Assembly (NCBI GenBank): GCA_900469345.1
Contig: UBWZ01000001.1
Span: 124,001-188,000, forward strand
Direction of reading: 5' to 3'
DNA from: Hyphomicrobiales bacterium
GTDB taxonomy: Bacteria; Pseudomonadota; Alphaproteobacteria; Rhizobiales; Rhizobiaceae
DNA length: 64,000 nt
In this document: piece by piece, positions 1-64,000 of the stretch
Layout: each line of letters opens with the position of its first letter
Position numbering within the stretch: the first letter of the stretch is position 1
The notes under the pieces: model-generated
Database searches by the model: none
What the model saw: only the letters and a program-made list of their open reading frames with translations
Told to the model about the DNA's origin: nothing
Program-made: the position numbers and the translations under genes

Positions 1-1093
1 GAACCGGCACGCGCTGGATGATCTTGGTAAAATTGCCCGTCGCATTTTCCGGCGGCAGCAGCGAGAAGACGGCGCCCGAGGCCGGCGCGATGGAAACCAC
101 CGTGCCCTCGATCGGGTGGTCGTCATAGGCGTCGACCTGCACCTTCACCTTCGAACCCGGCACCAGGTGCTGGATCTGCGTTTCCTTGAAATTCGCATCG
201 ATGTAGAGCTGGCGCACCGGAACGATCGCCATCAGCCGCTGGCCGGGCGAAACGAGATCGCCTTCCTGGACCGAGCGGTTGCCGACGATGCCGTCATAGG
301 GCGCCTTCAGCACCGTGAACGACAGGTCGCGGGCCGCCTTGTCGCGCTGCAGCTCGTACATCCGCACGGTGCCTTCGGCTTCCTTGCGCTGCGCGTCGAG
401 GATCGCGATATTGGCTTGCGCCGACTGGATGCTGGCATCGCCGCCGATCAGGTTGGCCTTCGCCTGGTCGAGCGCCACATTGGCGACGTCGAGATCAGCG
501 GCCGTTCCGACCGACTTGGTGGCAAGCTCCGCCTGACGCTTCTGGGTGATGGCGGCGCCGCGGACCGCAGCCTCGAGCGCCACCTTGGACGCCTGGGCCT
601 GTGCCAGGCTCGCCTTGCCGCCTTCGATCTGTGCGTCGATACGGGTCAGGGAAAGCTTCTGCGTGGCGATCTGGGCATTCGCCTGGTCAAGCGCGTTCTG
701 GTAGTCTCCGTTGTCGAGCACGGCGAGAACGTCGCCGGCCTTGACCTGCTGGTTGGCGACCACATTGACCTTGGCGACATAGCCGGTCACCTTGGGGGAG
801 ACGGTCGCGATGTCGCCCTCGACGTAGGCGTCATCGGTGGACACCATGAAGCGGCCCGTCGTCCACCATTCATAGCCGTACCAAGAACCGCCGGCCAGAA
901 GCGCCAGAAGGACAACAGGCAGGATGAAACCACGGCTCTTTTTCTTGGCGGGCGCTGCCGGCTCGGCAGCCACGGGCGGCGCGGCGGCGGCCGGCTCGCT
1001 AGCCGGAGCAGCCTTGCGCGCCTCGTTTTCAATTACTTTCGCGTCTTCGTTGGTAACTGCACGCAGCGCACCCGCATTCTGGGAAGCCGTCAT
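1..1093 (-). CDS. HlyD/EmrA-family efflux membrane fusion protein (C-terminus cut by window edge)
   Basis: This is the periplasmic adaptor of a multidrug efflux system. It would link an inner-membrane pump, not in the window, to an outer-membrane channel. The frame reads 364 codons from an ATG at 1093 and runs off the window, so about 30 C-terminal residues are probably missing compared with EmrA. It has an Ala/Pro-rich cytoplasmic start, one membrane anchor (residues about 50-67), a biotinyl/lipoyl half-motif (DDAYVEGDIATVSPKVTGYV), a long Ala/Gln-rich coiled-coil hairpin, then the second lipoyl half (LKAPYDGIVGNRSVQEGDLV) and a beta-barrel region. It is divergent from the TetR gene and shares its operator region, so TetR repression is very likely. 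Confidence 0.9.
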   Translation of the reverse strand, partial: MTASQNAGALRAVTNEDAKVIENEARKAAPASEPAAAAPPVAAEPAAPAKKKSRGFILPVVLLALLAGGSWYGYEWWTTGRFMVSTDDAYVEGDIATVSPKVTGYVAKVNVVANQQVKAGDVLAVLDNGDYQNALDQANAQIATQKLSLTRIDAQIEGGKASLAQAQASKVALEAAVRGAAITQKRQAELATKSVGTAADLDVANVALDQAKANLIGGDASIQSAQANIAILDAQRKEAEGTVRMYELQRDKAARDLSFTVLKAPYDGIVGNRSVQEGDLVSPGQRLMAIVPVRQLYIDANFKETQIQHLVPGSKVKVQVDAYDDHPIEGTVVSIAPASGAVFSLLPPENATGNFTKIIQRVPV

Positions 1094-1122
1094 CTTAAAC
1101 ACCGCCAAAAAAGTCTATCGGA

Positions 1123-1201
1123 CCGAACCGTTCAGTTCGACGGTGTTGACATAGCGGCTTCCATATAACATATCAAGAGGAGATCGAACCGCTCGGTTCG
1201 A
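1123..1201. promoter_or_regulatory. Divergent emrA-type/tetR promoters with two TetR operators
   Basis: Two 18-bp dyads, 1123-1140 and 1184-1201 (TCGAACCGCTCGGTTCGA), agree at 15 of 18 positions. Between them lie two opposed promoters that overlap completely. The plus promoter is TTGACA (1146-1151), 17 bases, CATATC (1169-1174). The minus promoter is TTGATA (1171-1176), 17 bases, TATGTC (1148-1153). Each operator begins a few bases past the expected start of one transcript, so one regulator could block both genes. Promoter assignments are inference from sequence. Confidence 0.8.
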
Positions 1202-1225
1202 AAAAAGATGGAACAGGAAAAGTTG

Positions 1226-1927
1226 ATGTCGAAAGCGTTAAATACACCCGCTGCCGTGGATGCCACGGTTCCGGGCGGGCGCTTTGCCGCAGGCGAGGAT
1301 CCGGTCAAGCGCGAGCAGATCATTGCCGGCGCCAAGCGCGTCTTCCTGCGCATGGGCTTCGATGCGGCCAGCATGAACGACATCACCCGCGAGGCCGGCG
1401 TTTCCAAGGGAACGATCTATGTCTATTTCCAGAACAAGGAAGACCTGTTCGCGGCCATGGTCGAGACCGAACGCGAAGCCTTCCTCTCCGCCTTGCGGAT
1501 CATCTTGGCAAGCGACGACGACGTCGAGAAAAATCTCTTTGCTTTCGGAATTCGCTTTCTCGAACATCTGACGGACGAAAAGATCGTCACCGCCATGCGC
1601 ATGGTTCTGGGGGTGCGCGAGCGGATGCCGCAGCTGTGCGCCCGCTTCTTCCGCGGACCGCAGAACCTGCGCACCGTGCTCCACGACTACCTCGTCCGCC
1701 AGGTTGCCAAGGGCAGTCTGGTGATCGAGGATACCGACCTTGCAGCGGGTCAGTATCTCGATCTCGCCAGCGGCAGCTTCTTCAAGTTTCGCCTGTTCGG
1801 AACCATGGCGGAGCCGCCGTCGCAGGAAGAAATGGTTCGTGTCATCCGCGGCGCAATCCGCGTATTCATGGCCGCTTACGGCCGTAATGACAAATCTGTG
1901 ATCGAAACGGAGCTGCAACAGCGCTGA
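1226..1927 (+). CDS. TetR/AcrR-family transcriptional repressor
   Basis: This is probably the repressor of the divergent efflux adaptor and of itself. The N-terminal TetR helix-turn-helix (residues about 28-74) contains the typical ITREAGVSKGTIYVYFQNKEDL segment shape; the C-terminal half is the all-helical ligand-binding domain. I start it at ATG 1226 (233 aa) because AGGAAAAG lies just upstream at good spacing. The in-frame ATG at 1208 has no ribosome site and falls directly after the second operator. The ligand cannot be read from sequence. The operators at 1123-1140 and 1184-1201 are the likely binding sites. Confidence 0.92.
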   Translation: MSKALNTPAAVDATVPGGRFAAGEDPVKREQIIAGAKRVFLRMGFDAASMNDITREAGVSKGTIYVYFQNKEDLFAAMVETEREAFLSALRIILASDDDVEKNLFAFGIRFLEHLTDEKIVTAMRMVLGVRERMPQLCARFFRGPQNLRTVLHDYLVRQVAKGSLVIEDTDLAAGQYLDLASGSFFKFRLFGTMAEPPSQEEMVRVIRGAIRVFMAAYGRNDKSVIETELQQR

Positions 1928-2026
1928 TTGGTGCCCTCGACCCTCCGGATTCATCTTGTCTTTAGACCTCCCAATCTTACATCGGGGCGGCATTTTGTCC
2001 CATGAACAAGGAAAGAGGAGATTTGA

Positions 2027-2791
2027 ATGGAGATTTCGGCGCTTTTAGCAGACCCGGCGGCCTGGGTAGCGCTTGTTACACTTGTGGTCATGGAAGTCGT
2101 GCTCGGCATCGACAACCTGATCTTCATCTCCATTCTCACCAACAAGCTGCCACCCGAAAATCGGGAAAAGGCCCGCAAGATCGGCATCGGCCTGGCGCTT
2201 GTCATGCGTCTCGGCCTGCTCGGCACCGTTGCCTGGATCGTGCAGCTCACCAATCCGCTGTTCACTGCCTTCGGCCACGAGTTTTCGTGGAAGGACCTGA
2301 TCCTGATCGCCGGTGGTCTCTTCCTGGTCTACAAGGCAACCAAGGAAATCCACCACTCGGTCGATGCCGATGACCACAAGGAAGATCTGGTCGGCGCCGG
2401 CAAGGGCGTCGTGAAGATGAGCTTTGCGGCCGCCATCGGCCAGATCCTGGTGCTCGACCTGGTCTTCTCGATCGACAGCATCATCACCGCCGTCGGCATG
2501 ACCCCGCATCTGCCGATCATGATCGTCGCCGTCATCGCCGCCGTCACCGTCATGCTGATCGCAGCCACCCCGCTCGCCAACTTCATCGAGCGCAACCCGA
2601 CCATCGTCATGCTGGCGCTCGCCTTCCTGCTGATGATCGGCGGCACGCTGATCGTCGAAGGCTTCGGCGTGCATGTGCCGAAGGGCTACATCTACGCGGC
2701 CATGGCTTTTTCGGCCGGTGTCGAGATCCTCAACATGGTGGTCCGCAACAAGCGCTCCCGCAACCGGGACGCCGGCAAGACGGTACACTAA
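2027..2791 (+). CDS. TerC-family integral membrane protein
   Basis: A 254-residue, seven-helix membrane protein of the TerC family, whose members act in manganese or calcium export and tellurite tolerance. The diagnostic acidic motifs in membrane helices are present: [11 protein letters not shown] near residue 25 and [14 protein letters not shown] near residue 145. A GAGGAG ribosome site precedes ATG 2027. It stands alone between tetR and the SLC13 permease on the same strand. The exact substrate is not visible; manganese is the best guess by family. I looked for a yybP-ykoY manganese riboswitch in the short leader and did not see one. Confidence 0.9.
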
Positions 2792-2796
2792 GGCGA

Positions 2797-2827
2797 GGTT
2801 GGCCGTCGGCGCAGCCGGCGGCCAACC
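2797..2827 (+). terminator. GC-rich hairpin after terC
   Basis: GGTTGGCCG pairs with CGGCCAACC and the stem extends inward to about 14 pairs around a 3-base loop. There is no T-run, so it may be a processing or Rho-linked end rather than a classical terminator. Confidence 0.35.
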
Positions 2828-2933
2828 CGTACCCATCGGAGTTGGGCAGGGCGGAACTTTGACGTGCACCGCACGTTAGGTGCGGCCAATACTGCGGCGG
2901 AGCCCGTCCGCGCGCCTGTTCCGCCGGAGCCTC

Positions 2934-4706
2934 ATGACAACCCAGCAGATTCTCGCCTTCTCCGTCATCGGCGTCATGATGGCAGTCTTCATCTGGGATA
3001 GGTTCCGTTACGACGTGGTCGCCTGCTGCGCGCTGGTCCTGGCCGTCGCCTTGGGCATAGTGCCGGTCGACAAGGCGTTTTCGGGCTTTTCCGACGATAT
3101 CGTCATCATCGTCGGCAGTGCGCTGGTGGTCAGCGCCGGCGTTGCCCGCTCCGGCATCGTCGACACGGCGATCAAGCGCTTCTTTCCCAATCTCAACACC
3201 GTCCACACCCAGCTTGCGCTGCTGATGATCGTCGTCGCGGTGCTCTCGGCGTTCATCAAGAACATCGGCGCGCTGGCGATCATGATGCCGGTCGCCTTCC
3301 AGTTCTCCAAGAAGTCCGGCGTCTCCCCGTCCAAATACCTCATGCCGATGGCATTCGCGGCCCTGCTCGGCGGCCTGATGACGCAGATCGGCACCTCGCC
3401 GAATATCGTCGTGTCGCGCCTGCGCGGCGAAATGACGGGCACCCCCTTCACCATGTTCGATTTCACCCCGATGGGCGTCATCCTGACGGTGGTCGGCCTC
3501 ACCTTCCTGCTGTTCTTCCACTGGCTGGTGCCGAGCCGCACGAAGCAGGATAGCTCCATCGAGGAAGCCGTCGAGATCACCGACTACACCTCGGAGGTCT
3601 CGATTGCGGCCGATTCGACCGTGCTCGGCAAGCCCGTCAGCGATCTCCTGAAGCTCGGCGACGGCGAGATCGTCGCCACTGCCGTGCTGCGCGGCGCAAC
3701 GCGCATGTCGCCCTTTCCGGATCTCGTCCTGCGCGAAGGTGATGTCGTTCTCCTGGCCGGCCCGTCCAAGGCGCTCGACCGCACGGTCTCGGGCGGCAAG
3801 CTCAAGCTGTTCGGCAAGCCGATCCGCGAAAACGGGCAGATCCAGACCGACGTAATCTCCATCGAAGCGATCGTCACGCCGGAATCGGGCCTTAACGGAC
3901 TGTCCGCCAAGGAGCTTGCGCTGTCCTACACGCGCGGCGTCAACCTTCTGGCCGTCAGCCGTCGCGGCGAGCGGCTCAAGGAACGGCTCGGCAGCCTGAG
4001 CTTCATGGCCGGCGACGTGCTCGTTCTTCAGGGAAGCCGCAAGAGCCTGCCCAAGGTTCTGCAGGATTTCGCCCTTCTGCCGCTCGCCCAGCGCGAAGTC
4101 CTGCTCGGGACCCGACGCAGGGCCTATATACCGCTGGTGATCCTGGCGATCGCCATGGCGGCGACGGCCGTCGGCATAGCACCGGTGCCGGTCGCCTTCT
4201 TCGCCGCAGCGCTCGGCATGGTCGTCTTCCGGGCGATCCCGCTGACCGACATCTACAAATCGGTGGACGGGCCGATCCTGGTCATGCTCGCGGCGCTGAT
4301 CCCGGTCTCGGATTCGCTGCGCACCTCGGGCGGCAGCGATCTCATCGCCCACTGGCTGGGTGCGGTGGCCGCCACCATGCCGGCCTGGGGCGCGATCGCC
4401 ATGATCCTGATCACCGCCATGGCGGTCACCCCCTTCCTTAACAACGCCGCCACCGTGCTCGTCATGGCGCCGATCGCGGCAAGCTTTGCGACCGGTCTCG
4501 GGTTCAAGCCGGAGGCCTTCCTGATGGCCGTCGCAATCGGTGCCGGCTCGGACTTCCTCACCCCTGTCGGCCACCAGTGCAACACGCTGGTCTTCGGCCC
4601 GGGAGGGTACAAGTTCTCCGACTACCCGCGGCTTGGCCTGCCACTGTCGGTGCTGATCATCCTCGTCACCGTGCCAAGCCTTCTCTGGATCTGGCCCGTG
4701 CACTGA
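2934..4706 (+). CDS. SLC13/DASS-type anion permease with two TrkA-C domains
   Basis: A sodium- or proton-coupled transporter of the divalent-anion family, possibly for sulfate, dicarboxylates or a similar anion. Membrane helices fill residues 1-190 and 395-590; between them lie two RCK-C/TrkA-C regulatory domains (about 205-290 and 295-375). Family signatures are visible in both halves: an IGTSPN hairpin motif near residue 165 and a FLNNAATV/GHQCNTLV region in the second half. I start it at ATG 2934 (590 aa), where GGAG lies 6 bases upstream, rather than at the in-frame GTG 2880. It is monocistronic by spacing. The substrate is unknown. Confidence 0.85.
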   Translation: MTTQQILAFSVIGVMMAVFIWDRFRYDVVACCALVLAVALGIVPVDKAFSGFSDDIVIIVGSALVVSAGVARSGIVDTAIKRFFPNLNTVHTQLALLMIVVAVLSAFIKNIGALAIMMPVAFQFSKKSGVSPSKYLMPMAFAALLGGLMTQIGTSPNIVVSRLRGEMTGTPFTMFDFTPMGVILTVVGLTFLLFFHWLVPSRTKQDSSIEEAVEITDYTSEVSIAADSTVLGKPVSDLLKLGDGEIVATAVLRGATRMSPFPDLVLREGDVVLLAGPSKALDRTVSGGKLKLFGKPIRENGQIQTDVISIEAIVTPESGLNGLSAKELALSYTRGVNLLAVSRRGERLKERLGSLSFMAGDVLVLQGSRKSLPKVLQDFALLPLAQREVLLGTRRRAYIPLVILAIAMAATAVGIAPVPVAFFAAALGMVVFRAIPLTDIYKSVDGPILVMLAALIPVSDSLRTSGGSDLIAHWLGAVAATMPAWGAIAMILITAMAVTPFLNNAATVLVMAPIAASFATGLGFKPEAFLMAVAIGAGSDFLTPVGHQCNTLVFGPGGYKFSDYPRLGLPLSVLIILVTVPSLLWIWPVH

Positions 4707-4826
4707 GCCCGGGCCCTAAATTTCTTGACGCTGTGCGCTGAATATGCGCTAAGGCCTGCCTCATCCGTGATCCCAGCTGAAGCAGGCCTTGGCGCCTAGA
4801 ACCGCGCCGCAGATCGAGCAATATTC

Positions 4827-6284
4827 ATGATCCATCCGACCCCTCGCGTCCGCATCGCCCCCTCGCCTACCGGTGAGCCCCATGTCGGCACCGCCTATAT
4901 CGCGCTGTTCAACTATCTGTTCGCCAAGAAGCACGGCGGCGAGTTCATCCTGCGCATCGAAGACACCGATGCCACCCGCTCGACGCTGGAATTCGAGCAG
5001 AAGGTGCTGGATGCCCTGAAGTGGACCGGCCTGTCCTGGGCAGAAGGTCCCGATATCGGCGGCCCCTATGGTCCCTATCGCCAGTCGGACCGCAAGGACA
5101 TGTACCAGCCGCACGCACAGGACCTGCTCGACAAGGGCCATGCCTTCCGCTGCTTCTGCACGCCGCAGCGTCTGGAAGAGATGCGCGAAGCCCAGCGCGC
5201 CGCCGGCAAGCCGCCGAAATACGATGGCCTCTGCCTGCATCTGACCGCCGAGGAAGTCACCGCCAAGATGGCTGCGGGCGAAAGTTCCGTCGTCCGCATG
5301 AAGATCCCGACGGAAGGCTCCTGCGATTTCACCGACGGCGTCTACGGCGATGTCTCGATCCCGTGGGATTCGGTCGACATGCAGGTGCTGATCAAGGGCG
5401 ACGGCATGCCGACCTATCATATGGCCAACGTCATCGACGACCACATGATGAAGATCACCCATGTGGCGCGCGGCGAGGAATGGCTTGCCTCCGTGCCCAA
5501 GCACATCCTGCTCTATCGCTATTTCGGCTGGGAAGCGCCGGTGTTCATGCATCTCTCGCTGATGCGCAATGCTGACAAGTCCAAGCTGTCGAAGCGCAAG
5601 AACCCGACGTCGATCTCCTACTACTCCGCGCTCGGCTACCTGCCGGAAGCGCTGATGAACTTTCTCGGCCTGTTCTTCATCCAGATCGCCGAAGGCGAGG
5701 AACTGCTGACCATGGACGAGCTGACGGAAAAGTTCGATCCGGACAACCTGTCCAAGGCCGGCGCCATCTTCGACATCCAGAAGCTCGACTGGCTGAACGG
5801 TCGCTGGCTGCGCGAAAAGCTGTCACCGGAAGAGTTCGTCGCCCGCACCCTCGAATGGGCAATGGAAAACAGCCGTCTCACCGAAGGGCTGAAGCTGTCG
5901 CAGAGCCGCGTCTCCAAGCTCGGCGAACTGCCGAACCTCGCCGGATTCCTGCTGTCCAGCGACGTCGGCCTGACGCCCGCGTCCTTTGCCGGCCTGAAGA
6001 CCACGCCGGCCGAAACGCTGGAAATCATCCAGACGGTGCAGGCCGATTTCGAAAAGATGATCGAGTTCAACGTCGAGTCGATCGATGCGGAACTGCGCGC
6101 CATCGCCGACAAGCTGGCCAAGAAGCTGCGCGTCGTCACGCCGCCGCTGTTCATCGCCATGTCCGGATCGTCGCGCTCGCTACCGCTGTTTGACTCGATG
6201 GCGCTGCTCGGCCGCTCGGTCGTGCGCCAGCGCCTGAAGATTGCCGCAACCGTCGTGGCATCGATGGTGGGCGACGGAAAGTAA
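4827..6284 (+). CDS. gltX: Glutamyl-tRNA synthetase
   Basis: Charges tRNA(Glu), and in rhizobia often tRNA(Gln), with glutamate; cytoplasmic class I enzyme, 485 aa. The HIGH-type motif is PSPTGEPHVGT near residue 12 and the KMSKS-type motif is KSKLSKRKNP near residue 250. A zinc knuckle matches the E. coli pattern exactly: C109-x-C111, 24 residues, C136-x-H138. The C-terminal helical anticodon-binding domain is present at normal length. Alphaproteobacteria often carry two gltX copies, so the discriminating or non-discriminating role cannot be decided here. Fifty-eight bases separate it from lysS on the same strand. Confidence 0.95.
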   Translation: MIHPTPRVRIAPSPTGEPHVGTAYIALFNYLFAKKHGGEFILRIEDTDATRSTLEFEQKVLDALKWTGLSWAEGPDIGGPYGPYRQSDRKDMYQPHAQDLLDKGHAFRCFCTPQRLEEMREAQRAAGKPPKYDGLCLHLTAEEVTAKMAAGESSVVRMKIPTEGSCDFTDGVYGDVSIPWDSVDMQVLIKGDGMPTYHMANVIDDHMMKITHVARGEEWLASVPKHILLYRYFGWEAPVFMHLSLMRNADKSKLSKRKNPTSISYYSALGYLPEALMNFLGLFFIQIAEGEELLTMDELTEKFDPDNLSKAGAIFDIQKLDWLNGRWLREKLSPEEFVARTLEWAMENSRLTEGLKLSQSRVSKLGELPNLAGFLLSSDVGLTPASFAGLKTTPAETLEIIQTVQADFEKMIEFNVESIDAELRAIADKLAKKLRVVTPPLFIAMSGSSRSLPLFDSMALLGRSVVRQRLKIAATVVASMVGDGK

Positions 6285-6342
6285 TATCGGATACTGCCTC
6301 TGACGGCGGAATTCTGAAACAGCCCCTAAAGGCAAACACACC

Positions 6343-7845
6343 ATGACCGACAACACGACCAAGACCGAAACCGCCCTCTCCTCCGACGTGACCGAAGTCC
6401 GCGCCCAGAAGCTCGCCATGCTGCGCGACAAGATCGGCGACGTCTACCCGGCCCATTTCCACCGGACCATGACCAATGCGGAGCTGGCCGAGAAGTACAA
6501 GGATCTCGAGGCCGACGTCGAGACGCAGGACATCGTGACGGTCGCCGGCCGGGTCTATTCCTCGCGCAATTCGGGCATGTTCATGGACATCCATGATGCC
6601 TCCGGCAAGCTGCAGATCTTCTCCCACAAGGACACCACGCCGCAGGAAGCCCGCGACCTGCTGCCGATGGTCGATATCGGCGACATCATCGGCGTGACCG
6701 GCGTGGTCCGGCGCACCAAGCGCGGCGAGCTGACGATCAACGCCCAGCAGATCATCATGCTCACCAAGTCCCTGCTGCCGATGCCGGAAAAGTGGAACGG
6801 CATCGCCGATGTCGAGATCCGCTATCGCAAGCGTCACCTCGACATCATGACCAACGAGGAATCAAAGCTGCGCTTCCAGCAGCGCTCGAAGATCGTCTCC
6901 GGCATCCGTCGCTTCATGGAAGACGACGGCTTCATGGAAGTCGAGACGCCGATGCTGCATTCGGTCTATGGCGGCGCGACCGCCGAGCCCTTCAAGACCC
7001 ACCACAACACGCTGAAGCTCGACATGTACCTGCGCATCGCGCCGGAACTGTTCCTGAAGCGCACGCTGGTCTCCGGCCTCACCGACAAGGTGTTCGAGAT
7101 CAACCGCAACTTCCGCAACGAAGGCGTTTCCACACGGCACAATCCCGAGTTCACCATGATGGAGTGCTACTGGGCCTATGCCGACTACGAGGACATCATG
7201 GACCTCGTCGAGCGCCTGTTCGAGCGCCTCGCCGTGACCCTTCATGGTTCGACGGACGTGAAGTTCGGCGACAAGGAACTCTCTTTCAAGGGGCCGTTCA
7301 AGCGCGTGCCGATGCCCGACGCCGTCAAGGAAGTAACCGGCATCGATTTCCTTGCGATGAAGACCGACGAGGAAGCCCGCACTGCCGCCAAGGCGGCCGG
7401 CTTTGAAGTCGAGAAGGACTGGACCTGGGGCGAGTGCCTGGCCTTCATCTTCGAGGAAAAGGTCGAGGGTACGCTGATCCAGCCGAGCCACGTCACCCAC
7501 TTCCCCAAGGACATCTCGCCGTTTGCCAAGGAAGTGCCGGGCGAGCCGCGCCTCGTCGAACGCTTCGAGACCTATTGCAACGCCTGGGAACTGGGCAACG
7601 CCTTCTCCGAACTGAACGACCCGGAGGAGCAGCGCAAGCGCATGGTCGAGCAGCTCGAACAGGCCCATGTCCGCGGCGAAAAGGACAAGCAGCTCGACGA
7701 CGAATTCCTGGATGCGATCGACCAGGGCATGCCCCCGGCCGGTGGCCTCGGCATCGGCGTCGACCGGTTGGTGATGCTGCTGACCGACGCGCCCTCGATC
7801 CGCGACGTTATCCTCTTCCCCGCGCGCCGCAGCAGGCAGGACTAG
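6343..7845 (+). CDS. lysS: Lysyl-tRNA synthetase, class II
   Basis: Charges tRNA(Lys) with lysine; 500 aa. The N-terminal OB-fold anticodon domain (residues about 65-165) is followed by the class II core. Motif 2 is FRNEGVSTRHNPEFTMMECY near residue 255 and motif 3 is the GLGIGVDRLVM segment near residue 467. It lies close behind gltX on the same strand, so two tRNA synthetases are probably co-transcribed. Some alphaproteobacteria use a class I LysRS; this one is clearly class II. Two strong hairpins follow the stop at 7857-7935. Confidence 0.95.
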   Translation: MTDNTTKTETALSSDVTEVRAQKLAMLRDKIGDVYPAHFHRTMTNAELAEKYKDLEADVETQDIVTVAGRVYSSRNSGMFMDIHDASGKLQIFSHKDTTPQEARDLLPMVDIGDIIGVTGVVRRTKRGELTINAQQIIMLTKSLLPMPEKWNGIADVEIRYRKRHLDIMTNEESKLRFQQRSKIVSGIRRFMEDDGFMEVETPMLHSVYGGATAEPFKTHHNTLKLDMYLRIAPELFLKRTLVSGLTDKVFEINRNFRNEGVSTRHNPEFTMMECYWAYADYEDIMDLVERLFERLAVTLHGSTDVKFGDKELSFKGPFKRVPMPDAVKEVTGIDFLAMKTDEEARTAAKAAGFEVEKDWTWGECLAFIFEEKVEGTLIQPSHVTHFPKDISPFAKEVPGEPRLVERFETYCNAWELGNAFSELNDPEEQRKRMVEQLEQAHVRGEKDKQLDDEFLDAIDQGMPPAGGLGIGVDRLVMLLTDAPSIRDVILFPARRSRQD

Positions 7846-7856
7846 CGCAAGCCATG

Positions 7857-7935
7857 CCGCGTCTCTCCGATCGGGAGACGCGGTATTCAGCGACGCAACG
7901 AGGTGTCAGTCGCCCGGCAGGCCGGGCATGACACC
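7857..7935. terminator. Two hairpins between convergent lysS and the Pro/Ala-rich gene
   Basis: First stem: CCGCGTCTC (7857-7865) with GAGACGCGG (7875-7883). Second, larger structure: GGTGTCA (7902-7908) with TGACACC (7929-7935), enclosing GCCCGGC with GCCGGGC. They sit between two convergent genes, so a bidirectional transcript end is likely, although neither has a long T-run. Confidence 0.5.
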
Positions 7936-7945
7936 GTTGCCCCCA

Positions 7946-9466
7946 TCACTGCGCCGGCTTTGTCTCGTCAACGGCTGCGGGAGCTGCCGCAGACGCGGCA
8001 TCCGCCTGCTGCTGCCGGAATTTCGCCAGCCAGGCCGCGCCGGCGGCATCGGCCGCCGTCTTTCCGTTCGTCGGAGGCGGAGCAGCCACGACCGGAAGGG
8101 GCGCAGCCGGGGCCGCGTCGCCGGAATGACCCTTGCCGGCATCCCCCTCGCTGGGTGTCCCCTCACCGGAATTAACGGCATCGGCCCCGCTCTGCGATGA
8201 CCCGGGCTTGCCGGCTTCATCCGCAGCGAGCGGCGGCGGATTGTCGGAAGGCTTTGCCTCGACCGAGGCTTCCTTTTGCGTCTCGGTCGGCTTTTCAGCC
8301 TCTTTGCTTCCGAAGATCATGCCCTGGATGGAGGACAGAAGCCCGCCCTCTGCCGGTTTTTCGGCGGCGGCAGCTTCTGCCTTCGGCGCTGCTTCGGGCT
8401 TTGCGGCAGCAGCCTCTGCTCCCACGGCAGCCGGTTCAGGCTTCGCGGCGGCAGCTTCCGGCTTTGCAGTGACGACCTCCGGCTTGACAGCCGCGGCCTC
8501 GTGGCTTTCGGCCGGCTTTGCAGCCATGGGTGCGGCTTCAGCCTGTGCTGGGGCATGGGCGGCCACGGCAGCACCCTCCTGTCCGGGACCGGTCTCGCCG
8601 TCGCCCTCGCTGCCGTGCGATTGCGCCGCCTTTTCGGGTTCCGCATCTCGCTTGGCACCGAAGATCATCGAGGTCACGGATGTCAGGAAGCCGCCGCTCT
8701 CCTTGGCAGCCACCTGCTCCCCGCCTGCCTCTTGCTTGCCGGCTCCGGCACCTTCTCCGGCGGGTTTGCCCTCTTCCGAAGTCTTGGCCTCGCCTTCGCC
8801 GGCCGGAGCTTCGCCCTCGGCGCTCGCCGCGCCGTGTTCGCCCTTGGGTTTCGGCTTTTTCTTGTCGCCATGTGCGGCCGGCGCCTTTTCCCCTTCGGGA
8901 ACCGCGACCACGGGATCGACGCAATCCGCCTTGTCGCTCAGCTTGGCCGTCAGCGCTTCCACGTCCTCCAGCGGCAGGTCCATCCGCAGGCCGAAAAACT
9001 CGCCCTTCGATGTCGGCGCTGCGTCGACGTAGAAGGCGGAATAGGTTTGAGCCTGCGCCCCGCCCGGGGTCTTCGAGAGATCCGGAATGTAGATGACCTG
9101 GGCGCCGATCGCCCGCCCGCGCATCTCGGCGCGGTCCGTCGGCCCGGCCTTGTCTAGCACAGACACCTGGACGAGGTCGGCCTTTTCCTTTTCCTGCACG
9201 GCGCGTGCCACGCGCAGCGCCGTCCTCACCCGCGCCATGCCGTCACCCGGCTTGTCGCTCACCACATATTTGCGGATCCAGCTGTGATGGTCGCGGTTGA
9301 TCCGGTCAGTCTTCAGGGTCGTGCATGCAAGCCCGTTCGTCTCGAGATAGGAAGGCCCGAGCAGCTTGTCGGTGCCGACGAACACGGCCGCGGCGCCGCT
9401 GCCGCCGCACAGCACAAGTACGCCGCCGGTGATCAGCAGGAATTTCTTCGACAGCCGGATTTTCAT
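7946..9466 (-). CDS. Membrane-anchored Pro/Ala/Glu/Lys-rich protein of unknown function
   Basis: I do not recognise the family. The 506-aa protein starts with one membrane anchor (residues about 7-28, FLLITGGVLVLCGGSGAAAV), then a compact domain (about 35-205) with several charged and aromatic residues. After that comes a long low-complexity Ala/Glu/Lys/Pro tail. Within the tail a short hydrophobic motif occurs twice: GGFLTSVTSMIFGAK and GGLLSSIQGMIFGSK, each followed by acidic residues. I start at ATG 9466 because the extra 62 upstream codons look non-coding and the anchor then begins at residue 7. The tail suggests a wall-spanning or scaffold role, but that is inference. It is divergent from sitA. 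Confidence 0.75.
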   Translation of the reverse strand: MKIRLSKKFLLITGGVLVLCGGSGAAAVFVGTDKLLGPSYLETNGLACTTLKTDRINRDHHSWIRKYVVSDKPGDGMARVRTALRVARAVQEKEKADLVQVSVLDKAGPTDRAEMRGRAIGAQVIYIPDLSKTPGGAQAQTYSAFYVDAAPTSKGEFFGLRMDLPLEDVEALTAKLSDKADCVDPVVAVPEGEKAPAAHGDKKKPKPKGEHGAASAEGEAPAGEGEAKTSEEGKPAGEGAGAGKQEAGGEQVAAKESGGFLTSVTSMIFGAKRDAEPEKAAQSHGSEGDGETGPGQEGAAVAAHAPAQAEAAPMAAKPAESHEAAAVKPEVVTAKPEAAAAKPEPAAVGAEAAAAKPEAAPKAEAAAAEKPAEGGLLSSIQGMIFGSKEAEKPTETQKEASVEAKPSDNPPPLAADEAGKPGSSQSGADAVNSGEGTPSEGDAGKGHSGDAAPAAPLPVVAAPPPTNGKTAADAAGAAWLAKFRQQQADAASAAAPAAVDETKPAQ

Positions 9467-9615
9467 CACCCGCACACCGGCATTTGCCACCCCAATTACG
9501 CACAACAAGTCTTGGAATAAGCTCCGATCTTGCCCCGATCTTCTTGAGGAAGCTTTAATTTTCGGCTCCGGAATGGCCGGACCATCGAGATTGCTGCCGC
9601 AGCATGCTGGCGGTT

Positions 9616-9690
9616 TTTGCGAATGAGTTGCAAGAGCGTTGACAAACATCAAAACCCGACTAGGTTAGTTTGCGAATGACTTGCAACAGC
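9616..9690 (+). promoter_or_regulatory. sitABCD promoter flanked by two Mur/Fur-type boxes
   Basis: Two 22-bp copies at 9616-9637 and 9669-9690 match at 20 of 22 positions. Each contains the dyad TTGCGA, 5 bases, TTGCAA. Between them sits a good promoter: TTGACA (9639-9644), 16 bases, TAGGTT (9661-9666). Rhizobial sitABCD operons are known to be repressed by the manganese-responsive Fur homologue Mur through paired MRS sites. The layout here fits that: one box abuts the -35 element and the other covers the expected transcript start. Confidence 0.8.
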
Positions 9691-9705
9691 AGCTGCGATG
9701 GCGTG

Positions 9706-10617
9706 ATGAACTCGGCAAAACTGGCAGGCATGCTCACTTTCTGTCTCGGCTTCGGCTGGCTCCTCGGCGCAGCGCTTCCCGCGCACGCCGCCGCGGGCGA
9801 AAAGCCGAAGGTTGTGACCACCTTCACCATCATCGCCGACATGGCGCGCAACGTCGCGGGCGATGCGGCGACCGTCGAAAGCATCACCAAGCCCGGCGCC
9901 GAGATCCACAACTACCAGCCCACCCCGCGCGACCTGCTGCGCGCCCGCGATGCCGATCTCGTTCTGCGCAACGGTCTCAACCTCGAAACCTGGTTTGAGC
10001 GCTTTCTGCACAATCTCGGCGATCTTCCGAACGTCACGGTGTCGGACGGCATCGATCCCATGTCGATTTCCGGCGGCGCCTACCAGGGCAGGCCCAATCC
10101 GCATGCCTGGATGTCGCCGGAGAACGCGGTGATCTATGTCGAGAACATCCGCAAGGGCCTGACCGGGATCGACCCGGCCCATGCCGATCTCTACGCCGCC
10201 AATGCCAAGGCCTATACGGACAGGATCCGTGCCGAGGTCCAGCCGATCCGCGACGGGCTTTCGAAGCTTCCGGAAAACCGCCGCTGGCTGGTGACGAGCG
10301 AGGGCGCCTTCTCCTATCTCGCCCGCGATTTCGGCCTGCACGAGCTGTTTCTCTGGCCGGTCAATGCCGACAGCCAGGGCACGCCGCAGCAGGTGCGGGC
10401 CGTGATCGACGCCATGCGCGAGCACGACGTGCGGGTGATCTTCAGCGAGAGCACCGTGTCGGACAAGCCGGCCAAACAGGTGGCCTCGGAAACCGGCGCC
10501 GCCTATGGCGGCCTGCTTTACGTGGATTCGCTCAGCGATGCCGACGGACCCGTGCCGACCTATCTCGACCTGATCCGGGTGACGACAGAAACCATAGCCA
10601 AGGGGCTCTCGCAATGA
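9706..10617 (+). CDS. sitA: Manganese/iron ABC transporter substrate-binding protein
   Basis: Periplasmic metal receptor of the cluster A-I (SitA/MntA/PsaA) family, 303 aa. The signal peptide ends near residue 28 (PAHA). The four expected metal ligands are visible: H68 (AEIHNY), H133 (NPHAWMSP), E199 (VTSEG) and D274 (YVDSL). His-His-Glu-Asp favours manganese or iron over zinc, and the His-rich loop of ZnuA is absent. I start at ATG 9706 because in-frame starts at 9670 and 9676 lie inside the downstream Mur-type box, at or before the expected transcript start; GTG 9703 is an alternative. It overlaps sitB by four bases. Confidence 0.9.
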
Positions 10618-11507
10618 TGATGGGCAAGAAGAAGCAGACCCATGCGGGCCTGCAGCTCGACAACGTCACCGTCTCCTACCGCAACGGGCTGACGGCCCTG
10701 CGCCGGGCGAGCTTCTCCGTGCCGAAGGGCACCATCACCGCCCTGGTCGGCGTCAACGGAGCCGGCAAGTCCACCCTCTTCAAGGCGATCATGGGCTTCG
10801 TGCCGCTGACGGAAGGCTCGGTCGAGATCCTCGGGCTTCCGGCCCGGGAGGCGCTGCGCCGCAACCTGGTCGCCTATGTGCCGCAGTCGGAGGAAGTGGA
10901 CTGGAACTTCCCGGTCCTCGTCGAGGACGTGGTGATGATGGGCCGCTACGGCCACATGAACATGCTGCGCATCCCCTCCAGACGCGACCACGAACTCGTT
11001 ACCCAGGCCCTCAAACGCGTCGGCATGGAGGAATACCGCCAGCGCCAAATCGGCGAACTCTCCGGCGGCCAGCGCAAACGCGTCTTCCTCGCCCGCGCGC
11101 TGGCGCAGGAAGGCCAGGTCATCCTGCTCGACGAGCCCTTTACCGGCGTCGACGTGACGACCGAAGAACAGATCGTCGCACTCCTGAAGGATCTGCGCGA
11201 CGAAGGCCGTGTCATGCTGGTTTCCACCCACAATCTCGGCAGCGTTCCCGATTTCTGCGACCGCACCGTCTTCGTCAAGGGCACCGTCATCGCCTACGGC
11301 AAGACCGAGGATACGTTCACCGAGGCCAATCTCGAACAGGCCTTCGGCGGCGTGCTACGCCACTTCATCCTCGGCGGCCGCGATCTGCACGATGACGACG
11401 ACGCCCGTCACGTCAAGGTTATCAGCGACGACGAGCGCCCCTTCGTTATCTACGGCAATGGCCAGACCAAGCCCAGGGAGACGGCCGATGCTCCAGACGC
11501 TTCTTGA
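10614..11507 (+). CDS. sitB: Manganese/iron ABC transporter ATP-binding protein
   Basis: Cytoplasmic ATPase that powers the SitCD channel; 297 aa. Walker A is GVNGAGKST near residue 43, the ABC signature is LSGGQRKR near residue 145, and Walker B is [12 protein letters not shown] just after it. A Q-loop ([10 protein letters not shown]) and H-loop (STHNLG) are present. The ATG overlaps the sitA stop (ATGA) and the 3' end overlaps sitC by about 20 bases, the tight packing of a four-gene operon. The C-terminal 30 residues are Asp-rich (DDDDARH) and unusual for an ABC ATPase; their role is unknown. Confidence 0.93.
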
Positions 11508-12348
11508 ACCCTTCACCTACGGCTACATGCTGAACGCCATCTGGGTCAGCGCTCTGGTCGGCGCCGTCTGCGGCTTCCTCTCGGCCTATCTCATGCTCAA
11601 GGGCTGGTCGCTGATCGGCGATGCGCTGTCGCATTCCATCGTCCCGGGCGTCGCCGGCGCCTACATGCTCGGCCTGCCGTTTTCGATCGGCGCCTTCCTG
11701 TCCGGCGGACTGGCCGCCGGCGCCATGCTCTTTCTCAACCAGCGCACGCGGCTGAAGGAAGACGCCATCATCGGCCTGATCTTTACCTCCTTCTTCGGCC
11801 TTGGCCTGTTCATGGTTTCGCTGTCGCCGACCGCGGTGGACATCCAGACCATCGTGCTCGGCAACATCCTTGCCATCTCGCCGGCCGATACGCTGCAGCT
11901 CGTCATAATAGGCGGCGTCAGCCTTCTCGTGCTCGCGGTCAAATGGAAGGACCTGATGGTCGCCTTCTTCGACGAAAACCACGCCCGCACCATTGGCTTG
12001 CGGCCGGACCTGCTCAAGGTTCTGTTCTTCACGCTGCTCGCCGCATCCACCGTGGCGGCCCTCCAGACGGTCGGCGCCTTCCTCGTCGTCGCCATGGTGG
12101 TGACGCCCGGAGCCACCGCCTACCTGCTGACCGACCGCTTCCAGCGCGTCATCCTGATGGCGCTCGCCATCGGCGCCGGCACGAGCTTCCTCGGCGCCTA
12201 TCTGAGCTACTTCCTCGACGGCGCCACCGGCGGCATCATCGTCGTCCTGCAGACCCTGCTCTTTTTGCTCGCATTCCTGTTTGCGCCCAAGCACGGCATG
12301 CTCGCCGCCCGCCGGCGCCTGCGCCGCAACCTGGAGCAAGCGGCATGA
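11488..12348 (+). CDS. sitC: Manganese/iron ABC transporter permease
   Basis: Inner-membrane channel subunit of the ABC-3 (ZnuB/SitC) family, 286 aa, with about eight membrane helices. The family segment [19 protein letters not shown] is near residue 33. I start at ATG 11488, with a GGGAG site at 11475-11480. A reading frame extends much further upstream but only overlaps sitB out of frame. The start lies inside the sitB 3' end, and the stop overlaps sitD by four bases. It pairs with SitD to form a heterodimeric channel. Confidence 0.92.
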
Positions 12349-13196
12349 GCGCGCTTCTCGATTTCCTCGACCTGATCACCTTCCCCTTTCAGGTGGATTT
12401 CATGCGCACCGCCTTTGCGGTGACCCTGATGATCGCCCTGCCGATGTCGATCCTCTCCTGCTTCCTGGTCCTCAAGGGGTGGTCGCTGATGGGCGATGCC
12501 GTCTCCCACGCCGTGCTGCCGGGGGTCGTGATCGCCTATATGCTGGCTATTCCCCTCTCGATAGGCGCCTTTGTGGCCGGCATGACATGCGCGCTTTTGA
12601 CCGGCTTCCTCAAGGAGAACAGCCGCATCAAGGAAGACACCGTGCTCGGCATCGTCTTTTCCGGCATGTTCGGGCTGGGGCTCGTGCTGTTCGTCAGGGT
12701 CCAGGCGGACGTGCATCTCGACCACATCCTGTTCGGCGACATGCTCGGCATTCTCCCCTCCGATGTCCTGGAAACCGGGCTGATTGCGCTCGCCTCGACC
12801 ATTTTCCTTCTCGTGCTGCGCAAGGATCTTCTCGTCCATGCCTTCGACGAACAGCATGCCAGGGCGATCGGCTTGCCGACCCGGTTGCTGCACTACGGTC
12901 TGCTGGCCGTGCTGTCGCTGACGGTCGTCGGCGCGTTGAAGGCGGTCGGCATCATCCTTTCCGTTGCCATGCTGGTGGCACCCGGCTCCATCGCTTTCCT
13001 GCTGACCCGTCGGTTCTCCGTCATGCTGACGGTGGCCGTGGCGATCGGCCTCGGCGCCTCGATGCTTGGCATCTACATCAGCTTCTTCCTCGACAGCGCG
13101 CCGGCCCCCACCATCGTGCTCCTGATGACGGCGGCCTTTATCGCGGCCTTCGTGCGCACCACCATGAAGCCCACGCTGTCCGCCTCCACCGACTGA
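12345..13196 (+). CDS. sitD: Manganese/iron ABC transporter permease, second subunit
   Basis: The second ABC-3 family channel subunit, 283 aa, clearly paralogous to SitC: the same LKGWSLMGDAVSHAVLPGV segment lies near residue 42. There are about eight helices and a short basic C-terminus. The ATG at 12345 overlaps the sitC stop. It ends the sit operon; the next gene begins only 47 bases later but has its own palindromic operator, so it is probably a separate unit. Confidence 0.92.
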   Translation: MSALLDFLDLITFPFQVDFMRTAFAVTLMIALPMSILSCFLVLKGWSLMGDAVSHAVLPGVVIAYMLAIPLSIGAFVAGMTCALLTGFLKENSRIKEDTVLGIVFSGMFGLGLVLFVRVQADVHLDHILFGDMLGILPSDVLETGLIALASTIFLLVLRKDLLVHAFDEQHARAIGLPTRLLHYGLLAVLSLTVVGALKAVGIILSVAMLVAPGSIAFLLTRRFSVMLTVAVAIGLGASMLGIYISFFLDSAPAPTIVLLMTAAFIAAFVRTTMKPTLSASTD

Positions 13197-13224
13197 CGCC
13201 ACGGCCTCTTGCGCCAGTCGGGTC

Positions 13225-13240
13225 GCGGGTATATACCCGC
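13225..13240 (+). promoter_or_regulatory. Perfect palindrome in front of marR (operator 1)
   Basis: GCGGGTATATACCCGC is a perfect 16-bp palindrome ending three bases before the marR ATG. A possible -10 (TATACC, 13232-13237) with TTGCGC 17 bases upstream lies inside it, which would place the transcript start at or next to the ATG. Its near-twin lies at 13660-13675. Confidence 0.75.
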
Positions 13241-13243
13241 ACC

Positions 13244-13645
13244 ATGAGCTTGGACACGTGCCACTGTATTCTGCTGCGTCGGGCCTCCCGTAAGGTCTCG
13301 TCCTACTACGACGAGGCTTTGTCGCCGCTTGGGGTGAACATTGGCCAGTTCAGCCTGCTGCGCAACATAAGGTCGATGCAGCCGGTCTCGTTGACGGACC
13401 TCGCCCTGCGTGTGGAGCTGGATCGCTCCACCGTTGGGCGAAACACCAAGGTGCTGGAGCGGATGGGGCTGGTTGCAACGGGTCTTGGCGAGGATCAACG
13501 CGAGGCCCAACTGTCCCTCTCGGAGGCGGGACATGCGCTTCTCACCGAGGGTGCGCCGCTGTGGGATAGCGTACAGGCCAACATCGAAGAGAGGCTGGGG
13601 CGGGACAAGACGCAACAGTTGCAGGAACTGCTCAACGCACTCTGA
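13244..13645 (+). CDS. MarR-family transcriptional regulator
   Basis: A small winged-helix repressor, 133 aa. The winged helix (residues about 30-100) includes the DLALRVELDRSTVGRNTKVL recognition segment and a wing with EDQREAQLSLSEAG. I start it at ATG 13244, three bases after a perfect palindrome, so it probably represses itself. The adjacent MFS gene carries the same palindrome and is the obvious second target. A longer frame through this region only continues out-of-frame sequence of sitD. The ligand is unknown. The start has little room for a ribosome site, so a leaderless transcript is possible. Confidence 0.88.
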   Translation: MSLDTCHCILLRRASRKVSSYYDEALSPLGVNIGQFSLLRNIRSMQPVSLTDLALRVELDRSTVGRNTKVLERMGLVATGLGEDQREAQLSLSEAGHALLTEGAPLWDSVQANIEERLGRDKTQQLQELLNAL

Positions 13646-13659
13646 CCATTTGACACGAC

Positions 13660-13675
13660 GCGGGCATATGCCCGC
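13660..13675 (+). promoter_or_regulatory. Perfect palindrome in front of the MFS gene (operator 2)
   Basis: GCGGGCATATGCCCGC differs from operator 1 only at the paired positions 6 and 11, so the dyad is kept perfect. It lies directly downstream of a consensus -35 (TTGACA, 13650-13655), in the promoter spacer. The shared consensus is GCGGGYATATRCCCGC. Confidence 0.75.
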
Positions 13676-13719
13676 TATCTGAAATACGCCCGTAGCCTGA
13701 TCTGGAAGGGACACCACGC

Positions 13720-15015
13720 ATGATCTCCACCTATGCCGCCCGCTGGATGGCCAGGCGCAATCTCCACTATGGCTGGGTTGTCGCCCTGACCACCTTCCTG
13801 ACCATGCTGGCGACCGCCGGCGCCATGGGCTCGGCCGGCGTGATGATCCAGCCGCTGCACCAGGAATTTGGCTGGGACATCGCCGACATCTCCTCGGCCA
13901 TGGCGGTCCGCCTCGTGCTGTTCGGCCTGCTCGGACCGTTTGCCGCCGCCTTCATGAACCATTTCGGCGTTCGCCAGGTGGTGGCGACAGCCCTGGCGCT
14001 CATCTTCGGCGGCATTGTCGCTTCCCTGTTCATGACGCAGGTCTGGCAGCTCGTGGCGCTCTGGGGCGTGGTGATCGGCGTCGGCACCGGCATGACCGCC
14101 ATGGTGCTCGGCGCGACGGTCGCCTCGCGGTGGTTTTCCAGGCGCCGCGGCCTGGTGGTCGGCATGTTGAGCGCCAGCAATGCGACCGGACAGCTGATCT
14201 TCCTGCCGCTGCTTGCCCAGTTGAGCGAAACCTATGGCTGGCGCACCGCACTGACGCTGACGGCAACAGCCATCGCCCTCGCCATGCTGCTGGTCCTCGC
14301 GCTGATGCGCAACCATCCGGCCGATCTCGATCTGCCGGCTTACGGGGAAGCGACCGTCACCCGACCGCCGAGACAGGATCACAAGCTGCTGGCGACACTC
14401 GCGTCACCCATCCTGACCCTGAAGAGCGTGTCCACCAGCGGCACCTTCTGGGTGCTGTTCGGCACATTCTTCGTCTGCGGCCTTTCCACCAACGGGCTCA
14501 TCCAGACCCACTGGATCTCGATCTGCGGCGACTTCGGCATGAGCCCGGTCTCGGCGGCCGGCACGCTTGCCGTGCTGGGCATCTTCGACTTCTTCGGCAC
14601 GATCATGTCGGGCTGGCTGTCCGACCGCTACGACAACCGCGTGCTGCTGTTCTGGTATTATGGCCTGCGCGGCCTGTCGCTGATCTACCTGTCCTTCTCC
14701 GGCTTCAGCTTCTACGAGCTGTCGGCCTTTGCGGTTTTCTACGGACTGGACTGGATCGCCACCGTTCCCCCGACAGTGCGTCTCGCCGCCGATACCTTCG
14801 GCCGCGAAAAGGCAGGCATCGTCTTCGGCTGGGTCTTCACCGGCCATCAGCTGGGCGCGGCCACCGCAGCCTTCGGCGCCGGCTACCTGAAAAGCGGCTT
14901 CGACACCTATATGCCGGCCCTGCAGATCGCCGGCGTGATGTGCATGTTGGCCGCCGTCTGCGTCCTGCTGTTGAAGAAGCCCGGCTCCGCCCGCCTCAGC
15001 CCCCAACCGGCCTGA
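13720..15015 (+). CDS. MFS transporter next to a MarR regulator
   Basis: A 431-aa, twelve-helix major facilitator transporter. An Arg-rich loop (RWFSRRRGLVVGM, about residues 129-141) and a long central cytoplasmic loop (about 200-240) fit the family; the second half has the GWLSDRYDNR loop-8 signature near residue 302. It resembles the monocarboxylate/oxalate-antiporter-like MFS branch, but the substrate is not readable. AAGGGA precedes the ATG. The MarR operator in its promoter indicates substrate- or stress-induced expression. A strong bidirectional hairpin follows the stop. Confidence 0.85.
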   Translation: MISTYAARWMARRNLHYGWVVALTTFLTMLATAGAMGSAGVMIQPLHQEFGWDIADISSAMAVRLVLFGLLGPFAAAFMNHFGVRQVVATALALIFGGIVASLFMTQVWQLVALWGVVIGVGTGMTAMVLGATVASRWFSRRRGLVVGMLSASNATGQLIFLPLLAQLSETYGWRTALTLTATAIALAMLLVLALMRNHPADLDLPAYGEATVTRPPRQDHKLLATLASPILTLKSVSTSGTFWVLFGTFFVCGLSTNGLIQTHWISICGDFGMSPVSAAGTLAVLGIFDFFGTIMSGWLSDRYDNRVLLFWYYGLRGLSLIYLSFSGFSFYELSAFAVFYGLDWIATVPPTVRLAADTFGREKAGIVFGWVFTGHQLGAATAAFGAGYLKSGFDTYMPALQIAGVMCMLAAVCVLLLKKPGSARLSPQPA

Positions 15016-15027
15016 GCCCGCAACGAG

Positions 15028-15057
15028 AAGGGCCCGCCAGATGACCGGCGGACCCTT
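15028..15057. terminator. Bidirectional terminator between MFS gene and chemoreceptor gene
   Basis: AAGGGCCCGCC (15028-15038) pairs with GGCGG-A-CCCTT (15047-15057) around an 8-base loop, followed by TGTT on the plus strand. It lies between two convergent genes. Confidence 0.65.
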
Positions 15058-15083
15058 GTTCTCGGTGTGATTCTGATTGGCGC

Positions 15084-16793
15084 TCAGGCGGCCTGGCGAG
15101 GCGCCTGTTGGCTGGCGGCCGACCCCGGCTCGCGCACCGTAGACCGGCGGTTGAGCTTGAAATGAGAGACGAGCTCCGCCAGCTGTGCCGCACCACTGGC
15201 CAGCGCCGCGCTGATCTGCGTCGTCTGATCCACCATGCCGGCATTCTGCTGCGTCATCCGGTCGATCTGCGAAACCGCGTTGTTGATCTCCGAAAGACCG
15301 ACGGACTGTTCCGTGGCGGCGGTCGCCAGCGACTGCATGTTCTTGTCGATCGACGCCACGAAGCTCTCGATCTCGTGCAGCGCGACGCCCGTCGCATCCA
15401 CCAGGCGCACCCCTTCGGTGACCTCGCGACCGGAGTTCTCGATCAGGCCCTTGATCTCCTTGGCAGCCTTGGCGGAACGCTGCGCCAGTTCGCGCACTTC
15501 CTGCGCAACCACCGCGAACCCCTTGCCCGCCTCGCCGGCCCGGGCCGCCTCGACACCGGCGTTGAGCGCCAGCAGGTTGGTCTGAAAGGCGATCTCGTCG
15601 ATGACTGCGATGATCTTGGTGATTTCCGAGGACGCAGACCGGATCCGCTGCATGGCGGTGATGGTTTCCTGCACGACCGAGGCCGAGGTGGAGGCGGAGT
15701 CCAGCGCGTTCTTGACCAGCTTGCGGGTGTCTTCCGTATTGACCGTCGAAGAGCGCACCGTTGCCGTCACCTCTTCGAGTGCAGCCGAGGTCTGCTCCAG
15801 CGAGGCCGCCTGTTCCTTGGTGCGCATAGACAGCTGATCGGCCGCCTCGTGCATCTGGCTGCTGTTGCCGTTGAGGCTGCTCGTCTGCTGCAGGACGCTC
15901 ACCAGTGCCTCCTGGAAGGCGCCGATCGAAGCATTGAAGTCGCGGCGCAGCGGCTCGAACTCGGCAATGAAGGGCTCGTCGATCGTCTGGCGGATATTGC
16001 ATTCCGAAAGGCGGGCAAGCCCTGCCCCCAGTTCCGTCACCACATGCATCCGCTCTGTCACGTCGGTAGCGAACTTCACCACCTTCAGGACCCGGCCGCT
16101 TTCGTCGATGATCGGGTTGTAGGAGGCCTGGATGTAGACCAGGCGACCACCCTTGCCGATCCGCGTGAACTGGTCTGCCACGAACTGGCCGGCGCCCAGA
16201 TCGCGCCAGAACGACCGGTACTCCTGCGACTGCACATAGGCCGGCTCGCAGAACATGGCGTGGTGCTTGCCGACGATCTCGCCGAGCTCGTAGCCGAGCG
16301 TCTTCAGGAAGTTTTCGTTGGCGGTGATGATCTCGCCGGACGGCGTGAATTCGATCACCGCCTGCGCCCGCGACAGGGCATCCAGCTTGCCGCGATTTTC
16401 GAGCGCCACCTTGCGGGAGGCGGTGATGTCGGTTGCCAGCTTCACCACCCGGTAGGGCTTGCCGCCGCGGAAGATCGGATTGTAGGAGGCCTCGATCCAG
16501 ACCTCGACGCCACCCTTGCCGACACGCTTGTACTTGCCCTGGTCGTACTCGCCTTTGCCCAGGCGCTGCCAGAAGGCGGCATATTCGGGCGACGCGGCAT
16601 CCGCCGGATCGACGAACAGGCGATGATGCTTGCCGATGATCTCCTGCTCGCTATAGCCGAGCGTCTTGCAGAAATTTTCGTTGGCGCTGAGGATATTGCC
16701 GGTGAGATCGAATTCGATCACCGCCTGCGAGCGATTGAGCGCCTGGACGAGCGCGGCGTTGAATGCGTGCTTACCGAATGGAAGGGAGACCAT
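15084..16793 (-). CDS. Soluble methyl-accepting chemotaxis protein with two PAS domains
   Basis: A cytoplasmic chemoreceptor, 569 aa, that would signal to CheA/CheW. Two PAS domains lie at residues about 20-125 and 140-245; both contain an NENF..TLGY helix and a KHH motif. The MCP signalling domain (about 290-540) has the hairpin tip core EIAFQTNLLALNAGVEAARAG. No membrane helix is present, so it senses an internal cue such as redox state, oxygen or a bound cofactor. Both PAS halves resemble Aer-like or heme/FAD PAS modules, but the cofactor is not determinable. I start at ATG 16793, preceded by AGGTG. It is monocistronic. Confidence 0.92.
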   Translation of the reverse strand: MVSLPFGKHAFNAALVQALNRSQAVIEFDLTGNILSANENFCKTLGYSEQEIIGKHHRLFVDPADAASPEYAAFWQRLGKGEYDQGKYKRVGKGGVEVWIEASYNPIFRGGKPYRVVKLATDITASRKVALENRGKLDALSRAQAVIEFTPSGEIITANENFLKTLGYELGEIVGKHHAMFCEPAYVQSQEYRSFWRDLGAGQFVADQFTRIGKGGRLVYIQASYNPIIDESGRVLKVVKFATDVTERMHVVTELGAGLARLSECNIRQTIDEPFIAEFEPLRRDFNASIGAFQEALVSVLQQTSSLNGNSSQMHEAADQLSMRTKEQAASLEQTSAALEEVTATVRSSTVNTEDTRKLVKNALDSASTSASVVQETITAMQRIRSASSEITKIIAVIDEIAFQTNLLALNAGVEAARAGEAGKGFAVVAQEVRELAQRSAKAAKEIKGLIENSGREVTEGVRLVDATGVALHEIESFVASIDKNMQSLATAATEQSVGLSEINNAVSQIDRMTQQNAGMVDQTTQISAALASGAAQLAELVSHFKLNRRSTVREPGSAASQQAPRQAA

Positions 16794-16928
16794 GACACAC
16801 CTGAATGATGATGCCACGTGACTGTGGCCTGGTCCCACCCTAAAACTTTTTGCTAAATGTTAAGTTAAGGCAAAAGATGAGCAAATCTCAGCATTTAGGG
16901 GCTTTTCAGGCTCACTGCGCGAAAGCAA

Positions 16929-16953
16929 AAAGGCCCGCTCGTGGCGGGCCTTT
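16929..16953 (-). terminator. Rho-independent terminator of tal
   Basis: On the minus strand AAAGGCCCGC pairs with GCGGGCCTTT around a 5-base loop, followed by a T-run. It lies 24 bases past the tal stop. Confidence 0.8.
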
Positions 16954-16976
16954 CCGGTCTTGGACAGAGGAAGATG

Positions 16977-17942
16977 TCAGGCGGCGGCCTGGGTCAGTTC
17001 CTTCTTGACCATGGTGCGCAGCGCGACCAGGTCCTTGGCGAACAGCCGGATACCGTCGGACAGCTTTTCCGTCGCCATCTGGTCCTCGTTGAGCATCCAG
17101 CGGAACTGCTTTTCGTCGAGCGACTGCATCGGTTCTGCGTTGAACGTCTCGGGCGTCAGCTTGCGGTCGAGCTTGCCGGTATCCTTGTCGAGCTCGTCGA
17201 GCAGGTTCGGGCTGATCGTCAGGCGATCGCAGCCGGCAAGGGCTTCAATTTCGCCCACGTTGCGGAACGACGCGCCCATCACGATCGTGCTGATGCCGTT
17301 CGCCTTGTAGTAGTTGTAAATCTGACGGACGGAGACGACGCCCGGATCCGTCTCGGCCGTGTAGTCCTGGCCGGTGGACTTTTTGTGCCAGTCGAGGATG
17401 CGGCCGACGAAGGGCGAGATCAGGAACACCTTGGCCTGCGCGCAGGCGATCGCCTGGGCCTGGCTGAAGAGCAGCGTCAGGTTGCAGTCGATCCCTTCGG
17501 TCTGCAGGATCTCGGCAGCCCGGATGCCTTCCCAGGTGGAAGCGAGCTTGATGAGGATGCGTTCGCGCTCGATCCCGCGGTCCTTGTAGGCCGCAATGAT
17601 CTGGTGGGCCTTGGCAATCGAACCCTGCGTGTCGAACGAAAGGTCGGCGTCCACTTCGGTCGATACGCGGCCGGGAACGATGGCGGCAAGCGCTGCACCG
17701 ACGTCGATCGCCATACGGTCGGCAACCGCGGTCACCACCGCATCGTCCTGTCCGCCCTGCTTGCGACCCCAGGAAATCGCTTCCTTGACCTTGTCGGCAA
17801 AGGCCGGGCTACCCAGCGCCTTGAGGACGATCGTCGGGTTCGTGGTGCAATCCACGGGCTTCAGGCGGGCAACCGCCTCGATGTCGCCCGTGTCGGCGAC
17901 AACAGTGGTCATGCTGCGGAGCTGCTCTAGTTTGGACGTCAT
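16977..17942 (-). CDS. tal: Transaldolase
   Basis: Pentose phosphate pathway enzyme that moves a three-carbon unit from sedoheptulose 7-phosphate to glyceraldehyde 3-phosphate; 321 aa, the E. coli TalB-length class. The Schiff-base lysine is K132 in the [12 protein letters not shown] segment, the same number as in E. coli. The N-terminal [12 protein letters not shown] motif is present. I start at ATG 17942, with GAGGAA upstream; the longer frame adds only non-coding sequence. It is divergent from a SorC-type regulator, with two matched dyads between them, so its expression may respond to a sugar phosphate. Confidence 0.96.
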
Positions 17943-18038
17943 CCGAAAATTCCTCGCTGTTGATCCCCTAACGCCCGGGGCGCCCAATGGGTCCCTGGCC
18001 CTTGCGAGGATAACACTCCCTTAGCCATAGGAAGTCAA

Positions 18039-18068
18039 GACATTTGTCATTCCTAATTGACATATGTC
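18039..18068. promoter_or_regulatory. Paired 10-bp dyads between tal and the SorC-type regulator
   Basis: GACATTTGTC (18039-18048) and GACATATGTC (18059-18068) are two near-identical dyads exactly 20 bp apart, about two helical turns. They lie in the divergent tal/sorC intergenic region and are the best candidate binding site for the SorC-type regulator. Confidence 0.65.
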
Positions 18069-18124
18069 CACGCCGTTCTATCATGACGGCTGCTGCTGGG
18101 GCGCGCTTCCCATGCCGCTGAAGG

Positions 18125-19123
18125 ATGTCACTCTTGGCCAAGCTCCGACGTGAAACCCACACCGCCGTTTCCGAAGCCGCCTCGCTGCGGCTGCGGGCGG
18201 CGTGGCTCTATTACAACCAGGGCCTCACCCAGAAGGACGTGGCCGAGCGGCTGGGGATCAGCCGGTCCACCGTCATCCGCCTGCTCGACGAGGCGATGAA
18301 GCGCTCGGAGGTGCAGATCTGGATCAGCGAAGGCGTCGACACCTGCCTCGAGCTGGCCACCGGACTGGAAAAGGTGTTCGGCCTCGACGAGGCGGTCGTC
18401 GTGCCGGCACCGCGCGATGGCAGCGCCGAGGCGCTGGCGACGGCGGTCGGCCTGGCGCTCGGTCAGTTCCTGTCGGAAGTCATCCAGAACCACATGACGA
18501 TCGGCGTCGGCTGGGGCCGCACCATGACGGCGTCGCTGGCCGGCTTCCGCCCGCCGCGCCGGGAAAACTGCAAGGTCGTGTCGCTGCTGGGCGGCATCGT
18601 CGCGGTCCACCAGACCAACCCGATCGATTATACCTGGCGGCTGGCAAGCCAGCTCAACGCCGAGTGCTACATGTTCCTGGCGCCGCTGCTCGTCGACACC
18701 GTCGAGACCAAGCGGGCGCTGATCGAGAAATGCGGCCTGAAGACGATCTACGACCTTGCCGAAACGCTTGATCTTGCGGTCGTCAGCTGCGGCGACATCG
18801 GCCCGCACTCGACCTCGCTGTCGGAGGGTTTTATCGCCCACGGCGAGCTGCAGCGTCTGATCGCCGCCGGCTGCGTCTGCGATACCATGTTCAATTTTCT
18901 CGACGAGAATGGGCGGTCGGTCGACCATGCGCTCAACGAGCGGGTCATGTCCGTCGACCTCGACACGCTCAAGAAGGCAAAGCATATCGTGCTCTCGTCC
19001 GGCGGCGCCCACCGGGCCGTGGCCATCCGCGCCACCATCCGCCGCATCGGCTGCAACACGCTGATCACCGACGAGACCGCCGCCCGGGAGCTTTTGCGGC
19101 TGGAGACCGCCGCGGCAGCATAA
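18125..19123 (+). CDS. SorC/DeoR-type sugar-binding transcriptional regulator
   Basis: A 332-aa regulator with an N-terminal helix-turn-helix (residues about 30-55: GLTQKDVAERLGISRSTVIRLL) and a large C-terminal sugar-phosphate-binding domain (about 65-325) of the SorC type. The glycine-rich IGVGWGRTM segment near residue 125 is the phosphate-sugar site of this family. Being divergent from tal, it may sense a pentose phosphate intermediate and control transaldolase, but this is inference. The annotated ATG at 18125 directly abuts AAGG; the in-frame TTG at 18134, 8 bases after AAGGA, may be the true start. Confidence 0.9.
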   Translation: MSLLAKLRRETHTAVSEAASLRLRAAWLYYNQGLTQKDVAERLGISRSTVIRLLDEAMKRSEVQIWISEGVDTCLELATGLEKVFGLDEAVVVPAPRDGSAEALATAVGLALGQFLSEVIQNHMTIGVGWGRTMTASLAGFRPPRRENCKVVSLLGGIVAVHQTNPIDYTWRLASQLNAECYMFLAPLLVDTVETKRALIEKCGLKTIYDLAETLDLAVVSCGDIGPHSTSLSEGFIAHGELQRLIAAGCVCDTMFNFLDENGRSVDHALNERVMSVDLDTLKKAKHIVLSSGGAHRAVAIRATIRRIGCNTLITDETAARELLRLETAAAA

Positions 19124-19269
19124 CTGGCGGAATTTTTCGGCAGCCGGCCGCTCGGGCGCGGAATAGCTCCCCTTGCACCAAAGTCTCGACGAGGCCCGTC
19201 ACGACTGCCTTGCAGCCACAGCAGTCGTCCTGGACCGTAGCGATGCTCGGCCGTTCGATGGACACGAGC

Positions 19270-20190
19270 TTACAAGCCGACGCTCATGACGGTTATACCC
19301 GCCACAGCCAGAAATGCGCCGCCCCACGCAGCCAGGGACGGCGGACGGCCGCTTCGTATCCAGACCATCGGAAGAATGACGATGGGGGTCATCGACGAGA
19401 GGGTCGACACGATCCCGACATTTCCCGTTTGCAGGGCCCCCATCAGCAACGACATCCCCATGGCGGTTCCAAAGAAGGCGGATACGACGACAGTCATGAG
19501 GTCGCGCGTTTCCGGCCGGCCTGCCTCCAGCCTGAAGCGCGGGATGACGAGCAAGAACCAGAAGAAGACAACTGCAATGCCGAGCCGCACCGACATGGCG
19601 GCAAACGCCTCGACACCGGCAGCCATGGCAGGACGCGCCAGGAGACTGCCGAGAGCTTGTCCCGCGGCAGTGATGACACCGAGCACGATGCCGATGCGGG
19701 ACATGACACCCTCTGTTTTGGACGGGGTCGGTTCGCCGTCTGCAAGCGGAATCATGGCAGGCGGCAGACGTCGCCGCACGACGATAGCGACGAGGATGCC
19801 AGACAGGATAAGTAGGATACCAAATCCTTGGGTAATGCCGATGGTCTCGCCAAAGGCGAGATAGGCCATGGCAAATGCAAATGGGGACGTTAAGGAAAAC
19901 AGGAGCGCGGTCAGTCGCGGGCCGACTGCGTATATGGTCGCAAAATAGGTGCTGCTTGCGATTGCAATCCCGAAAATGCCCGATAGGGCGAGGAGCTGGA
20001 CCTCCCGGAAGCCGAGCGTTTCCCACCCATGCAGCGCCGTTGCTATAACCGAGGTCATGATGAAGGCAGCCGTGACCTGCAATCGCGCCAAGGTGAGCAG
20101 CGGCACCCGGCCGTTGAGTTCGCTGACGAACATGGAACTCAGTGCGATGCACACCGCCGATCCAACGGCCAGTACTTCAGACAGAAACAT
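19270..20190 (-). CDS. EamA/DMT-family inner-membrane exporter
   Basis: A ten-helix drug/metabolite transporter, 306 aa, with two EamA repeats (residues about 5-140 and 165-300). The repeat-end segment with FGETIG lies near residue 115. Members export amino acids, metabolites or toxins; nothing here names the substrate. It is alone on its strand: the gap to the SorC-type gene is 146 bases and shows no other convincing gene. The gene is less GC-rich than its neighbours to the left and begins a stretch of accessory-looking genes. Confidence 0.85.
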   Translation of the reverse strand: MFLSEVLAVGSAVCIALSSMFVSELNGRVPLLTLARLQVTAAFIMTSVIATALHGWETLGFREVQLLALSGIFGIAIASSTYFATIYAVGPRLTALLFSLTSPFAFAMAYLAFGETIGITQGFGILLILSGILVAIVVRRRLPPAMIPLADGEPTPSKTEGVMSRIGIVLGVITAAGQALGSLLARPAMAAGVEAFAAMSVRLGIAVVFFWFLLVIPRFRLEAGRPETRDLMTVVVSAFFGTAMGMSLLMGALQTGNVGIVSTLSSMTPIVILPMVWIRSGRPPSLAAWGGAFLAVAGITVMSVGL

Positions 20191-20318
20191 GGATCACCAT
20201 ACGCTCGAGCCCTTTTCCCTGTCCTCTGCCTGGATTGTCAAGCCAGGGTCTCGGTTTGATATCCGCTTCAGGCAAACGCGCTCCCGTTCCCCGCAGCTCA
20301 TCAGATTACGTGCATAAA

Positions 20319-20345
20319 AAAACCGCGCCTTGGTGGCGCGGTTTT
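20319..20345 (-). terminator. Rho-independent terminator of the RTX gene
   Basis: AAAACCGCGCC pairs with GGCGCGGTTTT around a 5-base loop. On the minus strand the stem is followed by a run of seven T, a classical terminator 24 bases after the stop. Confidence 0.85.
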
Positions 20346-20368
20346 GTTTCGGATTGAAGCGCTGTTCG

Positions 20369-21208
20369 TCACAGCAGGAAGTCGTCGGCATACATCTTGA
20401 TTTTGCCGTACAGATCGATCTGGAAGTCGGCCTTCCGATCGCCGTCTGTGTCTGCGTAGATGTGCGTCTTGTTGCTATCCTTGTCGTAGGTATAGCGAAG
20501 CTCGCCCTTCTTGCCGTCGAAGCTTTGGGTTCCCATCCATTTGAACGGTTGATTGCCTGAATAATCGGCGCGGGCGTCGATTTCGCGAAGGTCGATCACG
20601 TCACGGTTGCTGTCGTTCGGCCGGTGATCCCAGCCAAAGATCGTATCCGGGGTCTTCACCGTGCTTTCCTTGATCGACTTGTAGACGAACGTGTCACTGC
20701 CGAAGTCACCTGATAGCTTGTCGCCACCCGTTCCGCCGTAGATGATGTCGTCTCCCTCGTCCCCGGAAATATTGTCGTTACCGGGACCGCCAATGATGCT
20801 GTCCATGCCGATTGTGCCGGAGATGGTGTCGGCTTTGCCTGTGCCGCGAATTTCTTCCATCACGTCGGTGACAGTGTTGCGGACATGACCTTCGACCGTG
20901 GTGCCATCCGATAGTCGGGCCTCAACGTCGAACGAGTAGTAGACGGCAATTCTATCCTGCCCTGTCCATTCGAAGTTCACGGCAGATTTCAAAACTATTT
21001 TCGAGCCGATGATCTCGAAGGCATCGGACGCGATGTATCTCGTCTCCTCGAACTCAGAATCCGGGATGATGACCGTAAAAACTTTGACCGTTGCCGAAAC
21101 GATCGAAACGTCGGCTGCATCGAGCGAGATGGTCGCCACCTCGGTTCCGATCGGCGAGTCCTCGGGAATCCCGTCAAGAATGTTTGAAATGATTACGTTA
21201 CCTGCCAT
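20369..21208 (-). CDS. Small RTX (hemolysin-type calcium-binding) secreted protein
   Basis: A 279-aa protein probably exported by a type I system. The first 110 residues look like a cadherin-like beta domain (ILDGIPEDSPIGTEVATISL). Residues about 125-175 hold four or five calcium-binding nonapeptides (GGPGNDNIS, GDEGDDIIY, GGTGGDKLS, GDFGSDTFV). The C-terminal 90 residues fold like the serralysin end and finish in DDFLL, typical of a type I secretion signal. There is no N-terminal signal peptide. I start at ATG 21208, with GGAGGG upstream. No HlyB/HlyD/TolC genes for it are in the window, so it depends on a transporter elsewhere. It has no protease or other enzymatic domain. Confidence 0.85.
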   Translation of the reverse strand: MAGNVIISNILDGIPEDSPIGTEVATISLDAADVSIVSATVKVFTVIIPDSEFEETRYIASDAFEIIGSKIVLKSAVNFEWTGQDRIAVYYSFDVEARLSDGTTVEGHVRNTVTDVMEEIRGTGKADTISGTIGMDSIIGGPGNDNISGDEGDDIIYGGTGGDKLSGDFGSDTFVYKSIKESTVKTPDTIFGWDHRPNDSNRDVIDLREIDARADYSGNQPFKWMGTQSFDGKKGELRYTYDKDSNKTHIYADTDGDRKADFQIDLYGKIKMYADDFLL

Positions 21209-21410
21209 ACAAGGTGCCCTCCAAAGCCAGGCGAAAATCGCCCGAAGCTTGGCAAAAGGCAATAACGAAAAGACCCGTATCGGTAACGGCGCGGGTTTGG
21301 TGATCGGCTGTCATCCTGATGCAACGACTTACCCGTCGCGATCAGCAATCACGATCTGCACGCCGCTTTCTTTGACGTCCACTCCGGTGCCCGTGAGACG
21401 ACCGGGCTGA

Positions 21411-21746
21411 TCAGCTCCGCTTTGCTCGCAGCCGGGCAACCTCGGCGAGGGCCAAGCCATAGTCATAGAAACTCCAGAACCGCATTCGGCTTTCAAATCT
21501 CCCACGCAGGAGGTGAGCTGGTCTCAGCAGGAGGACGATGACAAACATCGAGCAGTAGAGGTATACAGGTGGCCAGTGTAGAGCCGCACTCACTGGCAGG
21601 GCCGCCAGCGCAAAGGTTGCGGCATAGAGCGCATTCGCTTTCGGCCCAACGGCAAGCCGCCAGAAGAACCACTCGAGCAAGAAGGCGGTGAAGAGCAAGA
21701 TTCTGCCTGCGAGAAGCTCGGGCCGGTCCCTTTCACTCACGCTCAT
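21411..21746 (-). CDS. Small hypothetical membrane protein
   Basis: A 111-aa protein I do not recognise. It has two or three hydrophobic segments (residues about 14-30, 40-57 and 62-76), then a basic, aromatic C-terminal tail (RFESRMRFWSFYDYG). A strong GAAGGAGG lies directly against ATG 21746, too close for efficient use, so the in-frame GTG two codons later (21740) is the better start. It is near the RTX gene on the same strand, but 200 bases apart. Coding is supported by the ribosome site and by its membrane pattern only. Confidence 0.55.
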   Translation of the reverse strand: MSVSERDRPELLAGRILLFTAFLLEWFFWRLAVGPKANALYAATFALAALPVSAALHWPPVYLYCSMFVIVLLLRPAHLLRGRFESRMRFWSFYDYGLALAEVARLRAKRS

Positions 21747-22069
21747 CCTCCTTCAGGTCGCCTTGTCCCTGGAGGATACGTGATTGCGATTGATCGCCAG
21801 TAAAGCAAGATGATCTTGTTTTACCGTTAGCTACCAGCTTCGGGCCGGAAGCGGACCCCGCTCGCGGAGCCGAGGAAGGTGGCGCTGGTGTCCGCTCTGC
21901 GCCAATTGCGGTTATGGCTGCATGCCCAGCCATTCCTTTGGGCTTGAGGACACACTGAGATCCTGACCGGGTTGCGACCACTATCAATTGCAGCACTGGA
22001 ACAAAGAGGAGGGAACGGAAGGTGACGTGATCTCCGATTGCTAGCCCTGCGGCTGTTCGTTGAGTCGCC
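21747..22069. other. Intergenic stretch without a convincing gene
   Basis: Lower-GC sequence between the small membrane protein and soxR. A minus-strand frame reads through it (to 22278) but overlaps soxR, has no ribosome site and gives a protein with no recognisable pattern. I see no clear promoter, repeat or RNA structure. Confidence 0.5.
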
Positions 22070-22501
22070 TTATTCCAACAATACGGGTCCCACTCGATCT
22101 TCTCCCAGTACGTCATTTGGATTGCGCAAAGGGCAAACCTCCAACGAAAGACAACCACATCCAATGCAGCCCTGCATTTCGTCCCGAAGCTGAGAGAGCG
22201 CCTTGATCCGCTTATCCAAACGGTCCTTCCAATCCAGCGACATACTGCGCCATTCCTCAGAAGTTGGCGCTCGATCATCAGGCAAGGAGGACAGCGTCTT
22301 CTTAATCTCGGAAAGCGATATTCCCGCCCGCTGGGCGATTCGGATGATTGCGACGAGGCGCAGATGCCCGCGTGGGTATCGCCGCTGATTGCCCGCGTTT
22401 CGGCGTGCTTTGATCAAGCCTGTCTTCTCATAGAAATGCAGAGTCGAGACAGCGACGCCTGAGCGTTTGGCCATCTCTCCGACAGTCAGTTCGTTTTTCA
22501 T
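22070..22501 (-). CDS. soxR: Redox-sensing MerR-family regulator SoxR
   Basis: A [2Fe-2S] transcription activator that responds to redox-cycling compounds; 143 aa. The MerR helix-turn-helix occupies residues 5-75 (VGEMAKRSGVAVSTLHFYEK), followed by a dimerisation helix and the cluster motif C112-x2-C115-x-C117-x5-C123, the SoxR spacing. There is no soxS gene nearby; as in most bacteria outside the enterics, SoxR probably acts directly on its targets. The divergent MFS gene carries a near-perfect SoxR box in a 19-bp promoter spacer and is the evident target. Confidence 0.95.
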   Translation of the reverse strand: MKNELTVGEMAKRSGVAVSTLHFYEKTGLIKARRNAGNQRRYPRGHLRLVAIIRIAQRAGISLSEIKKTLSSLPDDRAPTSEEWRSMSLDWKDRLDKRIKALSQLRDEMQGCIGCGCLSLEVCPLRNPNDVLGEDRVGPVLLE

Positions 22502-22601
22502 GTTGTCGCCTTGTCCAGCCTCCAGATCTCCAGGTCCGCCGGCCGCATTCGTTCGAACAGACAGGTCTGTCCGGTCTAAAATAGAACATCTGAAATCCCA
22601 C

Positions 22602-22632
22602 TTGACCTAAACTATAGTTGAGGTTTTATGAG
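22602..22632 (+). promoter_or_regulatory. SoxR-controlled promoter of the MFS gene
   Basis: The -35 is TTGACC (22602-22607) and the -10 is TATGAG (22627-22632), with the over-long 19-bp spacer typical of MerR-family promoters. The spacer region contains CCTAAACTATAGTTGAGG (22606-22623), a dyad symmetric except at one pair and matching the known SoxR box form CCTCAA-N6-TTGAGG. Confidence 0.85.
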
Positions 22633-22750
22633 TTGTCTCCGCTAACGCCATAAGAGCTGGAGACATCGTTGCAAACCATCGAACTCGCCTTCCACTTCTG
22701 CTCCTGACTGGCGTGGCCAAACCTTATTTGATCACTCCAGAAGGCAAGAA

Positions 22751-23992
22751 ATGTCATCCGAACCGATTTCTATCTCAAAATCTCCATCTTCTGCCATTGA
22801 AGACAGGGAGGACCAGTCCAACTGGCCTGCGGTTTTCACACTTGCCTGCGGTCTCTTCGGCCTTGTTACCACAGAGCTCTTTCCGATCGGCATTATCACG
22901 CCCATGGCAGCCGATCTTGGTGTGAGCGACGGCGCAGCCGGACAGGCTATTACCGCAACAGCGATCATCGCAGCTGCAGCAGGACCATTGCTCGTGCTTG
23001 GATCGGGACGTCTTGACCGTCAAATGGTGGTCAGACTTCTCGGCATTTTATTCTTCCTGGCGGCACTCATGTCGGCCCTTGCCACCAGTTTGCCCTTACT
23101 GCTTGCCGCGCGCGCGCTGCTAGGTATTGCCCTCGGTGGCACATGGGCCATAGCAATCGCATTGGCTATGCGGCTTGTGCCCGTTAGAAAAATTCCGCAA
23201 GCCTTGTCCGTGATCTTCACTGGCGTTTCCATCGCCAATATCATCGCTGCACCTCTCGGCGCCTATCTCAGCGATGCCCTAAGCTGGCGCCTAGCTTTTT
23301 CCCTGACTGCAGCTTTCGCTCTCGTCACACTTGTCGGTCAGTTTATGACTATTCCAAAACTTCCGACAACCACCCCGCCCAGCATCGCATCATTCAGGAA
23401 GACGATGGGCCGCCCCGCGGTTTTGACCGGTATGGCGACCGTATTCTTCGTTCTATGCGGAAACACGGCTGGTATTTCCTTTGTACGACCCTTCTTGGAA
23501 ACCGGGCCGCAGCTCAATGTGCAGACGATTTCGATTGTCTTGTTGGTCTTCGGAATTGCGGGTTTCTTGGGAAACCTGATCGGTGGTGCCTTGTCATCGC
23601 GCAGCCCCTCCCTGACCGCGGCGGGCGGCGCGATTGCTATTGCCGTTGGAACGACGGTTCTAGCCAATCAGACGCATAATCTGCCCATCGTCTTTGGCGC
23701 CGTTGTAATTTGGGGGCTCGGCTTTGGTGCTTTCCCCGTCGCCATTTCTAGTTGGAACGCGCAGGCTGCCCCTGATCAAGCCGAAGGCGCCGGAGCGCTT
23801 CTGTCGACAGGCTTCCAGCTCGCCATTGCCAGCGGTGCTGTCGTGGGCGGTGTTATATTGGAAAGTCTGGGCCCAAACGCCCCGATCTACAGCGCCGGGC
23901 TCGCCGCTGCGCTGGGCGCCTTCATCATGCTGACGTTTGGCAGACCGTCTGAGCGACGGCGAGCAAAACTGGCCCGCGAGGTCTCACTCTAG
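22751..23992 (+). CDS. MFS efflux transporter under SoxR control
   Basis: A 413-aa, twelve-helix drug:proton antiporter of the AraJ/NepI/sugar-efflux type. An early ELFPIGIITPMAADLGVSDGAAG segment (about residues 42-65) and a GTWAIAIALAMRLVP helix fit this branch. It starts with a short, Ser-rich cytoplasmic tail. Its promoter holds a SoxR box, so it is probably induced by redox-active compounds such as phenazines or quinones and pumps them out. The gene is less GC-rich than core genes here, and the soxR-MFS pair looks like a self-contained, possibly acquired cassette. Confidence 0.88.
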   Translation: MSSEPISISKSPSSAIEDREDQSNWPAVFTLACGLFGLVTTELFPIGIITPMAADLGVSDGAAGQAITATAIIAAAAGPLLVLGSGRLDRQMVVRLLGILFFLAALMSALATSLPLLLAARALLGIALGGTWAIAIALAMRLVPVRKIPQALSVIFTGVSIANIIAAPLGAYLSDALSWRLAFSLTAAFALVTLVGQFMTIPKLPTTTPPSIASFRKTMGRPAVLTGMATVFFVLCGNTAGISFVRPFLETGPQLNVQTISIVLLVFGIAGFLGNLIGGALSSRSPSLTAAGGAIAIAVGTTVLANQTHNLPIVFGAVVIWGLGFGAFPVAISSWNAQAAPDQAEGAGALLSTGFQLAIASGAVVGGVILESLGPNAPIYSAGLAAALGAFIMLTFGRPSERRRAKLAREVSL

Positions 23993-24174
23993 CGACTGGG
24001 TCCAGCATTCGCGATGTCAGCTTTGGCCCGACAGCAGACTTCGCCTTGGCTGCCGGAGTGGCCGTTCGAAGAGACACGTATCCTCTGCGTCAACGTGGCG
24101 GGTGTCGCGGGCAGCCGTTTCGCGCTAGTGCAGCCGCACGATCGTCAGTGTCAAACAACAGCCGAGATACCGTC

Positions 24175-24300
24175 ATGTGGGATTGGTTCCCGATAGTCTT
24201 CTTTCCGCTCAAGCTTCTCGTGCTGGGCACGGGCATGTTCTTCGCCATCAAGTGGCATCGCGATCAGGCGAGGAAGGACGGGCAGGACAAGCGGACGTAA
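24175..24300 (+). CDS. Very small membrane protein (41 aa)
   Basis: A 41-residue protein beginning MWDWFPIVFFPLKLL, with one strongly hydrophobic helix (residues about 5-25) and a highly charged C-terminal tail (KWHRDQARKDGQDKRT). No clear ribosome site is seen, only GAGAT upstream. The amphipathic layout, one helix plus a basic tail, is what small bacterial membrane proteins look like, and I recall similar short rhizobial proteins, though I cannot check. It has no operon partner: soxR's MFS target ends 180 bases before it. Function unknown. Confidence 0.6.
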   Translation: MWDWFPIVFFPLKLLVLGTGMFFAIKWHRDQARKDGQDKRT

Positions 24301-24369
24301 TCGCTCGACGACTTCTTGAGCGCCAGCCGGCATGGGCGTTTTGCGCCGGCCGTCGCCCTCGCCGTCGCC

Positions 24370-25269
24370 TCACGCCGTGCCCGCCTCCCAGCCGAGGATC
24401 GCCCGCTTGCGGGTCAGGCCCCAGTGATAGCCGGTCAGCGCCCCGCTCTTGCCGACGGCCCGGTGGCAGGGCACCACGAACGAGATCGGATTGGCGCCGA
24501 TCGCCGCCCCGACCGCCCGGCTCGCCGTCGGCTGGCCGATATCGCGGGCCACATGCGAATAGGTGACGGCCTTTCCAAAAGGGATCTTCAACAGGCTGCG
24601 CCACACCCGGACCTGAAAGTCGGTGCCGATCATCACCACCTGCAGCGGCCGCTCCGCCGACCACTCCGACCGGTCGAACACGCGCCGCATATAGGGTTCG
24701 GTGGCCTCCGCGTCCTCGACATAGGAGGCGTTCGGCCAGCGCCGCGCCATGTCCTCATAGGCGTCCCGCTCCCCGCCGCCATCCGCAAAGGCAAGTCCCG
24801 CCAATCCCCTGTCGGTCGCCATCACCAGCGCGGTGCCGAACGGCGAGGGATGGAAACCGTAGCGGATCGTCAGCCCGCCACCCTTCGCCTTCCATTCGCC
24901 GGGCGACATCGCCTCGTGGGTGACGAAAAGGTCGTGCAGCCGGCCCGGCCCCGACAGGCCGAGTTCGTAGGATGTCTCGAGCAGCGGCAGGGCCTCCTGG
25001 CCGAGCAGCCGCTTGGCGTGGTCGAGCGTCACCGCCTGCAGGAAGGCCTTCGGCGACAGCCCGGCCCAGCGGGTGAACAGCTTCTGCAGCTGGCTCGGCG
25101 ATTGCCCGAGCGCTTCGGCGATCGTGTCCAGAGACGGCTGGTCGCGGTAGTCGAGCGTGATCATCTCGATCACCTGACGCACGGTCTCGTAATCGGACCC
25201 TTGCGGCGTCACGTCGAAAGCCGGAGCCCCGGTCGACCCAAGGCCTGGAATTGTGGCAAGAACATTCAT
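24370..25269 (-). CDS. HTH/methylated-DNA-protein cysteine methyltransferase fusion (Ada-like)
   Basis: Repairs O6-methylguanine by transferring the methyl group to its own cysteine; 299 aa. The N-terminal part (about 25-130) is an AraC-type helix-turn-helix and the C-terminal part (about 215-299) is the MGMT domain with the acceptor C268 in VVPCHR. The zinc-binding N-terminal phosphotriester domain of true Ada is missing, so it cannot sense damage the way E. coli Ada does. I start at ATG 25269, with AAGGAGAG at good spacing. The gene is followed upstream on the same strand by a DUF2244 gene 74 bases away. Confidence 0.9.
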   Translation of the reverse strand: MNVLATIPGLGSTGAPAFDVTPQGSDYETVRQVIEMITLDYRDQPSLDTIAEALGQSPSQLQKLFTRWAGLSPKAFLQAVTLDHAKRLLGQEALPLLETSYELGLSGPGRLHDLFVTHEAMSPGEWKAKGGGLTIRYGFHPSPFGTALVMATDRGLAGLAFADGGGERDAYEDMARRWPNASYVEDAEATEPYMRRVFDRSEWSAERPLQVVMIGTDFQVRVWRSLLKIPFGKAVTYSHVARDIGQPTASRAVGAAIGANPISFVVPCHRAVGKSGALTGYHWGLTRKRAILGWEAGTA

Positions 25270-25343
25270 GGCGCTCTCCTTCTGCCGCATTGATGCGCCC
25301 TTACGCGCCTTTGAGCCACCCGATTCCTGCAGCCAGCCTCGTC

Positions 25344-25826
25344 TCAGATGCGCTGCCGCACGGTCGCCAGCGCGCCCCGCAAGGCCTTGGCAAAACTCTC
25401 CCGATCGTCCGGGTTGAGAAACGAGCCGACATCCGTAAACCGTCCCTCGCCCGTCACATACATGGAAGTGATGCCGAATTCCTGGTGTCGCTTGATGCGG
25501 AACCGCGCCCAGAACGGGTTGAAGCGGTGTTCGACCATGCGGCCGGCCGGCGAAAACTTGCGGATCGACAGGCGCGTGCGCGTCACCGTCACCTCTTCCC
25601 GTGCCCGGCCGGACCGGTAGCTCATTTTCAGCGCGATGTAGAGGCCGAGAAAATCCAGTCCGAAGAAGAACCCGATCGGATAGGCCCCGGTCAGCAGGAA
25701 GAAGCCGCCATAGAGGAGGCAGATGGCGCCGCACAGGCACAGCACGACACGGAAACCGGTTTTGCCCAGCGACCGGTAGGGCGTCAGCTCGGCGGCAAAA
25801 ACCGGATGCTCTTCGGAAAGGTCCAC
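25344..25826 (-). CDS. DUF2244-family membrane protein
   Basis: A 160-aa protein matching the alphaproteobacterial DUF2244 family: a conserved YRSLGKTGF stretch, two adjacent membrane helices (residues about 24-62), and a C-terminal soluble part with FNPFWARF and a glycine turn. The start is GTG 25826, with GGAGGG upstream. The family often sits beside respiratory or nth genes; here it is divergent from nth by 36 bases. The molecular role is unknown. Confidence 0.8.
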   Translation of the reverse strand: MDLSEEHPVFAAELTPYRSLGKTGFRVVLCLCGAICLLYGGFFLLTGAYPIGFFFGLDFLGLYIALKMSYRSGRAREEVTVTRTRLSIRKFSPAGRMVEHRFNPFWARFRIKRHQEFGITSMYVTGEGRFTDVGSFLNPDDRESFAKALRGALATVRQRI

Positions 25827-25862
25827 GTTGCTTTCCCTCCTGTGGAATGCCTATAGAGGCAT

Positions 25863-26654
25863 ATGGCGAGCGCGAAACCGAAATCCAAAACCACACCTTC
25901 GAAAAAGTCAAATCGAGGCACGGTGCGGCGGCCGAAGCGCTTCAAGTCTGCTTATACGCAGGAGGAGATGGAAGAGATCTTCCGCCGCTTTTCGGTCCAG
26001 CGTCCGGAACCCAGGGGCGAGCTCGAGCACGTCAACCCGTTCACCCTGGTGGTCGCCGTGGCATTGTCGGCCCAGGCGACCGATGCCGGCGTCAACAAGG
26101 CGACGCGCGGCCTGTTTGCAGCAGCCGACACGCCGGCCAGGATGCTGGCGCTCGGCGAAGACGGGGTCATCGCCCACATTCGCACGATCGGCCTCTACCG
26201 CAACAAGGCGAAGAACGTCATCGCCCTGTCGCAGATGCTGATCGACGAGTTCGGCGGCGAGGTCCCGAATACCCGAGAGCAGCTGATGCGCCTGCCCGGC
26301 GTTGGGCGAAAGACCGCCAATGTCGTCATGTCCATGGCCTTCGGCATACCGACGCTTGCGGTCGACACCCATGTCTTTCGCCTGGGCAACCGCTGCCTGA
26401 TGGCGCCGGGAAAGACGCCGGACGAGGTCGAGGAACAGTTTCTCAAGGTTATCCCAGAGGCCTATCTCTTCCACGCCCATCACTGGCTGATCCTGCACGG
26501 GCGCTATACCTGCAAGGCGCGCCGGCCGGAATGCGAGCGCTGCATCATCGCCGACCTCTGTCGCTCGCCCGAAAAGAGCTGCGACGTTGCGGCGCCGCTC
26601 GTCGAGCTACCGCCGCAGCAGATCGGCGAAGCGGCTCTCGTCGAGAGCGAATGA
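25863..26654 (+). CDS. nth: Endonuclease III
   Basis: A base-excision repair glycosylase/AP lyase for oxidised pyrimidines; 263 aa. The helix-hairpin-helix is LPGVGRKTANVV with catalytic K150; D168 (VDTHVFRL) is the second catalytic residue. The [4Fe-4S] cluster cysteines are C217-x6-C224-x2-C227-x5-C233, the exact family spacing. The N-terminus is about 30 residues longer than E. coli Nth and Lys/Ser-rich, common in rhizobia. The 3' end overlaps the convergent EI24 gene by 48 bases. Confidence 0.96.
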   Translation: MASAKPKSKTTPSKKSNRGTVRRPKRFKSAYTQEEMEEIFRRFSVQRPEPRGELEHVNPFTLVVAVALSAQATDAGVNKATRGLFAAADTPARMLALGEDGVIAHIRTIGLYRNKAKNVIALSQMLIDEFGGEVPNTREQLMRLPGVGRKTANVVMSMAFGIPTLAVDTHVFRLGNRCLMAPGKTPDEVEEQFLKVIPEAYLFHAHHWLILHGRYTCKARRPECERCIIADLCRSPEKSCDVAAPLVELPPQQIGEAALVESE

Positions 26655-27365
26655 AGGGTCGCGCCGGCTGAGGCTCTTGTGCAGATGCACCATCAGCCCG
26701 GCGGCAAACAGCGGCGTCAACAGATTGACGATCGGGATCGACAGGAAGCCGGCGATCAGCATGCCTGCCATGAACACGGTCGAGGCATGTTTCGAGCGGA
26801 AGGCCCGCGCGTCCTTCGGCGTCCGGAACCGCATGGCGGCAAACTCGAAGAATTCGCGCCCCAGCAGATAGCCGTTGACCACAAAAAAGGCGATCAGGTT
26901 GACGCCGGGAATGAACAGCATGAGAAGCGCGGCGATATTGCCGAGGATCACCACGCCGAGGAACTGAACGGAGCCGAGCAGCGCCTGGCCAAGCGGCATC
27001 TCCCGGCCGGCCGGCTCCGTCGGGTAGTCGCGCTTCTCCACCACCTCGGCGACGTCGTCGAGAAACAGCCCGGCGATCAGCGCCGTGATCGGCGCGATCA
27101 GCAGCGCAAGCGCCAGCGCCAGGCCGACCCCGGCCAGGATGGCGGCGATCAGGGTCAGCCAACCGGTCCAGGCCGCCACATCGGTCGGCACGCTGGGAAG
27201 AAGGGCGGCAAACCACGGCCAGATATAGAGGGCGAAGGCCTCCCGCAGCAGGAACCAGAGCCCGGCAAGCACGAGCAGCGTAAGCCCGATCGTCTTCCAG
27301 AACACGGCCCGCGTTTCCGGCGCGAACAGGTTGACGAGCGACAGGCGGGCGGCGTTGAAGATCAT
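26607..27365 (-). CDS. EI24/CysZ-type membrane protein
   Basis: A 252-aa protein of the EI24 domain family, which includes the sulfate transporter CysZ. Four to six hydrophobic segments are visible, with the family GNIAALLMLFIPGVNLIAFF region (about 150-172) and a NGYLLGREFFEF motif after it. I start at ATG 27365, preceded by GGGAGA. Its last 16 codons overlap the 3' end of nth on the opposite strand. Sulfate uptake is possible but no cys genes are near. Confidence 0.85.
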   Translation of the reverse strand: MIFNAARLSLVNLFAPETRAVFWKTIGLTLLVLAGLWFLLREAFALYIWPWFAALLPSVPTDVAAWTGWLTLIAAILAGVGLALALALLIAPITALIAGLFLDDVAEVVEKRDYPTEPAGREMPLGQALLGSVQFLGVVILGNIAALLMLFIPGVNLIAFFVVNGYLLGREFFEFAAMRFRTPKDARAFRSKHASTVFMAGMLIAGFLSIPIVNLLTPLFAAGLMVHLHKSLSRRDPSFALDESRFADLLRR

Positions 27366-27510
27366 CGGCTTCTCCCAGACTAGTGCCGCCAGATGTAAGG
27401 GTGCGACAGCGCACCGGCAAGCGGCCGATCGAACGGGATTGCCGACGTTCATCTCCCTGTCGCACAGCGTCGCTACGAGACGGGACAAACAGCTTTCACC
27501 CCGGCCGCCC

Positions 27511-28599
27511 GTGACCGCAAGACATCCCGAGATCCTGATCATCGGCGCCGGCATTGTCGGCGCGGCGATTGCCTACCGCCTGGCGGTCCGCGGTGCGAAC
27601 GTGATGCTGGTCGATGAGGCGCGCGCGCCCGGCTGCGGCGTGACCGGCCGCGCCTTCGGCTGGATCAACATCATCAACGGAACGCCGACCCATCAAAACT
27701 ATCCGCTCTGGCAAAGAGCGCTCGATGCCTACGGCGATCTGCGGCAAGAGCTGCCGCATGTCCTGCAGGCGGCGCGGCCAGGGGCGCTCGTCTGGAAGGC
27801 GACCCGCGAAGAGACCGAGGATTTCGGCCGGCTTCGCCAGGATGCCGGCGAACCGGTGAAGCTTCTGGACCGCGATGCTCTGTCCAGGCTCGAGCCGCGG
27901 CTGCGCCACCCTCCCGATCTTGCCGTCTTCTCGCCGCAGGATCTGGCGCTCGATCCCGCCGCTCTCGCAAGGTCGCTCGTCGCGGAAGCCGTCAAGGCAG
28001 GCGCGTCGACCCGGTTCGGACAGCCGGTCTCGGCCATCGAAACCGTTGCCGGCCGCGCGACCGGGATCCACATCGCCGGCGAGATGATCGCCGCCGACAC
28101 CGTCGTCCTTTCAGCCGGCGCGGGCGTCGGCCGGCTTGCCGCGGACCTTGGCATCGAGATCGGCCTGCAGTCCTCGCCGGCTCTCCTGCTGCGCTATGGC
28201 TGCAGCGCACCCGTCGTCGGTCACATCCTGAAGACGCCGCGGGTCGAGGTTCGCCAGGCGCCTGATCACGCGCTGCTGGTGGCGAAGTCCTGGTCGCCGG
28301 ACGCGGATGCCGACCGTTCCCGGAAGATCGGCGAGGCGATGCTGTCGGTCCTCCAAGAGGAGTTCGATCTGCCCGACGGCGTGACACTTCTGGCGGCCGA
28401 GGTCGGTGTGCGTCCGATGCTGGCGGATGGGATGCCACGTCTCGGCTACCTGCCTGGGGTCTCGGGCGTCTATCTGGCGGTCGGGCATCCCGGCGTCATC
28501 CTGGCGCCGCTGCTGGGCACGCTTGCCGCCGATGAAATCCTCAATGGCAAGGCGACCGGCCTGACGGCGTCCTTGGCTTCTGGCGTCAATGCCCTGTAA
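27511..28599 (+). CDS. FAD-dependent oxidoreductase (DAO/glycine oxidase type)
   Basis: A flavoprotein amine or amino acid oxidase, about 362 aa. The dinucleotide-binding motif GAGIVGAAIAYRL comes at residues about 11-23, followed by the family GCGVTGRAFGWIN segment, and a C-terminal GHPGVILAPLLG segment that closes the FAD site. The likely start is GTG 27511, just before the Rossmann strand; the ribosome site is weak, and the upstream frame is the opposite strand of the EI24 gene. The substrate is unknown. Confidence 0.85.
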   Translation: MTARHPEILIIGAGIVGAAIAYRLAVRGANVMLVDEARAPGCGVTGRAFGWINIINGTPTHQNYPLWQRALDAYGDLRQELPHVLQAARPGALVWKATREETEDFGRLRQDAGEPVKLLDRDALSRLEPRLRHPPDLAVFSPQDLALDPAALARSLVAEAVKAGASTRFGQPVSAIETVAGRATGIHIAGEMIAADTVVLSAGAGVGRLAADLGIEIGLQSSPALLLRYGCSAPVVGHILKTPRVEVRQAPDHALLVAKSWSPDADADRSRKIGEAMLSVLQEEFDLPDGVTLLAAEVGVRPMLADGMPRLGYLPGVSGVYLAVGHPGVILAPLLGTLAADEILNGKATGLTASLASGVNAL

Positions 28600-28620
28600 C
28601 CCGAGGCTCGGTGCATGAAA

Positions 28621-28648
28621 AAGCCCTCCGCCATCAGGCGAAGGGCTT
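28621..28648 (-). terminator. Rho-independent terminator of the Gly-rich repeat gene
   Basis: AAGCCCT-C-CGCC pairs with GGCG-A-AGGGCTT around a 4-base loop. On the minus strand it is followed by TTTTT. It lies 36 bases past the stop. Confidence 0.8.
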
Positions 28649-28683
28649 CCGGCAAAGGCTGCCGTCATCACGCGATCGGTTGA

Positions 28684-29430
28684 TCAGCGCGACGCCTGCA
28701 TCCGCAGCAGGCGACACAGGTTGACGAGCCCGCTGTCATAACCGCCGGAGGTGATGGAGTTGCACCGCTTCAGCATTTCCTGGCGCTGGCTCGGCGACAT
28801 GTCCTGCAGCGCCTGCAGCTGGTCACGCGTCAGACCCTTGCCGGGCGACCCACCGGAGCCTGTGCCGGCTCCAGCGCCTGGATTGCCGGTTCCGGGGGTG
28901 CCGCCGCTGGTGCCCGGGGCGTTGCTTCCGGTACCACCGCCGACACCGACGCCGACGTCAACGCCGCCACCGCCGATACCGACGCCCGCACCGGCGCCAA
29001 TCCCGCCGCTGCCCCCGACCGAAGCTGAAACGCCCGCGTCGATACCACGTCCACTACCGACGGAGGCCCCGACACCCGCATTGACGCCGCGGCTACCGCC
29101 CACGGAGGCACCGACCCCGGCGTCGATACCGCGACTGCCGCCGACCGATGCACCGGCACCCGCGTTGACGCCATTCTGTCCTCCAACAGATGCGCCCGCA
29201 CCGGCGCCCAGTCCGCCGGATGTGGCGCTGCCGACCGATGCGCCCGCATTGACGCCGCCGCTGCCGCCGACCGACGCACCGACGCTGACACCGTCACGCC
29301 CTAGGCCGACGCCGGCATTGATGCCGCGCGATCCGCCAAACGACGCTCCGATATCCCTGGCAGAGACACCCTGCCCGGCAAGCACGAAGATGGCGACACC
29401 CGCCATCATGAAAGTTGAGGTTCTGCGCAT
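28684..29430 (-). CDS. Exported glycine-rich tandem-repeat protein
   Basis: A 248-aa protein with a signal peptide (about residues 1-24). Residues about 35-150 are a run of tandem repeats of roughly 14 residues with consensus SVGGSRGxNAGVGA, then glycine-rich linkers, then a charged helical C-terminal domain (about 205-248: LTRDQLQALQDMSPSQRQEML and two cysteines). The C-terminal part looks like a folded, possibly disulfide-linked domain. I start at ATG 29430, with GGAGGAAG upstream. The repeats resemble beta-solenoid or matrix-type surface proteins, but the function is not known. Many alphaproteobacteria have similar proteins of unknown role. Confidence 0.8.
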   Translation of the reverse strand: MRRTSTFMMAGVAIFVLAGQGVSARDIGASFGGSRGINAGVGLGRDGVSVGASVGGSGGVNAGASVGSATSGGLGAGAGASVGGQNGVNAGAGASVGGSRGIDAGVGASVGGSRGVNAGVGASVGSGRGIDAGVSASVGGSGGIGAGAGVGIGGGGVDVGVGVGGGTGSNAPGTSGGTPGTGNPGAGAGTGSGGSPGKGLTRDQLQALQDMSPSQRQEMLKRCNSITSGGYDSGLVNLCRLLRMQASR

Positions 29431-29570
29431 GACTTCCTCCAAAGTTGCGTACAGAGGCATAATGACGCAGGCCAATCGCTTGTTTCCGTTTTCGCTAATG
29501 TAGGTAGATCTATTGTAAACAGACGTTTACCATCTGCGGCAACTGCCTGCAGTGTGTCCAGTTCCGGCGC

Positions 29571-29603
29571 AAGCGCCAGTCAAGCGCTAGTCAGGCGCCA
29601 GTC
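29571..29603. repeat. Three tandem 11-bp repeats upstream of the Gly-rich gene
   Basis: AAGCGCCAGTC, AAGCGCTAGTC and AGGCGCCAGTC follow each other without a gap (consensus ARGCGCYAGTC); a degenerate fourth unit may follow. The 11-bp period is close to one helical turn. It lies between the FGGY kinase stop and the Gly-rich gene start. Confidence 0.6.
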
Positions 29604-29635
29604 GAATGTCAGTGATGTCCGCAGGGGAAACCGGA

Positions 29636-31216
29636 TCAGGCCATGCCGCGCAATTCCGCGCGGTGCCGAAGCATGGCGAGGAAACGGCGGTAGTCCCGGT
29701 CGTATTGTGCCGCGCGCGCCGCATCGGGTCGGCGTTCCGAACCACCGCGATCCATAGCGAGGCCGGCGACCGTCAGGTCGGCATGCACGCTGCCCGCCAC
29801 CGCCGCCGTCATGGCCGTGCCGAGCAGGACGGCGTCATAGGTGTCGGGAACGAGCACCCGACATCCGGTGACGTCCGCATAAAGCTCGATCAGCAGCGGG
29901 TTGTTGACGTGCCCGCCGGTGACGTGCAGGCGGTTGAAGGCATAGCCATAGCCGGTCATCGTCTCGAGAATGTGCCGGATGCCGAGCGCGACCGCCACGC
30001 AGCATCGCCAGTACAGCCGGCAAAGCCCGTCAAACGATGTGTCAAGCGTCAGGCCGCTGATGACGCCGGTCGCCTGCGGGTCGGCAAGCGGCGTGCGGTT
30101 GCCGTGAAAGTCCGGAAGGATATTGATTTCCGGCGCAAGGTCGGGCCCCTCGAGCGCCCGTAGTTCCTCGACCCGGGCAATCACCCGCGCATGCAGTTCC
30201 ACGGTCGGCGCACCGCCCGCGGCATGCATCTGCACCAGATGGTCGAGCAGCGCGCCGGTCGCGGACTGGCCCCCCTCGACCAGCCAATGCTCGGGAAGAA
30301 CCGCCTCGTAATAGGGCCCCCAGAGGCTGCGGCCCGGCTTGGCTTCCCGCGCAAAGGCGACGAGGCAGCTCGATGTCCCGCCGATCAGGGCAACGCTCGA
30401 TTCCAGTTCCCCGGCCGCCGCCGCGCCACCGAGGACGCCGAAGGCGCCGGCATAGGCATCGATCAGGCCGGCGGAAACCGCGACCTCGGTGTCGAGCCCC
30501 AGCGCATCGGCGCACTCAGGCGTCAGCCGCCCGACACATGCGCCGACGGCTGCGGTGTCGTGGGGCAGGCTGCCCTTGGCAAGGAGATCGTCGAGGCCGG
30601 CCATGCCCAAAAAGTCTTCGCGCCAGCCATGCGCCTCGTGCGCGAGATAGTTCCATTTGGCCGTCAGCGTGCAGCGCGAACGCGCGGTCGAACCGGTTGC
30701 CTTCCAGGTGAGGAAATCCGCAAGATCGAAGAAATGACCTGCTCTCTCCCAGCTGCGAGGCAGCTGTGTCTTCAGCCAGGCAAGCTTCGGCATTTCCATT
30801 TCCGGTGACAGCGACCCGCCGGAAAAACCGAGCACCGGATGCCCCGTGGCCGACAGCCGGTCCGCCTCGCGGATCGCCCGGTGGTCCAGCCACATGATCG
30901 TGTCCTGGTTCTGCTGCCCGGTGGTCGAAACGGAAAGCGGTGCGCCGTCGGCGTCGCGCGCGACAAGCGAACAGGTTGCGTCGAAACCGATGCCGGCGAC
31001 CTGGCCCGCCTCGATGCCGGCGTCCGCAAGCGCCGCGCGCACGGCGTCGCAGACGGCCGCCCAGATATCCTCGCTATCCTGCTCGGCGTGATTTTCCTTG
31101 GGGCGGAAGATGGCGATTGGCCGCTTCACCTTGGCCAGCAGGTTGCCCTTGCGATCGAAGACGCCGGCGCGGGCGCTGCCGGTGCCGACATCGACCGCAA
31201 CGAGATGATCACGCAT
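29636..31216 (-). CDS. FGGY-family carbohydrate kinase (ribulokinase type)
   Basis: Phosphorylates a pentulose or related ketose with ATP; 526 aa. The N-terminal phosphate-1 loop is VDVGTGSARAGVF and the C-terminal half contains a GGTSSC segment and the VTGGHVNNPLL motif. The length and the DVGTGSARAG start match the D-ribulokinase/pentulose kinase subgroup rather than classical XylB. It is the last gene of the smo operon, in the position where xylB stands in related operons, so it may handle the ketose from polyol oxidation. I start at ATG 31216. Confidence 0.88.
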   Translation of the reverse strand: MRDHLVAVDVGTGSARAGVFDRKGNLLAKVKRPIAIFRPKENHAEQDSEDIWAAVCDAVRAALADAGIEAGQVAGIGFDATCSLVARDADGAPLSVSTTGQQNQDTIMWLDHRAIREADRLSATGHPVLGFSGGSLSPEMEMPKLAWLKTQLPRSWERAGHFFDLADFLTWKATGSTARSRCTLTAKWNYLAHEAHGWREDFLGMAGLDDLLAKGSLPHDTAAVGACVGRLTPECADALGLDTEVAVSAGLIDAYAGAFGVLGGAAAAGELESSVALIGGTSSCLVAFAREAKPGRSLWGPYYEAVLPEHWLVEGGQSATGALLDHLVQMHAAGGAPTVELHARVIARVEELRALEGPDLAPEINILPDFHGNRTPLADPQATGVISGLTLDTSFDGLCRLYWRCCVAVALGIRHILETMTGYGYAFNRLHVTGGHVNNPLLIELYADVTGCRVLVPDTYDAVLLGTAMTAAVAGSVHADLTVAGLAMDRGGSERRPDAARAAQYDRDYRRFLAMLRHRAELRGMA

Positions 31217-31269
31217 CCGTATGTATTTCCCCCGCCTCCGTCCCGGCTCCACCCCGCACGCGCCTGCCT

Positions 31270-31989
31270 TCAATCAAGGTTGGCGGAAAAGGCGTTGTCG
31301 CGACCCGCAAAATGTTTTGACACAAGGTGGAGCAAATCGGCCATGACGTCAAACTGGGCATCGGGCGCCAGCGCCGCAACCTGCCCGCGGTAACCGGGCG
31401 TGAAGGCATGCGACGCGCCGGTAAAGGCAAACACGGTCATGCCGGCCCGGTGCGCGGCCTCGATGCCGGCCGGGCTGTCCTCGATCACCACGCAGTCCTG
31501 CGGAGCGACGCCCATCTGTCTTGCTGCATGGAGAAACAGGTCGGGCGCCGGCTTGCCGTTGGCCACCATCGACGCCGAGAAGATATGCGGCTCGAATTTA
31601 TCGATGAGGCCCGTCAGCGACAGGGACAGCCGGATCCGCTCCGGCTGGCTCGACGACGCGACGCAGCGCCGGAAAGGCAGGCTGTCCAGCGTCTCGGCTA
31701 TGCCGCTGACCGGCTGCAGTTCGCTGTGGAAGCGCAGATAGAGGTCATGGCGCATATCGTCCAGAAACGCAGCGTCCGCCTCTATCCCGAACTCCTCGCG
31801 CATGGCGGTGGTGACGGTGGCGAGGCTGCGCCCGAGAAACCGACGGTACGCTTCCGTCTCCTCCATGGTGATGCCCCGTCTTGCCAGCGCATCGACCAGC
31901 ACCCGAACCGAGACCGGCTCGCTGTCGACCAGCACGCCGTCGCAGTCGAAGATGACGAGGGGGCCATCCGTCTGGGTCACGACCGCCAT
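31270..31989 (-). CDS. HAD-superfamily phosphatase/phosphomutase-like
   Basis: A 239-aa haloacid dehalogenase-type hydrolase of the beta-phosphoglucomutase/phosphoglycolate subfamily. Motif I is FDCDGVLVDSE (nucleophile D15, acid/base D17), motif II VASSSQ, motif III K in GKPAPDLF, and motif IV VIEDSPAG. It lies 3 bases after mtlK and is followed by the FGGY kinase, so it is part of the sugar-alcohol operon; a sugar-phosphate phosphatase role is likely. Homologues stand in many smo/mtl operons. Confidence 0.88.
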   Translation of the reverse strand: MAVVTQTDGPLVIFDCDGVLVDSEPVSVRVLVDALARRGITMEETEAYRRFLGRSLATVTTAMREEFGIEADAAFLDDMRHDLYLRFHSELQPVSGIAETLDSLPFRRCVASSSQPERIRLSLSLTGLIDKFEPHIFSASMVANGKPAPDLFLHAARQMGVAPQDCVVIEDSPAGIEAAHRAGMTVFAFTGASHAFTPGYRGQVAALAPDAQFDVMADLLHLVSKHFAGRDNAFSANLD

Positions 31990-31992
31990 CCG

Positions 31993-33474
31993 CTACTTGA
32001 CGAGCTGATCGGCAAGGTAGAGTTCCAGCGTCTTGGCCGTCCCTTCGCTCCACAGCGTCTTCAGCGCATGCGCGAACCGCTGCCGGAACAGATCCGAATG
32101 GGACACCTCCCCGAAGATCTCGTCGAATGCCAGGAACGCATCCGGGTCGTCCTTCGCCTTGAGGGCGGCCGCCTGCAGCTTGTCGGCGCTGGCATCGTTG
32201 AAGACGATCTTGCGGCCGCTGTCGGAGGTGCCGGCGAAATAGCGGCACCAGAGCGCCGAAACCAGCGACAGGCCGACGATGTCCTCGCCCTTCGCCAGCC
32301 GGTCGCGCGTCGACGGCAGGATGAATTTCGGCTGCCGGTTGGAGCCGTCCTGCGCCAGCCGCGGGATCGTGTCGCCGATCTTCGGATTGAGGAAGCGTCG
32401 CTCGATCAGGTCGAAATAAGCGTCAAGGCTGGTGTCGGGCACCGGCGGCACGATCGGGATGATCTCTTCCTTTTCGAGCTTGGCCAGAAACGCGCGGATC
32501 AGCGGGTGTTCCATCGCCTCATGGACGAAGTGGATGTCGAGCAGTTCGCCGGGATAGGCGATCGTCGCATGGCCGCCGTTGAGAATGCGAATCTTCATGA
32601 GCTCGTAGGGTGCCACGTCCGGCACGAACTGCACGCCGACCTCTTCCAGCGCCGGGCGCCCGGCCGGGAAATTGTCCTCCATCACCCATTGCTTGAACTC
32701 TTCGCAAAACACCGGCCAGTTGTCGTCGATGCCGAAATCATTGCGCAGGATATCCACCTCGCGCTGGCCGGTGGCCGGCGTGATGCGGTCCACCATCGAG
32801 TTCGGGAAGGCCACGTTGTCGTGGATCCACTGCGCGAAAGCCGGGTCGGAAAGCTTGGCAAGGCCGACCACCGTGTTTTCCGTCACATGCCCGTTGCCGG
32901 GAATGTTGTCGCAGGACATCACCGTGAACGGCGTGACGCCGCGTTCGCGCCGCAGCTTCAGGCCGGCGATGACCAGGCCGAACACCGTCTTTGGCGCCTG
33001 CGGGTTCGAGCCATCCTCGACCATCGCCGGATGCTTCGGGTTGAAATGACCGGAGGCGTCGATGAAATAGCCGCCCTCGGTGATCGTCATGGAAACGATC
33101 CGGATCGTCGGATCGGCGAGCTTTTCGATCAGTCCTGCCTTGTCGTCGGGCGCGATGATGTCGATCATCGGTGCCGTCACCCGGGCCGCGGTCTTGTTGT
33201 TGTCCTGCTCGACCACCGTCGTCAGGAAGTCCTGCGCCTTCAGCTTGTCGCGCATCGCCGCGTCGGATGGCATGACGCCGGCGCCGATGATCGCCCAGTC
33301 ATGACCCTTGCCGGTGTTGAACAGGTCGTCGAGATAGACGGCCTGATGCGCGCGGTGGAAATTGCCGACGCCGAAATGCACGATGCCGGCCGACAGGCTC
33401 TTCGGGTCATAGGCCGGCACGCCGGCGGTTGCGGCGGCGTCCTTGAGGGTCGCCAGCGAAAGCTTCACGGTCAT
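31993..33474 (-). CDS. mtlK: Mannitol 2-dehydrogenase
   Basis: Oxidises D-mannitol to D-fructose, and often D-arabinitol or sorbitol, with NAD; 493 aa long-chain polyol dehydrogenase. The N-terminal nucleotide-binding motif is FGVGNFHRAH (about 34-43). The catalytic signature KIRILNGGH gives K294, N299 and H302, matching the Pseudomonas enzyme. It stands behind the sugar-alcohol ABC transporter in the same operon, the usual place. It could be called uxuB-like, but the motif and the context favour mannitol. Confidence 0.93.
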   Translation of the reverse strand: MTVKLSLATLKDAAATAGVPAYDPKSLSAGIVHFGVGNFHRAHQAVYLDDLFNTGKGHDWAIIGAGVMPSDAAMRDKLKAQDFLTTVVEQDNNKTAARVTAPMIDIIAPDDKAGLIEKLADPTIRIVSMTITEGGYFIDASGHFNPKHPAMVEDGSNPQAPKTVFGLVIAGLKLRRERGVTPFTVMSCDNIPGNGHVTENTVVGLAKLSDPAFAQWIHDNVAFPNSMVDRITPATGQREVDILRNDFGIDDNWPVFCEEFKQWVMEDNFPAGRPALEEVGVQFVPDVAPYELMKIRILNGGHATIAYPGELLDIHFVHEAMEHPLIRAFLAKLEKEEIIPIVPPVPDTSLDAYFDLIERRFLNPKIGDTIPRLAQDGSNRQPKFILPSTRDRLAKGEDIVGLSLVSALWCRYFAGTSDSGRKIVFNDASADKLQAAALKAKDDPDAFLAFDEIFGEVSHSDLFRQRFAHALKTLWSEGTAKTLELYLADQLVK

Positions 33475-33495
33475 TGTCTTTACTCCAGTATGCGC

Positions 33496-34515
<1,020 letters not shown>

Positions 34516-34526
34516 GGAGAAAGTCC

Positions 34527-35357
34527 TTACTTAACCGCGCCGAACGTCAGGCCGCGGACGAGTTGCTTCTGGCTGAACCAGCCAAGGATGAGGATCGGCG
34601 CGATCGCCATGGTCGAGGCTGCCGAAAGCTTTGCGTAAAACAGGCCTTCGGGGCTCGAATAGGAGGCGATGAAGGTGGTCAGCGGCGCCGCTTCCGAAGT
34701 GCTGAGGTTGAGTGTCCAGAACGCCTCGTTCCAGGCCAGGATGATGTTGAGGAGCAGCGTGGAGGCAATCCCCGGCACCGCCATCGGCGTCAGCACGTAG
34801 ACGATCTCCTTCATCAGCGACGCACCGTCCATGCGCGCCGCCTCGAGGATCTCGCCCGGAATTTCCTTGAAGTAGGTGTAGAGCATCCAGACGATGATCG
34901 GCAGGTTGATCAGCGTCAGCACGCCGACCAGGCCCCAGCGACTGTCGAGCAGCCCCATGTTGCGGAAGATCAGGTAGATCGGGATCAGCGCCCCGACGGG
35001 GGGCATCATCTTGGTGGAGAGCATCCACATCAGGATGTCCTTGGTGCGCTTGGTCGGCGCGAACGCCATCGCCCAGGCGGCGGGGATGGCGATGGCAAGG
35101 CCGATCAGGGTCGAGCCGACCGCGATCACGACCGAGTTGAAGAAGTGCAGGAAGTAGTCGGACCGCGCCTGCACCTCGATATAGTTTTCCGTCGTCCAGT
35201 GGAAGAACAGGAACTGCGGCGGCGTGGCGACCGCATCTCCTTCGGTCTTGAAGCTGGTGAGGAAGGTCCACAGGATCGGGAAGAACAGCGCCAGCGCGAT
35301 GCTCCAGGCGATCAGCGAGATAACGACCTTGCGGCGATTGGTGATACGGCGAGCCAT
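34527..35357 (-). CDS. smoG: Sorbitol/mannitol ABC transporter permease G
   Basis: MalG-type inner-membrane permease, 276 aa, with six helices. The coupling EAA motif, [20 protein letters not shown], lies near residue 190. I start at ATG 35357, with GGAGG upstream; only one base separates it from the smoF stop, so they are translationally coupled. It forms the heterodimeric channel with SmoF. Confidence 0.92.
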
Positions 35358-35358
35358 C

Positions 35359-36231
35359 TCAAGCCTCCAGGTTCTTGCCGACGATGCGGACAAGGAAGAT
35401 CGCGACGATATTGGCCAGGATGACCGCCACAATGCCGCCTGCCGACGCGCCGCCGATATCGAACTGCAGGAGCGCCTGCGAGTAGATGAGATAGGTGAGG
35501 TTCGTGCTGTCCGTGCCGGGCCCGCCATTGGTGGTGACCAGGATCTCGGCGAAGACCGACAGCAGGAAGATGGTCTCGATCAGAATGACCACGGTGATCG
35601 CCCGCGCCATGTGCGGCAGCGTCAGGTAGATGAACCGCGAGAAAGCGCTTGCACCATCCATCTCGGCCGCTTCCTTCTGCTCCTCGTCCAGCGATTGCAG
35701 CGAGGTCAGCAGAATGAGGGTGGCGAACGGCAGCCACTGCCAGGCGACGATGATGATGATCGAGAAAAGCGGGATCGATGCGAGCCAGTCGAGCGGCTCC
35801 ATTCCCGCCAGGCGGAAGAAATAAGCGAACAACCCGTTGACCGGGTTCATGAACATGTTCTTCCAGACCAGTGCCGCGACCGTCGGCATGACGAAGAAGG
35901 GCGCGATCGCCAGGATGCGCACGATGCCCTGCCCGTAAATCTGCTGGTCGAGCAGCAGTGCAAAGCCGATGCCGCCGATGATGGTGATGAACAGCACCCC
36001 GCCCACCAGCAGCAGCGTGTTGATCAGCGCATCGAAAAAGGCCGGATCGGTCAGGAAGTATTGGTAATTGGTGATGCCCAGGAACGCGTGATCGCCCGGA
36101 GAGAGCAGATTGTAGTTCAGGGTCGAGAAGTAGATCGTCGTCGCCAGCGGCACGATCATCCATGCAAACAGAAGCAGCACGGACGGAGCCATCATCAGGC
36201 GCGCGGCAGAGCGAGTGTGGAAGGTCGCCAT
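35359..36231 (-). CDS. smoF: Sorbitol/mannitol ABC transporter permease F
   Basis: MalF-type permease, 290 aa, six helices. The EAA coupling segment is EAAEMDGASAFSRFIYLTLP near residue 190. A periplasmic loop follows the first helix. The gene is preceded by a 138-base gap with two strong hairpins behind the binding-protein gene. Confidence 0.92.
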   Translation of the reverse strand: MATFHTRSAARLMMAPSVLLLFAWMIVPLATTIYFSTLNYNLLSPGDHAFLGITNYQYFLTDPAFFDALINTLLLVGGVLFITIIGGIGFALLLDQQIYGQGIVRILAIAPFFVMPTVAALVWKNMFMNPVNGLFAYFFRLAGMEPLDWLASIPLFSIIIIVAWQWLPFATLILLTSLQSLDEEQKEAAEMDGASAFSRFIYLTLPHMARAITVVILIETIFLLSVFAEILVTTNGGPGTDSTNLTYLIYSQALLQFDIGGASAGGIVAVILANIVAIFLVRIVGKNLEA

Positions 36232-36290
36232 GGCTTAAACCTGCCCAGTCTGGGTGTCATCGGGAAGCCGCTTGGCGGCCTTGAGCGAAC

Positions 36291-36351
36291 GGAACCGCCG
36301 ACGCGTGTCGTGTGCGGCGGTTCCGGCTGATGGCGGGACGCATCCCGCCAT
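36291..36351 (-). repeat. Two perfect hairpins between smoE and smoF
   Basis: GGAACCGCCG (36291-36300) pairs with CGGCGGTTCC (36315-36324). ATGGCGGGA (36330-36338) pairs with TCCCGCCAT (36343-36351) around a 4-base loop. They sit inside the operon directly after the binding-protein gene and have no T-run, so they probably stabilise the smoE message or partly stop transcription. Confidence 0.75.
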
Positions 36352-36369
36352 GCCGTCGGAAGGACGGGA

Positions 36370-37692
36370 TTACTTGGGGTAACCGGCCTTCTTCATTTCG
36401 CGGGTCGTCAGCTGCTGGGCGCTCTTCAGGGCCTGGTCGACAGTCGACTGACCGGCAAGGGCAGCCGAGAACTGCTGGCCGACGGCGGTCCCGATGCCCT
36501 GGAACTCCGGAATGGCGACGAACTGGACGCCGACATAGGGAACCGGCTTGACAGTCGGCTTCGTCGGGTCAGCCGAGTTGATGCTGTCGAGCGTCATCTT
36601 GGCGAACGGTGCAGCCTTCTGGTAGTCGGCATTGGCGTAGAGCGACGCACGGGTGCCGGGAGGCGCATTCAGCCAGCCTTCCTTCTGGGCGACGAGATTG
36701 GTGTAGTCTTTGCTGGTTGCCCAGGAGACGAACTTCTCGGCCGCGTCGGTCTTCTTGGAGCTGGCAGGAATGGCAAGGTTCCAGGCCCACAGCCAGTTGC
36801 CGCGCTTGCCCAGACCATTGTCGGGAGCCAGAGCGAAACCGACCTTGTCGGCGACCTTGGACTGCTTCGGGTCGGCGACGAAGGATGCCGCGACCGTGGC
36901 ATCGATCCACATGCCGCACTTGCCCTGCTGGAACAGCGCCAGGTTTTCGTTGAAGCCGTTCGACGACGCGCCCGGAGGTCCGTCTTCCTTCATCATCTTG
37001 ACGTAGAATTCGAGCGTCTTCTTCCACTCGGGCTGGTCGAACTGGGCGTTCCACTTTTCGTCGAACCAGCGTGCGCCGAAGGAGTTCGACATGGCGGTCA
37101 GGAAGGCCATGTTCTCGCCCCAGCCGGCCTTGCCGCGAAGGCAGATGCCGTAGACTTCACCCTTCTTGTCGGTGATCTTCTTGGCAGCGTCGGCAACGAA
37201 TTCCCAGGTCGGAGCGTCGGGCATCTTCAGCCCGGCCTTTTCGAACAGGTCCTTGCGGTACATGACCATCGAGCTTTCGCCGTAGAACGGAGCGGCGTAG
37301 AGCTTGCCGTCCGACGTCAGGCCGCTGCGGATGGCCGGCAGAAGGTCGTTGACGTCGTAGTTGTCGCCGAGCTTGTCCAGCGGCGCGAGCCAGCCCTGCT
37401 TCGCCCAGATCGGAACTTCATAGGTGCCGATGGTGACGATGTCGTACTGGCCGCCCTTGGTGGCGATATCCGTCGTCACCTTCTGGCGCAGGACATTTTC
37501 CTCAAGCGTAACCCACTTGAGTTCGATGTCCGGGTTCTTGGTCTTGAAATCGTCCGTCAGCTTCTGCATCCGGACCATGTCGCCATTGTTGACGGTGGCG
37601 ATGGTCAGGGTTTCGGCCAGGGCCCCCGTCGTCGAAACGCCGGCAAACATCAGCGCTGAGCATGCGCTCAGCAAAATCGTCTTCAATGTCAT
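36370..37692 (-). CDS. smoE: Sorbitol/mannitol ABC transporter substrate-binding protein
   Basis: Periplasmic receptor of the family-1 solute-binding (MalE-like) type, 440 aa, with a signal peptide ending near residue 26 (GALA). The mature protein begins ETLTIATVNNGD and contains the EFVADAAKKITDKKG region typical of polyol-binding proteins. I start at ATG 37692, with GGGAGGAAGAT upstream. The gene order smoE-F-G-K-mtlK is the basis for assigning sorbitol/mannitol. A promoter with two inverted repeats lies upstream (37713-37771). Confidence 0.9.
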   Translation of the reverse strand: MTLKTILLSACSALMFAGVSTTGALAETLTIATVNNGDMVRMQKLTDDFKTKNPDIELKWVTLEENVLRQKVTTDIATKGGQYDIVTIGTYEVPIWAKQGWLAPLDKLGDNYDVNDLLPAIRSGLTSDGKLYAAPFYGESSMVMYRKDLFEKAGLKMPDAPTWEFVADAAKKITDKKGEVYGICLRGKAGWGENMAFLTAMSNSFGARWFDEKWNAQFDQPEWKKTLEFYVKMMKEDGPPGASSNGFNENLALFQQGKCGMWIDATVAASFVADPKQSKVADKVGFALAPDNGLGKRGNWLWAWNLAIPASSKKTDAAEKFVSWATSKDYTNLVAQKEGWLNAPPGTRASLYANADYQKAAPFAKMTLDSINSADPTKPTVKPVPYVGVQFVAIPEFQGIGTAVGQQFSAALAGQSTVDQALKSAQQLTTREMKKAGYPK

Positions 37693-37712
37693 ATCTTCCT
37701 CCCGAGAAGATG

Positions 37713-37771
37713 GAATGCGAGCATTCGCTTTGCTCATGGGCAATTACCCATCATTCACACGCGCAAGTCAA
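37713..37771 (-). promoter_or_regulatory. smoE promoter with two inverted repeats
   Basis: Minus-strand -35 TTGACT (37766-37771). About 18 bases on, in the -10 region, lies ATGGGCAATTACCCAT (37736-37751), a dyad with one asymmetric pair. A second inverted repeat, GAATGCGAGCATTC (37713-37726), covers the early leader. Both are candidate SmoC binding sites. Confidence 0.55.
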
Positions 37772-37835
37772 CGGAGATTCATCGCTGCAACGCAACGAAA
37801 AACACTAATCAACTGTTTTATTTGGAGAAATTCTG

Positions 37836-38789
37836 CTAGCCGGCGAGCAGGTAGGAGGCTGTCGCTTCATCGGTGATGATCCCGTTGAGCAGACCTCCGC
37901 TCAACGCAGCCTTGATTGCCGGCCATTTGCGCTGGCCCTGGGCAAGCCCGATGACGCGCGAAGTCTCCCGCGACGGGATCGGTACGCTGGCCACCCGTTC
38001 GTTGACGGCGTCCTCGAGGAGGTGGCCGTCCTGATCGTAGATCCAGCCGCAGATCTCGCCCACGGCGCCACAGCCGATGAGCCGCAGCATCTCCTCGCGG
38101 GCGAGAAACCCGTCGACGCAGAGCGGACCTTCCACCCCGAGTTCGCCGATCCCGACGAAGGTGGCGTCCGCCTGGGCACCGAGCGCCAACGTCGAGCGCA
38201 CCAGCGCCTGATCGTGCAGCGTCGTCCGCTCCTCGAGCGAGGAGCACAGCACCGGCAGGGGCATGGGAAAGTGGCGCGCCTTGATGGCGTCGGCCATGGA
38301 AAAGATGACGTTGTAGAAGGCGGCCGATCCGTCCGGCCCGATATTGCCGGTGAGCGAGACGATCCGGTGCTGCGGGCACTCCATCGGAGGCAGCTGGTCG
38401 ACGGCGGCCTTCAGCGTCCGACCCGTGCCGACGGCGATGATGATCGGGTCCGGCCGTTTCAGCCAGCGCTCGATCTCGGCTGCGCCCGCCTCCGCGATAC
38501 CGACTGTGGAGGACGCCCCCAGCGGATCGCTGGGCACGACCTCCGCATACTGCAGCCCGTAGGTTTCCCGCAGCCGCTCGGCCCGTTCAAGGCAGACGGA
38601 GATCGGATGGTCGAGCCGCACCTTGATCAGCCGCTCGGCGACCGCAAGCGAAACCAGCCGCTGCGCCGTCTGCCGCGACACGCCCATCGACGAGGCGATC
38701 TCGTCCTGCGTCCGGCCGGCGACGTAATAGAGCCATCCGGCCCTCGCCGCATCGTCCAGTCGACCTTGGGTATCGGACCGTTTTGCCAT
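37836..38789 (-). CDS. smoC: SorC/DeoR-type regulator of the sugar-alcohol operon
   Basis: A 317-aa regulator with a helix-turn-helix (residues about 20-45: GRTQDEIASSMGVSRQTAQRL) and a C-terminal sugar-binding domain. The phosphate-sugar loop IAVGTGRTLKA lies near residue 122. It stands directly upstream of smoE, where smoC stands in the Rhodobacter and rhizobial polyol operons, so it probably controls them in response to a polyol or its phosphate. It is only distantly similar to the SorC-type regulator at 18125. I start at ATG 38789, preceded by GAGGAG. Confidence 0.88.
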   Translation of the reverse strand: MAKRSDTQGRLDDAARAGWLYYVAGRTQDEIASSMGVSRQTAQRLVSLAVAERLIKVRLDHPISVCLERAERLRETYGLQYAEVVPSDPLGASSTVGIAEAGAAEIERWLKRPDPIIIAVGTGRTLKAAVDQLPPMECPQHRIVSLTGNIGPDGSAAFYNVIFSMADAIKARHFPMPLPVLCSSLEERTTLHDQALVRSTLALGAQADATFVGIGELGVEGPLCVDGFLAREEMLRLIGCGAVGEICGWIYDQDGHLLEDAVNERVASVPIPSRETSRVIGLAQGQRKWPAIKAALSGGLLNGIITDEATASYLLAG

Positions 38790-38858
38790 GGCAGGATTCT
38801 CCTCGCGGGTTTGCTGCCATGTTTTCGGAGCGGCTGTCAAACGGTTGGGACACTGCGC

Positions 38859-39428
38859 TCACGATTGCTGTAGGGCATCGTCCAGGACCGCCGCCATCCG
38901 GTCGTACTGGGCACGGTTTGCGTCGATGGACGCCTCGATCCACCCTGTCGCGTCGATCTTTGTCAGGTCGAGCGGATGACCGGCCTTGGCGGCCAGTTGC
39001 TTGAGGTAGTGCAACTGCGTCCGGCCGTTTCCCTCGCGGAACGGATGCACATAGTTGACGTCGCCGATGATCTGCGCCGCCTTGGCTGCAAAATGATGTC
39101 GCTCCATCCCTGTCAGAAAGTCTGCCTGGACGAGGCGGCGATGCACGTCCGCCATCCCGGTATCGATGTACTGCCGGAACTGGAACTGGCTTGAGCCTTT
39201 CGAGATCTCGACGGTACGGATCTCGCCGGCCCAGGCATAGATGTCCTGGAAGAGATGCCGATGGATGGCCTTCAGATGCTTGAGATCGAAATTGCCGGTG
39301 GGGATGCCCTGTCGCATTCGCATCGCGACAATTTCCCGCTCGTGGTAATCAAGCTTCGTTGGATCGAGAATACCGAGCTTGTTTTTAAGAATGCGGGTCC
39401 CCGGATAGAGATAGGGATCGTCGCTCAT
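38859..39428 (-). CDS. fic: Fic-family AMP-transferase toxin
   Basis: A 189-aa Fic-domain protein that would modify target proteins with AMP. The catalytic motif is HPFREGNGRTQ with the catalytic H128. It is a stand-alone, FicT/VbhT-type domain with no BID or membrane extension. Its ATG overlaps the antitoxin stop by four bases (ATGA), the normal antitoxin-toxin layout. All core residues (H, D/E, N, two R) are present, so the toxin is likely active when freed. Rhizobial Fic toxins of this type target DNA gyrase and topoisomerase IV in studied cases. Confidence 0.9.
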   Translation of the reverse strand: MSDDPYLYPGTRILKNKLGILDPTKLDYHEREIVAMRMRQGIPTGNFDLKHLKAIHRHLFQDIYAWAGEIRTVEISKGSSQFQFRQYIDTGMADVHRRLVQADFLTGMERHHFAAKAAQIIGDVNYVHPFREGNGRTQLHYLKQLAAKAGHPLDLTKIDATGWIEASIDANRAQYDRMAAVLDDALQQS

Positions 39429-39619
39429 TCCGCCGCTTCGGACGCCGCAGCCGCCCGAGCGCGGGCGAGAACATAGGCTAACTGACGTTCCTCGGACCAG
39501 CCTTCGCGATCGAACATCTCGAACATGGCGATCTGTTCCGCATCGAGCGGATTGCCCTCGATCCGCTGCAGATGCGCGGCTTCGAGCGTACGCTGGCGCA
39601 TCGTGTCCTTGTCGCTCAT
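39425..39619 (-). CDS. VbhA/FicA-like antitoxin
   Basis: A 64-aa helical protein in front of the Fic toxin. The inhibitory helix contains HLQRIEGNPLD: the glutamate that blocks the ATP gamma-phosphate position is E21, followed by G22. The position usually Ser/Thr, four residues before it, is leucine (L17) here. I start at ATG 39619, with GAGGAAG upstream, because the longer frame has no ribosome site. It is translated just before the toxin, with a four-base overlap, so it is made first. Confidence 0.85.
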   Translation of the reverse strand: MSDKDTMRQRTLEAAHLQRIEGNPLDAEQIAMFEMFDREGWSEERQLAYVLARARAAAASEAAE

Positions 39620-39707
39620 GCGAGACTTCCTCGTGCCAGACGCCCGGGATCCAGGCATCTGGAAGATACCATAATCCCGGGCGGTCGGCAAATCTTGCAG
39701 CGGGGCT

Positions 39708-41555
39708 CTACTCCACCTGCACCAGGTGTCCGGCCGAGACTTCGCGGTATTCCCGTGCCGGCGGCAGGTAGCCGACCGGACGGATCGGGCTCTTGATCTC
39801 GTCGGTCGACATGTTGCGCTTGACGCGCCGGCGGGCCGGATCGGGGACCGGAACCGCCGAGATCAGCTTCTTCGTATACGGATGCTGCGGGTTTTCGAAA
39901 ACCGCTGCCCGCGGGCCGATCTCGACGATTTCGCCCAGATACATCACCGCCACCCGGTGGCTGACCCGCTCCACCACGGCCATGTCGTGGGAGATGAACA
40001 AAAAGGCGAGGTTGAGGCTCTGCTGCAGGTCGAGCAGCAGGTTGCAGACCTGCGCCTTGATCGACACGTCGAGCGCGGACACCGCCTCGTCCGCGACGAT
40101 CACCTTCGGGTCGAGCATCAGCGCGCGGGCAATCGCGATGCGCTGCCTCTGACCGCCCGAAAACTCGTGCGGGAAACGCTTCATCATGTCCGCCGACAGG
40201 CCCACCTGCTCGAGCAGCGCCGCCGCCTTCTGGCGGGCCTGCGCCTTGGTGCCGAGCCCGTGTTCGATAAACGGCTCCATCACTGCAGAACCGATGCTCA
40301 TGCGCGGGTTGAGCGAGGCGAACGGGTCCTGGAACACCATCTGCACCGACCGGCGCATCTTGCGCAGCGTCGGCGGATCGAGGCTCATCACGTCGTAGCC
40401 GTCGAGCGTCACGCTGCCGCTGGTCGGGTTGATGAGACGGGTGACCGAGCGGCCCGTGGTCGACTTGCCGCAGCCGGATTCACCCACCAGCGACAGGGTC
40501 TCGCCTTCGAAGAGGTCGAACGAGACCTTTTCCACCGCATGCACGGCACCCGTCTTGCGGCCGAACAGGCCCGAATGGATATCGAAGCGCGTCGTCAGGT
40601 CCTTGACGTCGAGGATCGGCGTCTTGCCCTTGCCGACCGTGTCGACCACGTCGGCAAGCACCTGCTGCTCGCCCGTGCGGATATCGACGCTCGGGAAGCG
40701 CAGCGGCAGCTTGCGGTCGCCCATCGAACCGAGCCGCGGCACGGCCGACAGCAGTGCGCGCGTGTAAGGGTGCTGGCCGCGGTGGAAGATGTCGCTCGTC
40801 GGGCCGGTCTCGACCGCGTCGCCGCGATACATGACGATGGTCCGGTCCGCGACCTCAGCCACGACGCCCATGTCGTGGGTGATGAACAGCACCGACATGC
40901 CCTCTTCTTCCTGCAGCACCTTGATGAGGTCGAGGATCTGCCCCTGGATGGTCACGTCGAGCGCCGTGGTCGGCTCGTCGGCGATCAAAAGCTTGGGCTT
41001 CGAGGCGAGTGCCATGGCGATCATCACCCGCTGGCGCATGCCGCCCGAGAACTGGTGCGGATATTCGTCGAACCGGCCCTTGGCGTTCGGGATGCGCACC
41101 TTTTCGAGCAGCCGGATCACCTCTGCCTTGGCGTCGGCGTTGGAGATGTCGGTGTGCACGGTCAGCGCCTCGGCGATCTGCTTGCCGATCGGGAAGATCG
41201 GGTTGAGCGAGGTCATCGGCTCCTGGAAGATCATCGAGATGTCGTTGCCGCGCACCCTGCGCATCTGCTCTTCGGGAAGCGACAGCAGTTCGCGGCCATT
41301 GAGCAGGATCTGTCCCTCGATACGGCTCGAATTCTTCGGCAGCAGGCGCATGATCGACAGCGAGGTGACGCTCTTGCCGGATCCCGATTCCCCGACGATC
41401 GCCACGGTCTCGCGCGGCGCCACGTCGAAGGATATGTTCCGCACGACCGTCTTCCACTCGTCATTGACGCGGAAGGACGTCGACAGGTTGCGGACCGAAA
41501 GCACCGGTGTGACCGATCCCCCGCCCTCTTCCATCGCGGTTCCGGATAGCAACAT
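39708..41555 (-). CDS. Peptide ABC transporter ATPase with two fused ATP-binding domains
   Basis: A 615-aa fusion of DppD- and DppF-type ATPases, like GsiA. Domain 1 (residues about 15-270) has Walker A GESGSGKS and signature FSGGMRQR; domain 2 (about 305-560) has GESGCGKST and FSGGQRQR. Both carry the oligopeptide C-terminal region. It powers the permease pair at 44894-46823, which is transcribed in the opposite direction; there is no other permease nearby. I start at ATG 41555, with AAGGAG upstream. M20 amidohydrolase is just upstream on the same strand. Confidence 0.93.
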   Translation of the reverse strand: MLLSGTAMEEGGGSVTPVLSVRNLSTSFRVNDEWKTVVRNISFDVAPRETVAIVGESGSGKSVTSLSIMRLLPKNSSRIEGQILLNGRELLSLPEEQMRRVRGNDISMIFQEPMTSLNPIFPIGKQIAEALTVHTDISNADAKAEVIRLLEKVRIPNAKGRFDEYPHQFSGGMRQRVMIAMALASKPKLLIADEPTTALDVTIQGQILDLIKVLQEEEGMSVLFITHDMGVVAEVADRTIVMYRGDAVETGPTSDIFHRGQHPYTRALLSAVPRLGSMGDRKLPLRFPSVDIRTGEQQVLADVVDTVGKGKTPILDVKDLTTRFDIHSGLFGRKTGAVHAVEKVSFDLFEGETLSLVGESGCGKSTTGRSVTRLINPTSGSVTLDGYDVMSLDPPTLRKMRRSVQMVFQDPFASLNPRMSIGSAVMEPFIEHGLGTKAQARQKAAALLEQVGLSADMMKRFPHEFSGGQRQRIAIARALMLDPKVIVADEAVSALDVSIKAQVCNLLLDLQQSLNLAFLFISHDMAVVERVSHRVAVMYLGEIVEIGPRAAVFENPQHPYTKKLISAVPVPDPARRRVKRNMSTDEIKSPIRPVGYLPPAREYREVSAGHLVQVE

Positions 41556-41606
41556 CGTCGTCTCCTTGTGCTGTTCGGGTTATCAACGTCTCAGGCGCAA
41601 GCCGGT

Positions 41607-42770
41607 TCAGGCAGCGAGCGCCGTTTCGGCCAGTGTCACCCAATAGCTGACGCCGAAGGGAATGGCCTCGTCGTTGAAGTCGTAGGCGGCATTGTGCAGG
41701 CTTGCCGTGTCGCCGTTGCCGACGAAGATGAAGGCGCCGGGCCGCTTCTCCAGCATGTAGGAAAAGTCCTCCGCACCCATATGCGGCGCCATGCCGGCAT
41801 TGACGGCGCGCGGGCCGGCAACCTTCGAGGCGATCTCGACGGCAAAATCCGTCTCGTCCGCGTGGTTGAAGGTGACGGGATAGCCGCGCCGGTAAACGAC
41901 CTCCGCCGTTGCGCCATGCGCCGTGGCGGTCGCCTGCGCCACTTCCGAAAGCCGCTTCTGGGCAAAATCGCGGGTTTCCGGCAACAGCGTGCGCACGGTC
42001 CCGGAAAGCTTGACGAAGGCGGGAATGACATTGCTCGCCTCGCCGCCATGAATGGATGCGACCGTCACCACCAGCGACTTCAGGGGATCGGTCTCGCGCG
42101 ATACGACCGATTGCAGCGCCACCACCACGTGGCTTGCCGCCAGCACCGGGTCGATCGACAGATGCGGCTGGGCCGCATGGCTGCCACGTCCGTTGATGGT
42201 GATCTCGAACGTGTCGGCGGCCGCCATCACCGAGCCCTTGCGGATCGCAAAGCTCCCGACCGGAAGGCTGGGTTCGTTGTGCATGCCGAACACCTGGGAA
42301 ATGCCGAATTTGTCCATCAATCCGTCATTGATCATGGCAAGCGCACCCGCGCCGCCCTCTTCGGCGGGCTGGAAGATGACGGCAATGGAGCCCTTGAAAT
42401 TGCGCGTCTCGGCCAGATACTGGGCGGCCCCCAGCAGCATGGCGGTATGCCCGTCATGGCCGCACGAATGCGCCTTGCCGGGCGTCTTGGAGGCCCAGGG
42501 CTTGCCGGATGTCTCGAGGATCGGCAGCGCGTCCATGTCGGCGCGGAAGCCGATCACCGGCCCCTCGCCCTGGCTGCCCTTGATGATGCCGACCACCCCG
42601 GTGCGGCCGATGCCGGTCTGCACCACGTCGCAGCCGAACGCCTTCAGCTTGTCGGCAACGAACGCCGAGGTCTTGTGGACGTCGTAGAGAAGCTCCGGAT
42701 TTTCGTGCAGATGGCGCCGCCACTCAGCGATCTGATCCTGCATTTCGGCGACGCGATTAATGACCGGCAT
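41607..42770 (-). CDS. M20-family amidohydrolase/aminoacylase
   Basis: A zinc-dependent hydrolase that removes the acyl or amino-acid group from N-acyl amino acids or small peptides (hippurate hydrolase/IAA-amino acid hydrolase type); 387 aa, cytosolic. Metal ligands are visible in SCGHDGH, QPAEEGG and the HMGAEDF segment near the C-terminus. The dimerisation lid domain (about 180-290) is present. It precedes the ATPase gene by 51 bases, so peptide or acyl-amino-acid uptake and hydrolysis are linked. The substrate cannot be fixed from the sequence. Confidence 0.92.
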   Translation of the reverse strand: MPVINRVAEMQDQIAEWRRHLHENPELLYDVHKTSAFVADKLKAFGCDVVQTGIGRTGVVGIIKGSQGEGPVIGFRADMDALPILETSGKPWASKTPGKAHSCGHDGHTAMLLGAAQYLAETRNFKGSIAVIFQPAEEGGAGALAMINDGLMDKFGISQVFGMHNEPSLPVGSFAIRKGSVMAAADTFEITINGRGSHAAQPHLSIDPVLAASHVVVALQSVVSRETDPLKSLVVTVASIHGGEASNVIPAFVKLSGTVRTLLPETRDFAQKRLSEVAQATATAHGATAEVVYRRGYPVTFNHADETDFAVEIASKVAGPRAVNAGMAPHMGAEDFSYMLEKRPGAFIFVGNGDTASLHNAAYDFNDEAIPFGVSYWVTLAETALAA

Positions 42771-43106
42771 AAACGAACCTCATTGTCTTTTTCATCGTTT
42801 CCCCTCTGGTCGCGAGCGGATCCTGGGCGCGATACTGCGACGCCGTGACAGGGTTTTGCAAGCTGCAATTTTGGCCCTTGCACGCCAAATAGGCCTATGC
42901 TTAGATGGCCCAAATTTTGATCATCAGGCGTTTTCAAGACATCGCTGATCATTTTTGCGCCACGCATCTGATGGAGGCCGCGAACAGATTTATTTCGAAT
43001 CGTCAACAACTTGACGGTTACTTCCCAGCATTTTCGAAGAACAAGGGACCATCATAAGGCCCAGGCTTCGATGCAGCTCAAAGACATAACAAAGGGGAAC
43101 GGCAGC
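42771..43106. promoter_or_regulatory. Divergent promoter region of the peptide uptake locus
   Basis: A 336-bp AT-richer stretch between the M20 gene and the binding-protein gene. It holds no convincing gene. Two TGATCA palindromes (42918-42923 and 42946-42951) lie 28 bp apart inside a longer inverted arrangement (TGATCATCAGGCG and CGCTGATCA), a candidate regulator site for both transcription directions. No regulator gene is adjacent. Confidence 0.5.
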
Positions 43107-44816
43107 ATGAAGAAACTAAAACTCCTCCTGGTCGGCACGGCGGCGGCGCTCGCTCTTGCCGGCTCGGCGGCACAGGCGGCGCGCGGCACGGATGGCGACC
43201 TGAAAATCCTGTTCTGGCAGGCCGTATCGACGATGAATCCGTACCTGTCGGGCGGCACCAAGGAGGTCTACGCGTCCTCCATGGTCATCGAGCCGCTCGC
43301 CCGCTACGACGAGAAGGGCGAACTCGTTCCCATGCTGGTCACCGAGATCCCGACCGTCGAGAATGGCGGCGTCTCGAAGGACCTCCTCAGCATGACGTGG
43401 AAGCTGAAGCCGGACCTGAAATGGTCGGACGGCACCACCTTCACCGCCGACGACGCGATCTTCACCTGGCAGTATTGCAAGGCACCGGACGGCGGCTGCG
43501 CCCAGGCCGCTTACTATGAAGGCGTAAAATCTGTCGAGGCCCCGGACCCGCACACGGTCAAGATCACCTTCACTGAGCCAAAACCCTATCCCTACAGCGC
43601 TTTCGTCGGCGCCCAGTCGCCGATCATCCAGAAGAAGCAGTTCGAGAAGTGCGTCGGAGCAGCGGCTCCTGGCTGCACCTCGGCCAACTTCGGCCCGATC
43701 GGCACCGGCCCCTTCATGGTCAAGGAATTCAAGCCGAACGACGTGATCACCTTTACTGCCAACCCGAACTACCGCGATGCCGCCAAGCCGGCATTTGCAA
43801 CGGCGACGCTCAAGGGCGGCGGCGACGCAGCCTCGGCCGCGCGTGCGGTTCTCGAAACCGGGGAATATGATTACGCCTGGAACATGCAGGTCGAGCCGGA
43901 AGTGCTCGCCACCATGTTGAAAGCCGGCAAGGGCAAGCTGGAAACCGCATTCGGCACCCAGGTCGAGCGCATCAACATCAACCACTTCAACCCGGATCCC
44001 AAGCTTGGCGACAAGCGCGCCACCAAGGAAGGTGGCCCGCACCCGGCCCTGTCCGACCCGGCGGTCCGCCGCGCGCTGTCGCTTGCCATCGACCGCGACG
44101 TCATCGTCGAGACCGGTTATGGCGCAGCCGGCAGGCCTACCTGCAACATCGTGCCTGCCCCGGCCGCGGTCGCCTCGACCAAGAACGACAGCTGGTGCCT
44201 GAAGCAGGACATCGAGGGTGCCAACAAGCTGCTCGACGATGCCGGCTGGAAGAAGGGATCGGACGGCATCCGCGCCAAGAACGGCGTCAAGCTCTCCTTC
44301 CTCTACCAGACCTCCACCAACTCCGTTCGCCAGGCCACCCAGGAACTGGTCAAGGACATGTGGTCCCAGATCGGCGTTGCCACGGAGCTGCGCAACATCA
44401 GTGCCTCCGTCTATTTCGGCGGCGACCCCGCAAGCCCGGATACGTTCCAGAAATTCTTCGCCGACATCGAGATGCTGACCAACAATTTCGATGGCACCGA
44501 CCCGGAAAAGTATCTGGCCGGCTGGCTGTGCGACAAGATCCCCAGCCCGGCCAACGGCTGGCAGGGCGAAAACGAAGTCCGCTACTGCAACCCCGACTAC
44601 GACAAGAAGGTTGCGGAACTCTCCAAGACGGCTGATCCGGACAAGCGCGCAGCGCTGTCGAAGGAACTGAACGACATGCTGACCGAGGAAGGTGCGCTGA
44701 TCCCGCTCATCCACCGCGGCAGCGTCTCCTCCCGTTCTCTGACGCTCGAAGGCGTTCGCATGAATGGCTGGGACAGTGAACTTTGGAACGTCGCGGACTG
44801 GTCGCGCAAAAAGTAA
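43107..44816 (+). CDS. Peptide ABC transporter substrate-binding protein
   Basis: Periplasmic family-5 (DppA/OppA) receptor, 569 aa, with a signal peptide ending near residue 24 (AAQA). Family segments are visible: DGTTFTADDAIFTWQYCKAPD near residue 115, GTGPFMVKEF, and PAVRRALSLAIDRDVIVETGYG near residue 320. It contains several cysteines (CKAPDGGC, CVGAAAPGC, CLKQD), more than usual for this family. The start at ATG 43107 has AGGGGAAC upstream. The ligand, perhaps peptides or N-acyl amino acids, is suggested by the divergent M20 gene. Confidence 0.92.
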   Translation: MKKLKLLLVGTAAALALAGSAAQAARGTDGDLKILFWQAVSTMNPYLSGGTKEVYASSMVIEPLARYDEKGELVPMLVTEIPTVENGGVSKDLLSMTWKLKPDLKWSDGTTFTADDAIFTWQYCKAPDGGCAQAAYYEGVKSVEAPDPHTVKITFTEPKPYPYSAFVGAQSPIIQKKQFEKCVGAAAPGCTSANFGPIGTGPFMVKEFKPNDVITFTANPNYRDAAKPAFATATLKGGGDAASAARAVLETGEYDYAWNMQVEPEVLATMLKAGKGKLETAFGTQVERININHFNPDPKLGDKRATKEGGPHPALSDPAVRRALSLAIDRDVIVETGYGAAGRPTCNIVPAPAAVASTKNDSWCLKQDIEGANKLLDDAGWKKGSDGIRAKNGVKLSFLYQTSTNSVRQATQELVKDMWSQIGVATELRNISASVYFGGDPASPDTFQKFFADIEMLTNNFDGTDPEKYLAGWLCDKIPSPANGWQGENEVRYCNPDYDKKVAELSKTADPDKRAALSKELNDMLTEEGALIPLIHRGSVSSRSLTLEGVRMNGWDSELWNVADWSRKK

Positions 44817-44824
44817 TGACGATC

Positions 44825-44853
44825 GCCGGGCCTGCGTTCAACGCCGGCCCGGC
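44825..44853 (+). repeat. Hairpin between the binding-protein and permease genes
   Basis: GCCGGGCC (44825-44832) pairs with GGCCCGGC (44846-44853) around a 13-base loop, directly after the binding-protein stop and 40 bases before the permease start. There is no T-run; it probably limits read-through or protects the upstream message. Confidence 0.6.
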
Positions 44854-44893
44854 GGCCGCCTCATTCCTCTCCGCGCAGCCTGGAGACTAATTC

Positions 44894-45904
44894 ATGTTCA
44901 CCTACACCCTGCGGCGATTGCTGTTTGCGATCCCGACCCTTCTGATCATCAGCTTCGTCATCTTCGCGCTGCTTGACCTTGCTCCCAACGATCCGACCGG
45001 CGACCTGCCGCTCACCATTCCGCCGGAAGTCCGTGAGCAGATCCGCGCCTCGCTCGGCCTCGAACAGCCCTTTTTTATCCGCTATCTCTACTGGCTGCAG
45101 CAGTTCTTCATCAACGAGCCGCTCAACATTCTCGAACGGCTGACCGGCTGGCAGTTCGGCGATGGTCACCGCATGCGGGTACTGTCCTGGGCGACCCGCA
45201 GCCCCGTCGTCGACCTGATCGTCCAGCGCCTGCCCCAGACCCTGTGGGTCGTCGGCCTCGCCTATCTGTTCGGCATCCTGATCGCCATCCCCATCGGCGT
45301 CATCTCGGCCTACAAGCAGTATTCGATCTTCGACCAGATCGGCACCTTCGTCTCGATGGTCGGCTATTCGGTTCCCACCTTCTTTACCGGCGTGCTGCTG
45401 ATCGTCGTTTTCTCGTCCTGGCTGCAATGGTTTCCGTCGGTCTACGACACAAACCTCGAGGTCACGGACTTTTCGAGCTTTCTCGCGCAGATGCGGCAGA
45501 TGGTCCTGCCCGTAGCGGTTCTGTCGCTCTACAACGCCTCGCAGATCACCCGTTTCGTGCGCGCCTCCATGCTCGACAACCTTCACCAGGATTACGTGCG
45601 CACGGCGCGTGCCAAGGGCGTCAGGGAAAACGCGGTGCTGCTCGTGCATGTGCTGCGCAACAGCCTGATCCCGGTCGTCACCGTGATCGCCCTCGGGGTG
45701 CCGACCATTTTCTCCGGCGCCATCATCACCGAGCAGATCTTCCGCGTGAACGGTCTTGGGCAACTGCTGATCGTCGCCGTCCAGGGCGCCGACATCCCGC
45801 TGGTCCAGACGCTGACCTTCATCTTTGCGGTGCTGATCGTGCTCTTCAACCTCATTGCCGATGTGCTTTACGGCATTCTTGACCCGAGGATCCGGTATGA
45901 GTGA
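44894..45904 (+). CDS. Peptide ABC transporter permease (DppB type)
   Basis: Inner-membrane channel subunit, 336 aa, with about six helices. The coupling segment VRTARAKGVRENAVLLVHVLRN-type lies near residue 235. A periplasmic loop of about 60 residues follows helix one, as in DppB/OppB. It overlaps the dppC-type gene by eight bases. Confidence 0.93.
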   Translation: MFTYTLRRLLFAIPTLLIISFVIFALLDLAPNDPTGDLPLTIPPEVREQIRASLGLEQPFFIRYLYWLQQFFINEPLNILERLTGWQFGDGHRMRVLSWATRSPVVDLIVQRLPQTLWVVGLAYLFGILIAIPIGVISAYKQYSIFDQIGTFVSMVGYSVPTFFTGVLLIVVFSSWLQWFPSVYDTNLEVTDFSSFLAQMRQMVLPVAVLSLYNASQITRFVRASMLDNLHQDYVRTARAKGVRENAVLLVHVLRNSLIPVVTVIALGVPTIFSGAIITEQIFRVNGLGQLLIVAVQGADIPLVQTLTFIFAVLIVLFNLIADVLYGILDPRIRYE

Positions 45905-46823
45905 CACGACCCTCGTCTCCGCGCCGCCGGCCAAGGCATCGAGCCCTGCCCGCTCCGCGCTTGCCGATATCTGGCGGCAGTTCCGCGCCCATCGCGGCGG
46001 CGTCGTCGGCCTTGCCGTCTTCGTCTTCATCGTCGCCGCGGTCTATATCGGCCCGTTCATCCATCGCGTCGCACCCAACGCCATCAACATCCGCGACAAG
46101 AACCAGTGGCCCTCCATGGCCCACCCGTTCGGCACGGACAACCTGGGCAAGGACATGCTGGCCCAGGTGCTTGCCGGTGGAAAGACCTCGCTCGCCGTCG
46201 GCTTTACCGCCATGCTGCTCGCTCTCTTCCTCGGTACGCTGGTGGGAGTCCTTTCCGGCTATTCCCGCAGGCTGGACGGGCCTTTGATGCGGTTGACCGA
46301 CCTCTTCCTCGCCTTGCCGCTGCTGCCACTGCTGCTGGTCATCCTGCTGCTGTTCCGCGATACGCTGCGGGCCGCCTTCGGGCCGGAAACCGGCATCTTC
46401 ATCCTCATCGTCTTCGTGATCGGCGTCACCAGCTGGATGCACACCGCCCGCATCGTTCGCGGTGACGTGCTGGCGGTCAAAAGCCAGGAATTCATCCTGG
46501 CCGCGAAATCGAGCGGCATGCGCGAATACCGCATCATCTGGCGCCACATCCTCCCCAACGTGCTGTCATCGATCATGGTGTCGGCGACATTGGGTATCGC
46601 CTCGGCGATCATCACGGAGTCGGCGCTGTCCTTCCTCGGCCTCGGCTTTCCGTCCGACTTTCCGACCTGGGGACGCCTGCTCTTCGACGGCGCCAACTTC
46701 CTGCAGCTCACGCCGTCGCGGGTCCTGTGGCCGGGCCTCGCGATCTCCCTGACGGTGCTCAGCGTCAACTATGTCGGCGATGCGATCCGCGATGCGCTCG
46801 ACCCGAGAAGCCTGAAACGCTAG
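45897..46823 (+). CDS. Peptide ABC transporter permease (DppC type)
   Basis: The second channel subunit, 308 aa. An N-terminal cytoplasmic stretch precedes six helices; the coupling segment ILAAKSSGMREYRIIWRHILP lies near residue 200, and the family DAIRDALDPR motif closes the C-terminus. The true start is ATG 45897, inside the dppB-type 3' end. The ATPase for this pair is the fused one divergently encoded at 39708-41555. Confidence 0.92.
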   Translation: MSDTTLVSAPPAKASSPARSALADIWRQFRAHRGGVVGLAVFVFIVAAVYIGPFIHRVAPNAINIRDKNQWPSMAHPFGTDNLGKDMLAQVLAGGKTSLAVGFTAMLLALFLGTLVGVLSGYSRRLDGPLMRLTDLFLALPLLPLLLVILLLFRDTLRAAFGPETGIFILIVFVIGVTSWMHTARIVRGDVLAVKSQEFILAAKSSGMREYRIIWRHILPNVLSSIMVSATLGIASAIITESALSFLGLGFPSDFPTWGRLLFDGANFLQLTPSRVLWPGLAISLTVLSVNYVGDAIRDALDPRSLKR

Positions 46824-47138
46824 GCCGCGGGGCCAGGAAATTCATTGCCGAACCCCTGATTTTTTATTGGTGCGACGGAACCTAGTTTCAGAAGCACCGT
46901 TATTCGGATGTCTGAAGGCGACCCCCCGTCCCCCGCCCTAAAGAGCCTTCGGACACGCTCTTCAATCCCCCTCGAAGAGACAAACTGGCTCGGCTCCTCC
47001 AAGGAACCGAGCCAGTTTCGCGTTGTGCCGATAGCATCGATCGCGGGCCACCTCATCGCAGAAATCAATGTCGGCCATGGCCGACAAAAGCGTTGCAAGG
47101 CCATGACGGCCCGCCCGAAGCCAGCTTTGGGAGGTTTG
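46824..47138. other. Intergenic stretch with a strong hairpin
   Basis: About 315 bases between two convergent genes. Short frames on both strands have no ribosome sites and no recognisable protein pattern. The one clear element is a 16-bp inverted repeat with one mismatch, AAACTGGCTCGGCTCC (46982-46997) with GGAACCGAGCCAGTTT (47002-47017), around a 4-base loop. It is symmetrical and could end transcripts from both sides, or mark a small RNA. Confidence 0.6.
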
Positions 47139-48143
47139 CTATTCGCTGCCGCTTTCCAGCGGGAAGGTCAGCCTGTAGCGGATGCGACCGTCGGCAATCT
47201 GGTATTGCGCCTTGCCGTTGACCGAGGCGGGCACGACACGCTCGAGCACCGTGCTGCCGAAATGGGCCTTTAGCGAGTCCTCGCCGCCATCCTCGGCCTG
47301 ACCGGCATCGAGGGATTCGTCCCACACGATTTCCAGGCAATCGCGGCCCTCGCTGAAGCTGCGCGAGCAGGCGACCTCGATCACCCGACCGCTGCGCAGC
47401 ACAGACCCGTGGCTGACGGCATTGACGATCAGCTCGTGGAGCGCGAGGCCGAGATGCAAAGACGCATTTGGCGTCAGCAGCACGTTGTCGCCCGACACAT
47501 GCACGAGATGGGTGTTCTCCGGCAGGTACTTTTCGGTCTGCTGCTGCACCAGCTCGAAGAAGTAGGCGCCGCGCCAGCTGGAGTCCGTGATCAGGTCCTG
47601 GCTCTGCGACAGCGAATAGAGACGTCCGCGGAACTTCTGCAGGAACAAGTCGAGCGAACCGGAATAGCGGGCAGTCTGCAGCGCAATGCTCTGGATGATG
47701 GCAAGCAGGTTCTTCGACCGGTGGCTGACTTCGCGCAGCAGGGCGCGCAGCAGCCGTTCGCGATGACGCTCCTCGGACCGATCGATGATCGTGGTGACGA
47801 GATGGATGCCGCGCTGTTCCGACTGAACGGACTGGATCCGGAATTCATAGACCTGGTCGAAGCCGGCGGTCACTTCGAGATGCGCCTTGCGTCCCGCCGA
47901 GACCATCTCCTGCTTGAGGACCGACAGTTTGGCTGCCACGTCGGCGCCGAAAAGGCTGAGGTCGGTCGGTGCCGACTGGATTTCCACCGCCCATACGTCG
48001 GGCAGGTTGGTGACAAGCAAGTAATTCTGCTGCGCATCCTGAATGGTGATGCTGGCGCCGAGATCGATGAGTGCGGGCATCAGGAATTCCCGCAGTTTGT
48101 CATCGCTCTGACCAGCTTGCGGCCATGTCAGCGGATGCACCAA
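47139..48143 (-). CDS. HWE-family sensor histidine kinase, likely of the general stress response
   Basis: A 334-aa cytosolic kinase with a PAS-like N-terminal sensor (residues about 25-125). The HWE-type phosphoacceptor is H141 in EVSHRSKNLLA; the N-box has N241 (HELIVNAVSHG) and the diagnostic W-x-E is W274-D-E276. HWE kinases next to phyR (PhyK, LovhK and relatives) phosphorylate PhyR, so this is the probable input of the stress system. No membrane helix is present, so it senses an internal cue. The start is TTG 48143 or GTG 48140, after a GGAG at 48151-48154. Confidence 0.88.
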   Translation of the reverse strand: MVHPLTWPQAGQSDDKLREFLMPALIDLGASITIQDAQQNYLLVTNLPDVWAVEIQSAPTDLSLFGADVAAKLSVLKQEMVSAGRKAHLEVTAGFDQVYEFRIQSVQSEQRGIHLVTTIIDRSEERHRERLLRALLREVSHRSKNLLAIIQSIALQTARYSGSLDLFLQKFRGRLYSLSQSQDLITDSSWRGAYFFELVQQQTEKYLPENTHLVHVSGDNVLLTPNASLHLGLALHELIVNAVSHGSVLRSGRVIEVACSRSFSEGRDCLEIVWDESLDAGQAEDGGEDSLKAHFGSTVLERVVPASVNGKAQYQIADGRIRYRLTFPLESGSE

Positions 48144-48177
48144 ATCAATTCTCCATTAGCAGGCTTGGCAGGCGGCC

Positions 48178-48196
48178 GGGGGTCTTTCAGACCCCC
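48178..48196 (-). terminator. Hairpin in the leader of the HWE kinase gene
   Basis: GGGGGTCT pairs with AGACCCCC around a 3-base loop (48178-48196), 35 bases before the kinase start. It lacks a T-run; it may end the phyR or small-ORF message or damp kinase expression. Confidence 0.5.
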
Positions 48197-48249
48197 TAGA
48201 TATCCGACTATCGATGGATATAGAAGGCAACTTCGGCAAAAAAGTCAGA

Positions 48250-48387
48250 CTAAAGTCCGGACCGACAGCCCACCCACAAGTTGCGGCAAATCCCCTGCCG
48301 CAGATGCCCTTGGCGACCTGCGGCAAGTGAAGTCTGGATATCGGCTGGGAGATCAGCCGAGACAGGGCAACGAACAGGATCGGTCAT
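48250..48387 (-). CDS. Candidate small stress-locus protein (45 aa)
   Basis: A short frame between the HWE kinase and phyR. It reads MTDPVRCPVSADLPADIQTS and continues for 45 residues to TAG, with four-cysteine content (C7, C34, C41 and no more than these three seen clearly) and a basic C-terminus. GGAG stands about 7 bases before ATG 48387, and an EcfG-type promoter (48415-48440) lies just upstream, so the message would start a few bases before the ribosome site. I do not recognise it; it could equally be part of a leader. Its placement is the main evidence. Confidence 0.35.
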   Translation of the reverse strand: MTDPVRCPVSADLPADIQTSLAAGRQGHLRQGICRNLWVGCRSGL

Positions 48388-48414
48388 GGGCGGTCTCCGG
48401 TCGGGTCGCTCCAG

Positions 48415-48440
48415 AACGGTGACCCAGCCGGATTTGTTCC
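48415..48440 (-). promoter_or_regulatory. EcfG-type promoter upstream of the small ORF/HWE kinase
   Basis: Minus strand: GGAAC (48436-48440), 17 bases, CGTT (48415-48418). This fits the rhizobial EcfG/RpoE2 consensus GGAAC-N16/17-CGTT. It lies just past the phyR stop and faces the kinase gene. Confidence 0.65.
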
Positions 48441-48464
48441 TGTCCGCGGCTGCCATTTCTAAGC

Positions 48465-49259
48465 TCAGGCAGCGGCCTTGACAGTCTCGTTGAAGAACAG
48501 CGCCTGGCTGATCAGGGCCTTCACCATGTCCGGGTTGAACGGCTTCGTCACAAGGAAGGCGGGCTCGGGGCGTTCGCCCGTCAGCAACCGTTCCGGGAAG
48601 GCAGTGATGAAGATGACCGGCACGCTGGAGGACTTCAGGATCTCGTTGACCGCGTCGATCCCCGAGCTACCGTCGGCGAGCTGGATGTCGGCCAGAACCA
48701 TCTTCGGGCTGGACGACTGGAACAGCGCCACGGCTTCCTTGTGCGTGCGTGCAATGCCGGTCACGCGGTGGCCGAGATCCTGCACCATCTGCTCGATGTC
48801 GAGCGCGATCAGCGGCTCGTCCTCGATGATCATGATATCGGTTGCGACCTGGCGCGAGATTTCGCGCGACGCTTCGTCCAGTAGACGGTTGACGTCGGCG
48901 GTCCCGATATTGAGGACCTCAGCGGTTTCCTCGATCGTGAAACCTTCGACGGAGACCAGCAGGAACGCGTGACGCGCCTGCGACGGAAGGCTCGAAAGAT
49001 TGGCCGCTGCCCGCTGCTCCCAGGCGAAGGGAGAATCGATGGGGCGGATCTCGATGGCGGTGGAACCAAAAATTGCAACAAACAGTTTGTAAAGCGAAAC
49101 ACGATCCTTGGTTGTCTCGGGGAAAATCGAGACATCGGCAATCAAGGCTTCAAGGACCGCCGCGACATATGCGTCTCCCGACGTCTGCGACCCTGTAACG
49201 GCACGGGCATAACGGCGCAGATACGGAAGGTGAGACGCAACGCGTGTGGTAAGTGACAT
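48465..49259 (-). CDS. phyR: PhyR: response regulator with a sigma-factor-like domain (anti-anti-sigma)
   Basis: Master switch of the general stress response, 264 aa. Residues 1-135 mimic an ECF sigma factor (regions 2 and 4; the ETAEVLNIGTADVNRLL stretch is the sigma-4-like helix), and residues 140-264 are a receiver domain. The phosphoacceptor is D191 (VLADIQLADG), with E146/D147 in the acidic pocket and K239 (VTKPFNPD). When phosphorylated, it binds NepR and frees EcfG. I start at ATG 49259 with GGGGAGA upstream. An EcfG-type promoter precedes it, so it is under positive feedback. Confidence 0.95.
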   Translation of the reverse strand: MSLTTRVASHLPYLRRYARAVTGSQTSGDAYVAAVLEALIADVSIFPETTKDRVSLYKLFVAIFGSTAIEIRPIDSPFAWEQRAAANLSSLPSQARHAFLLVSVEGFTIEETAEVLNIGTADVNRLLDEASREISRQVATDIMIIEDEPLIALDIEQMVQDLGHRVTGIARTHKEAVALFQSSSPKMVLADIQLADGSSGIDAVNEILKSSSVPVIFITAFPERLLTGERPEPAFLVTKPFNPDMVKALISQALFFNETVKAAA

Positions 49260-49301
49260 ACAAAATCTCCCCTGGCCCAGACGGGCAATTGACCTGTAGC
49301 A

Positions 49302-49326
49302 AACGTGGGATCGAAAAAAAAGTTCC
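49302..49326 (-). promoter_or_regulatory. EcfG-type promoter of phyR
   Basis: Minus strand GGAAC (49322-49326), 16 bases, CGTT (49302-49305), an exact match to the EcfG consensus. Its -35 is only 8 bases from the -35 of the opposed nepR promoter. Confidence 0.85.
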
Positions 49327-49334
49327 GCAAGGTG

Positions 49335-49359
49335 GGAACTATTTTTATCGCCGGTCATT
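49335..49359 (+). promoter_or_regulatory. EcfG-type promoter of nepR-ecfG
   Basis: Plus strand GGAAC (49335-49339), 16 bases, CATT (49356-49359): one base off CGTT but with the two conserved T bases in place. Expected transcript start near 49366, consistent with nepR starting at ATG 49392. Confidence 0.75.
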
Positions 49360-49391
49360 CCATGCTGGATGATATCGAACAGGCGCGCGTG

Positions 49392-49604
49392 ATGAGTGAA
49401 GACCTCGGAACCAAGAACGATATGAACATAGCCCAAACTCCAGAAGTCAAACCCGGGACGGCGTCTCCCAATGCGTCGATCTCGCGCAAACTGCGTGATT
49501 TCTACGATGCGGTACAGGAAGAAGGAATCCCCGACCGGTTCCTGGATCTCCTCGAGAGACTGGACCAGGCTGAAAAGAACGCGAAGTCGGTGGAAGCGAA
49601 ATGA
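49392..49604 (+). CDS. nepR: NepR anti-sigma factor
   Basis: Small protein that holds EcfG inactive until phospho-PhyR titrates it; 70 aa. The C-terminal half, LRDFYDAVQEEGIPDRFLDL with the following LLERLDQAEK, is the conserved NepR helix pair that wraps EcfG or PhyR. I start at ATG 49392 because upstream in-frame starts (49305, 49362) lie in or before the promoter. It overlaps ecfG by four bases (ATGA), the usual nepR-ecfG coupling. Confidence 0.93.
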   Translation: MSEDLGTKNDMNIAQTPEVKPGTASPNASISRKLRDFYDAVQEEGIPDRFLDLLERLDQAEKNAKSVEAK

Positions 49605-50167
49605 GCAAGGAAGTCGATACTGACGACCGCATTTTCAAGCGGGATCTGCTTTCCTCGCTGCCGAACCTGCGCGCTTTTGCCGTGTCGCTGACCGGGCGCC
49701 ATGACAAGGCCGATGATCTCGTGCAGGACACGATCATGAAGGCCTGGGCAAACCAGAAGAGCTTTACGGCCGGCACCAATATGCGGGCCTGGCTTTTCAC
49801 CATCCTGCGCAACGAGTTCTACAGCCAGATGCGCAAGCGTGGCCGTGAGGTGCAGGATACCGACGGGCTGTTCAGCGAACGGTTTTCGGTCCACCCGGAA
49901 CAGTACGGGCGGCTCGACCTTCAGGATTTCCGCAAGGCTCTCGACAAGCTGCCCGATGACCAGCGAGAAGCGATCGTTCTCGTCGGCGCGGCCGGCTTTG
50001 CCTATGAGGAAGCGGCTGAGATCTGCGGCTGCGCCGTCGGCACGATCAAGAGCCGTGTCAGCCGCGCCCGCACCAGGCTCCAGGAATTGCTCGGCGTGTC
50101 CGGCGAGAGCGACTACGGCCCGGATGCTGGCGACGCGGCGATCACCGCGCGTGCGTTCGGAAGCTGA
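49601..50167 (+). CDS. ecfG: EcfG-type (RpoE2) general stress sigma factor
   Basis: An ECF15-type sigma factor, 188 aa. Region 2 (about 20-85: DDLVQDTIMKAW, MRAWLFTILRNEFYSQ) recognises the -10 element, region 4 (about 110-165: YEEAAEICGCAVGTIKSRVSRAR) the -35 GGAAC. It directs the general stress regulon and, from the promoters seen here, its own gene, phyR and the DUF883 operon. Rhizobia may have several EcfG paralogues; this is the one linked to nepR, so probably the main one. Confidence 0.95.
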   Translation: MSKEVDTDDRIFKRDLLSSLPNLRAFAVSLTGRHDKADDLVQDTIMKAWANQKSFTAGTNMRAWLFTILRNEFYSQMRKRGREVQDTDGLFSERFSVHPEQYGRLDLQDFRKALDKLPDDQREAIVLVGAAGFAYEEAAEICGCAVGTIKSRVSRARTRLQELLGVSGESDYGPDAGDAAITARAFGS

Positions 50168-50192
50168 GACACCATAAGCACGAAAAAGAGCG

Positions 50193-50214
50193 GACGCCGT
50201 CTATAGGATGGCGT
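50193..50214. terminator. Hairpin between ecfG and the lone receiver gene
   Basis: GACGCC (50193-50198) pairs with GGCGTC (50209-50214), overlapping the stop region of the receiver gene; minus-strand T-run (CTTTTTC) follows the stem. It lies between the convergent genes. Confidence 0.5.
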
Positions 50215-50560
50215 CTTCTATGGCCTGAAGGATCTGATCGTCGCTGAATGGCTTCGGCACCACCGGCGCACCTGGCCATGTATCGACACCCTCGAGATCC
50301 TGCGAGCGGAAACTGAGCACTACGACCTTGGCGCCGGAGCGGCGCAGCACGGCGTCCACCTCCGCGGATGCGGCGATGCCGATATCGATCAGCACGAGAT
50401 CGAGCCCATCCTCGGCGATTACCGATGACAACTCCCAAGCCATCGCGATCCGCGTCTTCGAGAAGCCGGCATCCTGCAGCACACGCTCCGCCTCCATGGC
50501 GACCAGATATTCCGGATCGACAACAACGATGCGCAGGTCTTGCTTGGGCTGATTTTGCAT
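50201..50560 (-). CDS. Single-domain response regulator
   Basis: A 119-aa stand-alone receiver with no output domain. The phosphoacceptor aspartate is in LVLIDIGIAA (about residue 59), the acidic pocket at the end of strand 1 is weak (VVVDPEYL has one Asp), and the conserved Lys is in VPKPFS. Single-domain receivers beside GSR loci (for example SdrG/MrrA types) often modulate the kinase-PhyR phosphorelay, but MrrA has a PFxFATGY motif I do not see here. The start is ATG 50560 with a weak ribosome site. It is divergent from the Crp/Fnr gene. Confidence 0.82.
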   Translation of the reverse strand: MQNQPKQDLRIVVVDPEYLVAMEAERVLQDAGFSKTRIAMAWELSSVIAEDGLDLVLIDIGIAASAEVDAVLRRSGAKVVVLSFRSQDLEGVDTWPGAPVVPKPFSDDQILQAIEDAIL

Positions 50561-50667
50561 GTCTGTCGCCGTAGACCATCGAAACCCGGTGGGGTCATTT
50601 AAAAAAGACACAGACGCGGGCGATAACACCGACTAATGTTCCCGGACCTTCATCTTATTTGAATTTC

Positions 50668-51426
50668 ATGGCGAACGTAAAATCTGTCTTCCCACCCCGC
50701 ATCCCTTGCATCCGCTGTCCGCTGCGCAGGCTCGACAGTTTTCGAGATTTTTCGCCACCGGAACTGGACTTCGTCCAGGACTTCAAGGTGGCGGAACTGG
50801 TTGTCGACCCGGGCACCTCGGTGGTCGTCGAGGGCGAGCGGCATCCGCAGCTCTATACGGTGCTGTCGGGCTGGGGATTCCGCTACAAGATCCTGGAGGA
50901 CGGCCGCCGCCAGATCCTCAATTATCTTCTGCCGGGTGATCTGATCGGCCTGCAGGGCAACATCATGCTGGAGATGCAGCACTCGGTGGAAGCCCTGACT
51001 AAGATGACGCTCTGCGTCTTCGAGCGGGAGCGACTGATGACGCTGTACCAGAACCATCCCACGCTGGCCTACGACATCACCTGGCTTGCCGCCCGCGAGG
51101 AGTCGATGCTGGACGAGCACCTGCTGAGCGTTGGGCGGCGAAGCGCAATGGAACGCGCGGCCTACCTGCTGGTCTTCCTGTATTCACGTGCGGTGTCGTC
51201 CGGCATGATCACCAGGGCGGGAAACCAGACCCTGCCGCTCACCCAGCAGCATGTCGCTGATACACTGGGGCTTTCGCTGGTGCACACCAACAAGACATTG
51301 CGAAAGCTTGCCGATAGCGGGCTCATCCGCTGGCTGGACCGCGGCTGCGAGATCATGGATGCATCGGGATTGTATCAGGCCGCGCAATGGCGGCCGCCTG
51401 CTGAAAGCAAGCGGCCGTTTATCTGA
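50668..51426 (+). CDS. Crp/Fnr-family transcriptional regulator
   Basis: A 252-aa regulator with a cyclic-nucleotide-binding-type sensor (residues about 30-150) and a winged helix (about 165-225: LTQQHVADTLGLSLVHTNKTL). The N-terminus has C14-x2-C17 in PCIRCPLR, like FNR, but the remaining FNR cluster cysteines are not all present (C116 only), so oxygen sensing by a [4Fe-4S] cluster is doubtful. The recognition helix lacks the E-x2-S-R of FNR. Such CIRCPL-starting Crp proteins are common in rhizobia near stress genes. The start could be TTG 50659; I prefer ATG 50668. Confidence 0.88.
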   Translation: MANVKSVFPPRIPCIRCPLRRLDSFRDFSPPELDFVQDFKVAELVVDPGTSVVVEGERHPQLYTVLSGWGFRYKILEDGRRQILNYLLPGDLIGLQGNIMLEMQHSVEALTKMTLCVFERERLMTLYQNHPTLAYDITWLAAREESMLDEHLLSVGRRSAMERAAYLLVFLYSRAVSSGMITRAGNQTLPLTQQHVADTLGLSLVHTNKTLRKLADSGLIRWLDRGCEIMDASGLYQAAQWRPPAESKRPFI

Positions 51427-51444
51427 GCGGTTGGTCCGCGAAGC

Positions 51445-51909
51445 TCAGTCGTCCCGGTCGGACGGATGCCGGCCGAGGCCCAGCATCGACGGCAGGAACT
51501 TCACGGCTGCAAAGCCGAGACCGCCCGCGACAGCCAGGATGGCGAGCGTGCGGGACTTGGCAACGCTTGGCAGCGCCGTCGCTGCCGCCGATACCATCAG
51601 AGCCCGGCGGCTGTTGGCGGCCGCCAGTTCGCGCTTGCGCTTTTCCTCCGCCGCGTTGGCGATGGCTGCGCAGATGTAAAGGATCAGCGCCAGGACAAGG
51701 GCGCCGCCGGCGACGGCGAGAAGCCCGAGCGGCAGCCCCCAGTATTCGCCGAGATAGATCGCGAGCGCCGTAAGGCCAAGCGCATAGGCGGTCAGCAGAA
51801 AGACCGCCGCAAGGCCGAAAAGGATCGCGTTGCGCCTGGCTTTGCGCACGAAGCCCGCAATGTCGACTGCGGCAAACGACGCCAGAATGGGACCCAGCGC
51901 GCCCAGCAT
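51445..51909 (-). CDS. Phage-holin-like/YqjE-type membrane protein
   Basis: A 154-aa membrane protein with two close central helices (residues about 30-55 and 60-85), a basic loop (EEKRKRELAAANSRR) and a further C-terminal hydrophobic stretch (about 118-140). The layout fits the YqjE/phage-holin III family that accompanies DUF883 proteins. It overlaps the DUF883 gene by one base (TGATG), so the two are co-translated. An EcfG promoter lies before the pair; both are probably envelope-protective stress proteins. Confidence 0.78.
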   Translation of the reverse strand: MLGALGPILASFAAVDIAGFVRKARRNAILFGLAAVFLLTAYALGLTALAIYLGEYWGLPLGLLAVAGGALVLALILYICAAIANAAEEKRKRELAAANSRRALMVSAAATALPSVAKSRTLAILAVAGGLGFAAVKFLPSMLGLGRHPSDRDD

Positions 51910-52235
51910 CAGCGGCGCGTCATCAGCGCGAAGATAAAGCCGACGCCGGCAGCGACGGCGACCGACTGCAGCGGCTTGCTGCGGATCTGCTGTTCCATGT
52001 CGCGTTCCCAGCTCAGCGCCTGCTTCTGGGCAGCTTCGACCATCTGCTTCGATGCATCGGCGGCGTCCGTGGCAGCCCGGCGGGCCTTGCCGCGTACTTC
52101 ACTTGCCTTGTCGTTGCCGAGTGCCGCAACAGTGCGGGCAAGCGCTGCAATGTCTTCGCGCAGCTGGCTGATCTGGGCTTCCACGTCCTTGGAAGTGGTC
52201 TGGCCGCTAAGGGGCAGGTCATTGGCAGATGGCAT
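51909..52235 (-). CDS. DUF883 (ElaB/YqjD-type) membrane-anchored protein
   Basis: A 108-aa protein of the DUF883 family. It has a long amphipathic helix (residues about 20-85: ISQLREDIAALARTVAAL and KARRAATDAADASKQ) and a C-terminal membrane anchor (about 88-106: SVAVAAGVGFIFALMTRR). E. coli relatives bind ribosomes at the inner membrane in stationary phase. I start at ATG 52235; the longer frame starts in non-coding sequence. An exact EcfG-type promoter at 52345-52369 makes it a general stress gene, consistent with relatives. Confidence 0.85.
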   Translation of the reverse strand: MPSANDLPLSGQTTSKDVEAQISQLREDIAALARTVAALGNDKASEVRGKARRAATDAADASKQMVEAAQKQALSWERDMEQQIRSKPLQSVAVAAGVGFIFALMTRR

Positions 52236-52344
52236 GGGAAACTCCTGTCGTTGCGGGTCGATGTGTGAAGGTCGCGCGTTGAGCGCGGAATGGGACGGGC
52301 ACGGGGGCGGGCATGGCAGCACCCTAGCCCCGCTGCGGCCGGAA

Positions 52345-52369
52345 AACGCGGCAAAACCGTGATTGTTCC
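52345..52369 (-). promoter_or_regulatory. EcfG-type promoter of the DUF883 operon
   Basis: Minus strand GGAAC (52365-52369), 16 bases, CGTT (52345-52348): an exact consensus match about 110 bases before the DUF883 ATG. Confidence 0.82.
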
Positions 52370-52409
52370 AGCCGTGGAGTGATTACGAGGCTGAAACCTG
52401 GGGATAGCC

Positions 52410-53807
52410 TCAAGCTCCAGGGGATGGCTCCGGCCAGCTGGTAACGCCGCCGGTCCATTGTTCGAAGACATGAGAAAGCTTCAGCACCGTCATGTCGGCA
52501 AAGCGAGGTCCAACGATCTGCAGACCGATCGGCATGCCGGAGGCGGAAAACCCGCAATTGATCGAGGCCGCCGGCTGTTCCGACATGTTCCACGGCACGG
52601 TGAATCCGATGTGCTCGAAGGGCTTTGCCGGATCGTTGGTCGGCGATGCCCATTCCGCTGGATAGGAAACGACCGGGTTGGTCGGCGAGAGCACCGCGTC
52701 GACCGTGGCAAACAGCCCGCTGCAGGCTTTTCTCATCTCCATCGTCTGGTTGAAGCCGCGCGCGACCTCGACACCCGAGATGGAGGCGCCGCCCTTCGCC
52801 CACTGGTAGATATAGGGCAGGATCCGCTCCCGCCTCTGTTCCGGCATCGCCTCGATATCGCCCCAGAAGCGCGCCCGCCAGAAATTGTCGAGGCCGTCCA
52901 GCATCTCGCGGGTGAGAACCGGTGCGACGGCGACGATTTCGGCGCCGGCCTGTTCGAACCGCCGCGCGGCCGCCGTAACCGCCTCCACCACTTCCGGCTC
53001 CGCGGCAATGCCGACGCCGGCATCGAGCATCAGGCCGATCGTCATGCCCTTCACGTCGATGTCGAGATCCAGCCAGTCGAAATCATTGGCCGGCAGCGCG
53101 GTGGCATCCCGCCAGTCCGGTCGGGACAGGGTTGCCATGGAGATGGCCGCATCTTCGACGCAGCGCGCCATCGGCCCGGCGCAGCGGCCCACGTAATAGG
53201 GATCGACCGGGATGCGACCCTGGCTCGGCTTCAGGCCGTAAAGCCCGGTCCAGCCGGCCGGCAGACGGATCGAACCGCCGATATCCGTGCCGATATGCAG
53301 CGGCCCGAAGCTCGCAGCCCCCGCCGCGGCCGCTCCGGCGCTCGAGCCGCCCGGGTTCTGGCTGAGGTCCCAGGGGTTGCGGCTCAACGGATGAAAACTC
53401 GACAGCCCGGACGACAGCATGCCGTAGTCCGGACAGGTTGTCTTGGCAAAGATCACCGCGCCGTCCTCGCGCAGTCGTGCCGCCGCCGGCGCGTCCGACT
53501 TCGCCGGCACGAGCTCGACCGCTGCCGTGCCGAGCGGCACCGGCTGGCCCTTGGTGGCGATCAGTTCCTTGATGGTGACCGGAATGCCGTCGAGCAGCCC
53601 CAGCCTTTCCCCTTTCGCCCACCGCTCCGTGGACGCCTTCGCCTGGGCCCGCGCATCGTCCGGATCATAGAGGTAGAGCGCCTGCACCTGCGGCTCGAAG
53701 GCGGCGATCCGCTGCTCCACCGCCTGCCAGTATTCGCAGGGCGACAGCTTGCGCTGTTCGTAGAGGTCGAGGATGTCTCGGATCGTCAGCTTCAAAAGAG
53801 CATTCAT
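52410..53807 (-). CDS. Amidase-signature family hydrolase
   Basis: A 465-aa amidase of the Ser-cisSer-Lys type. The triad is K80 (VTIKEL), S155 (NPGGSSAGA) and nucleophile S179 (TDIGGSIRLPA), at the family spacing. It cleaves an amide such as a peptide amide or N-acyl amine; the substrate is unknown. It is the last gene of the long peptide-transport array and stands 15 bases after the second permease set, so it probably acts on the imported compound. Its DUF883-side flank starts at 52409. Confidence 0.93.
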   Translation of the reverse strand: MNALLKLTIRDILDLYEQRKLSPCEYWQAVEQRIAAFEPQVQALYLYDPDDARAQAKASTERWAKGERLGLLDGIPVTIKELIATKGQPVPLGTAAVELVPAKSDAPAAARLREDGAVIFAKTTCPDYGMLSSGLSSFHPLSRNPWDLSQNPGGSSAGAAAAGAASFGPLHIGTDIGGSIRLPAGWTGLYGLKPSQGRIPVDPYYVGRCAGPMARCVEDAAISMATLSRPDWRDATALPANDFDWLDLDIDVKGMTIGLMLDAGVGIAAEPEVVEAVTAAARRFEQAGAEIVAVAPVLTREMLDGLDNFWRARFWGDIEAMPEQRRERILPYIYQWAKGGASISGVEVARGFNQTMEMRKACSGLFATVDAVLSPTNPVVSYPAEWASPTNDPAKPFEHIGFTVPWNMSEQPAASINCGFSASGMPIGLQIVGPRFADMTVLKLSHVFEQWTGGVTSWPEPSPGA

Positions 53808-53822
53808 CGTTCATCTTTCAAA

Positions 53823-54653
53823 TCAGCCCTGGTCGCGCGGGTCGAGGATGTCGCGCAATCCGTCGCCGAGCATATTCAGCCCGAGAACGGCCAGAGCAAT
53901 GGCAAGTCCAGGCAGCAGCGCAAGCCACGGTGCCTGACCGAGGAATGTCTGTGCCTCGGCCAGCATCCGGCCCCAGCTCGGCGCGGGCGGGGCCAGTCCA
54001 AGGCCGAGAAAGGAAAGCCCGGCCTCCGTCAGAATGGCGAGCCCGAGCTGGATCGTCACCTGCACGATGATCTGGCTGGAGATGTTCGGCAGCACGTGGT
54101 TCCAGGTGATCCTGAGCTTCGACTGGCCGATCCCGATCGCCGCCGTCACGTAATCCCGTGTCCACACCTGCAGCGCCGCGCTCACCGTCAGGCGCGCGAA
54201 CACCGGCACCATGAACACGCCGATGGCGATGATCGCCGTGAACCGCCCGCCGCCGATAAAGGCCGCCAGCATCATCGCCGACAGGATCGGCGGCACGGCG
54301 AAGATGATGTCGCAGCCGCGCATGACCACCAGTTCCAGCCAGCCGCGCCGCATGGCGGTGACGACGCCGGCAAGAGTGCCGACGCTGGCCCCGAGCGCCA
54401 CCGCCAGAAACGAAGTCGACAGCGAGTTCCAGGCGCCCGCCATCAGCAACGACGCCACGTCGCGGCCGAAGTGGTCGGTTCCCAAGAGGCCGAAGGAGAG
54501 CGGCGGTTTCAGCTTGTGGATGATGTTCATCTTGGCCGGCGGAAACGGCGTCCAGACCAACGACAGCACGGCGACCCCAACAAGCAGCAGCGTGATGACG
54601 AGCCCGATCAGGAACAGCGGACGGCGCCCAGCCCTTTTGATCGAGGCCCTCAT
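53823..54653 (-). CDS. Peptide ABC transporter permease (DppC type), second set
   Basis: A 276-aa channel subunit with six helices. Family ends are seen: GTDHFGRDVASLLMAG near residue 60 and LGDGLRDILDPR at the C-terminus; the coupling region is near residue 180. It overlaps the dppB-type gene by four bases. This pair has no ATPase of its own adjacent on the downstream side; it probably uses DppD/DppF at 57353-58983. Confidence 0.92.
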   Translation of the reverse strand: MRASIKRAGRRPLFLIGLVITLLLVGVAVLSLVWTPFPPAKMNIIHKLKPPLSFGLLGTDHFGRDVASLLMAGAWNSLSTSFLAVALGASVGTLAGVVTAMRRGWLELVVMRGCDIIFAVPPILSAMMLAAFIGGGRFTAIIAIGVFMVPVFARLTVSAALQVWTRDYVTAAIGIGQSKLRITWNHVLPNISSQIIVQVTIQLGLAILTEAGLSFLGLGLAPPAPSWGRMLAEAQTFLGQAPWLALLPGLAIALAVLGLNMLGDGLRDILDPRDQG

Positions 54654-55600
54654 TGTGCACCTGCCCGCAGCCGCGGATCGATCGCCAGATAGGCAAGATC
54701 CACCAGGAAATTCATGACGATCACCAGCGCCGAAAAGAACAGCACCACGTCCTGCATGACGATGACATCGCGTTGCGACAGCGCCTGGAAGGCGAGCCGT
54801 CCGAGGCCCGGAAGGTTGAACACGTTTTCGACCAGTACCGCCCCGGCGATCAGGAACGTGAACTGCAGCCCGAGCATGGTGACGACCGGGATCAGCGCAT
54901 TGGGCACCGCGTGGCGCCAGACGGCCGCCTCCTCGCTCAGCCCCTTGGCGCGCGCCGTGCGCACGAAATCCTCGTTCATCACGTCGAGCACGGCAGCCCG
55001 TGCGATGCGCGTCAGCACCCCCGCCTGTGGCAGCGCCAGCGCAATGGCCGGCAGCAGCAGCGCTTTCAGCCCTTGCCAGAGACCGGCGTCCCAGCCCGGA
55101 AAACCCCCTGCCGGCAGCCAGCCGAGCATGGTCGAAAACGCGATGATCAGCAGCAACCCGACCCAGAAGGCCGGAACCGCGATGCTGATGTAGGAGAATA
55201 CGCCGGCAACCGCATCGAAGGGCCCGTTGTGGCGCCGCGCCGCCTGCACGCCGAGCGGCACGGCGACCGCCACCGACAGGACGACCGCCATCAGCGCCAG
55301 CGGCAGGGTAACGGTCAGCCGCTCGGCAATCAGCCCGGCAACCGGCACGCCGTAGGTATAGGATTGGCCGAGGTCACCTTGGGCCACCCCGGCGAGCCAG
55401 GCGAGGTAGCGGATCGGCAGCGGCCGGTCGAGCCCGAGCGAGTGCTGCAGCGCCGCCAGCGTATCCGGGCTTGCCGACGTTCCGAGCATGATCGCCGCCG
55501 GATCGCCGGGCAAAAGATCCATCACCGTAAAGATCAGCAGCGACACGATCAGAAGGGTGACGACCAGGCTGATCGTCCGGCGGGTGAGGATCGAGATCAT
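54650..55600 (-). CDS. Peptide ABC transporter permease (DppB type), second set
   Basis: A 316-aa channel subunit, six helices, with the family RTARAKGLSEEAAVWRHAVPNA-type coupling helix near residue 215. It is preceded by a 136-base GC-rich stretch holding a palindromic repeat, behind the binding-protein gene. Confidence 0.92.
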   Translation of the reverse strand: MISILTRRTISLVVTLLIVSLLIFTVMDLLPGDPAAIMLGTSASPDTLAALQHSLGLDRPLPIRYLAWLAGVAQGDLGQSYTYGVPVAGLIAERLTVTLPLALMAVVLSVAVAVPLGVQAARRHNGPFDAVAGVFSYISIAVPAFWVGLLLIIAFSTMLGWLPAGGFPGWDAGLWQGLKALLLPAIALALPQAGVLTRIARAAVLDVMNEDFVRTARAKGLSEEAAVWRHAVPNALIPVVTMLGLQFTFLIAGAVLVENVFNLPGLGRLAFQALSQRDVIVMQDVVLFFSALVIVMNFLVDLAYLAIDPRLRAGAQ

Positions 55601-55631
55601 GGGAAAGACATCTCCCGGGGGCTGAGCGCGC

Positions 55632-55684
55632 GGCAGGTCGATCTCGCCCCGTGAGGGGGCGGTGCCCGGCAGGGCCGAGGGGCC
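55632..55684. repeat. RIME-like rhizobial intergenic palindromic repeat
   Basis: A GC-rich, self-complementary stretch with the sequence layout of the widespread rhizobial intergenic repeats: GGCAGGTCGATCTCGCCCC, a short loop, GGGGGCGGTGCCCGGCAGGG. The inner stem is CGCCCC/GGGGCG and the outer GCCGG-type arms flank it. It is inside an operon, between a binding-protein and a permease gene. Confidence 0.6.
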
Positions 55685-55736
55685 TTGCGCATCCCGCCGG
55701 CCGTCGAACCCGCTGACCCCACCGCCACAACAGGCC

Positions 55737-57230
55737 TCACTCTTGCCAAAACACCTCGGAAAGCACGTTGGAGGGGATTGGCTCGTTCTCCCACAGCCCC
55801 TTCAGCTTGGCGTCCCAGACCCCGAGCTTTGGCATCACGAACAAAAACAGCGCCGGCACGTCCTCGGCGAGCATCGCCTGGGCCTCGCCATAGAGCTTGT
55901 CCTGCTCGGCTAAGTCGGCAGTCGCCTCCACTTTCGCCAGTACCGCGTTAAAGGCCGCGTTCTTGTAGTTGAAGTAGTAGGGGTCGCGGGCGAAGATATC
56001 GATGTCCATCGGCTCCGCATGGGCGACGATGGTCATGTCGTAGTCGGCGGCCTTCAGCACGTCCGCCACCCATTTGGCCGGAAACTCGGTGGTCTCGATG
56101 GTCATCGTCACGCCGATTTCGGCAAACATCGCCTGCAGGATCTGCGAGGTCCGCTGCGCATAGGCCATCTGCGGCGCCTTCATCGTAAAGCTGAAGCCGC
56201 TCGGGAACCCGGCCTCCGAAAGCAGCGCCTTGGCCTTTTCCGCATCATAGGGGTGGACGCCGGTCAGATCCTTGTAGCCGCGGTCGTTGGGCGTGTAGTG
56301 GCTGCCGATCGGCGTGCCGAAGCCCGACCAGGCGCCGTCGACCACCGTCGCGCGATCGACCGCCATCATCAATGCCTGGCGCACCCGCTTGTCGGAAAAC
56401 GGCTTGCGGGCATTGTTCATGCCGGCGACGACCTTGAGCTCGGTGTTGCCGATCACGGTCGCGATCTTCTTGTCGCCCTCGAAGGAGGCGATCAGCTCCG
56501 GCGCCCCGAATTCCGGAAAGGCGTCGACGTCGCCGGCCTTCAGCGCAGCCGCCTGCGCCTGCGCATCGGCGATAAAGCGGAAGCTCGCGGTGTCGAGCTT
56601 CACAGGCGCGCTCTTGTTCCAGTAGTCCGGGTTTTTGGCGAGCTCCACCTTGGAGCCCTTGGCCCAGGACACGAACTTGAACGGACCGGTGCCGACAGGC
56701 GTGGTCTTGTTGTCGGCTGCCGTCTTCGGCTCCACCATCACCGACGCAGGCCAGCCGAGCCAGTAGAGGAGGCTCCCCGCCGGGCGGCTGAGTTTCAGCA
56801 CCAGGGTTGCCGGATCGGGCGTCTCGACGCTCTCGATCGCCGCAAAATAGCGCTTCTGCGGATTGACGCTGTCGGCCCCGCGGGCCCGGTCGATGGCAAA
56901 CTTGGCAACCGAGGAATCGAAGGCGACGCCGTTGTGGAAGGTCACCCCTTCCGCAAGCGTGAACGTATAGGTCTTGCCGTCCGGGGAAATCTCCCAGCGT
57001 GTCGCGAGCTGCGGCTGCACCTTGCCCGCCTTGTCGACGGTCGTCAGCCCCTCGAACACGTTCTGCCAGGTCACCTGCCCGATGGCGACGGGCGCCGCCA
57101 CCGTCGGGTCGAGCCCGGTCGGCTCAACCGCCATGCCGATCGTCACGGAGGTTTTGGGCGCGGCCTGTGCCGGGAGCACGGCGCCAAGCGCTGCTGTCGA
57201 CACCGTCAGCGCCAACAGCGCCCGTCGCAT
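55737..57230 (-). CDS. Peptide ABC transporter substrate-binding protein, second set
   Basis: Family-5 periplasmic receptor, 497 aa; signal peptide about residues 1-23 (PAQA). Family segments include a TTVDKAGKVQPQLATRWEIS region and ARKPFSDKRVRQALMMAVDR near residue 295. Two starts have ribosome sites: ATG 57230 (GGAG, better signal peptide) and ATG 57260 (AGGGG); I chose 57230. A frame running far past the start is only shadow sequence of the ATPase genes. It is 122 bases from dppF and may have its own promoter there. Confidence 0.9.
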   Translation of the reverse strand: MRRALLALTVSTAALGAVLPAQAAPKTSVTIGMAVEPTGLDPTVAAPVAIGQVTWQNVFEGLTTVDKAGKVQPQLATRWEISPDGKTYTFTLAEGVTFHNGVAFDSSVAKFAIDRARGADSVNPQKRYFAAIESVETPDPATLVLKLSRPAGSLLYWLGWPASVMVEPKTAADNKTTPVGTGPFKFVSWAKGSKVELAKNPDYWNKSAPVKLDTASFRFIADAQAQAAALKAGDVDAFPEFGAPELIASFEGDKKIATVIGNTELKVVAGMNNARKPFSDKRVRQALMMAVDRATVVDGAWSGFGTPIGSHYTPNDRGYKDLTGVHPYDAEKAKALLSEAGFPSGFSFTMKAPQMAYAQRTSQILQAMFAEIGVTMTIETTEFPAKWVADVLKAADYDMTIVAHAEPMDIDIFARDPYYFNYKNAAFNAVLAKVEATADLAEQDKLYGEAQAMLAEDVPALFLFVMPKLGVWDAKLKGLWENEPIPSNVLSEVFWQE

Positions 57231-57352
57231 CACGGAACTCCAACAATCCAACGCACCCATAGCCAATCCCCTTGTTATGTTTACAGCATTGGCAGGCAGT
57301 CTAGGGTCATTTCGCAGATGCACAACGGGAATTTTACGGCTGTGGACAACCG

Positions 57353-58138
57353 TCAATCCCGCCGGAAACCCTCGCTCGCGACCAGCAGCTGGCGCGTGTA
57401 ATCGGCCGAAAAGCTGCGACTTTCCAGGGCGTCCCGCGCCACTGTCTCGACCACCTTGCCGTTTTTCATCACCGCCAGCCGCTCGCACATGTGGCTGATG
57501 ACGCCGAGATCGTGGCTCACCATCACGAAGGTCAGGTTGCGGTCGCGCCGCGCCTGTTCGAGCAAATTGAGGATCTCCGCCTGGATCGAGGCGTCGAGCG
57601 CCGAGGTCGGTTCGTCGAGCAAAAGGATCTTCGGCTCGAGGATCAGCGCCCGGGCAATCGCGATGCGCTGCCGCTGCCCGCCGGAGAGCTGGTGCGAATA
57701 GCGGAACCGGAAGCCGGCCCCCAGCCCCACCTCGTCGAGCGCCCGGTTGATGCGCGTCTCGATGTCGGTGAAGCCGTGGATCACCAGCGGCTCCAGCAGC
57801 AGCCGGTCGACCGTCTGGCGCGGATGAAGCGAACCGTAGGGGTCCTGAAACACCATCTGAACGGTGCGGTAGAACTCCTGGTCGCGGCGGCTGCCGGAAT
57901 AGGACCGGCCATCGACCGTGAGCTCGCCCTGGCTGAACCGGGCAAGACCGGCAATCGCCCGCAGCAGCGTCGATTTGCCCGATCCGGATTCGCCGACGAT
58001 GCCGAAACTCTCGCCCTGGGTCACCGCGAGGCTGACATGGTCGAGCGCCGCGAACTCGTCGTAGATCACCGTCATGTCGCGGATGGAGACCGCCACGGGC
58101 CCACCGGACGAAGCGGCGGGAGAGATTGCTTGGCTCAT
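57353..58138 (-). CDS. Peptide ABC transporter ATPase (DppF type)
   Basis: A 261-aa ATPase. Walker A is GESGSGKST near residue 49, signature LSGGQRQR near residue 150, Walker B ILLLDEPTSALD. The C-terminal zinc/cluster region of many Opp ATPases is short or absent. It overlaps the DppD-type gene by four bases. With its partner it is the only ATPase pair of this array, while two permease sets exist. Confidence 0.93.
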   Translation of the reverse strand: MSQAISPAASSGGPVAVSIRDMTVIYDEFAALDHVSLAVTQGESFGIVGESGSGKSTLLRAIAGLARFSQGELTVDGRSYSGSRRDQEFYRTVQMVFQDPYGSLHPRQTVDRLLLEPLVIHGFTDIETRINRALDEVGLGAGFRFRYSHQLSGGQRQRIAIARALILEPKILLLDEPTSALDASIQAEILNLLEQARRDRNLTFVMVSHDLGVISHMCERLAVMKNGKVVETVARDALESRSFSADYTRQLLVASEGFRRD

Positions 58139-58983
58139 AGCGCCCACTCCGGCTTGCGGTCGAGAACCGGCAGCGGATGCCGGTCCGAGCCGATGGTCGG
58201 CAGGCAGTTGAGCAGCCCGCGCGTATAGGGGTGCTGCGCCTGCGACAGATCCGCGGTTGCCAGTTCCTCGACGACCCGGCCCGCATACATCACCAGCACC
58301 CGGTTGCAGAAGGACGAAACGAGCCGCAGGTCGTGGCTGATGAAGATCAGCCCCATGCCGCGCTCGGCCACCAGCTTGTCGAGAATGGCGAGCACTTCGA
58401 GCTGCACCGTCACGTCCAGCGCCGATGTGGGCTCGTCGGCGATCAAAAGCTCCGGCCCGCAGATAAGCATCATGGCGATCATTACCCGCTGCCCCATGCC
58501 GCCGGAAACCTCGTGCGGGTAGAGCGAAAACACCCGTTCCGGATCGCGGATCTGCACCGCCTCCAGCATGGCGAGCGTGCGCGCCTTGGCTTCGGCGTTC
58601 GACACCTTTTCGTGCGTCTTCAGCGTCTCGATGATCTGCCGGCCGATGGTCATCACCGGGTTCAGCGAATATTTCGGGTCCTGCAGGATCATCGCCACCT
58701 GCTTGCCGCGCAGATGCCGCCGCTCCGATGCCGGCATCTCCAGGAGGTTGCGGCCCCTGAAGGCGAGCGTCTTGGCTGTAATCCGCGCCTGCGAGGGCGT
58801 CAGCCCCATGATCGCGCGCCCGGTCTGCGACTTGCCGGAGCCCGATTCCCCGACGATGCCGAGCCGTTCTCGGCCGAGCGTAAACGAAACGCCGCGTACC
58901 GCCTCCACCTCGCCCGTGCGGGTCGGAAAGGTCACGCGCAGGTCGTCGACTGCGAGCAGCGGCTGGTCTGTAGCGACGCTCAT
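58135..58983 (-). CDS. Peptide ABC transporter ATPase (DppD type)
   Basis: A 282-aa ATPase. Walker A is GESGSGKSQ near residue 47 (the last residue is Gln in place of Thr/Ser, a tolerated variant seen in some DppD), signature VSGGMGQR, Walker B LLIADEPTSALD. The C-terminal end has the PYTRGLLNCLPT oligopeptide motif. It overlaps the upstream permease gene by four bases. It forms the heterodimer with DppF. Confidence 0.93.
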   Translation of the reverse strand: MSVATDQPLLAVDDLRVTFPTRTGEVEAVRGVSFTLGRERLGIVGESGSGKSQTGRAIMGLTPSQARITAKTLAFRGRNLLEMPASERRHLRGKQVAMILQDPKYSLNPVMTIGRQIIETLKTHEKVSNAEAKARTLAMLEAVQIRDPERVFSLYPHEVSGGMGQRVMIAMMLICGPELLIADEPTSALDVTVQLEVLAILDKLVAERGMGLIFISHDLRLVSSFCNRVLVMYAGRVVEELATADLSQAQHPYTRGLLNCLPTIGSDRHPLPVLDRKPEWAL

Positions 58984-59909
58984 TGGCCGGCCTCCTTCGG
59001 ATCCAGCGCATCGCGCAATCCGTCGCCGAGAAGATTGAAGCCGAGGCTGACGATCAGGATGGCAAAGCCCGGCATGGCGGCCACCCACCACTGGTCGAGG
59101 ATGAAGCGGCGACCGGATGCGATCATCGCGCCCCATTCGGGCAGCGGCGGCTGCGCGCCGAGGCCGAGGAACCCGAGGCCGGCAGCGGTCAGGATGATGC
59201 CGGCCATGTCGAGCGTCACCCGCACGATCAGCGACGACAGGCAGAGCGGCATGATGTGGCGCAGCACGATGCGGAACGGCGAGGCCCCCATCAGCCGCAC
59301 CGCGGCGATGAACTCGGAATTCCGGAAGGTCAGCGTTTCGGCTCGCGCGATGCGGGCATAGGGCGGCCAGGAGGTGACCGCGATGGCCAGAATCGCGTTC
59401 TCGATGCCGGGACCGAGGGCCGCCACCAGCGCCAGCGCCAGCACGAGCTTCGGAAAGGCGAGGAAGATGTCGGTGATGCGCATCAGCACCGCGTCCACCC
59501 AGCCACCCGCGTAGCCGGCAACCGTGCCGACGAGCAGCCCGATCGGCGCGGCGATCACCGCCACCAGCACCACCACGAAAAGCGTCAGCCGCGATCCGTG
59601 GATCAGCCGCGAAAGGATGTCGCGGCCCTGGTCGTCGGTGCCGAGCCAGTATCCGGCAGACCCTGGCGGCAGCAGCCGCGAGTTCATCAGGTCGCCTTGA
59701 ACAGGGTTGTGCGGCGCCAGCACGTCGGCCAGCGCTGCCACCACTAGGAGAAGCACGATGATACCAAGGCCGAGCAGCGCCAGCCGGTTTTCGGCAAACC
59801 GCGACCACACCACATAGGCGCGGCCGAGCTTGGCCTGCCGGCGCGAGGCGGGACGATCGGACAGCAGCCATGCGCGGCTGTAGGGCTTGGGTGTCTCGAC
59901 CACGCTCAT
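58980..59909 (-). CDS. Peptide ABC transporter permease (DppC type), first set
   Basis: A 309-aa channel subunit. It has an N-terminal cytoplasmic stretch, then six helices; the family GTDDQGRDILSRLIHGSR motif is near residue 92 and LLGDGLRDALDPKEAGQ ends it. The start at ATG 59909 overlaps the DppB-type stop by four bases. Confidence 0.93.
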   Translation of the reverse strand: MSVVETPKPYSRAWLLSDRPASRRQAKLGRAYVVWSRFAENRLALLGLGIIVLLLVVAALADVLAPHNPVQGDLMNSRLLPPGSAGYWLGTDDQGRDILSRLIHGSRLTLFVVVLVAVIAAPIGLLVGTVAGYAGGWVDAVLMRITDIFLAFPKLVLALALVAALGPGIENAILAIAVTSWPPYARIARAETLTFRNSEFIAAVRLMGASPFRIVLRHIMPLCLSSLIVRVTLDMAGIILTAAGLGFLGLGAQPPLPEWGAMIASGRRFILDQWWVAAMPGFAILIVSLGFNLLGDGLRDALDPKEAGQ

Positions 59910-60973
59910 CGGCTTCGTGTCCTGGGGTCCAGCGTCCGATAGAGAACATCGGAAAACAGATTGATGCTGACGAAGACGACGCCGATGGCAATCGTGCCGC
60001 CGAGCACGGCATTCATGTCGGCGTTCTGCAGCGAGTTGGTGATGTAGAGCCCGAGCCCTGGCCAGGAGAAGATCGTCTCGGTCAGCACCGAACCCTCCAG
60101 CAGTCCCGCATAGGAGAGCGCAATCACCGTTACCAGCGGCACCGCCGCATTGCGCAGCGCGTGAAACCAGATGATCCGCGTTTCCGACAGGCCCTTGGCC
60201 CGCGCCGCCACCACATATTCCTGGGACAGCTCGTTCAGCATGAAGGAGCGGGTCATGCGGCTGATATAGGCGAGCGAAAAATAGCCGAGCAGCCCGCCCG
60301 GCAGGATGATGTGCCGGAACAGGTCCCAGAACACGTCCCACTGCCCCTGCCAGATCGCATCGAGCAGGTAGAAGCCGGTGATCGGCGTAAAAGTGTATTC
60401 ATAGACGATGTCGATGCGGCCCGGATAAGCCACCCAGTTGAGCTTTGCATAGAAGAGCACCAGCGCCAGCAGGCCGAGCCAGAAGATCGGCACGGAATAG
60501 CCGATCAGCCCGATCACCCGCACCACCTGGTCGGCGATCGAACCGCGCTTGACCGCCGCCAGCACGCCGAGCGGCACCCCGAGAAGCGCGCCGATGATCG
60601 TGCCGATCGTGGCAAGCTCGATGGTCGCCGGAAACACCCGGGCGATGTCGGCCATCACGGGGTTGGTGGTCAGCACCGAGGTCCCGAAGTCGCCCGAAAC
60701 GGCCTGCTTCAGGTAGATCCAGAACTGCTCGTAGAGCGGCAGGTTGAGGCCCAGCTGCTCGCGCACCCGTTCCACCACATGCGCCGGCGCCCGGTCGCCG
60801 ACGATGGCGAGCGCCGGATCGATCGGCACCACACGGCCGATGAAGAAGGTGACGGCCAGAAGGCCGAGGAAGGTGGTGGCTGCGGTCACGAAGAACCGCA
60901 GCACCGCCATCGCGGAAGACGATGCACGGCGCCGTCTGCGCCGTGTCGCCGCTGTCGTATCGATCAGGGTCAA
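59906..60973 (-). CDS. Peptide ABC transporter permease (DppB type), first set
   Basis: A 355-aa channel subunit, about six helices, with an Arg-rich N-terminus (ATRRRRRRASSS). The coupling region VVAARAKGLSETRIIWFHALRN is near residue 260. The start is TTG 60973, 17 bases after the binding-protein stop; ATG 60910 (before the first helix) is an alternative. It is the first permease of this array. Confidence 0.88.
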   Translation of the reverse strand: MTLIDTTAATRRRRRRASSSAMAVLRFFVTAATTFLGLLAVTFFIGRVVPIDPALAIVGDRAPAHVVERVREQLGLNLPLYEQFWIYLKQAVSGDFGTSVLTTNPVMADIARVFPATIELATIGTIIGALLGVPLGVLAAVKRGSIADQVVRVIGLIGYSVPIFWLGLLALVLFYAKLNWVAYPGRIDIVYEYTFTPITGFYLLDAIWQGQWDVFWDLFRHIILPGGLLGYFSLAYISRMTRSFMLNELSQEYVVAARAKGLSETRIIWFHALRNAAVPLVTVIALSYAGLLEGSVLTETIFSWPGLGLYITNSLQNADMNAVLGGTIAIGVVFVSINLFSDVLYRTLDPRTRSR

Positions 60974-60990
60974 GGAATGGGCCTTTCAGG

Positions 60991-62631
60991 CTAGTCCTTG
61001 GAGACCGGATAGACGAAGTTCGTGTCGAAGCTCGGTCCAAGCTTGAAGTTCTTCAGCTTGGGCGAATAGCCCGCCACTTCCGTCTGCTGGAAGACGATCA
61101 CGAACGGGCTGGTGGCCAGGACCTTCTTCTGCAGGTCTTCGTAGATCGCCGCGCGCTTGGCGGAATCCTTTTCCAGCAGCGCCCCCTTGGAAGCGTCGGA
61201 CAGCTCCTTCGGAACGTCCCAGGCATTGCGCCAGGCGAGCGTCTTGCTCTTGCCCTCGTCGGAATTGTCCGGGTTGACCGTAAACGTCTCGGCATTCGAG
61301 TTCGGGTCGAAATAGTCCGAACCCCACTGGCCGATGTAGATGTCGTGCGTGCGGGCGCGGAACTTGGTCAGCGTCTGCTTGCCGTCGCCCGGAATGATCT
61401 CGAGCTTGATGCCGGCCTGCGCCAGCGTCTGCTGCACGCTTTCGGCAATGCCCGTCACCGGCTGGGTGTTGCGCACGTCCATGGTCACGGTAAAGCCGTC
61501 CTTGAGACCGGCCTTGGCGAGCAGTTCCTTGGCCTTGGCGACGTCCAGCTTGTAGGGGTTGTCGGAGAGCGCGCCGAGTTGGCCCTTGGGCAGGAAGGTC
61601 TGGTGGATCTCGCCGATGCCCTTGATCAGCGTCGCGCCGATCGCGTCATAGTCGACCAGGTACTTCATCGCCTCGACCACTTCCGGCTTGGCCAGGTTCT
61701 TGTTCTTCTGGTTGAGGCTGAAGTAGTAGACGGTGCCCTTCGGCGCGGACGTCAGGAGCACGCCCTTCTTCTGGACGGCGTCGAGATCGCCGGGCTCGAG
61801 GTTGCGGGCGACGTCGATATCGCCGTTTTCGAGCGCCAGGCGCTGGCCCGAGCTTTCCTTCATGTGGCGGTAGATGACCCGCTTCAGCTTCGGCTTTTCG
61901 CCGTAGTAGTTGGGGTTGGCTTCCATGATCACGGCTTCGTTGGCACGCCATGCCACGGTCTTGTACGGGCCGGAACCGGCATAACCGGTCTTCATCCACT
62001 CGTTGCCGAAATCCGTGTCGTACTTGTAGTCGGCGGTCTTCTCGACCTTCTTGGCATGCTCCATGACGACCTTCTTGTCGACGATCGAGGCAACCGTCGC
62101 GGTCAGCACGTTGAGCACGAAGCTCGGCGCATAGGGCTTGTCGATCGTGAACGTAAAGGTCGCATCGTCCGTGGCCTTCGCCTTGTCGGCGACATTGTCG
62201 CCGGTCAGGCCGAACTGGGTGAGCAGGAAGGCCGGCGACTTGTCGAGCTTCACGGCGCGTTCGAACGAGAAGGCGACGTCGGCGGCCGTGATCGGGTTGC
62301 CGGACGCGAACTTCAGGCCGTGCTTCAGCTTGAACGTATAGGTCAGGCCGTCATCCGACGTGGTCCAGCTGGCGGCGAGGTCGCCGATCACCTTCGACGT
62401 GTCGCTGGGGTCCAGCATGACGAGCTTGCTGTAGCAGTTGGCGGTCACTTCGGCCGTCGATAGCTCGAAGGCTTCGCCCGGATCGATGGTGATGATGTCG
62501 TCGATCGCAAAGCCCTCGACCAGCGTATCGGCCGGCGTTGCAGCGAAAGCCTGCGGCGCGGCTGCAAGCAGCAGGCCGAAAGCGGCGCTGGTGGACAGCA
62601 CGCGGAAGCTCTTGTGGAGCGAATGGATCAT
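60991..62631 (-). CDS. Peptide ABC transporter substrate-binding protein, first set
   Basis: Family-5 periplasmic receptor, 546 aa, signal peptide about residues 1-30 (QAFA). It contains AADVAFSFERAVKLDKSPA near residue 110 and VTMDVRNTQPVTGIAESVQQ near residue 375. It resembles the DppA-like receptors that bind small peptides or peptide-like compounds. The start at ATG 62631 has GGGGAACTC upstream. It stands right after the dipeptidase gene, suggesting dipeptide uptake. Confidence 0.92.
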   Translation of the reverse strand: MIHSLHKSFRVLSTSAAFGLLLAAAPQAFAATPADTLVEGFAIDDIITIDPGEAFELSTAEVTANCYSKLVMLDPSDTSKVIGDLAASWTTSDDGLTYTFKLKHGLKFASGNPITAADVAFSFERAVKLDKSPAFLLTQFGLTGDNVADKAKATDDATFTFTIDKPYAPSFVLNVLTATVASIVDKKVVMEHAKKVEKTADYKYDTDFGNEWMKTGYAGSGPYKTVAWRANEAVIMEANPNYYGEKPKLKRVIYRHMKESSGQRLALENGDIDVARNLEPGDLDAVQKKGVLLTSAPKGTVYYFSLNQKNKNLAKPEVVEAMKYLVDYDAIGATLIKGIGEIHQTFLPKGQLGALSDNPYKLDVAKAKELLAKAGLKDGFTVTMDVRNTQPVTGIAESVQQTLAQAGIKLEIIPGDGKQTLTKFRARTHDIYIGQWGSDYFDPNSNAETFTVNPDNSDEGKSKTLAWRNAWDVPKELSDASKGALLEKDSAKRAAIYEDLQKKVLATSPFVIVFQQTEVAGYSPKLKNFKLGPSFDTNFVYPVSKD

Positions 62632-62691
62632 GTGAGTTCCCCTGTCTTTCAAATTAAGACTTTTGTCTTCGGTTCTTGAACGCGTCTTGGC

Positions 62692-63741
62692 CTATTCGTG
62701 CCAGGCCTGGCCAAGCACCCTCAGCCAGTTTCCCCGGCACAGCTTGGCAAGGTCTTCGTCAGCGTATCCCTCGGTTTTGAGAGCCGCAACCAGATTCTGG
62801 TTTCCTGCTGCATCTTGAATTTCCTGTGGAATTGTCGCTCCGTCGAAGTCGGATCCGAGCGCCACATGATCGATCCCCATGCGCTCCACCATGTAGTTGA
62901 TGTGGCGGATCATGTCCGACATCGGCGTTGCCGCATCGTCGCGACCGTCGGCCCGCAGCATGGTCACGGCATAGTTGAGCCCGGCAAGCCCGCCGCTCTC
63001 CTTGATGGCATCCATCTGCCGGTCGGTCAGGTTGCGCGCCACCGGCGTCAGCGCATGGGCGTTCGAATGGCTGGCGATCAGCGGCTGGTCGGAGGTCTTC
63101 GCCACGTCCCAGAAGCCCTTCTCGGTGATATGCGACAGGTCGATCAGGATGCCGAGACGGTTGCAGGCCTTGATCAGCTCGAAGCCGGGGTCGGTAAGGC
63201 CGGGGCCGGTATCGGTCGTCATCGGGTAGGCGAACGGCACGCCATGGCCGAAGATGTTGTGGCGGCTCCAGACCGGCCCGAGAGAGCGCAACCCGGCCGC
63301 ATAAAAGACCTCGAGATTGTTGAGATCGACGTCGATCGCCTCGCAGCCCTCCATATGCATGACGGCGGCGAAAAGGCCCTCCCCCATGGCCCGGGAGATG
63401 TCGGCGGTCGAGCGGCACAGCCGCCAGGCATTGGCACGGTCGAGCCGCAGCGCGATCGCGGCCTTCTCGAGCGCGATGTCGAGCGATGGCTGGTAGTCGA
63501 GCGGTGCCGCCAGCGGCGTCTCGTAATGTCCCTGCGCGTCGGGCTCCTTCAGCACCAGGTCCCCGGACGGGATGTAGATGGCGCAGAGCCCACCGGCCAA
63601 TCCGCCCGCCTTGGCGCGCGGTGCGTCGATATGGCCGACCGACGTTCCCTTGGCAAATTCGGCCACCGGGTCGCCGCCCGCCTTCATGGTCCGCCAGAGC
63701 CGAAGGAGGACGTCGTTATGGCCGTCGAACACCAGTTCCAT
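62692..63741 (-). CDS. Membrane-dipeptidase-family (M19) peptidase
   Basis: A zinc-dependent dipeptidase, 349 aa, related to renal dipeptidase; cleaves dipeptides, some with a D-residue. Metal ligands: H8 and D10 (FDGHNDVL), bridging E131 (MHMEGCEA), H204 (DLSHITEKG) and H225 (ASHSNAHA). There is no signal peptide, so it is cytosolic and would hydrolyse imported peptides. I start at ATG 63741, with AGGAACAAG upstream; ATG 63765 lacks a site. It heads the transporter operon. Confidence 0.93.
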   Translation of the reverse strand: MELVFDGHNDVLLRLWRTMKAGGDPVAEFAKGTSVGHIDAPRAKAGGLAGGLCAIYIPSGDLVLKEPDAQGHYETPLAAPLDYQPSLDIALEKAAIALRLDRANAWRLCRSTADISRAMGEGLFAAVMHMEGCEAIDVDLNNLEVFYAAGLRSLGPVWSRHNIFGHGVPFAYPMTTDTGPGLTDPGFELIKACNRLGILIDLSHITEKGFWDVAKTSDQPLIASHSNAHALTPVARNLTDRQMDAIKESGGLAGLNYAVTMLRADGRDDAATPMSDMIRHINYMVERMGIDHVALGSDFDGATIPQEIQDAAGNQNLVAALKTEGYADEDLAKLCRGNWLRVLGQAWHE

Positions 63742-63834
63742 GTATGCTTGTTCCTGATTTCTCATGATGATTTGGTCGCGGTGAGAAGCAGCGATCCTAG
63801 TCACGCGCAAAAGGTTCGCAAGGCAAAAACGCCA

Positions 63835-64000
63835 TCAGCGGACCCAGCCTCCGTCACCCGCGCGGCGCAGCAGCGGCGTCCTGAACGCGCCCACCACACG
63901 CGGCCGCCACTGCGCCCCGAACGAATCGAGGCTGGCGTGCCAGCGCTCCGATTGCAGCATCGCCGCGCCGATCACCACCGGCTCGATGTCGAGCGATTGC
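63835..64000 (-). CDS. C-terminal fragment of a putative ROK-family regulator/kinase
   Basis: An open frame enters the window at the right edge and stops at 63835. The 55 visible codons read about SLDIEPVVIGAAMLQSERWH and end GDGGWVR. The hydrophobic PVVIGAAML stretch resembles the closing segment of ROK-family proteins (NagC/glucokinase type), but only the tail is seen. It is on the same strand, 94 bases before the dipeptidase start, where a local regulator would be expected. Confidence 0.5.
   Translation of the reverse strand, partial: QSLDIEPVVIGAAMLQSERWHASLDSFGAQWRPRVVGAFRTPLLRRAGDGGWVR

Follow-up and report, generated by a model that had tools for sequence, protein, structure and literature searches.

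In a genome close to Neorhizobium, the promoters of phyR and of the divergent nepR-ecfG operon lie back to back with their −35 boxes 8 bp apart, and in the relatives examined this gap takes values mostly about one turn of DNA apart, which suggests that the two promoters are physically coupled rather than mere neighbours. The reading we prefer, which may quite possibly be right but which we hold tentatively, is that of an interlocked pair of EcfG promoters with reciprocal UP-like elements, the spacer of each serving its partner. Such a pair would drive positive feedback in the general stress response.

The promoter pair between phyR and nepR-ecfG

The window, by which we mean the whole stretch of 64,000 nucleotides analysed, carries a general stress response (GSR) locus, recognised by its PhyR, NepR and sigma-70 domains: phyR, encoding an anti-anti-sigma response regulator (48465–49259, minus strand; Pfam PhyR_sigma2, PhyR_sigma-like and Response_reg), is divergent from an operon of the anti-sigma gene nepR (49392–49604, plus strand; Pfam NepR) and the ECF sigma factor gene ecfG (49601–50167, plus strand; Pfam Sigma70_r2 and Sigma70_r4_2). 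A sequence resembling a ribosome site, AGGGGAG, precedes phyR at 49267–49273. The start of nepR is tentatively placed at 49392, downstream of the predicted transcript start, the alternative being the ATG at 49422; NepR was matched from residue 1 by tblastn in most of the nearest named loci (L039–L066).

Read directly, positions 49302–49359 have the form AACG-N16-GTTCC-N8-GGAAC-N16-CATT. The phyR promoter, on the minus strand, consists of the −35 box GGAAC at 49322–49326 (GTTCC on the plus strand) and the −10 element CGTT at 49302–49305 (AACG on the plus strand), and the nepR-ecfG promoter, on the plus strand, of GGAAC at 49335–49339 and CATT at 49356–49359. Both spacers are 16 bp long, and the boxes are separated by an 8-bp gap (49327–49334, assigned to neither strand) whose length is 5–12 bp in most relatives and whose sequence is not conserved. 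The −35 boxes with their coordinates, the gap and the −10 elements had been described in this way in the first-pass annotation, and that description is correct throughout. The EcfG motif has been given as GGAAC-N16-CGTT (PMC3892343), and EcfG (ECF15) promoters are recognised by GGAAC and a CGTT-like −10 element 16–17 bp apart; the phyR promoter is an exact match and the nepR promoter is one letter off.

That both units are driven by EcfG, as had also been proposed, agrees with the promoters seen here and with the dependence reported for two rhizobia. In R. etli, reporters for the phyR and ecfG1 units both depend on EcfG1; when assayed in E. coli, the R. etli phyR promoter is recognised by EcfG1 and EcfG2 and the ecfG1 promoter is not significantly induced by EcfG2 (PMC3892343). 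In S. meliloti, rsiA1 and rsiB1 have mapped starts below RpoE2-dependent promoters (PMC3616915).

The inverted repeat formed by the two −35 boxes was rejected as evidence in its own right: bare GTTCC-N0–25-GGAAC occurs 140 times in this genome, fewer than the 242 matches in the reversed control, so that the repeat without −10 elements means nothing. A search for pairs with −10 elements in register, AACG at one end and NNTT at the other, and a gap of 0–30 bp found two places in the genome against none in the control; one is the phyR/nepR site, and the other has a gap of 0. It is conservation, not the repeat count, that settles the reality of the promoter pair, since the pair was found in all 28 of the nearest named loci (L039–L066, with PhyR 91–98% identical, among the best 80 of 518), the closest being that of N. 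lilium 24NR (L066; PhyR 98% identical). The first-pass annotation had raised the conservation of the 8-bp spacing. The arrangement is kept in all 28 loci, but exactly 8 bp is rejected as the conserved value, the gap being 7 bp in five, 8 bp in 15 and 9 bp in eight of them, and 5–12 bp in 209 of the 249 loci of the wider comparison.

Much the same holds for the −10 elements, whose difference (CGTT against CATT) had been read as a possible bias towards PhyR. Near this genome the asymmetry is fixed, with CGTT on the phyR side and CATT, AATT or TATT on the nepR side in 27 of 27 distinct loci among L039–L066. It is not general: over the 249 loci the consensus is present on the phyR side only in 120, on the nepR side only in 31, on both in 80 and on neither in 18, and CATT as a universal bias is rejected, the asymmetry being absent or reversed in other lineages. 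A Sphingopyxis study reports that in vitro a change of CGTT to CATT lowers, and of CATT to CGTT raises, transcription by EcfG, and that across different promoters some non-consensus −10 elements out-transcribe some consensus ones (PMC7083833). In this genus group, the CATT on the nepR side probably makes the output of NepR-EcfG lower than it would otherwise be relative to that of PhyR.

Further EcfG-type sites lie in the window. One at 46877–46901 (plus strand) has an A/T tract about 9–18 bp upstream. Another, GGAAC-N17-CGTT at 48415–48440 (minus strand), lies between phyR and an HWE kinase gene (47139–48143); it could drive the kinase gene or a small RNA, and a site like it is found just past phyR in many relatives (a cluster of 46). 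A third, GGAAC-N16-CGTT at 52345–52369 (minus strand), is directly upstream of a small ORF (51909–52322, minus strand) that is a possible member of the stress regulon. Some 300 bp past phyR, two relatives (L033 and L034, near 2580) have an extra promoter-like site of GGAAC and a T-run, preceded by an A/T tract.

Spacing of the −35 boxes among relatives

PhyR was found in 125 of 151 genomes of the home family (E up to 1e-60) and, with the limit on E at 1e-45, in 64 of 385, 74 of 120, 2 of 4 and 116 of 199 genomes in samples that share some genomes. The loci fetched are part of these matches, taken by best score first and then by hand for spread: 30 loci and 109 stretches from the home-family search, 30 loci and 35 of the remaining rows from the sample of 385, the best 30 from that of 120, and the best 30 plus 20 chosen for family spread from that of 199; the named loci are the best 80 of 518. 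Of 389 loci, 29 were removed before the comparison (sigma paralogs, control stretches from the genome itself and two copies of the window locus), and the 360 examined comprised 27 that were not divergent and 333 with phyR divergent from nepR or ecfG. The box rule required GGAAC and NNTT without mismatch on each side and a gap no longer than 70 bp; 77 of the 333 failed it, 75 because a box was mismatched or no pair was present and two (L378 and L198) because their exact boxes lay 92 and 98 bp apart, respectively. Removal of seven duplicates then gave 249 distinct divergent loci. Family labels (27) were mapped by hand; all named loci were placed in the home family, though one of them from Rhodobium (L096) is not of it, and L341 (label f189) has the same sequence as that locus.

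The gap between the −35 boxes is 5–12 bp in 209 of the 249 loci (mode 8), 19–20 bp in seven, 22 bp in one, 28–32 bp in seven, 38–42 bp in 21 and 51–57 bp in four, and no gap of 0–4, 13–18, 23–27, 33–37 or 43–50 bp was found among these exact-box loci. Looser pairs in the 77 loci that failed the box rule include gaps of 43–52 bp (nine pairs, both scores at least 9), many of which may be chance matches; they partly fill the otherwise empty range of 43–50 bp and so count against sharply separated classes. Two orphan phyR loci outside the 249 (L120 and L126) have gaps of 29 and 30 bp. The short back-to-back gap, on which the first-pass annotation had built, is strongly conserved, but other lineages have classes near 19, 29 and 40 bp, which simple exclusion of one polymerase by another does not predict.

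It looks as if the length of the gap is kept by selection while its sequence is free. In the 209 short-gap loci the gap has a standard deviation of 1.0 bp, against 18.6 bp for the distance from the phyR −10 element to the start and 59 bp for that from the nepR −10 element to the NepR domain, and identity among the 91 gaps of exactly 8 bp is 27%, which is near chance. The gap has also changed repeatedly, at least 61 times by parsimony and at least seven times between short and long, on one EcfG tree of 173 tips whose support was not tested.

The 40 long gaps are most strongly concentrated at a period of 10.5 bp (R 0.68; eight periods tried), and R is 0.57–0.68 over 9.5–12 bp, which leaves the period loosely defined. 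When these loci were collapsed by hand to 19 lineage events, those of the home family following the EcfG tree and four coming from one family (gaps of 40, 51, 54 and 57 bp), R was 0.56 at 10.5 bp (p 0.0026) and the phase matched that of the 8-bp gap (p 0.0014). A scan of periods from 6 to 16 bp over the 19 events gave a best value of 11.25 bp (corrected p 0.0135). The evidence for gap classes about one helical turn apart is therefore suggestive, not final.

A separate group of 22 loci (L067–L088) has phyR with no close ecfG match within the fetched stretch. GGAAC-CGTT is kept on the phyR side in 21 of the 22, and the nepR side has GGAAC and a T-run followed, in many, by a departed −10 element, frequently nCTT, that a different sigma factor may recognise.

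A/T tracts and a proposed coupling of the two promoters

In the window, the phyR spacer contains a run of eight T (T8) at 49314–49321 (minus strand; A8 on the plus strand), and the nepR spacer contains the A/T run TATTTTTAT at 49340–49348 (plus strand); tracts are found here in relatives too. Counted from the first base of the opposing −35 box, the T8 run is 14–21 bp upstream of the nepR box and the TATTTTTAT run 14–22 bp upstream of the phyR box, a position suited to an UP element that is kept in most, not all, relatives. Across the 249 loci, an A/T tract lies about 11–20 bp upstream of most GGAAC boxes. We scored an A/T run of at least five at −20 to −11 from GGAAC against shuffled sequence. 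At gaps of 5–12 bp shuffling gives the tract on 12% of nepR sides and 11% of phyR sides, whereas the loci have it on 88% and 75%; it is on neither side in 18 of 209 loci, and it is the T-run of the partner's spacer. At 28–32 bp, one tract within the gap lies at that distance from both boxes, scoring on both sides in seven of seven loci. At 19–20 bp it is found on 57% of nepR sides (shuffled, 21%), the 14% of phyR sides not being above shuffled (18%); at 38–42 bp the values drop to 38% and 33% (14% and 9% after shuffling), and at 51–57 bp it occurs in none of four loci.

For comparison, solo EcfG-type sites of the other loci were collected as motif matches, that is as putative promoters, and joined into clusters by shared k-mers, the largest cluster at least holding unrelated members. 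The tract is at the same place in 91% and 100% of the members of two of the seven larger clusters, in 55% of one, in 0–19% of four and in 27% of the small clusters, and at 8% of 1251 other GGAAC sites. By eye, the two clusters at 91% and 100% resemble the window site at 46877. The solo sites of this genome were rejected as a control: they were too noisy, with 68 sites against 45 control counts and a simple ORF caller that put the true phyR promoter within an ORF.

We propose that the polymerase carrying EcfG would use an UP-like site some 11–20 bp from the −35 box on its upstream side; where the gap is 8 bp, the spacer of the partner would supply this site, the T8 run of the phyR spacer acting as the UP-like element of nepR and the TATTTTTAT run of the nepR spacer as that of phyR. 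Bound by the C-terminal domain of the RNA polymerase alpha subunit (alpha-CTD), each spacer would double as the other promoter's UP element. The genome encodes an alpha-CTD, which aligns over its length with solved alpha-CTD chains including the E. coli chain 1lb2_B. A polymerase on one promoter would cover the −35 box and spacer of the other, and one copy of the DNA would then fire one way at a time; both units would nevertheless rise together, because both need EcfG. Promoters, their conservation, the classes of spacing and the tracts can be read from the sequence, and from them we infer alpha-CTD binding, mutual exclusion and an effect on the output ratio. It may also be that the classes of gap length reflect the places at which a tract of about one turn can be fitted, and not polymerases touching each other.

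The likeliest rival to reciprocal UP-like elements is that the T-runs simply aid recognition of the promoter in whose spacer they lie, the compact arrangement being inherited with no coupling. Runs of at least four T (T4+) occur in the two spacers in 183 and 149 of the 209 loci with gaps of 5–12 bp, in four and three of seven at 28–32 bp, and in 0 of 25 and 0 of 25 at 38 bp or more, a loss that speaks against this rival. However, 22 of these 25 long-gap loci belong to one family, so the loss may be lineage-specific there; the other three (L223, L370 and L385) also lack T-runs, and when families are counted the contrast comes down to a modest 15 of 18 with short against 4 of 11 with long gaps (p 0.017). 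T-runs are kept where there is no close partner: both at a gap of 32 bp in L355, and a T7 spacer run in L068 and L070, whose phyR promoters have a nepR match about 730 and 650 bp off. T4+ was found in 36 of 269 solo sites, and effects of T-stretches in spacers are cited for ECF sigma factors of B. subtilis in PMC7083833. The position of the tract varies by 1.51 and 0.84 bp (standard deviations) relative to its own −35 box and by 1.65 and 1.17 bp relative to that of the partner; a tract tied to the partner alone is thus not upheld, the tie to the own box being at least as tight. With shorter gaps the T-run lies slightly further from its own −35 box (Spearman −0.27 and −0.42, not corrected for kinship), a trend in favour of reciprocal elements. 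Against purely intrinsic T-runs, gap length has changed many times yet has stayed within classes, and inheritance alone predicts no period near one helical turn; we consider it unlikely.

The first-pass annotation proposed instead a competition switch, in which the short gap keeps two EcfG holoenzymes from binding together and the better −10 element, that of phyR, tips the outcome to PhyR. Competition between the two promoters is plausible: with starts taken 5–12 nt after each −10 element, the range used in PMC3616915, the predicted starts are about 67–81 bp apart, the asymmetry of the −10 elements is conserved near this genome, and CATT is reported to be weaker than CGTT in matched context in vitro (PMC7083833). 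Exclusion alone should, however, permit any small gap including overlap, yet gaps of 0–4 bp are absent from the 249 loci; gaps near 29 and 40 bp are found in other lineages, the asymmetry fails or is reversed elsewhere, and nothing in the present comparison shows exclusion. As the explanation of the arrangement, the switch is therefore improbable. A-tracts are typical of bent DNA and of AT-tract-binding nucleoid or regulatory proteins, and the tracts might be the site for such a protein, for instance one of the MucR/Ros type or an AT-tract binder like H-NS, which would silence or bend the DNA between the genes. In a rhizobium, MucR has been reported to act on AT-rich genes as a xenogeneic silencer (PMC8857273). 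We regard this as very improbable, since the distance from tract to GGAAC is much the same, also in two solo clusters, which points to polymerase and not to a free-standing regulator.

Beyond this locus, the reading with reciprocal UP-like elements can be put more broadly, though in this form we find it somewhat doubtful: Alphaproteobacteria would share one bidirectional phyR/nepR-ecfG element whose gap is quantised by the helix (about 8, 19, 29 and 40 bp) because each polymerase would have to reach, with its alpha-CTD, an A/T tract lying one to two turns upstream, and the shortest class would swap tracts, coupling the two promoters and ordering their firing.

Relation to known systems and significance

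The alphaproteobacterial GSR locus is well described, for example as rsiB1 / rsiA1-rpoE2 in S. meliloti and phyR / ecfG1 in R. etli, with the same genes, divergent order and EcfG-type promoters, both units being generally EcfG-driven (PMC8103513; PMC4814048). The accounts of this locus, as excerpted, give no −35 gap, gap classes or A/T tracts, which are noted here for the window locus and its relatives, and no account of spacing classes or shared tracts was found in the open-licence literature searched. The divergent EcfG-driven locus is established knowledge; the spacing classes and shared tracts are what the comparison adds. UP elements bound by alpha-CTD, among them the ones at E. coli sigma-E promoters (Rhodius et al., 2012, as cited in PMC7670410), are likewise A/T-rich and upstream of −35, at −40 to −60 (PMC7670410). 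Unlike these, the site proposed here would lie within the spacer of an opposing promoter.

There is also a likeness to PR and PRM of phage lambda, which are back-to-back divergent promoters close enough for interference between polymerases; they differ in sigma factor and are controlled by a repressor.

Protein ratios govern the partner switch of PhyR, NepR and EcfG, and the 58-bp element described here would fix the ratio at the level of transcription. If the spacing is quantised by shared UP-like sites, divergent promoters could be coupled by a simple rule that needs no regulator, and the natural gap classes of about 8, 19, 29 and 40 bp offer a ready series for asking whether overlapping polymerases compete.
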